From assembly GCF_001632365.1 (NCBI RefSeq), contig NW_024468539.1:186001-250000 (forward strand): 64,000 nt of DNA. The letters run 5' to 3'. Shown here in pieces: positions 1 through 64,000 of the stretch (position 1 is its first letter; each line of letters begins with the position of its first letter). The stretch comes from Laetiporus sulphureus 93-53. Its lineage: Eukaryota; Basidiomycota; Agaricomycetes; Polyporales; Laetiporaceae. A program made the translations under genes and the position numbers. The notes beneath the pieces are model-generated. The model searched no databases. It was not told where the DNA came from and saw only the letters and a list, made by a program, of their open reading frames with translations.

Positions 1-211
1 CCGTCACCGGGGTATCCTTGAAATGCATACATTGCCAGGGTATTGGTGCATCGTCGAGATAATAATAGCCGTGGGTGTGCTCTGGGCACTGGACCTTTCC
101 TTCTTCTACTATCCACTGAGCGTTGACGGGGTATACAAATAGATGGTTACGTGACTTGGGGGTTCCGACGAATAGGACCGTATGGATATAGTGGTCCGGA
201 TTCGCTAGTCA
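1..211 (-). pseudogene. C-terminal extension of pol beyond the chromodomain, partial
   Basis: The pol frame continues past the chromodomain and the acidic segment. After a TGA at 209-211 it remains open to the window edge, so the extension totals at least about 160 residues. Readable pieces include WDHKMIRWYKRKFQAHVV upstream of the stop and HYIHTVLFVGTPKSRNHLFV after it. I do not recognise a domain. Persistence of an open frame with protein-like composition argues that it was once translated, though it could be chance in a short stretch. Confidence 0.5.
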
Positions 212-1978
212 GATGCAAACGATGTCGAACTTTTTGGGCAGCCCTATTTCTAGGCCGATCTGAGTATCGAGGCGTGCGTGAAGTACGACATGGGCTTGGA
301 ACTTGCGTTTGTACCATCGTATCATTTTGTGATCCCAGTAGATCTTTTCCTTCCACTCTTCTTCTTCTTCCTCCGTCATCTTTCCTCCCTTATTGTCAGG
401 TTCATCATCACTTTCCGTGTCTTCTCGGGCACGGATCTTTTGACCACCAGGTATAGTAAGGAGATTAGGCAGTTTCGGCATCTTGGGGTGTAACTTATGG
501 AAGTTATTAAGTAATAGGATGTAGTCCTTTGCTATAGTAGAGCAGGGTATCCAGGTGTTATCGGTGTCGTCCTTTCCCTTCCATTTGACCAGGTATAATA
601 GTCCAGTTTTGGATTTTTTGCTGTCAAGGATTTGGCTGATGGTAGGAGGTTCACCTTCCAGAACGGGTATAGTAGTACCGTCTTTTTGTACGCTAAATTG
701 CGCAGGGTGATAGGGTATTAATAAAGATTCGTGAAAGACGGGGTGTATATGACGTCAAGCAGGTGGTAGCTTGAGTCTGAATGCCGACTTCCCAACCTTT
801 TCTACTATACTAAAGGGTCCGTAATGTTTATCGTCCAGCTTCTTGCTTGGTCGAGTAGTTGTAATATTAGTTCCCTCTAATAGTACCAGATCGCCCTTGG
901 TATAGGCCGCATGGTCCGGGTATTTGCCATCATGGTACTTCTTCATTATACCTTTTGCTTTGGTAAGGTGATTAGTCGCGTCCTTGGAAAGTTTCTCCAT
1001 CTCCTTCGTCCATTCTTTGGCTGATTGGTTACGGGGTTCTTTCCTAGTTTCGACTCCCATGTAGGGGTGGTATCCGTGCATAAGGTAAAATGGGGTATAG
1101 CTGGTGCTTGCCTGTCTATGGTTTCGATATGCGAACATAGCGAGGGGTATCTTGGAAGGCCAGTCATCCTGTCTATAGGAGGTATATATCCTCAAGTAGG
1201 TCTCTATTTCCTGGTTCATTCGTTCAGTCTGCCCATCCGTCTGGGGGTGGTAGGCAGTAGAAGGATTTCCCTGGACGCCCAACTGTTGGTATACATCCTT
1301 AGTAAACGAGGATACGAACTGTGGTCCCCTGTCAGACCATATCCTTTCCGCTAGTCCGTGTGCCGACATTACATGTTTAATGTACAAGTCCGCATAGTCC
1401 TTCGAGTTAATCGACTCCGTGCAGGGTATGGCTATGAAGTCTTTTGACTTCAAATCTACAAATACAAGGATGGAGTCGTACCCGTCTACTGTAGGTAGTT
1501 TTACAATAAGGTCCGTGGAGATGTACTGCCAGTTGTGATCTGGAACTGAGTTTGGCTCTAGTGGTGCTGATCTGTGTTGGCAGTTAGGTTTGGCTTTTTG
1601 ACAGGTCCCGCAACCTTTCACATACGCCGTAACATCTTTGATCATCTCCGGCCACCAGTACGATCGCTTGATTAATTCCATGGTCCTTTCTATTGCTGGG
1701 TGTCCCATGAACGCGGCATCGTGGTGGGACTGTATTACTTTGCCGATTATTTCTTGGTTATTTGGGATTATGAGAATTTCACCCCCCCTCCAGAGTGTGC
1801 CGTCCTCCGCTGACTCGAGCTCCTTTTGAGGCAAAGTTTTTCATAATAAATACTCGGATGAATGTATGACACAGAGGTCACGGATAGCATCGGTCCCTAC
1901 AACTTTGGTACTCCGGAACAACTCGGCAGGTAATACGACCTGATTATCCAAGTGATCCATACCGTCGTCATAGTCTGG
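212..1978 (-). pseudogene. pol: integrase and chromodomain
   Basis: After TGA codons at 1979 and 1841 the frame carries a full integrase. It has an HHCC zinc domain (H ... GHPAIERTMELIKRSYWWP ... GCGTCQKAKPN), a DDE core (STDLIVKLP, WSDRGPQFVSSF, GQTERMNQEIE) and a GPF module (KHYGPFSIVEKVG). A TGA at 755 sits where these proteins normally read Trp or Arg before RHIHPVFHESLLIPYHP. Downstream is a chromodomain (about 490-660, LLYLVKWKGKDDTDNTWIP), which in chromoviruses steers integration to marked chromatin. An acidic Glu-rich segment follows (about 340-420). The chromodomain classifies the element as a chromovirus. Confidence 0.9.
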
Positions 1979-3799
1979 TCATCTGCTAAGAGCGTTTGCT
2001 GCACTGTTTTTCTTGCCTGGGATATGATGCAGTTCAAAATCGTATTCAGCGAGGAAAGACATCCAACGTGCTTGATGGGGGTTGATCTTCTGGGGTTTCC
2101 TAAAGTATGTCAGATTAAGGTGATCAGTGAAGATCTGTACAGTATGCTTGGCATGTATTAAGTAGTGTCGCCATTCTTCTAGACCATCTACAATGGCGAG
2201 AAGCTCTCTATCATACACCTGATAGTTCTTCTTGGCATCCTTGAATGACCTACTGTAATAAGATACTGGTACCCAAAGATTATCTTGCTTCTGCATAAAA
2301 ACTGCCCCAAGGGCAAATTGCGAAGCATCTACTTCTACCATAAATGGGTCCTCGTCCGTAGGTATGTGTACAATTGGGGCCGATGTAAGGAGGTCCTTGA
2401 GATCTTGGAAGGCACTTCGTTCAGTGTCCGTCCATTCTCATTCTCGGTTGCCTGTAAGGTCCGAAAGAGGCTTGGCCAAGGAGCCGAAGCCTTTTACAAA
2501 ATGTCTATAATAATTACAGAATCTGAGGAACTGTTGAATGTCCTTCTTGGACCTGGGTTCTGGCCATTCGGCAATGCCCGCAACCTTTGCAGGATCCATG
2601 CGAAGTTTCCCATGACCAATGATGTGGCCGAGGTACTCAGTTTCTTCGACATGGAACTCGCATTTTTCAGGTTTGCACGTTAACTTGTGTTCCCGGAGTA
2701 TTTTAAGTACTTGTTTTACAACCTGGCGATGCTCGTCCATGTCCTTGGTAAATATTAAGATATCGTCCAGGTATACCATAACCTTTCCAGTAAGGATTAG
2801 ATCGTGGAAGATGTCATTCATCATTATTTGGAATGTTGATGGTGAATTAGTGAGTCCGAAGAACATCACTAGAGGCTCGAACAGACCTCAGTTCGTGACG
2901 AACGCGGCCTTTTTCTCATCTTTTTCCTTGGTCAGTATGTTATTATAGCCCCACCGGATGTCAAGCTTGGAGTAGTACTGGGCTTCCTTAAGCCGGTCAA
3001 ATAAGTCATTGATTAGAGGGAGCGGGTATTTATTTTTCTTTGTCACTTCATTGAGCCATCTATAGTCCTGTACCGGCCGTAACTTGCCATCCTTTTTCTT
3101 GACAAAGAAGAAGGGGGCGCCCCAGGGGGATTTGGACTGTCGTATGCGACCAGTCTTAAGGTTTTCTTCTAGGAATATATCCAGCGCTTCTTGTTCTTTT
3201 ACGCTCATTGGATATACCTTTCCACAGAAAGGTTTCGCGCCGTCTACTAATTCTATGGCGTGATCCCATACTCTGCATTCAGGGAGCTGATCGAATTCAG
3301 CTTCCTCGAAGACTTCCTTATAATCCCAGTATTCTTCTGGAACAACCTCTTGCATGCTCTTGGCTTTGGTACTCTTGCCTTGAGCGATGGCTAGGTCAGT
3401 GGCCTTGGTGGCTCGTATGTGTTCATATTCGGAGAACTGCTTCCGAATGTAGTCGCTGTCCAATGCCAGCACCTTATCCCCATCTTCCAACTTAAGCTCC
3501 CCGCAGTTACAACGCGTGAAGCGAAGCGTGCGTTTAGCCCAGTCAATGTCAGGGTTGTGATCTTCTAACCAATCGAACCCGAGGAACATGTCGTGGTCCG
3601 AAAAGGTAGTCACATTGAACAATCGACACTCTCCATGGCCTTGGATAACTATATCTAATAATACATAATGGGTCATGTCGCCGTCTCGGTTAGGGGTCCC
3701 TTTGGCGGGTATATTCCTAACCCCAACTTCTATTGTTACAGGTATATCGATCTGGCGATGTCGTCGTACTGCACGGACGTTGAATTGTCCACACAGTTT
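1979..3799 (-). pseudogene. pol: protease-like, reverse transcriptase, RNase H
   Basis: The region after the dUTPase begins with the C-terminal half of a retropepsin-like domain (DMFLGFDWLEDHNPDIDW, about 3600-3530), but I see no Asp-Ser/Thr-Gly catalytic triplet before it. Reverse transcriptase follows: SPWGAPFFFVKKKDGKLRP and YPLPLINDLFDRL, a TGA at 2888, then FGLTNSPSTFQ and the catalytic VYLDDILIF. After a TGA at 2438 comes RNase H (EVDASQFALGAV ... YDRELLAIV ... FTDHLNLTY) ending at a TGA at 1979 just after the conserved NALSR. All fragments share one frame, so each break is a single-codon nonsense change, and most would revert to CGA (Arg) with one base. Confidence 0.9.
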
Positions 3800-4875
3800 A
3801 GTACCGGTCGATCTGAAACCAGCAGTCCCTCTTGCTGTTTCTGCTATTTCCGTCATGACTTCGGTGATAGGGGTATCGTTTCGTTCCAAGATTAGCTGGG
3901 CGACTCGGTCCCCATACTCAATCTGGAACGGGGTATCGAGGGTATTGATTAGGAGTATTTTGACTCGACTGAAATAGTCTGAGTCTATTACTCTGGCTCC
4001 TACATCTATTCCATATTTTACAGCCAAGCCTGAGCGTGAAGCGATGCGTCCGTAGCATCCCTGGGTATCATCAACTTCAGGCCGGTATCTACGAGGAGAC
4101 GGGAGCGTTCGGGAATGACCACTTCCTCTGCTGAATGCAGATCATACCCTGCTGCACCTTCTGTTTGGCGGATGGGTACGATGGCTTGCGGGTGGTTTAA
4201 AAATACACGCAAAGTGATTTTCTGTGCCTTCTTCCTCGGTGTACGCCTTGCCGATGTCAAAGCTTCCACTTGCAAACTGTCCATGTTCTGAACTGAAGAA
4301 ATGTTAGAAATTGAGCTATTCACGGAATTAAGCACCGATGCTTCTTGATCCGGCCGAGCTTGATCAGGCACTGCTAAGGTCCCGTCATCCCGAGACCCCG
4401 TTTTCACTCCTACTACTGTTACATTAAATTGGGCACCACTACTTGTACCCATATTGTCCGACGTAGTGCTAGTGGTACAGTTGATAGAGGAAAGAATAGA
4501 AAATCGAGATCCGCTAGGGTGTGGTGGTGTGCTGTCGTCTGCATCAGGGGTACTGATTTTTCCCTTTCCTGAGCTTAGACCCTCCTGCCCACATCCCTCT
4601 GAGGTGTTTTCAGGTATGGCTTGATGGTGCTTCTCAGGCATTGCCTCCACCACCATCAGCTCGACTCTCCTCGGGGACCTACCTTTTGGTGACCCGTCTA
4701 AACCATGACCCTTCTCAGGTCTTGCGACCTCCGTAACCATGGAATGGCCATTAATGGTCAGGGGTGACCCATGTAAACCAGGGCCCTTCTCAGGCTTTTG
4801 AGCCTCCATGACCAAGGAATGCACGTTACTGGTCAGGGAAATGAAATTGTTCGGATCGAGTTGATAGTCCTGCAA
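3800..4875 (-). pseudogene. dUTPase domain of the retrotransposon, frameshifted
   Basis: After a Ser/Thr-rich linker (4875 to about 4240) comes a trimeric dUTPase domain, which hydrolyses dUTP to dUMP and PPi to limit uracil incorporation in cDNA. Visible motifs are GAAGYDLHSAEEVVIPERSR, VDTGLKLMIPR, then in the next frame YGRIASRSGLAVKYGIDVGA, a GDRVAQLILE block and the C-terminal RGTAGFRSTGT near 3802-3837. The motifs flanking 4058-4062 lie in two frames, so one base appears lost (or a -1 shift is needed) between IPR and YGRIASRSG. dUTPase-bearing Ty3/gypsy elements are known in basidiomycetes. Placement between gag and protease is clear; functionality is very unlikely. Confidence 0.85.
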
Positions 4876-4886
4876 GACTTGCGTAC

Positions 4887-7481
4887 TTAAGCCTTGCCGA
4901 ATTGAAAACCCGCCTGGTTGAGCAGAGCGAGGTTGGCCGCAATGGCCACCTTGAATGCTCGTACGGCCTCAGTTTCTTCTACCGTGCTGGCCCGAGCTGC
5001 AGGCTGGGCATCCTTTTTGCACCAGCACTGTGCCTTTCCGTCGTAGTAATGGGTGTGCCATATATCCATGCACTACCCCTTCTCTGACCTTTCTTTTCCG
5101 CAGGTACCACACTTCCAGTGCTTGTCGTGTTCACTTTCGATGCCTACCGTTTCCTTGTGTGGCACTGCTTTTCCTGCCTCATCGACATTTCTGATGGGTG
5201 CCCTTCCCGTTGTCCTAACCGCGCTTGTCATTACCGTAGTAGTACCTTCCTCTTGGTGGACTTGTCGGGTTTTTGAGTTCTTAGCTTTCCCCTTGCCCTT
5301 TCAGTCCTCGAAGGTGGAAGCCCACTGCTGCTGTTGTTGAAGGTCTAACCGGGCTGCGACCTGTTTCCACAGGCTGTAGCTGTTGACATCCCGGCTAATA
5401 CCTTCGGATGACCACACTCTATTGCAGAGTTCTTTTCTCATGGCTGTCCTGAGCAATTGGAGCAGCAGCTGCTCATCCTTGTACCCCGAGACCTTGACCC
5501 AATGTTCCTATTCAGCTTCGAATTCCTCCCAAGGCTTGTACCATTGCTGCATGTTTCGCAGCATTCGTTGACCTTCCAGCTCCGGATTTGCGGGGTAGTA
5601 AATCTTCTTGAAGTCCGTGATGAAATCCTGGAGCGTGGCGTAGACCGGGGGTCCTCCCATCATTCTTTCTAGTAGGAAGGCCTTCCAATGATCGATCTGT
5701 GGCCCACGAATATAAGACGTTGCCCAGCGAATTTTACTTTGTTCGTCTTCAAACTCGCTGGGTTTCATGATGATGTAGTTCATTACATCAACAAGCCATG
5801 CCTTTGCCTTGGTTTTGGTACCGTCGAATGGCTCCGGGAGGTTAACCTTTGGACCTCGGAACGATTTTCTGTGGACTTCGTCCGAGGATGCCGGTGGCGG
5901 AGCCGCAGAGCGATAATCTCGATCTGGAGGTGGGACCGGTTGCTCTGAAGGGAATGCGTAAAGGGCTCCCGCCAACTCGTCATCTTGGTCTCCCTTGTAG
6001 GAGTGTGCCGGGGACATTAGGGGCGTCTGCACCCTAGGGGGCGGCTGCTCAGAGTTTGCCTGGTGTGCCGGCTTGAGCCCACTAGGGCCGGCGGTTCTGC
6101 TGACTCCTTTTACCCAATCCCGAATATCCTGCTGGTCAGGATCCTGTCTCCTCTTGCCTTTATCGACCAGTTTCTTAGGTGATCGAATGGGGGAAGTGGG
6201 TGGTGGCTGCATCATGGCTTCTAGCAGGTGAATGCAGGTTTCTTGGGTCTTGTTGATTCCTTCTAGACCCTTGACCCTCTCTTCACTTGATCGGAGCGCC
6301 TTCTTAAAGGCTTCCAGCTCTGTTTCTAGCTTGGAGATCTGGTTACCGCGCTCTATTGCTATGGCATTTTTATCCCTGGTCGTCTCATTTACTTGTCTCA
6401 TGAGATGATTCCGGATTGCTTCCACAGCCAGATGCCCTTCTCATGCTTCGGCTACCTCCCTCCGTGCCTCGTCAAGTCGACTGCGCAGTCGGTTGTAGTC
6501 ATTTTGTAGGTGTTTGTAAGCACGCCGCATGTCAACAGGTTGGGTCCAGAATCCGGGGGTTTCCTCCATGGGTGGGGGGAGGCCAGGTCGTGCCAAGTAA
6601 TAGCTTTGCCTATTATCGGGGAGCCTGTATCGCTCGTACCCTGGTGGGGTTCCCGAGGTGTGGCTTGACCAGATGTAGTCCTGCCCCCTTGCTGCCCCTC
6701 CGTGCCTTGCTACCACATCTACTGGTTGTGACCAGTACCGAGCTCGATCTTCTTCAGAGTGGTCATGAGCCCGGATATCGTACTCCCATTGATGGAAGCG
6801 CCTCCCTGTTCTTTGCTCATTGGGATACAGGGTGGTGAATTCCTCTACCAGCCTTGCTGAAGGCCCCCTTCTCCTGGGAATCGCTTCTAGCATTGCTGGT
6901 GTCATAAAGTATTGGGGAGTGGGAGCAAGGATGTTGGTGTCATTGAAGGACGATGGAGTGGGTGCCCTGGGTTCCGGGCCTTCAGGATTCAGATGTCCTT
7001 CTACGAAATGTTCAGATTGTGCGATTTCGGCCATTTTCGGTGTTGGTACCTGGTCGGGGTTTTGGCGACCTGTTCAGAAAGGTTCTTCTTCGTCGCTGGA
7101 AGAAATACCGTATTCCTCGTCAAACAGGAGATGGTATAACTCCTGATCGTCTTCTACTGACTGTAGTTGTCGAGGAGTTTCTCGAACTATACGATGTGGC
7201 TGGTATTCGAGCCTTTCGTAGTAGTCGATGATGACCTGGTAGCGGTATAGGAGGAAGCGGGCTTGGGCGACGTGAGGTTGATAGATAAAGTCGGCCCGAA
7301 ATACGATGCTGATATGCTCGTAAACTTGATCCCACTCTACTGGTCCTGGAGATATGGTGTATATAGATGTATATCCTTCCAACAAGAACCTTTGCATTCG
7401 ATGTCGGGATCTACTCACGTGCTTGTCGAGCTGTTCTTCTCCAGGGCCTTGTAATGACCCAGATGCAGCTTTAGAGTCCTG
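4887..7481 (-). pseudogene. gag of the chromovirus (multiple stops)
   Basis: One minus frame runs from about 7480 to the TAA at 4887-4889 and is broken by stops at 7074, 6441, 5508 (TAG), 5301 and 5073 (TAG). No clear ATG opens it; the first Met in frame is at 7399, and codons before it are open back to a TAG at 7482. The middle part (about 6425-5510) has a Gln/Glu-rich, probably coiled segment, a Pro-rich stretch, and then a conserved gag-like block (EPFDGTKTKAKAWLVDV ... YPANPELEGQRMLRNMQQW) of the retrotransposon gag family. Near the end is a Cys/His cluster (CGTCGK ... HTHYYDGKAQCWC) where a nucleic-acid-binding knuckle would sit, though it does not match a standard CCHC spacing. Identity as gag rests on position and the gag block. 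Confidence 0.8.
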
Positions 7482-7484
7482 CTA

Positions 7485-9100
7485 CTCCTAGTAGGTCTAG
7501 TTACTATGGAGTCCTGAGTGGCGCGGTTCGCAGTCACAGAGGGGTCTTTGTGGTCTTTGATTATTTCACCACCAGTGTCCAACTACCTCTGAAGGGATGT
7601 AACCTTGGTCCACCTGCCGTTCCAGCAGAGCTTTCCGAGAGTTCGTCCCATGCCAAATGACTATTTGTCTACGTATGTATTGGTAACTAAACCCCTAAGT
7701 AAGTCAGAACTGCGCAGGGGTTGAATACACGTCTGGTGCCTCTTTAGCACTGAGCAAGCAGGTTTATTCCCTCGCTACTCGAGGTTATGCAGGTTTTGCC
7801 GAAGTGGTCCAGAAGTGTTGCTGATTTACAGCTTTAGGGTTTCTTTCAAAGGTGTCCCGACCTCCTGCAAGTTCTTCCTTGTCTGCGGTTGTTACATCTG
7901 CTACCCCTAGACCTGGTGGCTAGGATGGCGACGTTAGAGGATAAATCCTCCGATAGCATGGCAGCTAGGCCGAGGATAGTTTATATGGACTTAGCAGCCC
8001 GAACGTCAGATTACCCCGCTGGTCAGTCCAATACAGGAGCTGCCTCGTTGCTGCGGCGTACTTGATATATGTACCCTTTTAAGAAGTACTGCGTCCCTCT
8101 CCCCTAGAGGTGCTGTCGTCGTCAGGCACTCCTGGCCCTTCTTGGCAGCCCTAATGCGGTTTTAACCACTAGATTTGTGCAGAGAGTCCCCTTACGCCTG
8201 GGGTCACGGCAAGGTTTGGGACTGTAGTATGTCGCCCACTTTCGCAGGAGGCTGGTTTAGGGCCTATGTATCCTGACTAACAATCCGCGTATTCACTTCA
8301 CCGAAGAGGTTCAGCAGGGCGCAGCTAAGCCTGAGGAAAGTGGGAAGAAGCCCTGACTAGGCACGATGAGGATGAAGTTGATCGACAGAGAGATAACAGT
8401 CCGAGGTGTCGACCGGTGCCCACAGACTAAAGAGAGCAGTTTCGAGTTATGTGAAGGATCTCAGGAACTCCTGGGTCTACTCTCGCCTAACCCGTCAGGG
8501 TTCTTTAGCTTAAGTGGAGGAGTAAAGACCAACTCGAAACTGAGGGGTAGGCCTCAGCTCGAGCGGGTATATATACATGAGGGTCGAGACCCCTGATACT
8601 GGGTGTAGGACCCTGCATACTCTAGGTTACTAATAATACATCATTATGGTGTGCTCAGGCCTAGTGGAGTTCGTCTAAGTCTAGGAGTGTCTATGGAGTC
8701 CAGGCTTATGATGTCACTATGACGTAGGGTCATGTGACTGGTACATGTCTGAGGGATGTCCGAGTGGCGTGGGTATACTAAGATATACACGTGGAGGCGT
8801 AGTGGTATCTTCTATATATGGTAACTAGGTGGATAAATAATAGTCCGTGGGCGCTTGAGACTTGTGGCGTGGAAAAACCGTGACAAGGGCGGTACCTGGA
8901 AACGGAGCGGGCAAGTACGGAAGGGTGGAAAAGCATATAACTATGCACCTGTAGTACCATAGGCCCCATTCGTTTGTGGCCTCATCAGCCTCTCACTCCC
9001 TTTGCGCCCATGAGATGGGAAGGTGCCGGCTGGCTAACACCCTTGCCGCACCAGGATTTCCTAGACTCTTAGTATTACTTGAATGGATTCAATCATGGTG
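7485..9100 (-). repeat. Probable 5' leader and LTR of the chromovirus (boundaries unresolved)
   Basis: No convincing coding sequence is visible here. A TATA-like run (8568-8577, gtatatatac read on either strand) precedes, in minus-strand sense, a CT-rich stretch, as expected for an LTR promoter upstream of gag. The partner LTR lies outside the window, so ends and a primer-binding site cannot be fixed; I did not find an unambiguous one. Confidence 0.4.
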
Positions 9101-9512
9101 GTGCCTGTTGTGCGCGGGAGGCGAGAAGCTTGAGATGGAGATCCATGTGTGACTCTTCGGGACGTCCAGAAGTGCAGATAGAGCGCAGAAGCTAGACTGC
9201 TACGAGAAGAAACTGATACTACATCTCATCATACAGTATATGATGGCTGCAGACGACGATGACTCGAACGAAGTACTACCGCCCGGAAGCCGGTAACATG
9301 TATTTGTATCCACTTGTCCTCGAATAGACACAGCGCATATCGCATGCGATGCATTCGGTGTGACAGACTCAAGCTCGCTGCAATATGTAGAGCCGGCTGC
9401 GACGTGTTTCGCAACCTTCCATGTATAAGCGCCTATACCTGTTTCGTAGTACAATGATGATCCTATCCAAAACATATTTCCTATTCCATAGTACAATAGA
9501 TCCTCGGGTATC

Positions 9513-11745
9513 TCATATTTCTTGCTCAGAGCCCAGGTTCCGATTCTCAATTCGTCCCCGTTTCAGGTATCTCGCACCCCTCTTGAGTGGGCTACAATCC
9601 TTGGCTTCCTCTCCTTCCTCGTCATTTCTCACAATGCCCGGCGACTTTCTAAGCAGCTTGAGATCAGAGACTCCCTTCTCATCCTTGTTGTCGGCATCGT
9701 CATTGTTATTGCTGTCATCGTCCTTGATACGCCGCCCGTTGATCAACATGGGTCGAAGTCCATCCTTCGCGAGCCGCTCGAAATGAAGACGCTGCTGCGC
9801 CACACGACGCGCGATCACAGGATTTCCCGGGGCAGGCGTGACCTCCGGCAGCGACGCCAGGAAAAAGTCTGAAAGAGAGAGGGAGGAGGAGTGGCGGGAT
9901 GGGTATGACGACACAGACGAGTAGTCCGACTGCGAGGCGGAAGAGGCGAAAGAGAGCTGGGGCAACGTAGCCTCACTCGAAATCAACGGTGATGATGGAG
10001 AAAAGGGGGACATAGTCGTCTCGAGCTGTTCCGGGAGCATGGGTGAGTCCTCCAATCCTAGCGCAGGCGCGGCAGAGGATTTCCGAGACGCGATCTCCCG
10101 CACCGACTCGCGCTCCAGGAAGCGGGCGAATGCGTTGGGGTCGTTCCACTTCTGGAGACGTTCCTCCTCGTTCTCCACTTCGTCCTCGAACGCTTCGCTC
10201 GTGAGGTATACCAAGTTGCCGTTGCTTTCCTTGCTTTCCTCCGATGTCATTCTACGTGCGTCCACATGTGCTATGCGGATCGCGCCTCGCGAGCTGCCGC
10301 GCCACTTGAAAACATAAGGCTGGTTGCCCCGTCCTCTACGCACTGGAACATTCGTCCTGTTGATGGTGATCTGTACTGAGATACCTGGTAGGTGGCGCTA
10401 CGGATGCATGTCAACACAGTGCGACGACGAGTGGCTACGAGAGACGACGTACGTATATGATGCCTTCCTGCAGTCCAAGCTGGACGGAACCGCACCACAC
10501 TTTTTCTAGAGTGTAGTCGTCTTCTGCTTCCCACATCCATCCCGCAGTCCCGCAGGCGTCATCTTCGAACCCGGTCTCGTCCACGCTCGACACAACATCC
10601 AGATCGCTGCTGGCACTCGAGGAAGCAAAGCTTTCCTCTGGATACAGCGCAGCGTACTCTTGATCGTATAGGTCTCGGAACAGTATTCGTTCTCGTACGC
10701 TCGACGCCCGTTTGCGGACCCGTCCGGTGTTCGGCTTGATCTTGGGTCGCTCATTCGAGCCAGAGAACTGAATACCGCTGCGCACCTCGAACACGTGTCC
10801 GATCCAGCCGTCCGGGACGGCAGAACTGACGGCCGGGCGTAAGGTAAGTGAATAATCCGGCGTAGCAGATCTTCCCCGCCATATACCCGATGCTGGTTCT
10901 CGCCGTGCTCCCTTCCCCGCAAGCCCCTCGCCCGCAACCCTCATCATGTCAATAAGTCGCTTGCTCCGATGCCGCTTCGTCGGTGCCTTGGATGTCAACG
11001 GTGCATCCAAGCACGTATCAGTTGCGAAGAGGAACAATACGAGATGGTGGATGTGGCGCAGAGTGTAGCTCTTCGGGACCTGGACGATACGAAAGACATT
11101 GTGAAGCTGGTTCTTCAGCGTCCTATCTGCCTTACTTCTAGGGCCATCATACACTAGCTGAAAGCGCAGGGCAAGATGTTGGCTAAAACGGGTCGGCTGG
11201 GGGAGGGTGAGCGCGACGAGCGAGCGTTTCATACTGAACGGATTCGATGGTGAGTCCGACGGTGTTGGATATGTCCACAGAGTGCTGCTTAAGGAGCGTG
11301 CGCTCAGTGGCGAAGATATGGTTGGTAGATCTCGCTCGGGGCTGCTCGTGTGAGGTCGCGGGCGCTTGGGCTGTGGCGTCGAGGTCACGGAAGCATTCTC
11401 GGCATCTAGCGCATGCTTCGGCATCGTTTCGTCAATGCCGTCAGGCGTAGATGTGATAGACAGGGAGCAGAATGCACCGACGAGGCTGCCGGGGGGGGAC
11501 GACGACAATCGGGAGCAGGTCGGGAGCAAGTCGTCGCCTATATCAAACCTTGCGCGCCCACGTGACCGCGACAGTTGCGTATAGGACGCGCAGTTTCCGC
11601 GTGGCTGATTCGCGGCACTGGCAGTTTCTTCTGGGATATCCGGCCCTGGAGGCACTGCTCGACATTCCTGAACCGCGAAACCGACAGAGAACATGCCTAC
11701 ATCGTCAGGACGGAGCGGTGGCCCTTGTTTCGCTTTTCGAAACAT
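9513..11745 (-). CDS. Conserved fungal protein, pRiA4b ORF-3-like
   Basis: Two exons: 11745-10453 and 10370-9513, joined by an 82-bp GT-AG intron (10452-10371, donor GTACGT, acceptor TACAG, phase 0). Splicing continues the reading as EGIIY-ITINRTNVPVRRG; the product is about 716 aa. The N-terminal ~110 residues and the Ser-rich C-terminal half look disordered. In the middle, FRIVQVPKSYTLRHIHHLVLFLF, then GHVFEVRSGIQF and DDYTLEKVW resemble the plasmid pRiA4b ORF-3-like (IS1096 TnpR-like) fold found as single-copy host genes in Agaricomycetes. That family assignment is from memory of its pattern. A highly acidic Asp/Asn run lies near the C-terminus. The ATG at 11745 is the first in frame; a start at the later Met of MPKHALDAENASV is possible. 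It shares a 212-bp divergent promoter with the next gene. Confidence 0.75.
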
Positions 11746-11957
11746 ATTGCTTGCAATGGATCCAGCCCTTTGAAATGTCTCCGTTGGATGTTGCCACTGT
11801 CTTGGCGGCCGGAACGTGCCGGAGGTCTTGACGCGTATCGCACGTGACCGCGTGCCTCACCGTAACACGTGTAGCACGGACTTGCCCTCTATTACCACCG
11901 TCCTGCTGCGCATCAGTGAGATGTATCCTCTATCGCTCTCCATTCCTCCAAGCTCTC
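11746..11957. promoter_or_regulatory. Divergent promoter with two CACGTG boxes
   Basis: The 212 bp between two head-to-head start codons contain two perfect CACGTG palindromes (11841-11846 and 11866-11871), 25 bp apart. CACGTG is the E-box bound by fungal bHLH factors (Cbf1/Pho4-type). Use as a shared control region is inferred. Confidence 0.4.
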
Positions 11958-13780
11958 ATGAACTGGCTCACTGCTTTAGCAGTGCGCATTGCTGCCGCCA
12001 ATGCTGTGGCAGCAGCGTATGCTTCAGATCAGTATCCGCTCACCGCTCAGGCAGAGACGCGTGTGTCCCTGCCGTGGGATGAACCTCTAAGCCAGGATGC
12101 GACTGGCAATTTCATCTTTCAAGCCTTAGCGTCACTGATGCAAACGGCTGCCAATGCCATATACCCCAACGGTAAGCTCTGTTCCGCTGGAACATCCACC
12201 AAATTCACATCGGCGCGATTCAGGGCATGCAATTGTTCCTGCCAGCATACCTCCTGGGACACTCCTCTATCACGGCAGGGGCAGTGATGTTCTCCCTGAG
12301 ATGGACTGGATCGCATTCGACCCGGAGCATTCTATGTTTTTCGCAGGGCGCGGAAACGATAGCACGTTGTTCACCTTCAGTACGACCCGTGAACTGAAGC
12401 TGGTCTATTTTGACGGCAGCAGTGGAAACAAGGTTTCTGGAGTCGTAGACACGCAAGAATTACTCGTTTGGGGAGAAATAAGGGGTGGAGCGGGAGGAAG
12501 GAGTGGTGAAAGGCAACTGATAACCGACGCCTGCACGTGGGGCGCGCAATACGGAATCGACGGATACGTCAGGATGGAGGCAGATTTGTGAGTGTTGGCA
12601 TCTTTCGACATTCGTGTTCAATTATAGACTAAGCGACCTTTAGTGAAATCATGTACTGCAATTTCTCGCAAGGGCTGGAACTCGTCTCTGCGGTCAACGT
12701 CGTAGGTGGAGGATCGATCGGTGGCCCTCGAGGTGGTCCAAGGAAAGATCAATATCTCACATCGCGGGACCGACTTCAGGGTCTGCCGCTGCCAGAAAGT
12801 CCGGAACACGGGCCAGGCGGTCCACCAGATCGGCCTGGCAGTCCCAGAGGACCGGGCGGCCCTGGCGGTGGTTCCCCCACTCCCCCACCTGGATGGAAAG
12901 GCAGCTTTCCTAATTCCGTTATGCACGAGGTCGGGCATGCCGGCGCGTGGCATAACGACTTTCCTGGCGAGCTACGTGTGCGCGTCGACCCGTCGGGCTT
13001 GATATCCTTCTTCGATCCTGCGCTCACATCGCTAGCCAAGGCGCGCCGCTCGCTCACGCGGCGGCAGTATCGATTGCTCAACATCTCTGCAATGGACATA
13101 GCGACGGTGCAAGCGGACGCCGCGGACGTGTTTGCGCGGGTTTCGACGGCGGGGAGTGGACTGGACTGGCAGGGCCTCGCGCGAGTCATTGAAGATCGCT
13201 TCTCCGACAGGCTGCCATACTTGCGGTATTTGCTGCACCAGCCGACCACTAATGTGTCGGCCCACACCGCAGACATCCGTCAACAGCTGATCACCTCGCT
13301 GCTGCCGTACATGCCGCGTACGGGCGTCGGCGAGCCTGACTGGTTCGCGGAGATTGCGCACGGTTGCGCGACCAGGTTCACGGCACATCTCCCTGCCGCG
13401 CGGTTTACAAAGCAGGAGCATGTGCTGTTTCGGGCCGTAGACGTGGTCCTGCACGAGATCTGCAGGGTGCTAACTTCCGCGTGGAGAGACGCTTTCGATG
13501 TAGAGCAGCAAAGCGTCGACGTCGCGGCAGGCCTGCTAAAGAAGTGGAAGGATGATGTCGACTGGCTCGTTGAGTGGTTAGATTGGCCGACGTGGATGGG
13601 GTGTCATCCGGCTTGCGGTGTCGATGTGAGCGTCATTTATATCTCCTTTCGTCGATGTGGAGCCGTGAACTGATGGGTTCATGATAGGAATGGTGCTATG
13701 TTCCACAGCATAGGCCTTTCGGTGGAGATGACGAGAACGACCATACACCTCGATGCGTTTCTATGACACCTCCTTTATAG
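11958..13780 (+). CDS. Conserved secreted or membrane fungal protein of unknown function
   Basis: Four exons (11958-12171, 12224-12587, 12644-13625, 13688-13780) with GT-AG introns of 52, 56 and 62 bp give a 550-aa protein; phases 1, 2 and 0 all agree. The N-terminus (about 22 residues, Ala-rich hydrophobic) looks like a signal peptide. The family is recognisable by IPPGTLLYHGRG, MDWIAFDPEHSMFFAG, LKLVYFDGSSGNK, the spliced RMEADFEIMYCNFSQGLELV, AGAWHNDFPGELRVRVD and DPSGLISFFDP. The terminal exon supplies EWCYVPQHRPF, and reading through the third intron instead would give a poorer C-terminus. I know this as a widespread fungal family without an assigned activity. An HEVGH string in the middle is not embedded in a metalloprotease consensus. 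A Gly/Pro-rich insert (about residues 215-260) separates the two halves. Confidence 0.85.
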
Positions 13781-14568
13781 AGGCTTGTCCGTTCCCGTTC
13801 TAACTTCGAAATTGTGTTGTTTATCTTCAGCTTCATTATTAACCTGTACTCAGTGCGATGCGCAATCCGCCTGCCAAAAATAAGACAATGTTCGGGTCAG
13901 CTCGGCGCCAACGAATTCGGCAGAAACATTTCGGTCCGCCCTCGTAGTCGGATGCAATGCGCACTATGGTTGACTCAACTACTGCTATTCAGGCATGGAC
14001 GAGCAGGATGTCCTTTGCCGCTGATCAACTGCCGTGACGGTGTCTTCAGGCCGAAGATTATTCTATCAAGCATATTATTCTGGAAATTGAGCCTGCAAAG
14101 GAGTAACCCGCCGAGCTGGCATGTGAAAGTCCGAAACCCCGAGGACATCGACCAAGCTTCTTGTGGCGCTGAAGATAAGTTGGCCGCCAATTGAATTGCC
14201 TGTCAAGGTTACTGCAACATTCTCGGATTAGTAGCAGAGACATGCGTGTAGGTCAGCCGGAGAGGTCACATTGCGTTCTCAGAGTTCTAAGAGGATTTCT
14301 GGATCTCTCTTTTGCCGCCGAGGCTCGCCACGAGGTGATGGAACATGAAGCATGTCTGGTGAACGACTGGCGCTGACTGGTGCTGACACTTGTTTGCGGC
14401 CTTCGTAGGTGGACCTGCGTCTCTACGACGAAATCGGGACGAATAGCTCTCATTGGATATATCCGACTGGCCCCCTGAAAACCATTGAAATAGTCGGAAA
14501 CGTTTCCTGCAGTCACCAGGCTCATTGAACAGCTGCTCGGAGATCCTGTGTCAAATCGTATCCCCACC
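13781..14568. other. Intergenic, no gene recognised
   Basis: Only short overlapping frames on both strands with no motif, signal peptide or consistent splice structure. I see nothing definite here. Confidence 0.5.
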
Positions 14569-14691
14569 ATGCAGACGTGTTTCGCACCCTTGCTCTCCGT
14601 CGTAGTGCTCGTCAATTTAGTCTTTGCCGCTCCTGCACTGTTCGATGGCGGTGAGGACACTCCAGACAGTGTCTGCGTATTGGCTTGCTGA
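14569..14691 (+). CDS. Possible tiny secreted peptide
   Basis: A 40-residue frame starts in a good context (ccaccATGc). It opens with a signal-peptide-like stretch (MQTCFAPLLSVVVLVNLVFA) followed by APALFDGGEDTPDSVCVLAC and a stop. The 20-residue mature part has two Cys and the string EDTPDSV, reminiscent of the DDTP cores of the repeat precursor at 18.9 kb. A GTGAGG donor at 14651, a CTGAC branch-like site and a TAG acceptor at 14708-14710 would make a 60-bp intron giving a different C-terminus (GGRADVQPFTKG...). Without transcripts I cannot choose between them, and it may not be a gene. Confidence 0.3.
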   Translation: MQTCFAPLLSVVVLVNLVFAAPALFDGGEDTPDSVCVLAC

Positions 14692-16313
14692 CCAATGCCT
14701 GGCGCTCTAGGTCGCGCTGATGTTCAACCCTTCACAAAAGGTCGGTGACAATGAATCCATCGCAAAATGACGTTAGCTGAGCTAATTGCTTGTATTGAAC
14801 AGCCTCCAGGGACTCGATTGGTGAGATTGATACAGCCGCGTTGCTTCGTGTCCAACTCTGACTGACGGTCTTTGACTCGGATACTACCTCGCGATCATGT
14901 GAACAGTCTCATCTCCGGAACTCCTCTATCCCTACCATGACGGTATGCGGGAGTCTTCCTTATCATCGTACATGTGGGCCGTGACCCTTCGTATCCTTGC
15001 AGGTTTGGTGAAGAATGATTGACGACTCAACTTCTCATCGCCTACAAGCTCGGAGAGTATTTCAACGGTATGTCTCATGTGATCTTTCCGAATAAGTGTG
15101 ACAATAGTAGGCCTTGCAGATGACATTCGTAGCGAATGTATGTATAATGTAGAGAACTGAGGTGATTGGGGCAGCAATGATATGCAGCATACGATGCTCA
15201 GCATGTTGTACTATCGCATGGATTGAATTTTACCACGCCCCTAAGAACGTAGCTTCCGCTGAGGGTGAAAAGTGTTTCGTGGTCGAAACATATTGTTTCT
15301 ATCGGAGCGCGAGGATTCCATTTCCTCTTTGTCCTTTCAAGGTGTTACATTGGTTCTTGATTTCAGACATATGGAGTAACGTCAACCACACCTATAGAAT
15401 CCGTAACAATGCGCGACTTACTTCCGATAATCATCGAATTGGCAGTTCCGCGGTTGTCCGTCAAGCATGTGCGTCGTCAACCCACGTCTCAGCTCATCTT
15501 TGACGTCTTCTGCCACCAGATAGTCGGGAGAGTGGTTACTCGTGCTCATTGAACACATTCATGGCGCCAAAGTGTGATATCTATCAGTGAGGATCTCATC
15601 GTGCGAGGCCATGAAGTCTTTGATTGACTATGTGTTGGTCCATACAGATGATGTATGACACGAACACGACGAGAATTGCTCTCGACTGAACGCAAAGAAT
15701 GAACATCTTTCTGTTCTGCCTTTTCATCTGCTCTTTGAGCTGTAGTACCTGCTAGAAGATCCTTGTATGGAACATATACACTGACCTTGAGGATAAGGCA
15801 TTGAATGCTAACGATACAGACAGTTCGCCTAGTGCAGGACCCACTGGCCGGTCGCTTGAGTCGTGCCTCACGGTCAATGATGATGAAGGGCTGACAGACA
15901 ACGCTATTGGTTATGATTGAATTGAATACACGTGTATACTTCCTGGTCGGCACTGTCAGTTGGTCTCCATCGTTCATATGCAATTGTTGATCAGCTTGAC
16001 GCATTCGACCTTGTTCGTTTGCTTTCCCCTTATAACACTTGCTTCTTTCGGGGCTCAGAAATTAGAATAGGTGACCCTGACTCATTCCTAATGGATCAAA
16101 TGACAGGGTGGCAATTTGAAATGGAAGAAGTGTCAAATCATATTTCTGATGAGCCATTTCTTGGACAGAGGCCGGTCATTTGACATGCTTGACGGTTGTT
16201 CCTTTTGGTACGATCGTGCACACCGGCTGACATACCATATTCTCATGCAATTCGTCTTCTGTCCAAACATACATGCTCAACAATGGCAAAAGAACCAATA
16301 CGTCGCCGACAAA
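14692..16313. other. Intergenic, no gene recognised
   Basis: Frames of up to about 150 codons exist on the minus strand (15546-16004 and 14932-15204) but have no recognisable domain, splice logic or start context. The right end probably contains the 3' UTR of the UstYa-family gene. Confidence 0.4.
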
Positions 16314-17451
16314 CTATACCAATGTAGCATTCTTCCTGATATTCAGAACGCCATCCAAGTCAACAGCGCTCTCCGGAAGGTCCACCTCATCCCCGATACG
16401 AACCACATGAGAATGATCAATCTGGAGTGTATTTTCCTCTGTCCACTCCAGAATCTTCTCAAAGTTGCGGCATTGATGGACTATGTTGAAGTTCGGAAAG
16501 GGCTTGTCGAAGTCTTCGATCCAGTCGTAGGTGATGACCGCGATATCGCTGGCGCACATGATGTGCTGTCGCAGAGTCTCCAAGCAGTGATCTAGGAATA
16601 TACTTAGCATGCTGAACGCGGAGCATCTGGGAGAAGCTGAATACCGAGATGTTCTCGAAAGAACGACGGCCTTGTCCGCTGAGTCTCTTGGACCTTCGGA
16701 TAGTACTCCAAATATGTGTATTTTCGGATAAGATTCTGAAAGATACAGGTCACTCAGCGCGCTCCATGTTATTAATAGAGACTGACAGGCTTACAAGGCA
16801 ATGCAGGACGTGGAACATGTCCATCGTTCCAAAGTAGCCGCCACCATCCTCTTCGTGAAAGCGTACGTTCGATGGCCTTCCAGGCATGTTCATCCGCTCA
16901 TAATAGTCAGCAGGAAGGCGCACTACATGCACTAGAAATATGGATGATATTTCAGTGAAGATGTGCGCACGATTATGAAAGATGCTGCGTACAGGCATCA
17001 TGGGTAGTGATCCTATCCCAAGCTGCGTCTATCTCAGGAGACGGTGTACCAGAGTAGGGAGATTTGAGGCCGACGGTGCCGTTGAACTGCACAAGTTCAT
17101 ACTCGACAGAGAGATTAGCTGGCGCTGATGGAAACCTCACCACAATGAGAAAGCTGTATGATAACCGACATACGCAGGCAGCAAGATCAGCTCACAGTAC
17201 AACATCGACAATGAGTGATCTCGCGGCGTGCACTCAGGCCTGGAGAGCATGTAAGCTAGCACAACGATGGTATTCACGATAAGGATGCAGCCCAAAAACA
17301 TCCATGACGAGTAACGATGCCATGTCGAATGGCTCGCTACCATTCGAGGAGCGGTCTCAGCAACATGCGAATCTTCAAGCAATTTGTCGGACGAGCCATT
17401 GCGATCGTTGTTCTGAGAAATTGGGGAGTACGTGCTGAAGATCTTCGACAT
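16314..17451 (-). CDS. UstYa/DUF3328-family oxidase-like protein A
   Basis: Five exons: 17451-17196, 17124-16993, 16931-16795, 16735-16645 and 16591-16314, with introns of 53-71 bp whose phases all agree. The product is 297 aa. The layout is classic UstYa: a cytosolic N-terminus, one membrane helix (about residues 50-72, SWMFLGCILIVNTIVVLAYM), then YSPANLSVEYELVQFNG, SPEIDAAWDRI and RLPADYYERMNM, first HxxHC (HVLHC, residues 170-174), NLIRKYTYLEYYP, second HxxHC (HLDHC, 204-208), then LRQHIMCASDIA and a CRNFEKILEW tail. UstYa proteins are membrane-anchored, copper-dependent oxidases that macrocyclise or hydroxylate Kex2-released peptides in ustiloxin-type pathways. Both motifs are intact. It lies head-to-head with the repeat precursor, 1463 bp apart. 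Family assignment is firm; the substrate is inferred from the neighbour. Confidence 0.9.
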
Positions 17452-17594
17452 TGTGTAGGAGCGTGTCAATAGGGAGCTGCAGAGAACAAGTCAATCGAGG
17501 TTGAACGCAGACACGAGGCAGGCCCGCTGTATGTTTCACAGTGCAGGATCACCTGCTTTTTTGCATCAATTGTTCCAAAAGGCGTGATAACCTC

Positions 17595-17605
17595 CGGTCG
17601 GACCG
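17595..17605. promoter_or_regulatory. CGG-N5-CCG palindrome, candidate Zn2Cys6 site
   Basis: Sequence cggtcggaccg, 144 bp upstream of the UstYa-family start codon. It matches the inverted CGG half-site layout used by zinc binuclear cluster activators. Chance occurrence is possible. Confidence 0.3.
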
Positions 17606-18846
17606 CAGCTGACCTAGATAATCACGAGAGCATCGGTGTAGGGGGGGCCAAGAATAAGAACCTATTACAAAGAGCCACTTACACCCGACCTGTACATGTG
17701 CGCGTTGCACCTATTGTCGAATTAGCGGCCAATCCGTTTTTCTGATGGGATCAGAACAGTGCTGAATCCTTGAGAATGAAGATGCATTTTCCCATCAGAG
17801 CCTCGATACCCTGGATCAAGACTTGATCACCCTATTTTCGAGTACGTACTGCGTCTGGACCCGAACGGCTCGTTCCCACCAGTAATGTGAAATAATTCGA
17901 TACAAAGCATGCCAAATGCCGCATTCGTTGTTCCTCCAAAGGCCATCGCGACATCGCCATGCGCAAGGAGCCGTAGTTGGACGTTCTGTTCAAGCCCAGC
18001 GGACCCGAGTATGTCCAAAATCGTGATAGTATCAGAAGTAACGTTATGGCAAGATCCTATTGAGACGTTGACGATTCCCTATCAGGAAGGAGAATCAGAC
18101 CACTCACACTGTTAATAGCCAGCAGTCTCCTTCACGTTGCCGGTCATTAACTCATTCTTCACAATATGATCATAACCGGGATCCTTAAAGTGTCAGTAAC
18201 TCAGGCTCGTCTTCGATGGGCTTTGGGGTAAAACAACGTTGTTACCACTTGAATATCGGAAGTCGTATATAGCAATATATATCGGCTAGAGCCTCCCAAT
18301 ATGAATTTGACAGTGGAGTTGACACCGGAGCCCGACATTGACAGTTGCGCTGATCGGAGCATGTCAGGTGACCGGGCCTCAAAGCTTCAGTGCATGATGG
18401 CGGCGTCAATATTGACACTCATGAGAAAGCGTTGTCCTTTCACTCATGATTGGCCGTGCTGCAAGGTGCGCGATGTTGTGGCATCACTTTTGGGGTGCAA
18501 GACGCAATATCGCTGGCCGAAGGAGTAGGCTGGCCAGACATACCGGTAACTTCGTACGGTACGTGCTTCGCTCCTGCTCCGCTGCCCAGTAGCCTAACTT
18601 CGGTATGCTGCTACCATTACTTAGGGACGTCTTTTTACCGTTGTGTTGATGGAAGTGGCATGTGCATCACCGCCTTATGGCCCACCGACGTCTGGAACAA
18701 CTAGAGTCAAAAGATACCTTCATCATGCACGGCGAATAATCACTCTGATGAGCCATTGCGGCACGTTTTGCCAAAAAAACCAATAACGGATTCGAACTCA
18801 GCTACAGAAAGTCATCGGGTCACGCATGCTGCTAAGGGGTTCGCAA

Positions 18847-18853
18847 TATAAAA
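18847..18853 (+). promoter_or_regulatory. TATA box of the precursor gene
   Basis: TATAAAA, 62 bp upstream of the precursor ATG, at a normal distance for a short 5' UTR and followed by a CACCATG start context. Confidence 0.5.
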
Positions 18854-18914
18854 CGCTGCAAAGGTTCGTGGTCGCCTCGACACCTTGTAGGCACTCCCAG
18901 AGATCCGAGCCACC

Positions 18915-19531
18915 ATGAAATTCGTTGCCCTCAGCATGAAGCTCATCGCTCTTGCGCCCCTCGTCGCACTAGCGGTACATGCGCTGCCGACTAGTGGTAC
19001 TCGAGGATTTAGTAAGATGCGGTCATTCTTCCCACTCAAACCCAGCTAACACAATGGATCCTTATTAACGTAGCTTTGAAGCGTGGTGACCTTGTCGATG
19101 ACACTCCAGATATCTACAAGCGCGAGGGCCTCGTCGATGACACTCCAGATATCTACAAGCGCGAGGGCCTCGTCGATGACACTCCAGAGGTCTACAAACG
19201 TGGCGACCTGGTCGATGATACTCCGGAGTTCTACAAACGCGAGGACCTTACTGATGATACTCCCGAGATTTACAAGCGTGAGGGTCTCGTCGACGACACA
19301 CCTGAGATCTATAAGCGTGGTATGTGGATGTAGATGGAGAATGCATCAGCACTCATCATTTGCTTAGCGACAAAACGCGAGGACCTCATCGACGACACTC
19401 CCGAGATCTATAGGCGGAGCGACCTTGTTGATGACACTCCTGAAATATACAGGCGCGATGACCTTGTGGACGACACCCCGAGCGTATACAAGCGCGGAGA
19501 TCTTGTCGATGACACTCCCAGCGTGTATTGA
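18915..19531 (+). CDS. Kex2-processed multi-core RiPP precursor (dikaritin-like)
   Basis: Three exons (18915-19011, 19074-19319, 19368-19531) with GT-AG introns of 62 and 48 bp, both phase 1, encode 168 aa. A signal peptide (MKFVALSMKLIALAPLVALA, cut near VHA|LP) is followed by a short leader ending LKR, then ten 13-residue units: six in exon 2 and four in exon 3, separated by an extra ATKR. Each unit is an 11-residue core followed by KR or RR, the Kex2 cleavage site. Leu3, Asp5-Asp6-Thr7-Pro8 and Tyr11 are invariant; positions 1, 2, 4, 9 and 10 vary, and all ten cores differ. The last core ends at its Tyr and the stop codon replaces KR. The neighbouring UstYa-family gene suggests oxidative cyclisation involving the Tyr. 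The alternative is a linear secreted repeat peptide of the kexin-processed class. Retention of the second intron would truncate the protein after six cores. Confidence 0.88.
19085..19528 (+). repeat. Ten tandem 39-bp units encoding core peptides
   Basis: Units 1-6 occupy 19085-19318 and units 7-10 occupy 19379-19528, the last being 33 bp because it lacks the Lys-Arg codons. The 48-bp intron splits the array between units 6 and 7. Units differ mostly at codon third positions and at five variable residues, so the array has diverged while the invariant residues were kept. Confidence 0.95.
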
Positions 19532-21107
19532 TGTGGTATGAAAACATATTTTAATAACTGCGTTCGCGTTCTTACGACCATACGGAACAACAACATAGAT
19601 CGAAGGCGTCTCTGACGGTATCCGCGCACGTGCAGAAGGTGAAGATTATGAGTTAGCGACTGTTCTCCGTTGATGGAAATGTAGTGCAGATATATCGCTC
19701 GTCCGCTGAATGGAATGCTCGCTCTGAGTCCTGTGTCATCACGGTTCCCCGCGACGATACACATGATACTGAGTAGTATTGGTGCCAATATGTCGAAGCT
19801 TCCCGCCCTTCCTTTGAACTTTGAACAATAGCTTTGTGAGAACTTGGAACGTTTCAATGACCTGGCTAAGAATTTCTGCAGAACTGGTACCGTTCTACGG
19901 ATACACTTATTGATGAGAACCATTGTCTCAAAGTTCATTCTGTGAGTTCGTCGAGACATGATGCATGAATATTGGGCGCTTGAGCGATTTGCTAAGTAGA
20001 AACTCCCTAGGATTACTTGGCTGTAATTAATCACAGCATAGAACCCACTTTATGTAACAAATGGGTTCACGCGTTCAATTATTGGTTCGCAAGTTTCAAA
20101 ATTTCAACGTTCGCACTTCAATGACTCGCTCGAACTGCTTCGCATCATCGCATGCCTGTTAGGGTTTCTCGTCCCGTCACGTGAAAGGTCCTAACCCATG
20201 TCCATGGGCAACGACTCATTCTCCGCGGACGCATCCGCTACCATACGGTCCTTTCAGCGCCTCGTGAGTCACTATCTGGAGCCGACATGTTCTCGGTACC
20301 ACTGCGACCACGAGCTACGAGTCACCGAGTTGTGCAGCTCTGATGATTCACGAAGCTCCAGCGTGGCTGCGGCGCAGGGCACCATTCGGCTCGTATACTA
20401 CGCACCTCAGCTTGTACTACGGGCGCTGATCCATACCCTGCGATCCGAAACAGTCGTTATCACCGGCACCATCTTATATATCATATAAACGATGCCGGTA
20501 GCATGAGTAAGGTCAATCCGCAATGCCGGACCATACCACCATAGGAAGTTGCGAACATGCGCCTGAGTCAAGAGCTGCGGGATGCGCGGTGCGCGGGCAT
20601 CACATGGCTGCGCTCGAGTCAGAGTGTGCCACCGTTGAATCTTCGCGTATGGTGGCAAAATTGCTGTCTCAGAACGTCTGCGAGGACATTGAGAGCTCAT
20701 TAAGATATTGATGGTCATGCGTCTTGTTCTTCATCGATCAAGCGTCTCGTTGAATGTAATCATGTGAATTGTTTCGTGCTACATATATGCAAGCAACGTC
20801 CTTCCTTTGCGTGAACTCTACGCGGCATCAATCAGCCTGGAGCTTACTTGGTCGGGACCGAGATGGAGGCGTCGATCGATCGAAGGCTCAGAGTCATACA
20901 GTCTGCTGCGCGCGATCCTGTCATTGTATAAAGCTCGCCGATATGCTGCAAAAAAATGACCTCCCAGCAAGCAAAGAAAGGCAAAGCACGCACAGGTCCT
21001 CTTCTCTAAGCTACGAATGTTTCTTGTAATCTTCGCGATTGGCTGTATCTCGCAATGTAGCCGTTGGTACCACCGGCAGATGGTACCGACAGCTACATGA
21101 CGAAATA
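19532..21107. other. Intergenic downstream of the precursor
   Basis: The frame at 20198-20488 (+) has a GTGAGT donor-like site after its first ~23 codons but no recognisable product. The minus frame at 19408-20034 overlaps the precursor and is its shadow. Nothing else definite; the right border is the hAT target duplication (21108-21115). Confidence 0.4.
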
Positions 21108-21115
21108 CTATTGGC

Positions 21116-24100
21116 TAAGGCTCCAACCATTTATTTTATTTACACTCCCGAGGTGTAAATAAATGGTATATAGTAAATAGATGTATATATATAGTATATA
21201 TGGTTTATATATGGTTTATATGGTTTTTTGTCACGTCTTTTGACAAAAAGTTCTATTCAACAGTAAACAGGCCCTGATGAATCCATTGCTTTACACATGT
21301 TGCTTCTGTAATTGTTGAGGCCTTCAAGGAGCTGCGTGCATCAGCACACACATGACGACTGGCAGAAAACAAGTGTTCGACTGCAACACTTGCACCAGAA
21401 ATGGCAAGAAAATCTCTTGCCATATGAGAAATGACAGGAAATTCATGTTCATGAGCCTGTACATTAATTGACATAAGAAAGAGACTTTGAACACTCTCAA
21501 AATAAGGATTACCTTCCACCAGACAAGAGGTGCATATGGATCACCTTTTCCCCCCTACTCCACGCTTCCATCTCTCAAGCTCTGACTCAGCTATGATAGG
21601 AGTATCAGCAGCAAAGTCAACGTCAGATGTAAGAGAGTCCAGAAATGTCTGTGTGACAGTTGCAATGTCACCTGTGGCTTATCTACAACCTTCGGACCAG
21701 TCTTCTTATACTGTTGAAAGACATATTCGAAAAGAGTCCAGGCATGTTCCTTGCAATCTGCTCTAAGCCTTGCAAACCATGCTTGATGGAGTGATGAATG
21801 GCACACTATTTACAGCTGTCAATAAGGAATGCACCATAAAGAAGTACTATGATAACTCTGTTGGAATCTGGGTGCGGAGCACAGATGCAAGAGGCCCCAG
21901 TGCGACCTGTGTCACCAGCGTGGGAGAATAGTAGCGTGCATGTATATAATAGAGCATGGCTACAATGGGATGGGCCATCAGTTTGGCCCCATGGAGCCAT
22001 CTTCTAGAGAGTGGGTGACTCCTGAATTTCTGGCCACGCAGCGGGCTGGCCGGGAAAGTTAACAAACTCACCAGTTGCAACAACATTGTGTTGGCAGTCG
22101 AGCACCTTCACATAGTATATGTTGAGCTTAGACAAGCCTGCAGTAGTGGCATGCTTAAGGGATGGTAGCGTTGTCATTTCAATGGCCCGCTCTAGTGTTC
22201 CTTGCATGTGGTGGTACATTGGCAACACCCATGGCAACGTTGGCGTGTCCGCAAGGAACATATGTCGAGTGACAACTGTGAATGCCTATAAGAAGGCATA
22301 AGCTCATTAAATAGCAGAAAACATAGTGAAAACGAACCCCAATGATTTCACATAGCTGCTGTAACAGGTTCCAATCTGACGGTGTCAGTGTCAGAGCTTC
22401 TAGCTTTTCTCGTGCTGCTACCCAGCCATTAATTGCCTGTCATCAACAATCAGCGCAGCATATAACATATGTAAGAGCATAGACTGACCTTCTTCAACAG
22501 TAACACATGTTCTATCATGGCATGAGTGCAATTCCAGCGTGTTGGCACATCTCAGATAGGCATCAGGGTACTCAGTTCCCTTCCACCATCTTGAGCATAT
22601 TGACTGCTATAGTGCTCCTTGGCAAGCTTGCAGAAAGATGAGTGATGCTGCGGTGAGCTAATGATCTTTCAGACAAATATGCACAGCTGATTGGCACGTA
22701 TGATGAGCATGAGATGAATAAACCAACTGCTGTTCACACCTTCTGTACAGCCATGAGCTCGCCTTCAACTGGTTCATCTATCTGACCCTCTACCAAATTC
22801 TCTGCAGCAGCCATATCATCAGCCTTCACTGTCTCTTCCTTTTCAAGCTTTTTAAGGTCTTCATCCACATCAGGCCTGTAATGGAATGAGAGGAACTTGT
22901 ACAGCAGGTAATAATCATCTTCGTCTGGATCCTTGGCTTCACCGAGAGCACTCAAGATCTTCTGAACAACCAGATTGACGATGTGTGCAAGGCACCAGAT
23001 TTGACCATTGGTTGCATTGAATGGAATACCATAGCATTCCATGAGGATTGGCCCAAGTGTTCGTGCAAGCACATCATTGATGCTCGCATTGTCCATGGTC
23101 AGCACTATAAAGTGATGGCATGATTATGCTATCAGTACCCTGGTCACAAAGATGATCACAAAGTCACTTATTTTGTTCAGGCTTCCTCGTTTTGAGGCTG
23201 AGTTGACAAATGCTTTTGTGGCCTCCACACCTTCATGCTCATTATCTCCTAGATGACGAAGATCCAGAAAATGCTCCACAAGCTTCCAGTCATCATCAAT
23301 GAAGTTCGCAATGGTGCCAGCAAATGTAAAGACCATTTGTGGGGTGCTCTAAGTGTCCATCGAGTAGGAAATCTTTGACTTCACAGCCTGCAATGCATGT
23401 CAGCTATGTCAACATATCATAATTATCATGTATGTTAGGACTCACCGCAAGCTCCTTGATGAGCGCAGCATGCAGATCAGCAAAAATTCATGCCAGAATG
23501 TTGCACACAGTGGTGTCTGTTGGTAGAATGAATTTGATGCCCAGGTAGTGGAAAAGTCGGTGCAGACCAGGGGCTTCTCCAGTTGTGAAAGGCAGGTTCT
23601 CCTCAAGGAGCCATGCTGCGAACAAGTGCAGGAACCCCTTTCGAGTGGGATCATGCTTTGGGTTAAGCCAGCCATTCTCAAGGAACTTCTCCATCAGTCG
23701 TGCACTGGCTGGAGTGTAGATGCACTTGATTGATCGACTCAGATTGTCATTGTTTTGTGGGATCGTCTTGGCAACCTTTGCCTCTTTGACATTGTCTACA
23801 TGCTTTGAATTCATGTGTGTCATCAGGTTGCCCAAGAAAGGCTTTGGCCATTCACCTTTCCATTCGTCCACTTAATGAATGACCGTGCATTCCCTTCATC
23901 CAATGTAGTGAGTCCAAGCACGAGTCGGCATCATACAACGAGAAAAAATGTGCTCACACATTACAGTGCTTGCAAACAAAGAGCCATCACTTGCCACTCT
24001 TAGGGTCGAGAATGGCCTTTGGACCAGTTCAGTGTTGCAATACCTTGTTGCGAGGCCCACACATTCCAGTGCATCTGTTGTCCATGCTTTCTTTCACTTG

Positions 24101-25664
24101 AACCTGCCACAGCACTGTCTCACCATTCAATGTCTCTGCGATGGCAGGCTGGCTTCATGTTGTCTTCTCTGTCACTTTTTGTGGATGCTGAGATCATTTA
24201 TGCTTGCCTTTTGATGTACGCAAATGCTATGTAGAATGTGAGCACTCCTTGGAATGTCAAGGCAAAGATTTTACCTTCTTCTGTACCATTGGCATCCCTG
24301 CTGACATTCCACTCCCATTTCCCTTGTCTGTCTCTGACCCATCATCTGACTCAATCACCTTTCACTTTTCTCCTTGAGGCTTGCGCTTTTTTCTAGTTAA
24401 GTGCAAAGCCAGTTCCCAATGCAACATAGAACATACCAGCTGAGTGTCACTCTCCGACATCTCAACCCATCATCATCGAGGTCATAAAGAGAAATTGGCG
24501 AAATCGAATGGTCACGATCATCAGCAGCAGGCCAGTATGTCTTGTCTCTGGGGTTGTCTTTAGTGGGTAGATCTTGATGTATATCATTGTATCAGTGAAC
24601 GGTGTACTCTTTCCATAGATATGTGTTTGGCTTACCTCAAAGTGCAAGGATCAGCGTCAACTCTGCCTTGAGCACCACTTTGCTGGTGCTCTTCAATTTG
24701 TATGCCTTCATTACACTTTTCACGGGTTTCTGAAAACTTCTGAGCCAAGTACAGATACACAGATAAAGCAATAACTCACAGTGCGTTCAGTCAACCTTGC
24801 GTCTACTTCAGAGCCATCATTGATGGGTGCTGACACATCCTTGAGAACGCTGTGATCATCTGATGCTGTGCGCGCTTATTGTCATTCGTGAACATCTGAT
24901 GCTGGATGCGCTTGCTGGCATTCAGATGTGAAAGTCAACATGGGCATGGGATCCTTGATGCTCATATTTCCGTTTTGTCGACTGCACACAGCCAGTGAGG
25001 ATAGCACAAAGCACTGTTCAATAAGATGCGTACCATAACAACTCCAGTTCATTTTGCAGATGGGCTAGTTTGATAGCCATCAGGTCATAGAACCTCACAA
25101 GGGCTTTTTCATCAGCTATCCTTTGCAGATACACAATGACAGCCCCCATTCCGTGACGTCCTCAGCGAATATGATGCAAATGGCCATTCTCATCATGACA
25201 ATCCTCAGCAAAGAGAATGCTGAAGCGACGATTGAACTTTTCCCAAAGTGAGTCACCGTTGATGGCGGTAATCACCTCATAGATTTGGTCTTGTTTTGTT
25301 GCTTCAAGTGTAGAGGGAGGGGGAGCTTCTTGCTGAATGTTGTGATGGCATCAACAAGGCTGTTGATGTCATCAATTGCTGTGGGAGGCATGGGTGCAGA
25401 TATAGCATAGAATTCTGTTGTAGATTTTCTAGCAATTGATGATCAGCTGTCAGCGGCTTCTGTCTAAAATATGCCATTCAAATAGCTCACCGGTGTGCTG
25501 CCAAATTTGGCAATGCACGTTCAATAGCCTCATGTCACTATAAACCCATTTATACTATATATATACACATATTTACCATGTACAGCATCATTGTAAGTAA
25601 ATGGACATAGTAAATGGTTGAAACCATTTATACATGGTAAATAAAATAAATGGTTGGAGCCTTA
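21116..25664 (-). mobile_element. hAT (Ac-like) transposon, full length, decayed
   Basis: The ends are a perfect 28-bp inverted repeat (21116-21143 and 25637-25664, outer sequence taaggctccaacc), flanked by identical 8-bp duplications ctattggc (21108-21115 and 25665-25672), the hAT hallmark. The 4549-bp element carries a minus-strand transposase with several stops. Subterminal zones at both ends are AT-rich, with tatata-type runs and short inverted copies of tttatttac. Confidence 0.95.
21253..23871 (-). pseudogene. hAT transposase remains
   Basis: Pieces in order on the minus strand: a BED-finger-like start with HMNSKH (about 23870-23490), FAGTIANFIDDDWKLVEHFLDL (23336-23124), the catalytic-core string LTMDNASINDVLARTL and WCLAHIVNLVVQKIL (23105-22734), LPWVLPMYHHMQGTLERAI (22261-22004), and the C-terminal dimerisation domain SHMARDFLAISGASVAVEHLFSASRHVC (21519-21253, shown here as a 20-plus-residue block by position; key residues VEHLFS). 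Introns and stop codons interrupt the frame. The layout matches Ac-like hAT transposases; an intact protein is not encoded. Confidence 0.85.
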
Positions 25665-25672
25665 CTATTGGC

Positions 25673-26590
25673 ATTGCGTTGAATGATCACAGGAACTCCA
25701 GAACGATATGGTGTGTGTGACCTCTGCATAAGATGGATTACCATTTGATATCATTTCTTAGTGTGTAGCAGTGGTGTAGTTGTGCCTTCCTCATCAGGCA
25801 GCTACGCAGCTGCTGTACACTCAAGAGTTTCAGCCCAAATGCGCTCAGAAGCTCTGGATCGTCAGCCAGTGAATCAGGAGCCTGGCCATGTTTCCAGGAC
25901 CCTGGACACTCACTATCCAGACCCCAAGCACCACTCCTCACATTCACCCAGCTGAATCCTCTCCCCCCAATCTCTGAATGGGATTCAGAAAAAATTTCGC
26001 TCCTTGATACTGTAGCATGAGTCTGGCACAAAACCTGCAGAGCTCAGCCAAATACTGATTTATCTGGTTTTTATAATCTTGTGCCATCAGTAGTAGGTGA
26101 CCGATTGTCTGATTTCTGATAAACCACTGAAAGCTAACATTCACTTACATAGTTGTGCATTGCAAATGCACAGTGGAAATTACATTTGTTGTTGACAAAT
26201 AGATTCAGCTGCAAGGTGATTTTTCATCTTCCTCAAGACCGTGGTCGTGAAGCTGTTGAACAGCTTGCTGACATTGAGAATGCAGTCGAGACTGATGGTT
26301 TCATTGGCCTCAATAGAGCTGTGTCTCAAGCCTCATGATTGCTTTAGCAGTGAGTAATATTCTGAGAACCTAAGATCTAAGGAGGGGTTGAGTTCGAGTC
26401 ACAATTTAGGAAAACTCTCCTACTGAGTCTGCAGCCTGCCTATCCGTGCTGTTTTTCCTGCAAAATTCTCAACACTTACATGTGAAGCATATGTACGTAT
26501 ATGCCACGTCTCGATGAAAAATGACTAATCATGTCAATTGAAGCTGCCGCTGATGTAGATGAGAATTACATACAAGGACGTTGAACTTAT
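25673..26590. other. Region between hAT copies, unassigned
   Basis: Short frames such as 26153-26338 (+; LPQDRGREAVEQLADIENAV) look protein-like but match no family I know. It may be the degraded interior of the second hAT copy or older sequence. Confidence 0.3.
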
Positions 26591-26599
26591 GGATCAGAT

Positions 26600-27063
26600 G
26601 GTTTGTTAGTTTACAGTTGAGCCTGTACATAGTAAATAGATGTATATGTATAGTATAAATAGTTTTATGATGATATAGGGCTACTGAGTGCACAATTGCT
26701 AGATTTGACAGTACAACAGTGAGCCAATTGAAAGTCATAGTGTTTAACAAAGTCACCACTGACAGTTTATCATCATGTAGGCTCATGAACATGAGTTTCT
26801 TGTCATTTCTTGTATGACATAAGATTTTCTGGTCATTCCTGGTGCAAGTGTTGACATTGAATGCTTGCTGATGCACACAGGTCCTTAAGGCCTCAACAAT
26901 CACAGAGGCTGCTCACAGTTAAGTAAAACTCCATCAAAAGATGGGACCAAAAAAACTATATAAACTTTATATAAACTGTTTACATGACATATAGATAACT
27001 ATTTACTATATACTATTTATTTACACCTCAGGAGTGTAAATAGTATAAATAGTTAGAGCCTTA
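26600..27063 (+). mobile_element. Truncated second copy of the same hAT family
   Basis: Positions about 26770-26920 (+) are homologous to the transposase C-terminus of the first copy, read in the opposite orientation (shared phrases gctcatgaacatgagttt and ggcctcaacaatcacagagg). The right end, through ttagagcctta at 27063, is the family terminal repeat with a few changes. No left terminal repeat was found, so most of the element is deleted. Confidence 0.75.
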
Positions 27064-27845
27064 GTATGAATCAGTTATACGGCAGTCAAGCAGATCACCA
27101 AAGGCTGGCATAATGATATATCATTTGCTGGCATTAGAGCACAAGCAATGATACATGACTTACTATTGTTAGAGCCCAGCGTGATACATCAGGGTGCTAC
27201 AGTTGCAGCTCCTGCGACACTTGACCTCTGGCAGTCCCCAGTCAACTGCGGCCAGGCACCAGTCTGCTGGGCTCTGGCCTGTGCACCATCTATTTTTGAC
27301 AGGTCCATGCTAATGGTGAAAATCTGCCCACCCACATGCCATGCACGCTCTTCACAATTCGCTTTGGTATGTCATTGGCAATCACATCATTCCACTGCCC
27401 CACCCTTCCCCTGCTCACTTCAGTGCCTGGCTTTCTCCTACTCTTTGCATCACCATGCCTGGCTTTCATCTAGCCACCTAGCTCCACACTGTTTTGCCTG
27501 CATTTTCTCAGTCCACCCTGTCTGCCTGGTCACTATGCATGTTGCCAAAAATTTACCATGTAGCATGGCTTCATGACCACCTCCCTGGCCATTCCTTACA
27601 TGCATTTCCACTGCCCTGCTCTTGTTCGCTTCTCCGCTCTTCCTCGGTTCTGCACATCACCATGCCTGGCTGCCTTTGTCATTGTTCATCTGCTTCATGA
27701 CTGCCTCCCCAGCCATTCCTTTCTGGTCATGATGTATTTGTGCACGTTTCTACTGCTTCACCTTTCCCCTGCTCACTTCAGTGTCTCAAGATGTCCTGGC
27801 TTCTTTAAACTTGTGAGTAACATATCACCTTATTAATTGAGCATT
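27064..27845. repeat. CT-rich low-complexity repeat region
   Basis: Phrases such as caccatgcctggct and ccattcctt recur, and overlapping long frames on the plus strand arise from this composition. I see no coding evidence. Palindromic tgatacatca-type words appear at several places (near 27110, 27150 and 27180). Confidence 0.4.
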
Positions 27846-27849
27846 AATG

Positions 27850-28105
27850 TGTATCATGATACATCATTGTTCAAGCTGCGATGTATCATCCTTGCTGTGC
27901 GAGAATATATCACCACAGCCTGAACGGTGATGTATCATCCTTGCTGCATGATGCATTATCCTTGCTGTGTGAGGATATATCACCACAGCTTGAGCAGTGA
28001 TGTATCATCCTTGCTGCACGAGGATATATCACCACAGCCTGAAGGCTGATGTATCACAATTTAGGCTGGCCGTGATGCATTGCCATGTCAGCTGTAATAT
28101 ATCAT
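27850..28105. repeat. Minisatellite of tgatgtatcatccttgctg units
   Basis: At least four imperfect units combine gatgtatcatccttgctg with gaggatatatcaccacagc and a short ctgaa/ttgagc spacer. Each unit contains tgatgtatca-like palindromes. Confidence 0.75.
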
Positions 28106-28925
28106 GTACCTGCTCAGCATGTAAAGAGTCCATCTCTGATAGATTTTATTCGTAATCTACAATACATAACACTCTTATGAGGCAGCATTCTCCATGGAAG
28201 TGTTGGATTTCTTGTAACCAAACTGCAGCCACTCTCTGACATACCTTCAGGAATTGCTACAAAACCTGCCCATTGCTGTGTGTAACTCTGCCTGGCACAT
28301 GGCATACACTGTCAGCCCTTTCCAGTGCTCCTTTGTCTGCCCATCCATTCTACCCAACTGTTCCAGCCACCAACCTGCATAGTACTCATGAAAAGTGACA
28401 ACTCATCACATTTCCTCCTCCAGCAGCTCGCATTCCTCCATCCAATGTTGTGCACATGCACGCGCCTTGCACCATTCCACACGCAATGCTGTAAAAGGTA
28501 TCAGCCATGGAGGACATAATTCTAAGACCTTTAAAATGTACCTTCTTGTATGCCCTCGTCCTCACTTGCGCTGTCCAGTTGGCTGACTCCTGCAGTACAC
28601 CAGATCCACGAAAGCATGTCCACCACCCATCACTCTCACCAAACTGGCCCTCTGTCATGCTCCAAATGTCTGTGCTCTCGAGGGCCTGCAACTCACCTCG
28701 CCAACTCTGATCACCAGTCTCAGCAGCGAGGACCTCCAGAGCAGTGCATGCATGCTAGTACCGGATGACATCAACATTGATCTTGTCTTGGACTGTGGTG
28801 ATGATAGCATGCACTTGTGTGTTGTAGCATTGTCCATGCACGAACTGGTCCTTGAATGAATCAAGGTGACTCCACAGCCACAAATGATGCTGCAAGTTCT
28901 CTAATGCATCGTGAGCTTGTGCATG
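28106..28925. other. Unassigned, next to the KDZ remains
   Basis: Short overlapping frames on both strands; no domain recognised. It could be the eroded 3' part of the KDZ element. Confidence 0.3.
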
Positions 28926-29448
28926 TCATAGATGGAATTTATAGCCAATTAGGACATTGTCTTGATGAAGGTATTCATTGACAATGTCAGATGGGAGGTA
29001 TAGCGGTGCATCCAGGATGGTGTGGGCAGAATCTTCAGATGACAACTGAGAGCAAAGGATGGCAACGGCGGGCATGCATAGATGTTGTATTTCTATCCGG
29101 GTGTCAAGACGACATTGGAGGGTGTTGCGATATTCGAGAATCCTTGCGCATTGAAGATCAGTCGAGTGCTGACTGAGCTGAGCCATATCATGACATAGAC
29201 ATTGTCTGACACAAGCAAATTAGCATCAGCTCATGCCAATTGCTCGATACGCACCGTTGCTCCTCAAGCTCCAGCCCTGACATGATCATCATGCTAGGGC
29301 TGATTTTGTCATGAAACTTGAAAGTGCCTCCCTCTTGCAATAATGTAGTGTCTTCCTCTGCTAACTGAAGCTGCACATTGGCTTGTGTGATCTCTGTGCA
29401 CTGTCATTAGGTCGGACTCATCATGAACCATGCAAATAACTTACTGCA

Positions 29449-30091
29449 TGTCACAGTTTTGCCAGACAACCTATATACGGAACATAGATACACTTAGATT
29501 ACATTTATCTTTTCATTTCATCTTACACATCATGTGACAGGTCAGCCATCAGCCTTACCATAAATAGCACAACATCATGTGACCTCAGCCCTGGCAGTGA
29601 CCCCGACTAAGTCACTCAGTCAGCTTATCTCAGCCTCGGACATCCACCCTGACTGACTAAGGTAGCACCACCCAGAGCTCCATCATGCCGCACTATACAT
29701 AGGCACCAATCACAATAATAGGGACACATTGTACGATGGTAAAGCTAGCATATAGGCAGCGTGGAAGGTACTTATGTAAGTACTATATAGTAGCACTCCA
29801 TCCATGTATATAAGACCAGGGTGAACAGGAGACAAGACCTCGGTCTTATTCTCCTTCGTCCACCATGACAGCTACTACAGGTCTAATAAACCTAATAACT
29901 ATCATCACTATTGCATAGCCTCACTTGCCACCCAGCTCCACGTATAAGCCAGTGAGTACACACATGACTGAAGGGACTCGCTCATCGACGGGCTCATCGT
30001 ATTGACCACCATATCTATTTGGATCAGAGTACCCTCTGAGGGACTGATCTAGTTTATCATCATCTATCTTTATCTACGGTGATCTGTGACA
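29449..30091 (+). mobile_element. Solo LTR inserted in the KDZ element
   Basis: The 643-bp segment begins tgtcacag and ends ctgtgaca, and is flanked by the 5-bp duplication ctgca (29444-29448 and 30092-30096). A TATA-like tatataagacc (about 29815) and an aataaa-like signal (about 29887) in the same direction suggest plus orientation. No internal retrotransposon sequence is present, so it is a recombination-derived solo LTR. Confidence 0.88.
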
Positions 30092-31565
30092 CTGCATCAC
30101 CTCACTTCAAACAGATTGGCACTAACCTGTCATCTTCCCATGCCTCAATGACTGCTTTCCACTCAGCTATGCGAGAAGCCAGTAAGGATGAGGTGAGATC
30201 CTCGAATGCTGCTGTTTATTCATTGCACTCAGAGACTGTGTTCTTGATTTTTGTCAGCAATGACTTGGCTGTAAGGGAATTATCAATTTGGGCAGTATAC
30301 AGACTGAGGGTGGGCAGCCATACTGAGTTTGCAGACCTTACCCCAGTTATATGCACTGAAGACATTGTTAAGGAGGTCGTGCTAGGAGCCAGGGCCCATC
30401 TCCTTCGTACTCAATGTGAATGGGTTCACAGCAGCCCAGCCATGCTCTGATGCCTCTCCATAAGTGCGAGTGACATGTTTGATGATGTTGAAGGAGAACA
30501 TGAGGTGGCAGCTAGGCTGATGTGCTGAAAGATGGAACATGGGAATCAAAAACATGATCTCACGTTTCTTGAGATTGAAGGTTGGTGAGTATTGCAATAT
30601 GCATTTCCATAGATGCATGGACCATTAACAAGTGATGTCGTATGAGGCAATCACGGCCACTGGAGCATTCTGGTCCATGCTGCTAATGAACAGGTAGTCC
30701 ATGTTGACATACCTATTCATATTCCATCAGCTAAGTAAAATCACGGTGATCGCAGACATGCACACCATTCTCCCTTCTGCAAATCACCAATGGAGCACGA
30801 ATGCTTCATATCATGTCTCATGCACTCAACTGTCCTCACGCCACTCATAGCAGTGCCTTGACCACCCTTCATATTCATGAGTTTGATTGCATCGTGGTCA
30901 TTGCATGTGCTCGATTCTTCTTTGACAATGGTGCCGAATGTGTGAATGTGATCCTTGTACACCTTTTCCTCCACAAAGAAAGTGCACCCTTGGTTGAGAC
31001 CAGAGTCAACTTCATCGGATGAAACCTGTTTCTTTTTGAGCTGAAAGTTGGTTTTAATGCCGACAAAGAGCTGATACAGCCATCTTTGGTGCAGTACATC
31101 AGTAATGCATGCCAGATGTTTGAGTACTCAGTACCTACACGCATTCAGGAGGTGCCTTCTCATAACTGTTGGGAAGGTTCTTGCTGAGATGTGGGCATGC
31201 TGGGCAAAGCACAGCACAGCTACCTGGAGCTGTCACAGATATTCCATCCAGATCATGCTCTCATCCTGCATGCTTTATCAACTTAAGACGTCTCCATTGC
31301 CACATCATCTGCATGAATGCAGAGTAACGATCTTAAATGGAACATTTAACCAGGTGAGTTCAATGCATGCATGAAGGACATACACACTGGAAGACATTTC
31401 ATGCCGGTGTTGTCAGTACGGCATTCAAGCATGGCATAGAAATGGAAACCGGATACATTAGCCTGGGTCGTATTACAAAACGTACCGTCGCTCATGGTCA
31501 CGTGATCCCCATGAACAAGCACCTAGAAGAGATGCCCAATCATGGTCAGGTGATATCAGTCACTA

Positions 31566-32075
31566 TGTGATCAAGGATAACTTCTAGGGTTCTCAAATTC
31601 TAACCCCAGGATCTGTGATCCAGGACTTTGGTTCCCATTTCATATTTCAGGTATTTCACCTGCGCTTTTCTTAGCTCACCAATTACCTGGCTCACAGCAG
31701 CTAAGCTCCAGTGTGTTTTACCTATCTTTAGAATAGCGGGACCCTCTGTACTAGTACCCCAGACTATAGGTCTGCAACTATATAAGGGGCACAGATCACG
31801 GAGAGAAGACCAACCTCTTCCTCCTTGTTTCTAAGACCCATTCTTTCACTAGAACCCTTCTTGACAAGAAGCTTTCTCAATACTTCTGATCTTAGCAGGG
31901 CAGAAGGGATCTGCACTCACTCTCAAGAGGTATTCAAGCTCATGCGCTTGGCTAGAGAGAGGGCAAACCTAGTAACCTGTGAGTGAATGTGCAGTAGCCT
32001 CCCAGTGACCTAGCAAAGAGCAGAGTGACCAAACCTCACTGCTGCACACTCCTAGGGTTGGACCCTACTATAACA
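31566..32075. repeat. LTR-like segment inside the KDZ debris
   Basis: This non-coding stretch has a TATA-like ctatataagg near 31775, CT-rich downstream sequence and ctagggtt words near both ends. It starts tg and ends ca, but I found no matching target duplication, so the boundaries are tentative. Confidence 0.3.
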
Positions 32076-32700
32076 TTCAACGAGGAAGCTAGCACATGCT
32101 ATAAGGGCACGTGGTCAGGAAGGTTCTGACAGAACACTTCATAACAGGTCGAGAGTGCGTGAAAATGTTCAAGGAGTCGAAAAGTCACCACAGTCTTTGG
32201 GTTCTTGCTGGTAGCAGGGAATAGGTGTGCGCGCAATAGTTGAATGTCATGTGAGAGGGCTTGCTCACAGTTACAAAAGTTGAGCACTACTGAATGAATG
32301 CCAGATATGTCTAGGATGGTAAAGTCATCATCCCATGTCGGCTGAAGCCTTCTGCAGCACTCACCAATGGGATAACTAAGTTGAATGCACAGTCCAGCTT
32401 GTCTGAGCATTTTATAGCAAAAATGTGTCTTGACCCACACCTGTGAACAATCCATGAGCAGTCACATTTCTGTTGAGACAGTTGCTGTGAGCTCACCTTG
32501 ATGCAGTGGAACAGACTTAGACAGTGTGCTTCAACAATACAGGATTCACAGTACAATGCTAGATCATCACAGTTTAGGCAACAGATGTCTGCCTTGTTCA
32601 TATGACACCTCAGACAAAACTCAGTGATGTACCCGCATCTGCCTTCATGATGAAAGATCTCAGCCAGCCACTCATCTCGATGCAAAGTCCATTCACACAA

Positions 32701-34075
32701 TGGATGGTCCTAAACATAAATCATTAATATTGACATGAAACTGTAATCAAAATAAATGGCATACCACTGTGGTATGGCATCATCATTTCTGACCCTCGTC
32801 CATCTCACCAAGCTCATGGATATAGTCAATGTCTAGGTCTGTGAAGGTGTGCTCACCCTGAGAAAGGTCAGCATTGGGGATGCTGATGGACTCTCCTCCA
32901 GGCTAAGGAGGGAAGGTGTAGGTATTGATGTCTGAGGAGCATCAGTAGCGATGTACGATGTGCACACTGAGAGATGATGGTCACATATTGAGTAGTCAGT
33001 GTGCCGATTGAGGATCTGAGATGAGGATGACTGTGCTGCTGGGTTATCCTCATTGTTGGAAAGAGCATAGTAGTCAACATTGCAGTCATGCTGGCATCAC
33101 CGTCACTTGGACATTATGAGGCTTATCAGCTCTGACCTGAGATGGTGAAGGGAAGGGAGAGGTGTCACTAGGGAGCTGGCAGTTTATGACCATGCAGAAA
33201 ATTTGCATGCACTGATATATACATGTGTGCCCAAAAGAGCAATTCATGCAGGGCACGTGTTTGGATTGCGAACATGGTATAGATATTGGGGTAATGTGCC
33301 CTACATATATACTGTAAGATCTGGGTTCTGTTTTGAAGTGAAAGATGTTACCTAGATCGGTTACATTTGAATGTTTACAGTAACACTATAGTGTGCTCCT
33401 TTAGCCTGCAGAAATCATACAATCATGCTGACGTACCTCATACATACTGAAACATCCTCTCACATCTGCAATGAGGCTGATATCAATCTCACAATGGTAG
33501 ATAGCAAGGAGTGACTGAACCCATGCAGAGACAAAAGATATCAATACAACGTCAATATATAAAATTTGAAAAATCATACATGGGTCGAAAAACTGTGCAT
33601 ATGTTCAGCAGGCATTCTCCAAACAAGTCCTGAATCAAAATGAAACGTACCAATGTGTATGACGGGGACAGTGAGCATGACTGAAATGGGGGATTGACAG
33701 ACCTTGGTGGCTTGAGCTAGCTCTGCACCAAGAAAAAAAAAACTCCGCTCCAAATATAAGTCATGTGTATAACTCCAGCCAATGAGCAGACACATAACGG
33801 ACATACTGAACTCCGCTCAGGTCATGCATATAAATTCAGCCAATCAGCAGGCATATAACAGACATGCTGAATTTTAATGTTTGCCTTGCACAGGTTTTCC
33901 TGTGTGTTGTTGGCAAAAGTAAATATTACAATGACATTCAAATGCTGAAAATGATATGAATATGTTCTCTGGTAAAATCTAGAGGGGAGAGTCAACCATG
34001 TAGGAGGGGAGGAGACAGCTGTATAGACTCTCAGCCACAAGACGAGCTCAGCCACAATTACGCATGAGCACAGAG
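32701..34075. other. Transposon-rich spacer, unassigned
   Basis: AT-rich, CpG-poor sequence with short frames only. A near-duplicate phrase (cagccaatgagcagacacataac and cagccaatcagcaggcatataac, near 33777 and 33838) marks a small tandem repeat. No gene recognised. Confidence 0.35.
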
Positions 34076-34850
34076 TCACTGCCATGGTAAATTAGATTCT
34101 CTGCACTGTCCATCATATGCAAGTCCATCCATGCTTCCTTCCTGCAACCTCAATTCTATAGCCAGGCAACATATAACCTTTGCTTCCCATTCCAACCCTA
34201 TGGCATGTGCTACCTGAGCTCTTAGAAATTCCTCACTTAGCTGTTCATCATCCTGCCAACTCTCTATTCTCGTGTGCATCTCCTTTCTGACCTCCTGGAC
34301 TCTTTCCTCTATTTCTGTGGCTCCACTGCATGAAGACCACATCTCATGGCACAAATTCCCGGCTTCAATCACACAGAAAAGTTGCTGAATGTGGAGTTCA
34401 GCTGTGAGTACAGCCAGGAAGTCCTCGTCATCTGGTACATCAAATAGGTGTTCATTGTCTGATCGTTCGAGATAATGGGGAAGATTTTCATTCTGAATGG
34501 AGCACTCCATAGGCCAAGGTTATCACCATTCTGTACTGCACAGTCTGTGCTGAATGCATGGTGGACATATGCTATAATATTGGATGGTATTTCTGCAAGT
34601 TTACAAGGGAATGGGGAAAGATTCTGCTCTGCTCACTTTGCTAGATAAGCTGATTTATTCTGTTGTGACCATATATTGTGCCCTCTAGCATGTGCTGCTA
34701 TTCAGTGGCTGGTGTGCTGTCTGTATCAGAAATCACAGACCTATCAAATTTAACATATTTCTTTCGTTGTTCTTGTTTGGCAGTTCATTTCTCAGCGAGT
34801 GTCAGATATTTAGCCTTGTGACCCATATTAACAGCTGAGAAAGATGCTGG
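34076..34850 (-). pseudogene. Transposon-associated ORF remains (MGHKAKYLT type)
   Basis: On the minus strand, from about 34830, a frame begins MGHKAKYLTLAEK and continues through stop codons. At 34510-34076 is a 144-codon part rich in Glu with SWQDDEQLSEEFLRAQVAHA. Similar basic N-termini followed by Glu-rich helical segments occur in hypothetical proteins carried near KDZ elements. The assignment is weak; the decay is clear from the stops. Confidence 0.3.
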
Positions 34851-36226
34851 CCAAGATGATGGGTTGAGATCACGCTCATAAGATGCAATTAATGAGGTGA
34901 CAGACAGTCGTCATGCTCACAGAATATGATAAGTCAACATTTATTCTTTGTGGACTCAGAACAGATATATGGTGGGCATCAAGAAACAGATTCAGTGGCT
35001 ATGGGAGTATGAACATGAGACAGCATTGTAGTATAACACAGAAAATCTAGGCATTTTAGTGGTGGCAAGACTGCATCCACATGTGACTGAGAACTGAGCA
35101 TCATAAGCATCATTTAGCTACATGCTCAGAAAATGATCTGCACTGTGCCATTGCCAGCTGCCTCGATGAATACAGTGAGTGCAGCACCGAAGTTGGCATG
35201 GCACTGATAAATGGACCCAGGCAAATCAGTGATGAGCAGCAATACATTGGTCCTAGGAGAGTGTCAGCACAGCACATACTGGAGGGCTGGAAGCCAGCTT
35301 ACCAGCTGATGAAGACACCAACGGCATGTCCACGCATAACACAGTACCAGTGTAGTGCTGGCTGCATGGTTTGAGCAAGCTGAATAATTGAAACAGCAGG
35401 CTGAGAGATGGGTTGAGTGACTGCCTCAGCAGTGTGTCTGAGGTTAGAGACCTCATTGAACATGCTGCTCGCAGAGGCAGCTGGGGACAGCATCGCTAGG
35501 ATATTGAAGGCTGCAATAGAGGATGCATCAGCTGTGCGACCACTGGTGCTGTCACTCACGGCATTTGCTAGTATGAATTCTGTTAGCTGTAAGGTATTCT
35601 AAAAATGATGGTGAGCAATGTATAATGACAGTTGCATCCATGAAAGCTTGCCTCTACCACCTGCTGATCCATGAGAAGGCAGAGGGCCGATATGAGGGTG
35701 TCGAGAGTTAAAGTGTGGCATCAGGTTGGCTGCATTGTCGTGCTGGTCATGATCATCATGCTCACCATGCTCATTGCTCTCATTCTCCAGGTCAGTGCTT
35801 GACTTTCCATAGCGGGTCATGGTGCAGAAATGAGGAGAGTGAAGGGAGTAGTGCACGTTGGCAGGCTGACATTCTGGGGCCACAATTTAAAGACCTTGAC
35901 AGGCAAAAAATTAGTGGATCGATGAGAATCAATCAGTATACAAGCGGAAACTTACGAAGATACATTGGATATGCAAATGCTGCATTAGGCACCACGTAGA
36001 AGCTGAATGTTTGCTGCAATTCACTCAGCGTGGCCTTTCTTCACCACCAATTAGCTACTCACTGCCACAATTCATAAGTCCTCTTCATTGGCTAGGCGTT
36101 GCAGAGTAAATATCGAGGGTGCATGCTGGAAGATCGCATCACTGTTAACTCATAATGTATCAGTGTCCTCTCTCTCAGCATCGCATAATGCTCACATGTT
36201 CATCTTGCAGATACATACAACCCATC
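34851..36226. other. Unassigned spacer
   Basis: Short frames on the minus strand (35299-35559 Ala/Ser-rich; 35599-35883 His/Asp-rich) show no recognised domain. Probably decayed repeat sequence. Confidence 0.3.
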
Positions 36227-38123
36227 ATGGCTCTGAAGAGGTAGACCACAGATGCTGAGCTTGAATTCCTGGAAAGTCAATACCAGTCCTACATTGACCA
36301 CAAAGCAAAGAAGGACTTATCGCATTTCTGAAAACTGGTATCCTTTGAGTTCTTGAAACAGTTCTCAGAGAAGGAACAGTTATTTGGGTCAGAAGCGGCA
36401 ATGCTTACACCTGAACAGACTATCGAACTGATGAATGCAGTTGTGAGATAGAGAGAGGTGAGTCCTTACTGCCAAGTATCTTCGCCATGTGCTGAGCCAG
36501 TTATGAACAGCAAATCGTAAATTGGTTTCATAATAAGGGGAACAGCAGACACCACATGGCAAGGGATGCTGCCAAGGTGAATTTGACATCATTGTCAAAG
36601 CCGGTGGGTCATCGTTGCTTGCAGCCAGTGGAGGTCTATTCTTATAAGTATTATGATGCCAAGATCAAGCCCCTTGTTGCAGCTGAGATCGAACGTGATA
36701 ACTTGGGTAAGAAGCAGACCTTGGCAGTTATTAAGAGGGTGACAAGGGAGGTGTTTGAGAAGGAAAGCGAGGAGGTGAAGGCTGAAATTCAGGCCAAGAT
36801 TGACATGGTGGAAGATGCCCATGCCGGGATGGCTGACAGCGAACCTTCGCCCCTTCAGCACCAGCTGTAAGTGCTTTACTCAACAATGTCTATGTGGCTT
36901 TGTGACCAGCTTGATGAACACAGCGCCTCAACAATGCACCCATTGTTCTGAGAGAATTTCTCTGTGAGCTTTCATGCAAGACCGGCTGTTGCTTCATGGT
37001 GTTCGGAGGAGGGCCAGCATCACAGGAATGGGGGGAGCTTCGAACCATCAGGTATGCCAAAATTGTCTCTGTTATTGCAGTTGTATTAACTGGCATCTAT
37101 CACAAAGTATCCATGAAGGCAAGACAGTCTCCAGACTTACATTTGCTGACTCGATTGATATTAAAGTGTGCTGCATTAAGCCATTCGCTGAATTCATTGC
37201 CGCTGTCTTTCGTGAGTGTTGATCCAGTCACCCTCCTTCTGAAAGTCTAACACTGGTGCCACAGCAAAAGAAATTTGTGCATTATACGCAATTGAGGCAC
37301 CTCAACATATGTACTGCAAGCACTGACCTCAAGCCATCAGAGGGGCTATCAAGTGAGTATGAGCTCCAATCGGCCTCCTCTGATGGAAGCTCATCACCTG
37401 GATGGGACATGCACCACTCTTCACTTCCTTCCTTATTGCATCTAAACTCAGTGTCCTTGTATAACTCCTCACTTGCATCTATTGATGTCCATTCTGATGG
37501 TGATCATGTGGGCTGCCCACTTCATCTGCTGGCTCCAGTGGCAGCATGGTCACTGCTGCTCTGCTACATAAGAGCTTCAGGCTCTTCTACCAGAGGCAGA
37601 TGACAATAGCAATGTGATCATGGACCCATTTTCTTTTGATATCACTCAGCTCGAACAGACAGATTTGATAAGCATTGTCCTCTCACCATGAAGCTTGTCA
37701 CTGTTGGATGATTTCTTCCCCAATTCTGAACATCCTTTAAATTTCAGCCTGAATGTCACTCAAAATGGCATAGTCAGGTCAGGCACTCTTCCTTCAGCAG
37801 ATGCCAGCTTCAAATTGGGTATCGCACCATCCGCATCCTCTGTTCCTGGTCTGCTGCTATCTAAATCACTCACACCGACACCATCTGCATCAGTTGTCTC
37901 CACACTGCCTGTGTCGGTCATCTCAGCACCACCTGCCTCAGTCATCTCCACACTGCCTGCCTTGGTCACCTCTGCATCACCTGTCTCAGTTGCCTCCACA
38001 CCATCTGCATCAGTCATCTCAGCACCACCTGTGGTATTTACATCTGTCACATCTGAGACTGAGCTATTTCTTCCCATTTCAACTCTGACAACATCTGTGG
38101 ACACCCAAAGTCATCCTGCATGA
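36227..38123 (+). pseudogene. Decayed hypothetical gene with Ser/Pro repeats
   Basis: The frame opens with MALKR, a TAG, then TTDAELEFLESQYQSYIDHK, a TGA at a likely Trp codon, LVSFEFLKQFSEKEQ and a TAG before a GTGAG donor. A second exon (about 36510-36870) gives IVNWFHNKGN, VEVYSYKYYDAKIKPLV and EVFEKESEEVKAEIQAK, then CCFMVFGGGPASQEWGELR (about 36980-37040). The 3' part (37695-38123) encodes roughly ten-residue Ser/Pro/Thr repeats such as ASVISAPP and VSVISTLP. Agaricomycetes have multicopy hypothetical genes of this pattern; function is unknown. The stops are C-to-T type changes. Confidence 0.5.
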
Positions 38124-40063
38124 AAACACCGAGCACCTCTGTGTCTGGATGCTACACCACCTCCATCATCAAGACTCTTATCTTCCTGCAGGACGGAACA
38201 ATCCACCTCAGAAAACATCAGGATTAATGCTACAGTAGAAGCTGAGAAGGATGCGGGAGGGGCAGATCAAAGGGCAAAGAAAATGTAGTAGATGCGGAGA
38301 TCCAGAAGCTGTCTCGTAAACGAGAAACCACATCATAGGGCAGTTGTAGAGCAAAACAGGTGAGGGCTTGATTTTCATGCCCACTGCTGTACATTTGGTG
38401 GCTGCATGGTCTGTGTTCCTTGAAGCTTTTACATAATATCTTTTTTCTTGTGTGCATATTTCTTGATGCAGAATTCCAGTAGCAAAAGCCTTGCAATGTA
38501 CTCTCTCGAAATGCTGATTTCTTTTCTTGTGCATATATTTTCTTGATAAAGAACCTCAGTAGCAAAAAAAATGTACTTACCAGTAGTATGATGAAAAACC
38601 ATTGTTGCAGCTCGAAACCTGTGTGTGAGGCCTGTTACTCTTCAATTCAGAAGTCTGAAATGTGTCCATTTTTGCTACATGGTGAAGACTGTTTTCTTTT
38701 GTCTTTGATGCTGTACATTGTCATGCCAGTCTGTGTCAGGTGTACCTAGCAAAATCTCAAAACTCAGTTACATGCACACATCTCGAAGCCACATACCATC
38801 ACATCACGAGGAGTTCAGCATGTGAATGTTAATGCTCTAGGCCAGATTTGAGATGATGTATGAGATCTCTATCTGAGCATCAGTATTCAACAGTGATCGG
38901 GATCAACCCGACCATTTCTCAAATGGGATGTGAAGAGTGGTGTAGTAGCGCCTGCACATTTTGCCCATAAGGGGATTTCAGCCACCTGATAAGTCATGCG
39001 CTGCCAGCCATGCAGGAGCAAACTGATGCCAACTGGCCACAATCATTTGTGAATGCCCAAAAAGGCAGATTAATCTGTATTTATCAGCAATCGAGCTGTA
39101 ATGAAGCATAATGTAGCATGTTACATCGTGATGTATTAGTGGTACGTCCATAGTGCATCCATGCTACATTGACAATACATTTACAGGAGAGTGCTCTCAC
39201 TACAGCTGCCAATGTATCACCAGTTTTGCTCTCAGGTGAGGTGATTGTTGTATCAGAATGACAGCTAGGCCTGATCAGTACCTTCTTAAATGTTTATCAC
39301 GAGTGATTTTATAAGCAAATCGTACATTGATCATCTACTATTTTCCCTTCCTTACGTATGCCTAGTTGCTTCGATGAGATGATGTCGCTGAGCTAAATCA
39401 CAATGTAGACTCTAATAACTCAGATAAATGGCTCACAATAGTCATGATATATTGTGTTCACGATTCTGTTACAGCATCTGCAAAGAATCACTGAAAGGCA
39501 TGCTTCTACATCTGAACTCAATGAAGACACAGCAGTTCATCGTATGTGCAATTGTCCTTTCATTTGACATACCACAGCTCATTCTTCATAACATTAGAAA
39601 TATGCAATAACAATATCCGTGGAGACACACGAAGTCCTCCATTAGATGAGGTTGATCAGCTTCTGCAAGTGAGTTGTCATTATGCCTTCGTAATATTTGA
39701 GACTGCATGGTCGGATGATCTTGTCTAAGCCCTACTTCTAGATACTGTTATCGAACGTTACCTCCACAACCTCCAATGACAATACTATGGAGACGTCTGA
39801 TCAGTGCAGCATGGCGACATTCAGCTAGGTGGTGGACGTGATTTTACACCTAGGAAACACCATCGTGCAGTCAGTTATAGACCATCTAAACAAAGTACGT
39901 GGACTCATTCTGTGGCATCTATGTCCTTCGATATGATTCAACACTGTGAAACTGTTGGCATACCTTCCTGGTTAACGTATATTCATGAATATTTGGCTCG
40001 TTATGGCTGGTTTTATTCTAAGTTCTCGATCATATTTCACCATCCAGCAGCATGTTTGCAGTG
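38124..40063. other. Unassigned AT-rich spacer
   Basis: Contains gatgtatta and aatgtatcac words like those of the 27.9-kb minisatellite (near 39120-39220). The 3' part may include upstream exons of the kinase relic, but I cannot read them. Confidence 0.3.
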
Positions 40064-40245
40064 ATGTCTCGTATATTGCAAAAGCTGTGCATGCATTAAG
40101 GATCACTGCCAAAGCTCTTCCAATTGGTCAAAGCAGATATTCATAAAATGAGCGATACTCCCATTGGTCATGGAGGATATGTCACTGTCTATTTGAGCTT
40201 GTACAATAAGATGGCAGTGGCTTTGAAGTGCTTCCATATACATAC

Positions 40246-41852
40246 AGTGACCCACAAAACTGTTGATAAGATTGCTCACTTCGACTTGTATAGTAAATAT
40301 CTCCTCAACCAATGGGTCAACTACATTGTATAAGCACTCATTGGACAGTGTATTATCATGGCTTTTTAATGCAGTCTTAATCATATTTTTACCATATTTT
40401 GATCCCAAGATATTTACTAATCTTTGAAGGTCACTCTTATCAACAGTTTTGTGGCACATATCCAGGTTCTACAAAACTTGTACTTTCAGTACTTGATATA
40501 GCCTCCCTTTGCCTTCACCACTACATGCACCCTCCTTGGCATACTTTCAATTAGATTCTGACACACTTCCTTCCCAATAGCCTCCCATTCCTTCTCCACC
40601 CTTTCCCACAACTCAGTGATTCCCTTTGGTGGCTCCTGATACTCTGCAAGCTTCCTTTTGAGATGACCCACAGATGCTCTATGGAATTGAGATCTGGGGA
40701 TTGAGAGGGCCATATCATAGTGTTGAAATCATGGTCTTTGAACCAATCCTTGGCCTTCTTGCTGGTGTGCTTGGGGTCATTGTCTTGCTGAAACACCGCA
40801 TTCTCCACAGTTTTGCCCCAATCCTCCAGGCTATTCTGCAGCTCATCCTCCAGAATGCTGATATAAAGGTCTGCATCCATCCTGCCATCAATCTTGCAGG
40901 CATATCCCACACCATCCCAGCCCATACAGCCCCACATCATCAAAGATCCACCTCCAAACTTCTGGGTCCCTTCCACCAACCTATCACTGAGGCTCTCCCC
41001 TGGCTTCTTCCACACCCATTTTCTTCCATCTGATCCCATCCTGTTAATCTTTGTCTCATCTGACCATACCACCCTTCTCCAGTCCTCCACAGTCCAATAT
41101 TGGTGAGCCAAAGCAAAGTCCATCCTCTCCTTTCGATGCCTTGCAGCGAGTAAAGGCCTTTTGCACTTTACTACAGCCTTCATTCCTGCCTTCTTCAACC
41201 CTCTTCACACTGTCTCTGCATTGACAACCCTCCCAGTAACATCTCCAAGAGCTCTGGCCACAGCAGGAGATGTGGTAGCCTTGCCAGTCCCAATAAGTTG
41301 AGTAGCATAGTGAAGATTGGCAGTAGAAAGAAGGGAAGGTCGTCCTCCTTTGGCCTTAGAAATGGTGGGACAGTGTGTGGAGCATAGTTTACTGATGGTC
41401 GAGTAGTGTAGACCAGTCAAAGCTTCAATTTCTCGAAAAGATTTGCCATTCTGAAGCAAAGCGATGACATGATTGACAGTTTCAGTAGCAACAGCTTTTG
41501 GCATGATGTTGGTTGAGTGTGAAGAGTTGTGTATGGCTGTTTGTACATTGTTCATGTTTAAACATGAATATCAATCAATATTCCCACAAAGAACCCTGTC
41601 AACACATCAAGAATCACAATTTTCTGAGAACTTGTGTGTGTGCCACAAAACTGTTGATAAGAGTGACCCTCAAAGATTAGTAAATATCTTGGGATCAAAA
41701 TGTGATAAAAATATGATCAAAACTGTGTTAGAAAGCCATGATAATACGCTTTCCACTGAGTTCTTATACAATGTAGTTGACCTATTGGTTGAGGAGATAT
41801 TCACTATACAAATCGAAGTGAGCAATCTTATCAACAGTTTTGTGGGTCACTG
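40246..41852 (-). mobile_element. Tc1/mariner element with ~213-bp inverted repeats
   Basis: The 1607-bp element begins CAGTGACCCAC and ends with its complement, flanked by TA (40244-40245 and 41853-41854). The inverted repeats span about 40246-40458 and 41639-41852, unusually long for this class, and each carries internal copies of caaaactgttgataag at both its outer and inner end. It is inserted in the N-lobe coding region of a kinase gene. Confidence 0.93.
40486..41555 (-). pseudogene. Tc1/mariner transposase, one stop and one frameshift
   Basis: The N-terminus is a helix-turn-helix region (SFREIEALTGLHYSTISKL). A TGA at 41205-41207 interrupts the frame. The catalytic part has WSDETKINRMG, FQQDNDPKHTSK and PDLNSIEHLW, with 34 residues between the second Asp and the Glu, i.e. 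DD34E. Immediately after IEHLW the true C-terminus (HLKRKLAEYQEPPKGITELW ... SMPRRVHVVVKAKGG) continues in another frame, ending at 40486. Only these two lesions are visible, so the copy is fairly young. Confidence 0.9.
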
Positions 41853-42097
41853 TAATCTGAGTAGGATGCAGGGAATACACGAGGCAAGTGCACTTTTGAA
41901 TGATTGACATGTGAAGCATTTCTGTAACACTGCATAGGTATTTTGTAAAGAAGCTCTGCAGTGGCGACGCCTACACCATCGAAATATCACACCATTTTTG
42001 GGAATCACTACCCGCATCTCACCCCTTTGCCTCGTGAGCAAGTGGATGAAATACAACACAATTGTGTCACACCTCCATGACAACCTGGACATAGATA

Positions 42098-42787
42098 GAC
42101 ACCAGGGGCATGAGCCCATGATTCCACCGGGAACGTTTTAAACACATTGTGATAACAGTCACAATGAAATTATAATGTTACCGGTGTAAACATTATGAAA
42201 GTATTTAAATTGTTTCGAGTGTCAATCATCGTGGAATAATTGTGATATTATTCAGAAAGACACTCTAATGTGACAACAATTTTTCTCCAGCCAGCATTCA
42301 CACAACATGTTGGCATCATTTTAAATGGATGTTAGGTGTACATTACAAATGTAATCAAGGTGACATTACAATGAGTGCCAGATGCTTTCCATCATGTGTC
42401 AGCTAGAATCATCTTGAATGCATCAGGGATGTTCTAATATGGTTAGCAGGTTACTATATATGGTAATAAATCTTATACGATCACAATGAACCCAGTGGGA
42501 GCATCTTGACGACATCATGGCCCCTCAGAAATATCATTTAAAATGTTCTCTCGAAAAACATTCAAGATGTTACTACAATGTTGCTTGAACGCTGTCAGCC
42601 ACAACATTGGAGCCTGATTGTGGCATCATTATGAATGTTATCAAAATTGTCCTGTAGTACTGATTCTTAAAACATTGAAAATGATTTCAAAATGTATACA
42701 CTGAAAACATTGCGTGATTATTGAGACTGTTATTACAATGTGTCCAAGATGTTCCCTGCAGAATCATGGGCTCATGTCCCCAGTGAG
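42098..42787. mobile_element. MITE copy 1
   Basis: A 690-bp non-coding element with inverted ends of about 27 bp around ggcatgagcccatgattcc, and an interior of recurring acattg/aatgtt words. It is inserted in the kinase relic between the hinge and catalytic-loop blocks. It is closely similar to copy 2 at 57279 and in the same orientation. Confidence 0.85.
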
Positions 42788-43502
42788 GCTGTTCTTGGTC
42801 CGCTGACCAGCTATACGCATCATCATAACTAGCTCACATATACGTATACAGCTCATCGATGTTGTGAAAGGTCTAGAGTACCTCCACTCGTCGCATCTGG
42901 TTCATGGCGATCTAAAAGGAGTACGTGATAATGCTCACCCTGCTCTCCATCAGATTGACATATATTGCAAGGTTAACGTCCTCATCGATGAACACTCCCA
43001 TGCATGCCTATCGGACTTCAGGATTGCTACCATGATGTATGATCCAGGTATTATGCAAGCTATAACAAAATGTCAGAATCAAGTGGCACAACCCGTTGGA
43101 TGGTGCCGGAACATCTGGATCCAGAATCACTTGAAGACACTGATTATGAACCGCATTCAAGTGATATATATTCACTCTCAATGGTAGTATGGGAGGTTCG
43201 TGGTCCTCTGTAAATGAAGTTTAATCACTTAGGCCATCCTCACCTGTATCTAGATATACTCGGGCAAGACTCCTTTTAGTGAATATGTGCATAAGGGCAC
43301 AGTCATCATCCAAGTGCTTGTGTACAATGTACGACTACAGCGCACAGAAGAGATGATGAAGATCAGACTGACTGATGAAATATGGACCATAGTAGAGGTG
43401 GAATGGAGTGCAAACTGGCATGCACGCCCCACTCTCGATCGCATCTTCATCAGCAAAAAGTCCGGAATTATATCTGGTACAAACTATCTCCAACGTGCAT
43501 GA

Positions 43503-44138
43503 TCTGCGACTGACTGTCAAACCTTCCAGGTGATGTATTGTTCGTCCAGATCAGCAACCTCTAAATGACTGACTAACCACACCATTCCAGATCAGCCACC
43601 CACTGGTGAGTTGACCAGCCTACCTTTTACCATGCGCTCAGAAAATCTACAGATAATGCAGAAAATGATCATCTGTCCAGATAATTAGCTGTGGCCTCAG
43701 ATGAACATCAGAGAGGTGTGATAATAGATTGTCCAGGCAGATTACATATTATCAGACCCATTGGTTTATAGACACACCAGAATATCATTTTATTGACACA
43801 GATTACTCGTAAACCTACTGTCTGACAAGAGTATATAATAAACCATCACCGAAAGTGAGTGGACACAGAGCGATGAAAAGTGAAGAATGATGACAATCTA
43901 GGCTTAACTATGCAGCATGGATAAAGGAAGGTCAAAAGCATATGGACACAAAGCGAGTAAAAGCGAAGGATGATGACTCTATATAATACTAAGAGACACA
44001 AGTACACAGCTTGGTATAGTTGACTGACAATGAAAACACACCTCCACGCAATGTCCAGCCAGAGTTCTTGGAGACTAAGCAATGACGATCAGCAATGTTT
44101 GCGAAGGCATAGTACTGGAGCATTTCACACACCATAAT
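43503..44138. other. Unassigned spacer
   Basis: No coding evidence. A phrase of the type ggacacagagcgatgaaaag / ggacacaaagcgagtaaaag recurs near 43862 and 43945 with agaatgatga/aggatgatga after it, a small diverged tandem repeat. Confidence 0.35.
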
Positions 44139-46036
44139 TTAGTTTGCACCACGTCTAAGGCGGCGAAGCTGCATCTTCTCCTTGAGATCTTCATCCTCTT
44201 CCTTCACATCCTCATCCTCATCCTCTCCCTCTGCATCTTCATCCTCTCCCTCTGCATCTTGATCACTCATCTGCTCCATCACCTCAGGTCCAGGTTGGTC
44301 CAAGATTTCATCAGCCATCTCTATGTAATCCCGGACTATATCCTCTGGTATAGAGCTGTTGCTCGACTGCAGTGAGATAAGCATTTGTGTGTGTGCTTTT
44401 CTGGCAGCACGCTGCTGTGCGAGGAGGTTCATTGATGATGGTCCATCATCTTGTGCATACATGCTGTTGACGTAACGTTTGCGACAACTACTTCTGAAGA
44501 CCTCGCTATAAGTATGAAGATTTGTAGGATTAGCATACTAACCAGATACATATGAGGCATGACGCTCACCCGTTGTACCAATCCAAAGTGGCCTTGCACC
44601 ACTCCTTGTTGTCAAAGAGGGTGAGAATGTAGTTATAGTATTCTTCATAATCAAAATCTCCATCAGATTCAGCCCATTCACGCTGAGCGTTCAGTGCGAA
44701 ACGTGCCTGAACCAACCATAAGCAATCTAAATGAATTAATCTAGATAACGTACCAATGTAGTCACATACGCAACATGATATTTGTTGCATTCTTTCATGC
44801 GATAAGTGACTGCAATTAAATTGCGACCACTGCCCTTTTTCTTGTTGGAACCAGATGCATTGACAGGATGTTTGCCGCTGCTTGGACCAGTAAACAGTGC
44901 TCGAAAGCACTGGACCATCAGTGTTAACTAGTAATTACAAAGTAGGTGGTGAATGCGACACTTACGGAAGCCAGCAGATCACTCTTAAGGGCATTCTTGT
45001 CGATGGCATCAGCGTTGTACCCCTTTTCAGGATATATCATCGATGGCAAGTCAGACGCTTTGATGCAGATGTTGCCATGCATAACATTTTCGCAAAATCT
45101 GGAATACATCAACACAAATTAATGCAAACGTGAAAGGAATTATGATTATGTACTTTCCAGGGTCCTCATCGAACTTATCTCTCATTTGATGAGGACAAAG
45201 GAGGCGCGCAGTTGCAAAGTGATGAAATCGTCACTGCTCCTTGGGGTGGTCGACATCGATTGTCAGAATGCCCTTTATCGGTGGCACAAACTTGAGTATA
45301 TTGCACTTAATATTGCTTAAGTCATCAGTGCGTGCTGAACGAGCTTTCTGAGAGAGCTTGCCAGACCGAAAACCGATAACCATTATAAATATGAACGAAA
45401 TGACGAAGGTGATGTACAAAGTTCATGAGGTAGATGAGGCTGTCTGGATCATCATCGAGGCTGGGAAGTAGCTTTGACAGGCCTGGGATGATCTTCAGAA
45501 GAGCGCGAAACTGCTTCATTAACTCAGAAGCCTTCTCCTGGTCACTATATAACAATAAACAGTGCATATATGCGCATAAAACATCAGAAATAATGATTTA
45601 CTCACATATCTGGCCATTCATCAAGATCCCACAACTTCTCTGCAATGCCATGGCATGCTAAACTGACCTGCAAGACCATCAGGATGTCCACGAAGGGTCT
45701 CATAATCTTTGGAATGAAGTGCACCGCTGTGCACCAAGCTTCCAAGTGGCCCCTGGTATGCACACACATTAATAGTGAACGTGAATATGTCTACCACTTA
45801 CTTTCTGACTTTGCGTAGGTGCATTTGAGTGATAATCAACTTGTATGTCTTGTCATCATTGTCGTCTTCATCATCGTCATCGTCATCCTCTTCGACCTCT
45901 GCATCTTCAACTTCAATCTCTTGCTCTTTGCTTGTATCATTCAAAGCACCATCCAGATCATCTGCATATAAATGATGCAATGATAAAGATGAAACTCACC
46001 ATTGGCATTGTGATCTCTCACTGCCTGAGTTCTCAT
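44139..46036 (-). CDS. DUF6698-like Agaricomycete gene, probably decaying
   Basis: A multi-exon minus-strand gene. A start at 46036 (MRTQAVRDHNAN) spliced to DDLDGALNDTSKEQEIEVED and a long Asp/Glu run (45980-45798) is plausible. Then come KIMRPFVDILMVLQVSLACH, LMKQFRALLKIIPGLSKLL, KCNILKFVPP, KASDLPSMIYPEKGYNAD, FRALFTGPSSGKHPVNASGS and ARFALNAQREWAESDGDFDY ... LDWYN, ending with an acidic tail at 44139. The FTGPSS block followed by the FDYxxxY block is the DUF6698 pattern, an expanded family of unknown function. Some exon joins are not clean, so it may be a pseudogene. Confidence 0.55.
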
Positions 46037-46069
46037 CTTCACTGAAGATGACAGTTTCCACCTTCTTTT

Positions 46070-49000
46070 TAGGTCATTGGCCAGCTCGGCTCCGGCTCCG
46101 AGCCACTTGAGCCGCGGCTTAATGCCATTCTGGGCTCTGCAACTGCCCGCATCCTTCCAGCCTCTGTGCACTATGCCCCAGCGTGCGCGCTCGAGTCGAA
46201 GCAATCGTGTGAAGTCCAGTGCCACGGCGCTGCCAAATGGCGCTCTACGAACGACGTTCCAACTTGAGGGTATGTAAATGTGTGATCACTTATCATTTGT
46301 TCTGACAATTGACGAGATATCTCGATGATAGTGGCCAGTGCCCCAAGGCCAGATCCAGCTGCTCAGCCAATGCATCAGCAGCTTGAGAAGGCACATCAAC
46401 TTCATGTTGCGAGCAATAAGCCAGGTGGATCACTGAAATCGCAGCCCAGTGAAACACAGACACCTGATGAAACCTTACGACATGTGGCTTTTGATGTGCC
46501 GAGGCATAGTATCCTTCTCTGAATCTCCCGAGTGCCAATTACTGATCCCAACTGCATTTTGCCTACTAGACCGGAGCCCTTGACTCCATCACCTGCATCA
46601 GAGTCCGACTCATCAATTGGATCATTTGAAGTTACCTATGAGACTCCGGTTCAGCGTAGAGATGCAGGAACATCAGCTGTAGCTCCTCATGCTCCTCGCA
46701 CTCCTCATACCCCACGAACTCCTAGGACACTGACATTTGCCTGTCATAGTCCACGCGTGAGACCAGGTCTTGCAGGCAACAAGGTGAAGAAAGCTGCTGC
46801 GGATGTGTGGACATTTTTCGAGAGGAAACCCGCAATTCAGGGTGGCGGACGCTGTTGTATAATGTGCCAGTATGTTAGATCCTGCGATACTTGGTAGTTT
46901 GCAATGTGAACTAACAATTCTCATAGAAACCTGCATGCGATTGACCTCAAACATCAGATGGCAACATTTGGAGAGCTTACAGGTACAGGAACACTTCGTC
47001 GACATCTCTACAAGTGCCATCTTGAGCAGTGGGTTGATGCATGTGACCGCCTGGGTATTAAAATCAAGGGAAAGAATGTTCATGTTGCCGTTCAAGCATT
47101 CCGTCAATCTCGAGGTCAAGCTGCCATACATGAAATGGACAAACTCGCACAATGCATCCCATTCTCACCGCAGGCTCTCATTGACACATTTATTGAGTTC
47201 ATAGTGGCCAATGATCTCGTAAGCATTGGAATGCGTGCTTCGTTATGCATATCTGACATGCATATTTCACAGGCCATCAACATCATTGAGTCGCCTCAAC
47301 TGCGGAAGATTATCTTGATGCTCCGAGAAGAGCTTACCGAAAGTGACATTCCGCATCGTACAACAGTGCGAAAATGAATAGAAGAGATGTTTGAGGAGCA
47401 TCTCGAGTTGCTCCGGCAAGAAATGAAGGTACGTACTCTTATTGTTAACTCAGAGTTGCCACTGCTTGCTAATCTTCGTAAAGGAATCACTTGGCAAGAT
47501 TTCCTTCACGACAGATCTGTGGTCAGATCCAGATCTCGCACCTTTCATGGCAGTCACAGCGCATTGGATACAAGCTCTAATGGTAGAAACGTCTGCCGGT
47601 CCGAAGCACGTTCTGAAGCTACGTGCTGATCTCATAGGTTTCCATTGTGTTCCTGGACGGCATACAGGCCAGCACCTTTCACAGGCATTTCTTTTTCTCC
47701 TCGATCGTTTGAAGATTACGTACAAGGTGCGTCTGATGCTTGATAATCATATCGAGTTTGAACAGATCTATGTACAGATTGGGTGGATCACTATGGACAA
47801 TGCATCGAATAATGACACTTTTATCGCAGCGTTAGAACAAGAGCTCACTCGGCGGCAGATTGCCTTTGATGCTATTAAACGTCGCATTCGGTAAGCAGAT
47901 ATATAATTCACAAGGATATAATAATCTTAGCAGATTCATAGCTGCTTTCCACACATCGTGAATCTGGCATGTCAGGCAGTTTTGGACGCAATCACCAACA
48001 TCAATTTTGCTACAACGGATGCAGATGATCACGTTCCACATGGACCTTTACCGCAGACCCTACTTGATGCTATCGGACGTGATCCGATTGCGACCTTGCG
48101 GTCTCTTATTCGAGCTGTATGTGCTTCTATCGCCAATATGAAACCTTTGTACCTCACACTTATCAATTCATTCACAGTTGAGGGCATCAAACATGCGACG
48201 TGAGCATCTCAAAAGCGTGACCAGGTCTTTGGGACAGAAGGAACTTGAGCTGCTCCGTGATGTCACAACGCGATGGTCGTCAACGCTGCTCATGATAGAG
48301 CGTGCGAGGTTGATGCGTGAAGTACGTGAACAACGTGTATTTTGACTGTTGTAACGGTGCTGATGTAATGCACAGTCAATTACTAGATTCTTGGATCACA
48401 ATGATTTTCACGAGCTGTGGAAGTTTCGGTTGAGCGATGTAGAGTGGGAAGCTTTAGAAGTGTTCGAAGAGATTCTCTGTGTGAATATGACATTCTAATT
48501 GCTTCTACGCTTGCAGCATACTTATCTTTTACATGGTAGGTTCCGCATGCATTCCAGCAAATCTTATCTGAGGAGAAGACGCCGACATTAGGCAATGCCA
48601 TCCCCGCGTTTGAAGCGATGGCTGCTGCCTGGAGAAGACAACAGCATGCGCATGCAGAAAGATCATCGATTATCAACGAGGGTCTTGCGAAGCTGGAGAC
48701 CTACCGAAATCGCACTGAACTTGTCCCAGCTTATGTTTTCGCCATGAGTGTGTACTGCTACCTCATCAATTAATGTGAATGATTGACAATCTCGAATCTC
48801 TTTAGTTCTAAATCCACTGATCAAACTTGATTGGTTTGCTGAGAATGCACCTGACAAGGTTGATTGGGCACGTAAACTGTTCGTAAGAGAGGTATGGTCT
48901 TATAGTACTTGTTTTACTACAGAGTTCTCATTTTGCTCTTGCGTAGCTATCCTCATATTACTCAGCATCACCTATCACTGCACAAGTGACTACCAGTGAT

Positions 49001-49628
49001 GCTTCACCGAAACATCCCTGGGCGCATGACGTACTTGGCCTGGGAAATCGTATGCGATTGCGCAGACCACAGCAACAAAGTCTGGAAGCCGAAGTTCAGT
49101 CATACTTTCTGGATGAAAGCTTTTCCTCGAACACTCTGCAATACTGGCAGGTAATGTTGAAATTGAAGTTTTATTAGTAACTCTGTCGGCTGATGCTAAT
49201 CATCATGCCAGGAAAATCGTCATCGGTTTCCAACAATTTTCGCTCTTGCAATGGACATCCTACCTATTCAAGCTTCAGCAGTTCCATGCGAGCGTATCTT
49301 TTCCTCTGCAAAGGAAACAAAGGCAGCACGGCGTAACCGTATCAAGCCGCAGCTAATGGAAGCCCTCCAGGTGCTCAAGTTTTCAGCTCGGAAGGGGATT
49401 GATTTGACATTCACACATGGTTTGACACGAGAAGAGGAACTCAGGGAGCTTTGTGACATCTCATCAGCTCAAATGGAGAACTCTGAGGATGTGCATGCAC
49501 TGCTCATGAGCTTATGTCGTGTTGTCGAGTAGATTTTTCAGTCTGTACACTTACAGTTACCTATTTGGGATGTAGCCACAGCTACAGCCGTGACCGAGCC
49601 GACGCCAGACCGAACCGTGGGTTAGCTG
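46070..49628 (+). mobile_element. Second hAT element, right end in the assembly gap
   Basis: The left end is tentatively at taggtcattggccagctcgg (46070), followed by cggctccggctccgag subterminal repeats. Near 49570-49628 similar agctacagccgtgaccgagc sequence precedes the N run, so the right terminus is probably hidden in the gap. It carries a plus-strand transposase unrelated in detail to the 21-kb copy. Confidence 0.6.
46173..49532 (+). pseudogene. Ac-like hAT transposase, multi-exon, near-complete
   Basis: The frame reads through several short introns. A BED finger (KKAAADVWTFFER, CCIMC, then TGTLRRHLYKCH) is followed by the core FTTDLWSDPDLAPFMAVTAH, GWITMDNASNNDTFIAALEQ, CFPHIVNLACQAVLDAI, LLRDVTTRWSSTLLMIERAR, VPHAFQQILSEEKTPTLGNA and KLETYRNRTELVPAYVF. 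It ends with the C-terminal dimerisation domain (ASAVPCERIFSSAKETKAAR, 49251-49532). A TGA at 47375-47377 sits where an Arg codon is expected (R-IEEMFEEH). One nonsense change aside, all blocks are present, so the copy died recently or the stop lies in a misread intron. Confidence 0.85.
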
Positions 49629-50023
49629 NNNNNNNNNNNNNNNNNNNNNNNNNNNNNNNNNNNNNNNNNNNNNNNNNNNNNNNNNNNNNNNNNNNNNNNN
49701 NNNNNNNNNNNNNNNNNNNNNNNNNNNNNNNNNNNNNNNNNNNNNNNNNNNNNNNNNNNNNNNNNNNNNNNNNNNNNNNNNNNNNNNNNNNNNNNNNNNN
49801 NNNNNNNNNNNNNNNNNNNNNNNNNNNNNNNNNNNNNNNNNNNNNNNNNNNNNNNNNNNNNNNNNNNNNNNNNNNNNNNNNNNNNNNNNNNNNNNNNNNN
49901 NNNNNNNNNNNNNNNNNNNNNNNNNNNNNNNNNNNNNNNNNNNNNNNNNNNNNNNNNNNNNNNNNNNNNNNNNNNNNNNNNNNNNNNNNNNNNNNNNNNN
50001 NNNNNNNNNNNNNNNNNNNNNNN
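49629..50023. other. Assembly gap (395 N)
   Basis: A run of N immediately after the hAT2 transposase. The true length is unknown, and open frames across it are artefacts. Confidence 1.
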
Positions 50024-52418
50024 TTGCGCCTGTATAGGCACTATATAAATACACATATTTGTTGATTAGTACCTTATTGGGAACACACAAATATACATTT
50101 ATTCCTCCATTTGATCCTCCAGACACAGTCTGACGTCGACACTACCCTCATACATATTGATTTTGTATACGTACATTATCCTTGTATAAAATCCTTGAAA
50201 ATTTATTCATCAGATTATGGTCACATAGAATGGTCCATGCAGGTGCTTGACACTTGAAACTGGATTGTTCACACAATATGCAACCAAGTATTGACACCAT
50301 TTGGATGGTAAATTGTTGTACATTCATTAGACATCAATCTACACAATAGATATGTACACCCAATGACTGAAATGTCATTAAACTATTATTTTTTCTTTTC
50401 CCTCCCTCCCACCCTTCTGTTCCTCTACCACACGACCATTATGCTGTACATTCCACACGGTCTCCCAACAATGGACCCGACTTGTGAAATGTGGGGGTGA
50501 TATGAAGAAAATATAGATATATATCTATAGGGAAAGGAAACACCCAATCATAGATTAGGAGGTGCTCCTCACAAGCCCCAACCCAATCATAGATTAGGGG
50601 GTGTGCTATTAAGCACATCAAGCTTACCATGTAGACAAGTGAACACACTAGTCTTTTCATGCGAGTATCTGACTAGTCATCAGATATCCATGGTAATGCG
50701 AGTATCTTTCAAGGCTCGGCTAGCATCTTGACAGACTGCATAGACCCTTTAAAAGCTTATAACATTGATTGATGCAACATTTAGTCCTGAGCATGACAAT
50801 TAAACTGCATCACATTTATGGCAGTCACCCATATTTAGTTCATGATGATGTAGACTGTTGTTGACAAACTCCACTGTCGCAGCAAGCTCGTTATTCACTT
50901 GACAATAATATTTCTAAATCAGAAAATTAGTATAGGATACTGCGAAGGCAAGCAGAAAACAATCCAACTGAGCATAGTGATAGCCAACCAAGATTGCATT
51001 CATACTAGTTCTTACATCACAAAGAACCACTGTTTTCCTTGAAATGATTAGAAACCAAATAAAGCCAACCCAGATTGTGGAGCTATCAAATCTGAAGAAG
51101 TGCATGACACTTGACTTGCCATAATATTCGATCAAATCTTGCATATCAAATCTTCACTCGATCGAATATCCATTTGCATAGTATACTGTGAAATATACTG
51201 TGACAAATAGGGCAGATACTGTCCCTGAAACAAATTCCTGTTTCTAAATACTTTAGTGAAGTAAGGACAAGCATAGTCCCTGAAACAAAACTCTTGTTTC
51301 TAAAAAGCATTTGAACCTGGGCAGTTTTGAGCGCCCTATAGCACGTGACTTTGCAAGATTATGTAATAAAGAACATATACTGGTCGAGTTTCGAACTTGG
51401 TACTTCACCGCCCCCATGGCACAGTGAAAGCATCCATGGGGGCACGACAAGAATGTGTGAATTCGACAACGACCGACGACAGCATTTGACAACTGGTGAA
51501 GCCCAGTATCTGGAGTAATACTGAAGGGCCGTGGCAGGGCTTTAAATGTCTCTTTTTACAAATCATGCATTTACATGACCTTGGCACGTCGTTAAACTGT
51601 TCAATTTTTGGCAGCTTTGAGCGCCATGAATGACCTAGTGCAAGTCATTAAACTGCAAGCACCTTGACCTGAAGCAAGTCTTTAAACTGCATCAAATGGC
51701 AATCACCATGATGATTAGCCAAGTTCACTTTATTATGCCTGGTTTATACCTTGTCATAGTATCTTATGATGTTTGTTGATGACCATAGTTCTAGTGGCCC
51801 ATGCTCATACTCATCTAAGATATATTGTGAACACAGGGCAAACACTGTCCTTGAAACAACACACTTGTTTCTAAATGACCTGAGCAAGTCCATCTAAACT
51901 GCATTAATATAGGGCAAAACATTGTCCTTGAAACAAAACAATTGTTTCTAAATATTTCAAACCCTAGAAGCTTGTACGCTTGCTTCCTCATTTCTTCATG
52001 ACAACAACCCCACAGGAATGACTTGTTCATGAAACTCGTCAATAGTTCATAGAAACTATAGTACACACAATGATGTGATACATACTGTGATTATCTCGAT
52101 TAAGAGAAGGTGTTGAAGAAATAATATATTCCAAGTAATCTACGAAGGTCACAATATGAAGAAGGGTATGGAAGGACAATGTCCAGTGATATAATCTCAA
52201 GGTATCGTACGATAGGACATTGACCAATCAGGATATTCATAAAGTATCATACGACACTGAGTAAATATGCCATTGGCCAGTTAGATACTGTAGTATTACT
52301 CATCTATGTAAGTAGACAGTGGCTGTAGATACCAGAGGTCCTAGACCCGATATATGGGGGTCTTTACCCACATGTATATATATCAGGTAGCTACACCACA
52401 ATCTATAAGTGACTTCTC
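50024..52418. repeat. AT-rich repeat region with hairpins
   Basis: No genes. Four copies of a small hairpin of the form gaaacaaa...ttgtttctaaa lie near 51226, 51278, 51856 and 51928. A direct repeat cccaatcatagattagg is near 50544 and 50581. Segments at 51325-51700 are inverted relatives of 53680-54080 inside the LTR element (shared gcgctcaaagctgcc and tcgaaactcgaccagt in reverse complement). Confidence 0.6.
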
Positions 52419-52423
52419 CATTG

Positions 52424-53407
52424 TGTCACAAAGCACCAAAGCACTTAACCCAATTAAGGGCAAGTCTGCTTTTGTGACCTGCACAAATGATCCCACATAA
52501 AAAGCCTGCCACAAGGGCTAGGCTGAGGATGCGCGCAGTGGTATGCAGTCTGGAAAAGGGGCTCAAAGGGCCCTTAGCCTTATGCTCACAACTAGGGGGT
52601 GAATTGGCTGTTTAGGCCGCATACAATAGGATAATGAATCTAAGGTTCTCCCTTAGATCCTCATGGGTTTATATACATGTAGGGCAGGGCCCCTGGCACT
52701 GTGCTACTGTGAGACCTCAGATACCTACATGTGAATATATTGCCAGAACCGGTAATGGTTCTGGACTTCGTCATAGCAACTATCTACAATGGCCGTGGAT
52801 ACGCCGAGGTAATCCTATCTAATCCAATGAGATAAATGCCTGTAAGTGGGTCCACTGTTGAGGGGCCAATGGGTGATGGCCAACAGAGCACATCACAACG
52901 GTTGCAACATCAGATGAGAGGATCTGTCCAAACTCAGAACAATGAGTGTGACAATCAGTCTTCATCTGGATAGGGTTGTGAGAAGATCTAGCCTATCCTG
53001 TACCTGGCTATACTGTATGCCGGTTGGTAGGGGGATCCTCTGTTGTGATATCTGCCTATTGGTTTAGGCAGCAAAGTGGTGCCACTATCTTGAGTGGCGA
53101 ATTGGGTGCTTGCTAGCTTGATGGTCCAATGAGTTCCTTTCTGGGCAAGTGGCCTGGTGTCACGTGACCAACACCTGACAACTTCCAAATAGGGCAAGTG
53201 GCCAGTGTCACGTGACTGGGTGGCTGAATCATGGGCGCTTGGTGGTCATGTGGTAGACACAGTCATATCCGTGATGTATGTGGTGGCATTGTGCTGTTTG
53301 TCCAAGTATCCACGTTGCGAGATCAATATGAAGGTTGGCGTCCAAATAATTACTCAGATGAGGACTTTAATGGTGCAAAAAGAAAGGCGCCACTTAATAC
53401 TGTGACA
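52424..53407. repeat. Left LTR, 984 bp
   Basis: Nearly identical to 55644-56627 at a constant offset of 3220. A tttatatacatg box near 52668 could be promoter-like. The 60-70 codon frames repeated in both LTRs are not genes. Confidence 0.92.
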
Positions 53408-53944
53408 CTACCCCCACTTCAAGGTTCAGACTCCGGATGAACTGAATAAATGCTATGGTAAATAGTACCCTCGCTTCAGGTTCTGACTTCCAGGGTGGAA
53501 TGGCAGGGTGTGTTGTGTAAATGGCATCTAAGACTTTTGCTAGCAGCAAAAAGGGGTGATGCAGTTTAATGACTTGCTCAGGTAAATGGTGCACTTGTGA
53601 GGCTAACAGTTCTTGGTCCTAGATGTCTGATGTCACAGACAGTGCTATTGGCTGCTGTTGCCCAAGATAGTGTGCAAAAGGACTTGCAGTTTAAAGACAT
53701 GCGCTTGGTCATTCGTGGCGCTCAAAGCTGCCAAAATGTGAATAGTTTAATGACGTGCCAAGGTCGTTCAAAATGCATAATAGTTGTAAAAAGATGCTGT
53801 TTTTGACCACAGCGTCGGCCCCTAGGTATCATTCTCCGGATACCAGTTTATCCTGGTCTTCTGTCTTCAGTCATGACTTCATGCTTCTGTGCTACAGCGG
53901 ATTGGGTAGGTTATTACATAATACATGGCAGATTCCGTTTTATC

Positions 53945-54036
53945 GAGGAATCGAACCTGCGCACACGTTATGTTGTGAGATGATCGGGTCCTGACGTATC
54001 AGATTGCCATGGCTTAACCCCTAAGCCACTTGAGCG
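53945..54036 (-). other. tRNA-like relic with A-box and B-box
   Basis: Read on the minus strand, gtggcttaggggttaagcc resembles an A-box with a 4-bp D-stem, and ggttcgattcc (53947-53957) is a perfect B-box about 60 bp downstream. The acceptor and T stems do not pair well, so it is not a functional tRNA. A second B-box-like ggttcgaaactcg lies at 54048-54060 on the plus strand. Origin from a SINE or a tRNA fragment is inferred. Confidence 0.45.
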
Positions 54037-55643
54037 AGTGAAGATCAGGTTCGAAACTCGACCAGTATCTTTTCTTTATTATATAATCTATGCTGATGTA
54101 ATCATGTGGCGTTGGAAGGTGGCATGATGTCCCTAGTCACATGTCTGAGTATGACGTCATTTGATTGATTTGACCGATCGTGATCGTGGTTGATCTGTGA
54201 TTTGAGTCGAGATAGACTTTCTGATCGATCATTGATCATGAATGATGTCATTGTGTTGGCGCTCATAGCTGCCATAGTGGTGCAGTTTTGGTTGACTTGC
54301 CCAGGTCCATGATGGCGCTCAAAGCTGCTAAATAATAGGATGCCCTTGGTCAGAGGGCTGTTTCAAAAATTATGTCTTGTACCCAAAAGGTTGCCTATGT
54401 CTTTTTAGGATTTTATATAGAATAGCTGCCATGTTTGCATTGTTGTATGCAAGTAGATGCGTTCCCCAACGCTGTTCATACTTGTTGACAATGGTATCTC
54501 GATTGCCCTTTAGGTTGGCATGCTATGTAGGCAAAAGTTGAAAAATGGAAGATTTGAAAATGTGATCCTTTGGCGCTGCTTGGATCATCCTTGACTTGCT
54601 CACGCTCGTCTTTGGACATGTGATCCTAATTGCTTCGCGAATCCTTCTCGACTCTTCGAATAGGACATGCGCTCGATACTTGCTATATATCTTTGAGTGC
54701 TGCACTTCTTATGCGCACATCTTCAGATAAGCTCATACATACTCGCTGTATCCTACATTACCTCCCCCTTGCCAGGTTCCTCCTGGAACCGATGCGGCAT
54801 GAGTGAGTTAAAACAAGACTGGGGGGCACAAAAGTAAGGGAGGGTGGGTGGGAGAAAAAGCCTTATAACTTTTTGGGGAAAAGGTGGTTTAGGCATCCCA
54901 TAGCAAATAAATTACTAATTGTTGCGCAATATGTAGTAATTCTGAGAACCGCTTCTGGGTAAAAGGGTTCCCAATATCCCATTGTATGTGCCAAAATAAC
55001 TCCCTAAAAATTGGATTATCTATTGTGGACTGCTAAGTAAAGATCTATTTCCGTCAGCAGTTTACAGTCAAAGACTGCCGTGCTCTTGGAGATCTTATAT
55101 GTGGACAATCACTGTGTCGATTCGGAGTAGCATGTCTTTAGATATCTGGAATATTTTATTTATATATTTATAGGTGACCAATCCTATACAAATGATATAT
55201 AAATGATAGGTAATAGTTTAATGTCATTGCAAACGCTGGAGGTCTTATGTAAGCAATAACTCATAGTATTTTCGCACATAAGAAGCGATAAGTCGTGGTA
55301 TTTTCGCAAATATTGCCTATATTGAAATGAATATGGGTGGGGGGACAAAGGTTCCAATATCAAATGTTGCTGCAGCGCTGTCCTGGTGAGGGAGCGGCTT
55401 ACGGGAAGGTGCCTGCTACCAAGTCTTGAGGTAGGCTGACAGCGGTAGAGGTGATGATGGATGTGTCAAAAAAGGTGCACCTCACACCTGAATTTCTTGG
55501 GCTGAAAAAGCACAAACGAATAACTCTAGGTCTTCTGCGCTTGGCTCAAAAATTAAACAGTTTTATTTAAGGTGGTCATGTTTAGGACCAAAAAATCACA
55601 CCAGCAGCAGGAAGCTGGGGGCGTGCATGGAGATTCATTATAA

Positions 55644-56627
55644 TGTCACAAAGCACCAAAGCACTTAACTCAATTAAGGGCAAGTCTGCTTTTGTGACCT
55701 GCACAAATGATCCCACATAAAAAGCCTGCCACAAGGGCTAGGCTGAGGATGCGCGCAGTGGTATGCAGTCTGGAAAAGGGGCTCAAAGGGCCCTTAGCCT
55801 TATGCTCACAACTAGGGGGTGAATTGGCTGTTTAGGCCGCATACAATAGGATAATGAATCTAAGGTTCTCCCTTAGATCCTCATGGGTTTATATACATGT
55901 AGGGCAGGGCCCCTGGCACTGTGCTACTGTGAGACCTCAGATACCTACATGTGAATATATTGCCAGAACCGGTAATGGTTCTGGACTTCGTCATAGCAAC
56001 TATCTACAATGGCCGTGGATACGCCGAGGTAATCCTATCTAATCCAATGAGATAAATGCCTGTAAGTGGGTCCACTGTTGAGGGGCCAATGGGTGATGGC
56101 CAACAGAGCACATCACAACGGTTGCAACATCAGATGAGAGGATCTGTCCAAACTCAGAACAATGAGTGTGACAATCAGTCTTCATCTGGATAGGGTTGTG
56201 AGAAGATCTAGCCTATCCTGTACCTGGCTATACTGTATGCCGGTTGGTAGGGGGATCCTCTGTTGTGATATCTGCCTATTGGTTTAGGCAGCAAAGTGGT
56301 GCCACTATCTTGAGTGGCGAATTGGGTGCTTGCTAGCTTGATGGTCCAATGAGTTCCTTTCTGGGCAAGTGGCCTGGTGTCACGTGACCAACACCTGACA
56401 ACTTCCAAATAGGGCAAGTGGCCAGTGTCACGTGACTGGGTGGCTGAATCATGGGCGCTTGGTGGTCATGTGGTAGACACAGTCATATCCGTGATGTATG
56501 CGGTGGCATTGTGCTGTTTGTCCAAGTATCCACGTTGCGAGACCAATATGAAGGTTGGCATCCAAATAATCACTCAGATGAGGACTTTAATGGTGCAAAA
56601 AGAAAGGCGCCACTTAATACTGTGACA
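55644..56627. repeat. Right LTR, 984 bp
   Basis: Matches the left LTR except at about five C/T or G/A sites (for example gatgtatgtgg versus gatgtatgcgg). It is followed by the cattg target duplication. Confidence 0.92.
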
Positions 56628-56632
56628 CATTG

Positions 56633-57278
56633 AGAGACTCGACCCCTTCATTGGGAGTCTTGTAGCCTTGCCCACTAAGTCCTCACTGCACTGTGTCAAG
56701 CCTGCACCTGTTGCTGGTAGCACACAGCTCATTTGTCATAATGGTGACCTGGCAGCATTTTATCTCTTGCTCTCTTACTTTTGTCTATCAGAATGCGTGA
56801 TGTGGCACATGGAGCTGCCGAATGTTGCAAAGCTAGCGGGAAGGGTCATTGGAACGGCATAATCTCTTACAGATGATGAGGCACCTCCGATCACAGCATG
56901 CAATACGTTTATTGATAGCATAAGCGCGATTTGTCTCTAAAAAGTACTCATTTTTGCAGAGTTCCCCAGGCCTGGATGGAGAAAATACGACGGAGAGCAG
57001 TGATTCTAGTGGAGTCGCAGACATCGGGCGGTGTAATGTTGCCACAGCGATCAAGGTAAAGCTGCCACTCTATGTCTCAGATGTTGGATGGAAGCCAAAC
57101 CCGGGGTCATGACAATCCGTCTAGAAAGGGTGGAATCAGAAGTCTGAGGATAAGCACATGATGGCGAGGAAGTCAGAACTTAGTAGTATGCAAGCGCTCA
57201 CTGGTATGGAAGCGCTTGTGTTGCACATGACTTTCGCACTCTCACCAGCTCGCAGCATGTCACAGATTTCAACATATA
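56633..57278. other. Unassigned spacer
   Basis: Sequence between the LTR element and the second MITE; short frames only, nothing recognised. Confidence 0.4.
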
Positions 57279-57977
57279 CTCACCGGGAGCATGAGCCCAT
57301 AATTCCACTGAGAACATTTTAGAGACATTGTGATGTCAGTCACAATGTAATTATAATGTTACTGATGTAAACATTATGAAATTATTTGAATTGTTTCGAG
57401 TGCCATCATTGTTGAATAATTGTGATATTATTCAGAAAGACACCATAATGCGACAAGAATTGTGCTCCCGCCAGCATTTACACAACACATTGGCATCATT
57501 TTGAATGCACCTTAAGCGTACATTATAAATGTGATCAAGGTGAAGTTACAATGAGTGCCAAATGCTTTCCATCATGTGCCAGCTGGAATCATCTTGAATG
57601 CATCAGGGATGTCCTAATATGGTTAGTGTATTACTATATATGGTAATGCAATTTATGCGATCACAATGAACCCAGTGGGAGCATCTTGACAACATCATGG
57701 CCCATCATGGATATCATTTAGAATCTTCTCTCAAGAAGCATTTAGGAAGTTATCACAATATTGCTTGAATGCTGTCAGCTGCAACATTGGGGTCTCGTTC
57801 TTGCATCTTTATGAATGCTATCAAAATTGTGCCACAATGTTGATGCTTAAAACATTTTAAAACATTCAAAATGATTTCAAAATGTATGCACTGAAAACAT
57901 GGCATAATTATTTGGACTATTATTACAATGTGTCCAGAATGTTTCATGCGGAATCATGGGCTCATGCCCCCGGTGAG
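57279..57977. mobile_element. MITE copy 2
   Basis: The 699-bp element starts CTCACCGGGAGC and ends with the complementary GGTGAG. It is flanked by TA on both sides (57277-57278 and 57978-57979), as for Tc1/mariner-derived MITEs. It has no coding capacity and is collinear with copy 1 along its whole length, with scattered substitutions. Confidence 0.88.
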
Positions 57978-58779
57978 TACTATCTGAGAGCTCTCGCACG
58001 ATTGAAATTTCGCAGGCCGTACCTCCAAGACTATCACAACATCAATGTAGGCACAAACCAAAGGAACTTTGTCGCTTTAAAGCCTTCAAGTTGCGATGCG
58101 CACGTCATTGAATAACTTATCACTCGTGTGGTGCTTCAAGACGATGGCGTTCTCGTTCCCCCATCCCTCTCATTCGCGCTACGCCTTCCCGCCATATGTC
58201 TGCTGAAAGACCTGATGATGTGCACCTGTTCAATCACGGGATGATTGCACGCTCGCTGTCGACTCATCTGCGGACTCGAAAATGTGGTAAGCGCTGTCAA
58301 CAGCGAACCTTTCCGTCGTACCCTGTTTACTCTTTGAACCAAATGTCACCCGCATTTTGCTTTGATTTGGGGGGTGAAAGATAATCCATGGAGTTACCGA
58401 CTCCAGAAGAGCCTTCCGAGGCTGGTGCCAGTGACCGCCGAGTTGTTAGAATGCCAAATGCTATATGGAAGTTTCTTATCAGTCGGTGCTGTAATGTGTT
58501 CTATCTTTGCTGTAGTCAATTTCAACTAAAGCACACGTTATCCGACCACCGGGAAGCAAACAACAAGCTTAATAAGAGCGACTGGATGTATTGAATGATG
58601 ATGCTCCGACCTTGGCGGAGACTAGGCGGTCCCATGACTCCAACACGCTTTCAATTGATGCTGATGTAGAACTTTGTGCTATCGTGCGCTCCAAACGGGA
58701 CCACAGCGGGTACGTATTCGCTGACTTCTACACGATATTGCTCCCCTAGTTGACTTCCCTCACTTAGCTTTCGATATTC
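57978..58779. other. Unassigned region upstream of the membrane-protein gene
   Basis: A short frame 58388-58594 (+) begins MELPTPEEPSEAGASDRRVV but has no recognised family. The right part serves as promoter of the next gene. Nothing else seen. Confidence 0.35.
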
Positions 58780-59775
58780 ATGGGCTCGTACGAACCTATG
58801 AAGCGCCGGGACTTGAAGGAAGACGTCGAACACGTCGACACCCTCACAGAATCTCTCCTTCCTGGCTATTACATACCTACGAAGGCCACCAAAGCAATCA
58901 GCAAATGGATTCATTCAATCGCCCTTCTCCTGTCGACAGTTCTCATGATATGCTCATTCTATCTCGTTTTTCACGCTCCGAGTATCGTGTGGCCACACGA
59001 TGTTCGAGGACTCCGAAAGCCAGACCAGTACCCTGGCCTCAACTTCGTGCCTAAATACACAAAGAAAGGTAGATAGCGAACACTTCAGATGCGCATGATT
59101 GCTTATCACCGCAACTCTCACGAATAGGCCCTGCGACGATATTTCCAAGTAAGATTGTTCGGGCGAATAAGGCGTCTCCAGATACATTCTACGCACCTGG
59201 AGCACATGTTGTACTCAGCGACAATGTGAGTGATGATAATCAGCGCCTCATCCTCTGTTGTTGAGTGTCGGGAGTGCGCAGGATTCCATGTTCTACCAGT
59301 GGCCCATGAAGCCTAGCATCTTCAAGCTATGTATCATCGAGGCTTGGGTCACGCCTCAGGACCATCTTGAGCTTCTGCCTCCGAATAAGACCTGGACGGC
59401 ATCTGGAAACCTCTCAGAGATTCAAATTTGGAATGTCACATCTCCTGCTGCGCCGATTGAGAGCATGAGCTGGAACACACGTCCAGAGAGAATCTCGCTG
59501 CTTGGCACCGTGGCTTGGATTACGCATGCAGACAGACTGCATCTGCCGGAATTCGAGGATGGATGGCAGCTCAAGCCACCAACTCCCCGCTTCGAGTGTG
59601 GCTACAGAACCGTCAACACGATCGAGGTCGCGTGCGAGGGCTGCAACATCGAGTTCAATCAGGTCTTCTCTGAACCGCCACTAGGTATGCGAAACCATGA
59701 TACATCAAAAAATTCCATGACTTACCTCCCTTTCGTCCTACTAGCATTTGACTTGTCACAGATCGGTTAGGATAA
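58780..59775 (+). CDS. Type II membrane protein of an Agaricomycete family, unknown function
   Basis: Exons 58780-59068, 59128-59225, 59282-59684 and probably 59762-59775 (introns 59, 56 and about 77 bp) give about 267 aa. A polar N-terminus (about 45 residues) precedes a membrane helix (HSIALLLSTVLMICSFYLVF), then LRKPDQYPGLNFV, FYAPGAHVVLSDNDSMFYQW, IQIWNVTSPAAP, SMSWNTRPERISLLGTVAW and CGYRTVNTIEVACEGCNIEF. I recognise the DQYPGL-plus-SWNTRP layout as a lineage-expanded family of small type II membrane proteins. Some members resemble But2-type domains, but I cannot assign a role. The topology parallels UstYa, yet no HxxHC motif is present. The last exon is uncertain: the stop follows five codons after the third intron. 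Confidence 0.7.
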
Positions 59776-60380
59776 AGTGATCTTGTACGCGCCGGGCTAT
59801 CGTACTCGAAATGGCTGACCATCTCGCTAGAATATTCACCTGTGTTCAATGAAGCGCTCTCCTTCGGTGTAGATGAAACAGAACCTTGTATGCTCCTTTC
59901 GATTCCCAAGACGATTCTTTATCTCTGCCCACACAACAATCGATCGTACTACAGTGGATGCTACTGAAGTCAAGACCTTATAGGACTGACATGATGACAT
60001 GTTTTTGCAGCTCCGCCGTATCTCAGCCTCCCTCAGTCGTGTCCGGTCACCTGAGGCAGTACGCGAATTAACCCTCTGTGCTAACCCATCACGTCAGGGT
60101 CATCCTATAGACGTTCGTGCATCATTCGGATCCAGCGTCTAGAAGTTTCACCATATCACGCACTGAGCAACTTGAACTTAGATGGATAGTAGCGGACAGG
60201 TACGGCGCTAGGCGTGGTATCTATCTCGTTTCACCGTGATTGCTAGTCCCGTTTGAGTTGTAAAGTGGCGATGGATGCCCATATGCTGCGCTGACGAAAA
60301 CGAATCAGAAGAATGTCCTCGTTGTGATGGGTAGTCAGCGCCACTCGTCTTAGAGACTCACAGTTTAACTCTCTCTCATT
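59776..60380. other. Unassigned intergenic region
   Basis: The frame continuing past the previous stop (SDLVRAGLSYSKWLTISLEY) has protein-like composition and might be lost C-terminal sequence of the membrane protein gene. No other features. Confidence 0.3.
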
Positions 60381-60612
60381 ATGAATGCTTTCTCAGTTGC
60401 GATTATCTTCATGCTGGCCCTGATGCATTTCGCAGTAGCCATTCCAAACTCTGAAGACATCGGCGAGTATGCGTCTAGAGCATGTCCTTCCGTGATCGAG
60501 CACTCGACACTTCTTACACATCGTTGCAGGCGTCGCTAGGCGTCACACGTCTGATTCCAATGACTTCTGTCAGTACTATGCATACGTTCTCTCATGCTTT
60601 GACGTAAGGTGA
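60381..60612 (+). CDS. Possible small secreted peptide
   Basis: ATG at 60381 opens a signal-peptide-like stretch (MNAFSVAIIFMLALMHFAVA) followed by IPNSEDIGE. Unspliced, it runs to a TAG at 60537 (52 aa, ending THRCRRR). With a 73-bp intron (60467-60539, donor GTATGC, acceptor TAG) it becomes GERHTSDSNDFCQYYAYVLS then CFDVR and a stop at 60612, also 52 aa and with paired Cys. The spliced form looks the more protein-like. It could be a small secreted effector-like peptide; no family recognised, and it may not be a gene. It lies 0.6 kb from the end of a UstYa-family gene. Confidence 0.35.
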
Positions 60613-61203
60613 CCTCTATTTGTCTCCAGATGCAGCTGCCCCTCAGCAGTAATCCAACATTGTTCACATCAAGGATACCGATGGCACCGATTGACAGTGT
60701 TGATGTAAGCAAACGAAATTGGAACATTGATATTCACTATGCTGATGGCCTAATCCTTGTGTTTGCAGCCGAAAGCAATATCTGGGTCGATCATTTCAGG
60801 GTTACTGCCGTAATTTTGCACATGGTTCGGTTACCGAATGCTCGAGGCCAATCCCAGTCCAATACAAACTCTAGCCCGATGTTCTTCATATTTTCTTAAA
60901 CGAATCAGACATGGATGTCTTGATACGTGGCTTTGAGCAGAAAGCAGTTCAGTGCACTAAACTGGAACTTATGGAGAACGAGGTATCGACGGGCTGACGC
61001 TTTGAGATTGTGATAGTCACAAACACACGTCGAACATGATAGTGCACCCTCCACATGAGTAGCGTCAGGCTTCACTTTGTAATCTTTCAATTTCGGGAGC
61101 TGACCCATTCATACTTCGGTTTGCTTTGCGTATCCTACGAGCATATTTTCCCCACAAGAAATCATTCAAAAAAGTTGAAACAGCTAGAAGAAGTTACATG
61201 CTA
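60613..61203. other. Intergenic, 3' of the second UstYa-family gene
   Basis: GTAAGC and TTTGCAG signals at 60704-60770 could be an intron of a longer form of the small peptide gene, but the coding on both sides is weak. Nothing else recognised. Confidence 0.3.
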
Positions 61204-61884
61204 TTATTCTTCGTCTTTCGGCCAGTGCCTCTGATTCTCGACGATGTAATCATAGACCTGCGTCCAATCCCTGCAGACATGAGTGACCTCGGCGCCAGTT
61301 TCCAAGGTAATGTCCGCATTGCAGAGAGCTCCCTGTCGCAAGAAATTCAAGCAATGCCCACTGTGCGAGTTCGGTCCATGGAGTAGACCTTGTCGGATCA
61401 TCTCTAGGCAATGTATCTGATGAAACATCGCGACCGCAAACATACGTGCTGAACCAAAGATTGACTGTTCAGTGATAATGAAAGCAAAGGGGGCTCAACG
61501 TTTTACCATCAGGTCCCAGGCGCACAAAGCCGTGACCTTTCGGGAAGTGGTCGATAGCCTGCCACTCATGCCAGGCTATCGGCCATGTCTGGCTGTAATG
61601 GTGGTTCTTTGCAAAGTCCTCGAATGTCATGCCTACTGCATCGACACGCAGAGGCAGCTCCGTTGGATGATCATCGCCGTTATATGCTGCGTACGTCGAG
61701 GTCAGTCCCTTATGTACCGAACGAAAGAGATGCGTTTCGCGTTGCATGACTTACTGTAGTGACTATCGTCGATAAAGCGTCCGCCGCGCACCCGTCGAAG
61801 GGAAAGGCCATTGAATACGAGACTGACGACGAGCGCGACGAGCGCGACGTGGAGTGACTTCCCTGACAGTCGAGAGACGAACAT
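61204..61884 (-). CDS. UstYa/DUF3328-family protein B (short form)
   Basis: Exons 61884-61755, 61686-61507 and 61448-61204 (introns 68 and 58 bp, both phase 1) encode 184 aa. The start ATG at 61884 precedes a membrane helix (LHVALVALVVSLVFNGLSL). The conserved blocks are YTYNGDDHPTELPL (across the first intron), GFVRLGPDARMFAVAMF (across the second), first HxxHC (HQIHC, residues 113-117), second HxxHC (HSGHC, 132-136), LNFLRQGALCNADITLE and CRDWTQVYDYI. This is the short Agaricomycete branch of the DUF3328 family and all expected blocks are present. The role is presumably oxidative peptide modification at a secretory membrane, by analogy with UstYa. It lies about 42 kb from the repeat precursor, so partnership is unproven. 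Confidence 0.88.
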
Positions 61885-64000
61885 CACAGAAGGCCGCCAG
61901 AGGAACAAGTCTTGGAATGTGAGATATCTGATGGTGAGATCACGGTCCCAGGCGGAGCATGGAGTTCACGCCGCAGGTGGGAGTGTTTCACTTTACGATC
62001 CCAGAAGTTATGGTATACTGCACTCCGAACGAATCTAGAAAACGCTGCCATACTTTTCAGGGCAACGTACTTCGGGAATGAGAGAGGCGCACAGGAAGTC
62101 AGAACAAAAACGGCGTTCTAAGCCCCCCGCGCTGGTCTATGTAGTTCCCCTACTGTGCTTCGGGTTATGAAGATTCCACACGTCGGATCCAAAGGGCCGC
62201 GTTCTCAATGCTTTGTCTCGCTTGTTGGGGCTCTGAACTAAAACGTAGGTCTGAAATGAAGCGCCCATTCATATCGTGCTTCCCAGAGATGATGAGGGGA
62301 GGATATACCAAAAATAAAAACATCCATGAACGGCGGAAAACGAATTTGCAAAGCGGTGAGGGCAAGTAGTCCGCCGATTGGAAATTGTTGCTTGTCAGAT
62401 AAAGTCAATGCTCTCGTATCATTATTCGGGACAGGGTGATGGGTCAGCTGAGGAGGTCACACAATGATTTTGAAGTGCAAGGTCGTTCTCGTGACAGCCG
62501 AGGGTCACCACGAGGCAAAAAGAATGATGAACGTACCTATTATGACACATCTCCGATTGGGAAAACAATTTGACTATGAGCGTTGACATTAAGCGCTGAA
62601 TGCACGACGTTATCCGAAAATCGCTGGTCAAGCATGACATCTAGGCGCAGAGGATCTAATGAGCGGGGAAGCTGTTGCAGGTATGAGAGGGACTATACAT
62701 GCATGACCATTTCAATAGTTGCTGAACATTGCTTTTCCCTATGAATGCAGAAATACTCAGCCATACGAAATGTTTCGTTGCATCAAGCATCTTCGGGTAG
62801 CTGTTTCCTGAATCAGATATCATGACGTGTACGTTATACATCAAGAACAGACACTCGACGCGAAGAGGGAGCGAACCCTTGGGCCATGGCTTCAGGTGGC
62901 AGATCGAGGGTGTGATGTGTTATAATCAGCCCGAGCCGGCGATTTCTCGAACAGTCGAACAGCTGGAATTTGGGCGGACATCTGGTAACTATCAGACGTC
63001 CATATTCAAGTCAAGAGAAGATGCTGTTCCATGGAGGCTAACGCATTGCATCGCGACGTGGATGAAAGATGAAACAAGCGTTATCGAAACCGACTCGGAC
63101 GATCCCCAGTGAAAGCTCATCAAGCGCGCACGCTCGTTTAGCGCCGGGCTCTGCCCTTTCGGAAGACTCATGAGGTTGGCGCCGGCCGTGAAGATATCCT
63201 GGAGACCGAATCGCTCCATGGTGAATCGCCCATCATCGTTTTGATCTAACATGCAAAATAAAATACTAGACCAGACATTGCTTCGACGTCATCGGAGTCA
63301 ACACAACCGTTGTGTGGCCGCCCCGGCGAGATCACCGCACAATCCGTATTATGATTCTGGTATCAACCGACTCTCTTATTTTACTGGGGCCATCGTCACA
63401 TAGACAAGAACGGAGCTATATAATTCAAATATATGCCCTGTTCTACAGTACGCTCGAAGCCTTTCCGCGCTTGATGTTGACAGTAGAATTGTTCTCGATT
63501 GGCAGCGCTTTTGTGACCTTCGAAGGCTACGACACATCAACAATGATATGCGGTATCCCAGACATACGGGGACTCAGTACATGACATTAAAACGCATACT
63601 AAATGGTACGTTTTCCAAAGGTTGCATGGTTAAGATGCTCGAAGCCCATCTGAGCAGCTCGCAATCTGTAACTACGATGAACCGTGGCACAAGAGAGCTG
63701 TGGAATGCGCCCCATCGTTCAGCTTACATCTTTTCTTTTTGCCACGAAGGCGGCGTGTTACAGTGGTTTTCATCACCGTGGTATGTCTCTTGAAGGTCGT
63801 CACCTACAGCCAAAGTGAGGATTATGAAATGGGAGTTCGAGGACACAATTCAGTATCTGAACCCCAGACTCGCGATCGATGCTATGCAATAGAACTCATA
63901 CCACAAGGACAGCGTGGGCAAGGCTGCTCAGCATCCAGGGAGCTTAGAGCGCGCTCCAGAGAGGGTACGCACGACTTTGTTTCACTCGGACGCAAATGCA
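61885..64000. other. Right-hand region without a confident gene
   Basis: A minus frame at 62992-63252 contains a strong start context (caccATGG) and MERFGLQDIFTAGANLMSLP then KGQSPALNERARLMSF, which looks protein-coding but matches no family I know. Plus-strand frames at 62822-63112 and 63312-63793 are weaker. Any real gene here may be partial or eroded. Confidence 0.3.

Follow-up and report, generated by a model that had tools for sequence, protein, structure and literature searches.

Laetiporus sulphureus is a wood-decay polypore. A 64,000-nucleotide stretch of its genome (strain 93-53; hereafter the window) holds a short gene that encodes ten near-identical peptides between dibasic sites and that lies directly beside an intact gene of the UstYa (DUF3328) family. 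The locus raises the question of whether such peptides are cut out by a Kex2-type protease and then modified by the neighboring oxidase. The reading we favor, to which we assign a probability of roughly 0.6, is that the gene encodes a Kex2-processed multi-core RiPP precursor whose peptides are most likely linked by the adjacent UstYa protein at their C-terminal Tyr. Statements about published work refer throughout to the accessible portions of each source.

Structure of the precursor gene

The features of the locus are collected in Table 1. Splicing was inferred from the sequence, and both predicted introns fall in the same phase; the span and the three-exon layout given in an earlier note on this DNA were correct. 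Retention of intron 2 is predicted to yield a 118-aa six-core product, and skipping of exon 2 an in-frame four-core precursor. The N-terminus of the predicted protein is hydrophobic (MKFVALSMKLIALAPLVALAVHA; 11-residue hydropathy peak of 2.72), and VHA was read by eye before LP near the end of this segment. The earlier description of a multi-core, Kex2-type precursor is supported, with a start that is signal-peptide-like.

Two details of the repeat differ from that description, in which ten units were each followed by KR or RR. Ten 11-residue cores are present, of which nine are followed by a dibasic pair and the tenth directly by the stop codon. In addition, a tetrapeptide, ATKR, separates cores 6 and 7 at the junction of exons 2 and 3. 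An xxKR piece (TLKR, ATKR) opens both of these exons directly ahead of a core. The two exons may have arisen by duplication of a single module, and the unusual ATKR spacer would then be accounted for.

Table 1. Positions of the precursor gene, the UstYa-family genes and associated features in the window
Feature	Position	Strand	Description
UstYa-family gene 1	16314..17451	-	five exons, 297 aa; PF11807 E 5.4e-58
UstYa gene 1 exons	17451-17196, 17124-16993, 16931-16795, 16735-16645, 16591-16314	-	
Divergent intergenic region	17452..18914	.	1.46 kb between UstYa and precursor start codons
TATAAA	18847..18852	+	begins 68 nt upstream of precursor start codon
Precursor gene	18915-19531	+	3 predicted exons, 168-residue protein
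Precursor exon 1	18915..19011	+	start codon, signal-peptide-like segment, first part of leader
Signal-peptide-like segment, residues 1-23	about 18915-18983	+	in precursor exon 1
Intron 1	19012..19073	+	predicted; GTAAGA...ACGTAG, 62 nt, phase 1, CTAAC branch-like site
Precursor exon 2	19074..19319	+	end of leader (TLKR), then cores 1-6
Intron 2	19320..19367	+	predicted; GTATGT...CTTAG, 48 nt, phase 1
Precursor exon 3	19368..19531	+	ATKR spacer, cores 7-10, stop
Second UstYa-family gene	61204..61884	-	184 aa (model), two HXXHC motifs, PF11807 E 2.8e-14

Sequence and conservation of the ten cores

In order, the cores are GDLVDDTPDIY, EGLVDDTPDIY, EGLVDDTPEVY, GDLVDDTPEFY, EDLTDDTPEIY, EGLVDDTPEIY, EDLIDDTPEIY, SDLVDDTPEIY, DDLVDDTPSVY and GDLVDDTPSVY, with the general form [G/E/S/D][D/G]L[V/T/I]DDTP[E/D/S][I/V/F]Y. 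Six positions (L3, D5, D6, T7, P8 and Y11) are identical in all ten. Position 4 is always a beta-branched residue (Val, Thr or Ile), position 10 is Ile, Val or Phe, and positions 1, 2 and 9 carry acidic or small residues.

The codons of the invariant residues vary; P8, for example, is encoded by CCA, CCC, CCG and CCT. Comparison between cores gave a pS of 0.66, a pN of 0.16 and an overall dN/dS of 0.11, with 0.025 over positions 3-8 and 0 for Y11, values that are descriptive because the core pairs are mutually non-independent. As residues have stayed invariant over diverged synonymous sites, it is the peptide that is conserved, and the cores are under purifying selection.

The spacing is equally regular. 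Of the ten intervals that separate the 11 dibasic sites, nine measure 13 residues, and nine equal intervals were reached in none of 20,000 residue shuffles (maximum, three). When 890 six-frame segments of at least 40 aa from the window were scored in the same way, scores of 3 or more occurred only in the two parts of the precursor gene. The protein thus has the near-identical repeats bounded by KR or RR that mark a Kex2-processed repeat protein (KEP). Weak repeat-scan matches in minus-strand frames at 19068-19247 (the antisense of the repeats), 21344-21442 and 24806-24934 were rejected.

Relatives of the precursor

No homologue was found at E ≤ 1 among the 7995 protein-database candidates sharing most words with the precursor, a search for which proteins of about 92-294 aa were eligible and which longer or fused gene models would escape. 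Pfam matches to OB_HELZ2 and Osmo_CC fell below the cut-offs and were taken as composition noise. The locus itself had no protein record among the candidates scored, which suggests that the gene is not annotated.

Nor did a protein search of the genome find a clear second copy. Besides the precursor itself, it returned four weak matches (E 0.06-3.3) to one repetitive 687-aa frame on contig C51, where arginine-rich frames, containing similar stretches flanked by RR pairs, were picked out by the repeat scan as well; this region was rejected as a relative on its weak scores and low complexity. A 14-base pattern had two further sites in the genome, on C13 and C25. Neither was recovered by the protein search, and both are at chance level, since the total for a reversed control pattern was three hits.

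The adjacent UstYa gene and its counterparts in the genome

UstYa-family gene 1, transcribed divergently from the precursor, is intact, in support of the UstYa-family gene that the earlier note invoked, and its product carries HXXHC motifs at residues 170 and 204. The locus thus pairs a precursor with a clustered UstYa/DUF3328 protein that has two such motifs, an arrangement expected of dikaritins. A single hydrophobic span lies near the N-terminus of the product (residues 51-69, with a 19-residue hydropathy of 2.44). Over 297 aa the product matches a deposited protein of L. sulphureus 93-53 at 100% identity, and this strain proved to be the suspected basidiomycete host. None of the six HXXHC residues varies among the 16 UstYa sequences aligned, gene 1 included; the alignment holds 16 of the 22 sequences found, without P0002, P0009, P0013, P0017, P0019 and P0022. 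An organism label was available for 18 of 22 hits, of which one was from Chaetomium (34% identity) and 17 were from genera that we take to be Agaricomycetes. The nearest relatives of the protein come from Taiwanofungus camphoratus, Gymnopilus dilepis and Suillus. A search of solved structures gave none related by sequence (best E 0.34, a COP9 subunit).

Across the genome (38.6 Mb, 124 contigs), in which the window is G000:C30:186001-250000, PF11807 gave 22 exon-level matches; grouped by position and by eye, these represent about 18 genes, located on nine contigs. At this density, a random site has about a 0.14% chance that a UstYa gene starts within 1.5 kb. A six-frame repeat scan of 117,608 bases (overlaps counted) flanking the other UstYa genes yielded no further convincing multi-core precursor; it covered similar units within one unspliced frame in flanks of about 1.5 to 6 kb, and would miss precursors that are small, spliced, single-core or more distant. 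Its one weak hit, at L038, was rejected as a single similar pair with no ordered repeat.

The second UstYa-family gene of the window is 42 kb from the precursor, and nothing ties the two together. It is adjoined by a small plus-strand gene model (60381 to about 60652) with a signal-peptide-like start, whose product has 45 aa and ends in FYAAAPQQ or, by another splice reading, stops after 31 residues; this model is possibly a single-core precursor. Also beside it is a plus-strand model from 58780 to about 59684 encoding at least 264 aa, with an N-terminal hydrophobic span and no Pfam match over the cut-off (weak But2). Elsewhere, four UstYa-family genes lie within 7 kb on one contig (G000:C55:62827-69683), and two are found at G000:C13:634839-643172, where an S10 carboxypeptidase domain was matched some 4 kb away from the closer of the two. 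Contig C93 carries about three, and for every one of them at least one match runs through stop codons, possibly because of introns.

Processing machinery and window context

One kexin-type P_proprotein match exceeded the cut-off in the genome, on contig C7, and supplies the kexin-type protease that a KEP assignment calls for, at the level of a domain rather than as an identified Kex2. S10 carboxypeptidase domains gave 19 exon-level matches across the genome, likewise a domain assignment rather than an identification of Kex1. Both results count in favor of the cross-linked, Kex2-cut reading. The single P-domain match counts against it when set beside the three kex2 genes described for Agaricomycetes (PMC9769878).

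Both exon-level tyrosinase matches in the genome are on C76, so none was found near the precursor, and no methyltransferase, peptidase or transporter was detected among 24 window sequences scanned, a subset of the ORFs in which some overlap. These results also count against our reading, and the locus does not fit the older definition of a dikaritin cluster, which includes tyrosinase, methyltransferase and peptidase or transporter genes. According to PMC12048977, functional dikaritin clusters exist that lack one or more of these other genes; the same source cites the DUF3328 protein as class-defining. It also describes UstYa-family proteins that serve non-RiPP pathways, a further point against.

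The left end of the window contains reverse transcriptase, dUTPase and integrase domains, read as a Gypsy-type retroelement, and DDE_3 and hAT-dimerisation transposase domains occur further right. Several long ORFs lie on both strands between 9203 and 13670; none of the four that were scanned matched Pfam at E ≤ 0.1. Searches of the window for Rfam families and tRNAs were negative.

Proposed processing and alternative explanations

The predicted gene structure, the repeats, the cleavage sites and the intact UstYa neighbor make up the anatomy of the locus as read from its DNA. On this basis, the gene would be transcribed and its product would enter the secretory pathway by way of the putative signal peptide. 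Kex2 would then cleave behind every KR or RR pair, and trimming of the basic residues by a Kex1-type carboxypeptidase would leave ten acidic 11-residue peptides with a biological role. By analogy with the UstYa family, the membrane-anchored oxidase would act on these peptides in the secretory lumen and link the invariant C-terminal Tyr to an upstream residue, with position 4 or Leu3 as candidate partners.

Attack of a C-terminal Tyr on Val/Thr/Ile4 or Leu3 is plausible given the varied link geometries of known peptides (PMC9233826). In ustiloxin and phomopsin the link connects Tyr at the N-terminus with an internal Ile; in victorin it connects the C-terminal Phe with an internal Leu, and in epichloecyclins an N-terminal Ile with an internal Tyr. 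A more specific version, in which the locus is a basidiomycete dikaritin-class system whose single UstYa protein cyclises ten acidic undecapeptides through Tyr11 onto the beta-branched position 4 to give an acidic macrocycle, is tentative, and we place it below even odds.

The main rival, which we regard as less likely, holds that the peptides stay linear and act in signaling, defence or interaction, with the UstYa gene coincidental or acting elsewhere. Agaricomycete Kex2-repeat peptides have been detected by mass spectrometry in linear or minimally modified form, among them the Tyr-ended Coprinopsis peptide QIPAELPTKSINGNIEPY, found linear and pyroglutamated (PMC9769878). In a survey of 1680 Kex2-repeat genes from basidiomycetes, about 94% lacked a DUF3328 gene within 15 genes, and its authors offer two possibilities, a different cyclisation factor in Basidiomycota or hardly any cyclisation there (PMC7329392). 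Against a purely linear fate stand the direct divergent adjacency, at its low chance per site, and the Tyr kept in every core. That the repeat scan gave no convincing multi-core precursor at the remaining UstYa genes counts on both sides: for the linear reading, together with the presence of about 18 such genes in the genome, and for cross-linking. The six invariant core positions, the low dN/dS and the intact adjacent UstYa gene count on the same side. So do two results of PMC7329392, in which Tyr occurs in 65.6% of the repeat sequences of DUF3328-linked Kex2-repeat proteins versus 38.2% in others, and the position immediately next to the precursor has the highest DUF3328 counts.

An alpha-pheromone-like precursor, as proposed for some Basidiomycota, would share the layout of signal-peptide-like start, repeats and dibasic sites. 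Kex2-repeat proteins with pheromone features do occur in this phylum (PMC6339444), and DUF3328 neighbors were recorded for 17 of 76 homologues of six putative pheromones (PMC7329392), so that such a neighbor alone does not exclude the pheromone class. However, an XA or XP dipeptide follows none of the 11 dibasic sites, and the STE13 signature expected of alpha-pheromones is therefore absent, which makes this origin improbable.

Less probable again is a structural, repellent-like repeat protein that Kex2 would cut into fragments coating the cell wall, by comparison with Ustilago Rep1: the Kex2-cut repeat layout is shared, but the cores here are short, strongly acidic and proline-containing. Decayed or untranslated repeat DNA is hardly credible even in a region with retroelement and transposase domains and for a locus with no protein record, as the frame is open across three exons, the introns agree in phase, and synonymous sites are highly diverged at a low dN/dS.

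Comparison with known systems

Like the L. sulphureus locus, the dikaritins of Ascomycota (ustiloxin, phomopsin, asperipin-2a) combine a multi-core Kex2 precursor with a UstYa-type oxidase bearing two HXXHC motifs, and Tyr is the likely cross-link residue in both. The Laetiporus locus differs in its basidiomycete host, in being known from genes alone and, unlike ustiloxin and phomopsin, in having no tyrosinase found near it. Set against the dikaritin cores, some of them described in PMC9233826, the Laetiporus cores were, as the earlier note had held, unlike those of ustiloxin, phomopsin and asperipin: the Tyr is C-terminal in an acidic 11-residue core, in contrast to the N-terminal Tyr of ustiloxin and phomopsin. 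Victorin and the epichloecyclins, also from Ascomycota, likewise derive from multi-core precursors; they differ in core length, sequence and host, and the C-terminal aromatic residue in Laetiporus is Tyr.

Closer parallels exist among basidiomycetes. A 2020 survey found DUF3328 genes within 15 genes of 103 of 1680 basidiomycete Kex2-repeat proteins (PMC7329392), and these systems resemble ours in their cores at dibasic sites, adjoining DUF3328/UstYa gene and Tyr within the core, but differ in core sequence. The earlier view of a dikaritin-like precursor is sound as regards a multi-core precursor beside a UstYa gene, whose peptides would be dikaritins if they are cross-linked. It goes too far in treating the pairing as a feature of ascomycetes that is new to Agaricomycetes. 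A table in the survey lists Laetiporus for another type, without DUF3328 neighbors. Sixteen UstYa-like genes in Pleurotus have been called probably involved in dikaritin production (PMC8893723). The Kex2-repeat peptides of Coprinopsis, Lentinula and Pleurotus (PMC9769878) also come from Kex2-repeat precursors in Agaricomycetes, but are linear or minimally modified and differ in sequence from the Laetiporus cores; UstY and DUF3328 do not appear in the main text of that study.

The combination of precursor and UstYa gene is thus already known in Basidiomycota, and it is the core family that appears to be new. This rests on the lack of a match among the candidates scored, together with the absence of the strings DDTP, VDDT and TPEIY from the main text of PMC7329392 and of DDTP and VDDT from that of PMC9769878. 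In a partial literature search, we found no chemically characterised UstYa-dependent basidiomycete peptide.

Implications

Laetiporus sulphureus is edible and can be cultured. For the core EGLVDDTPEIY, the computed [M+H]+ is 1250.579 (1250.5787) when linear versus 1248.563 (1248.5630) for the form minus 2 H; for GDLVDDTPSVY the corresponding values are 1180.5368 and 1178.5212. If the macrocycle between Tyr11 and position 4 is real, it would be a ring type absent from the fungal RiPPs compared here, as these are described in the accessible literature. Whether Basidiomycota cyclise Kex2-repeat peptides at all was left open by PMC7329392, and the compact precursor-oxidase pair, with its predicted masses, makes a direct test of this possible.
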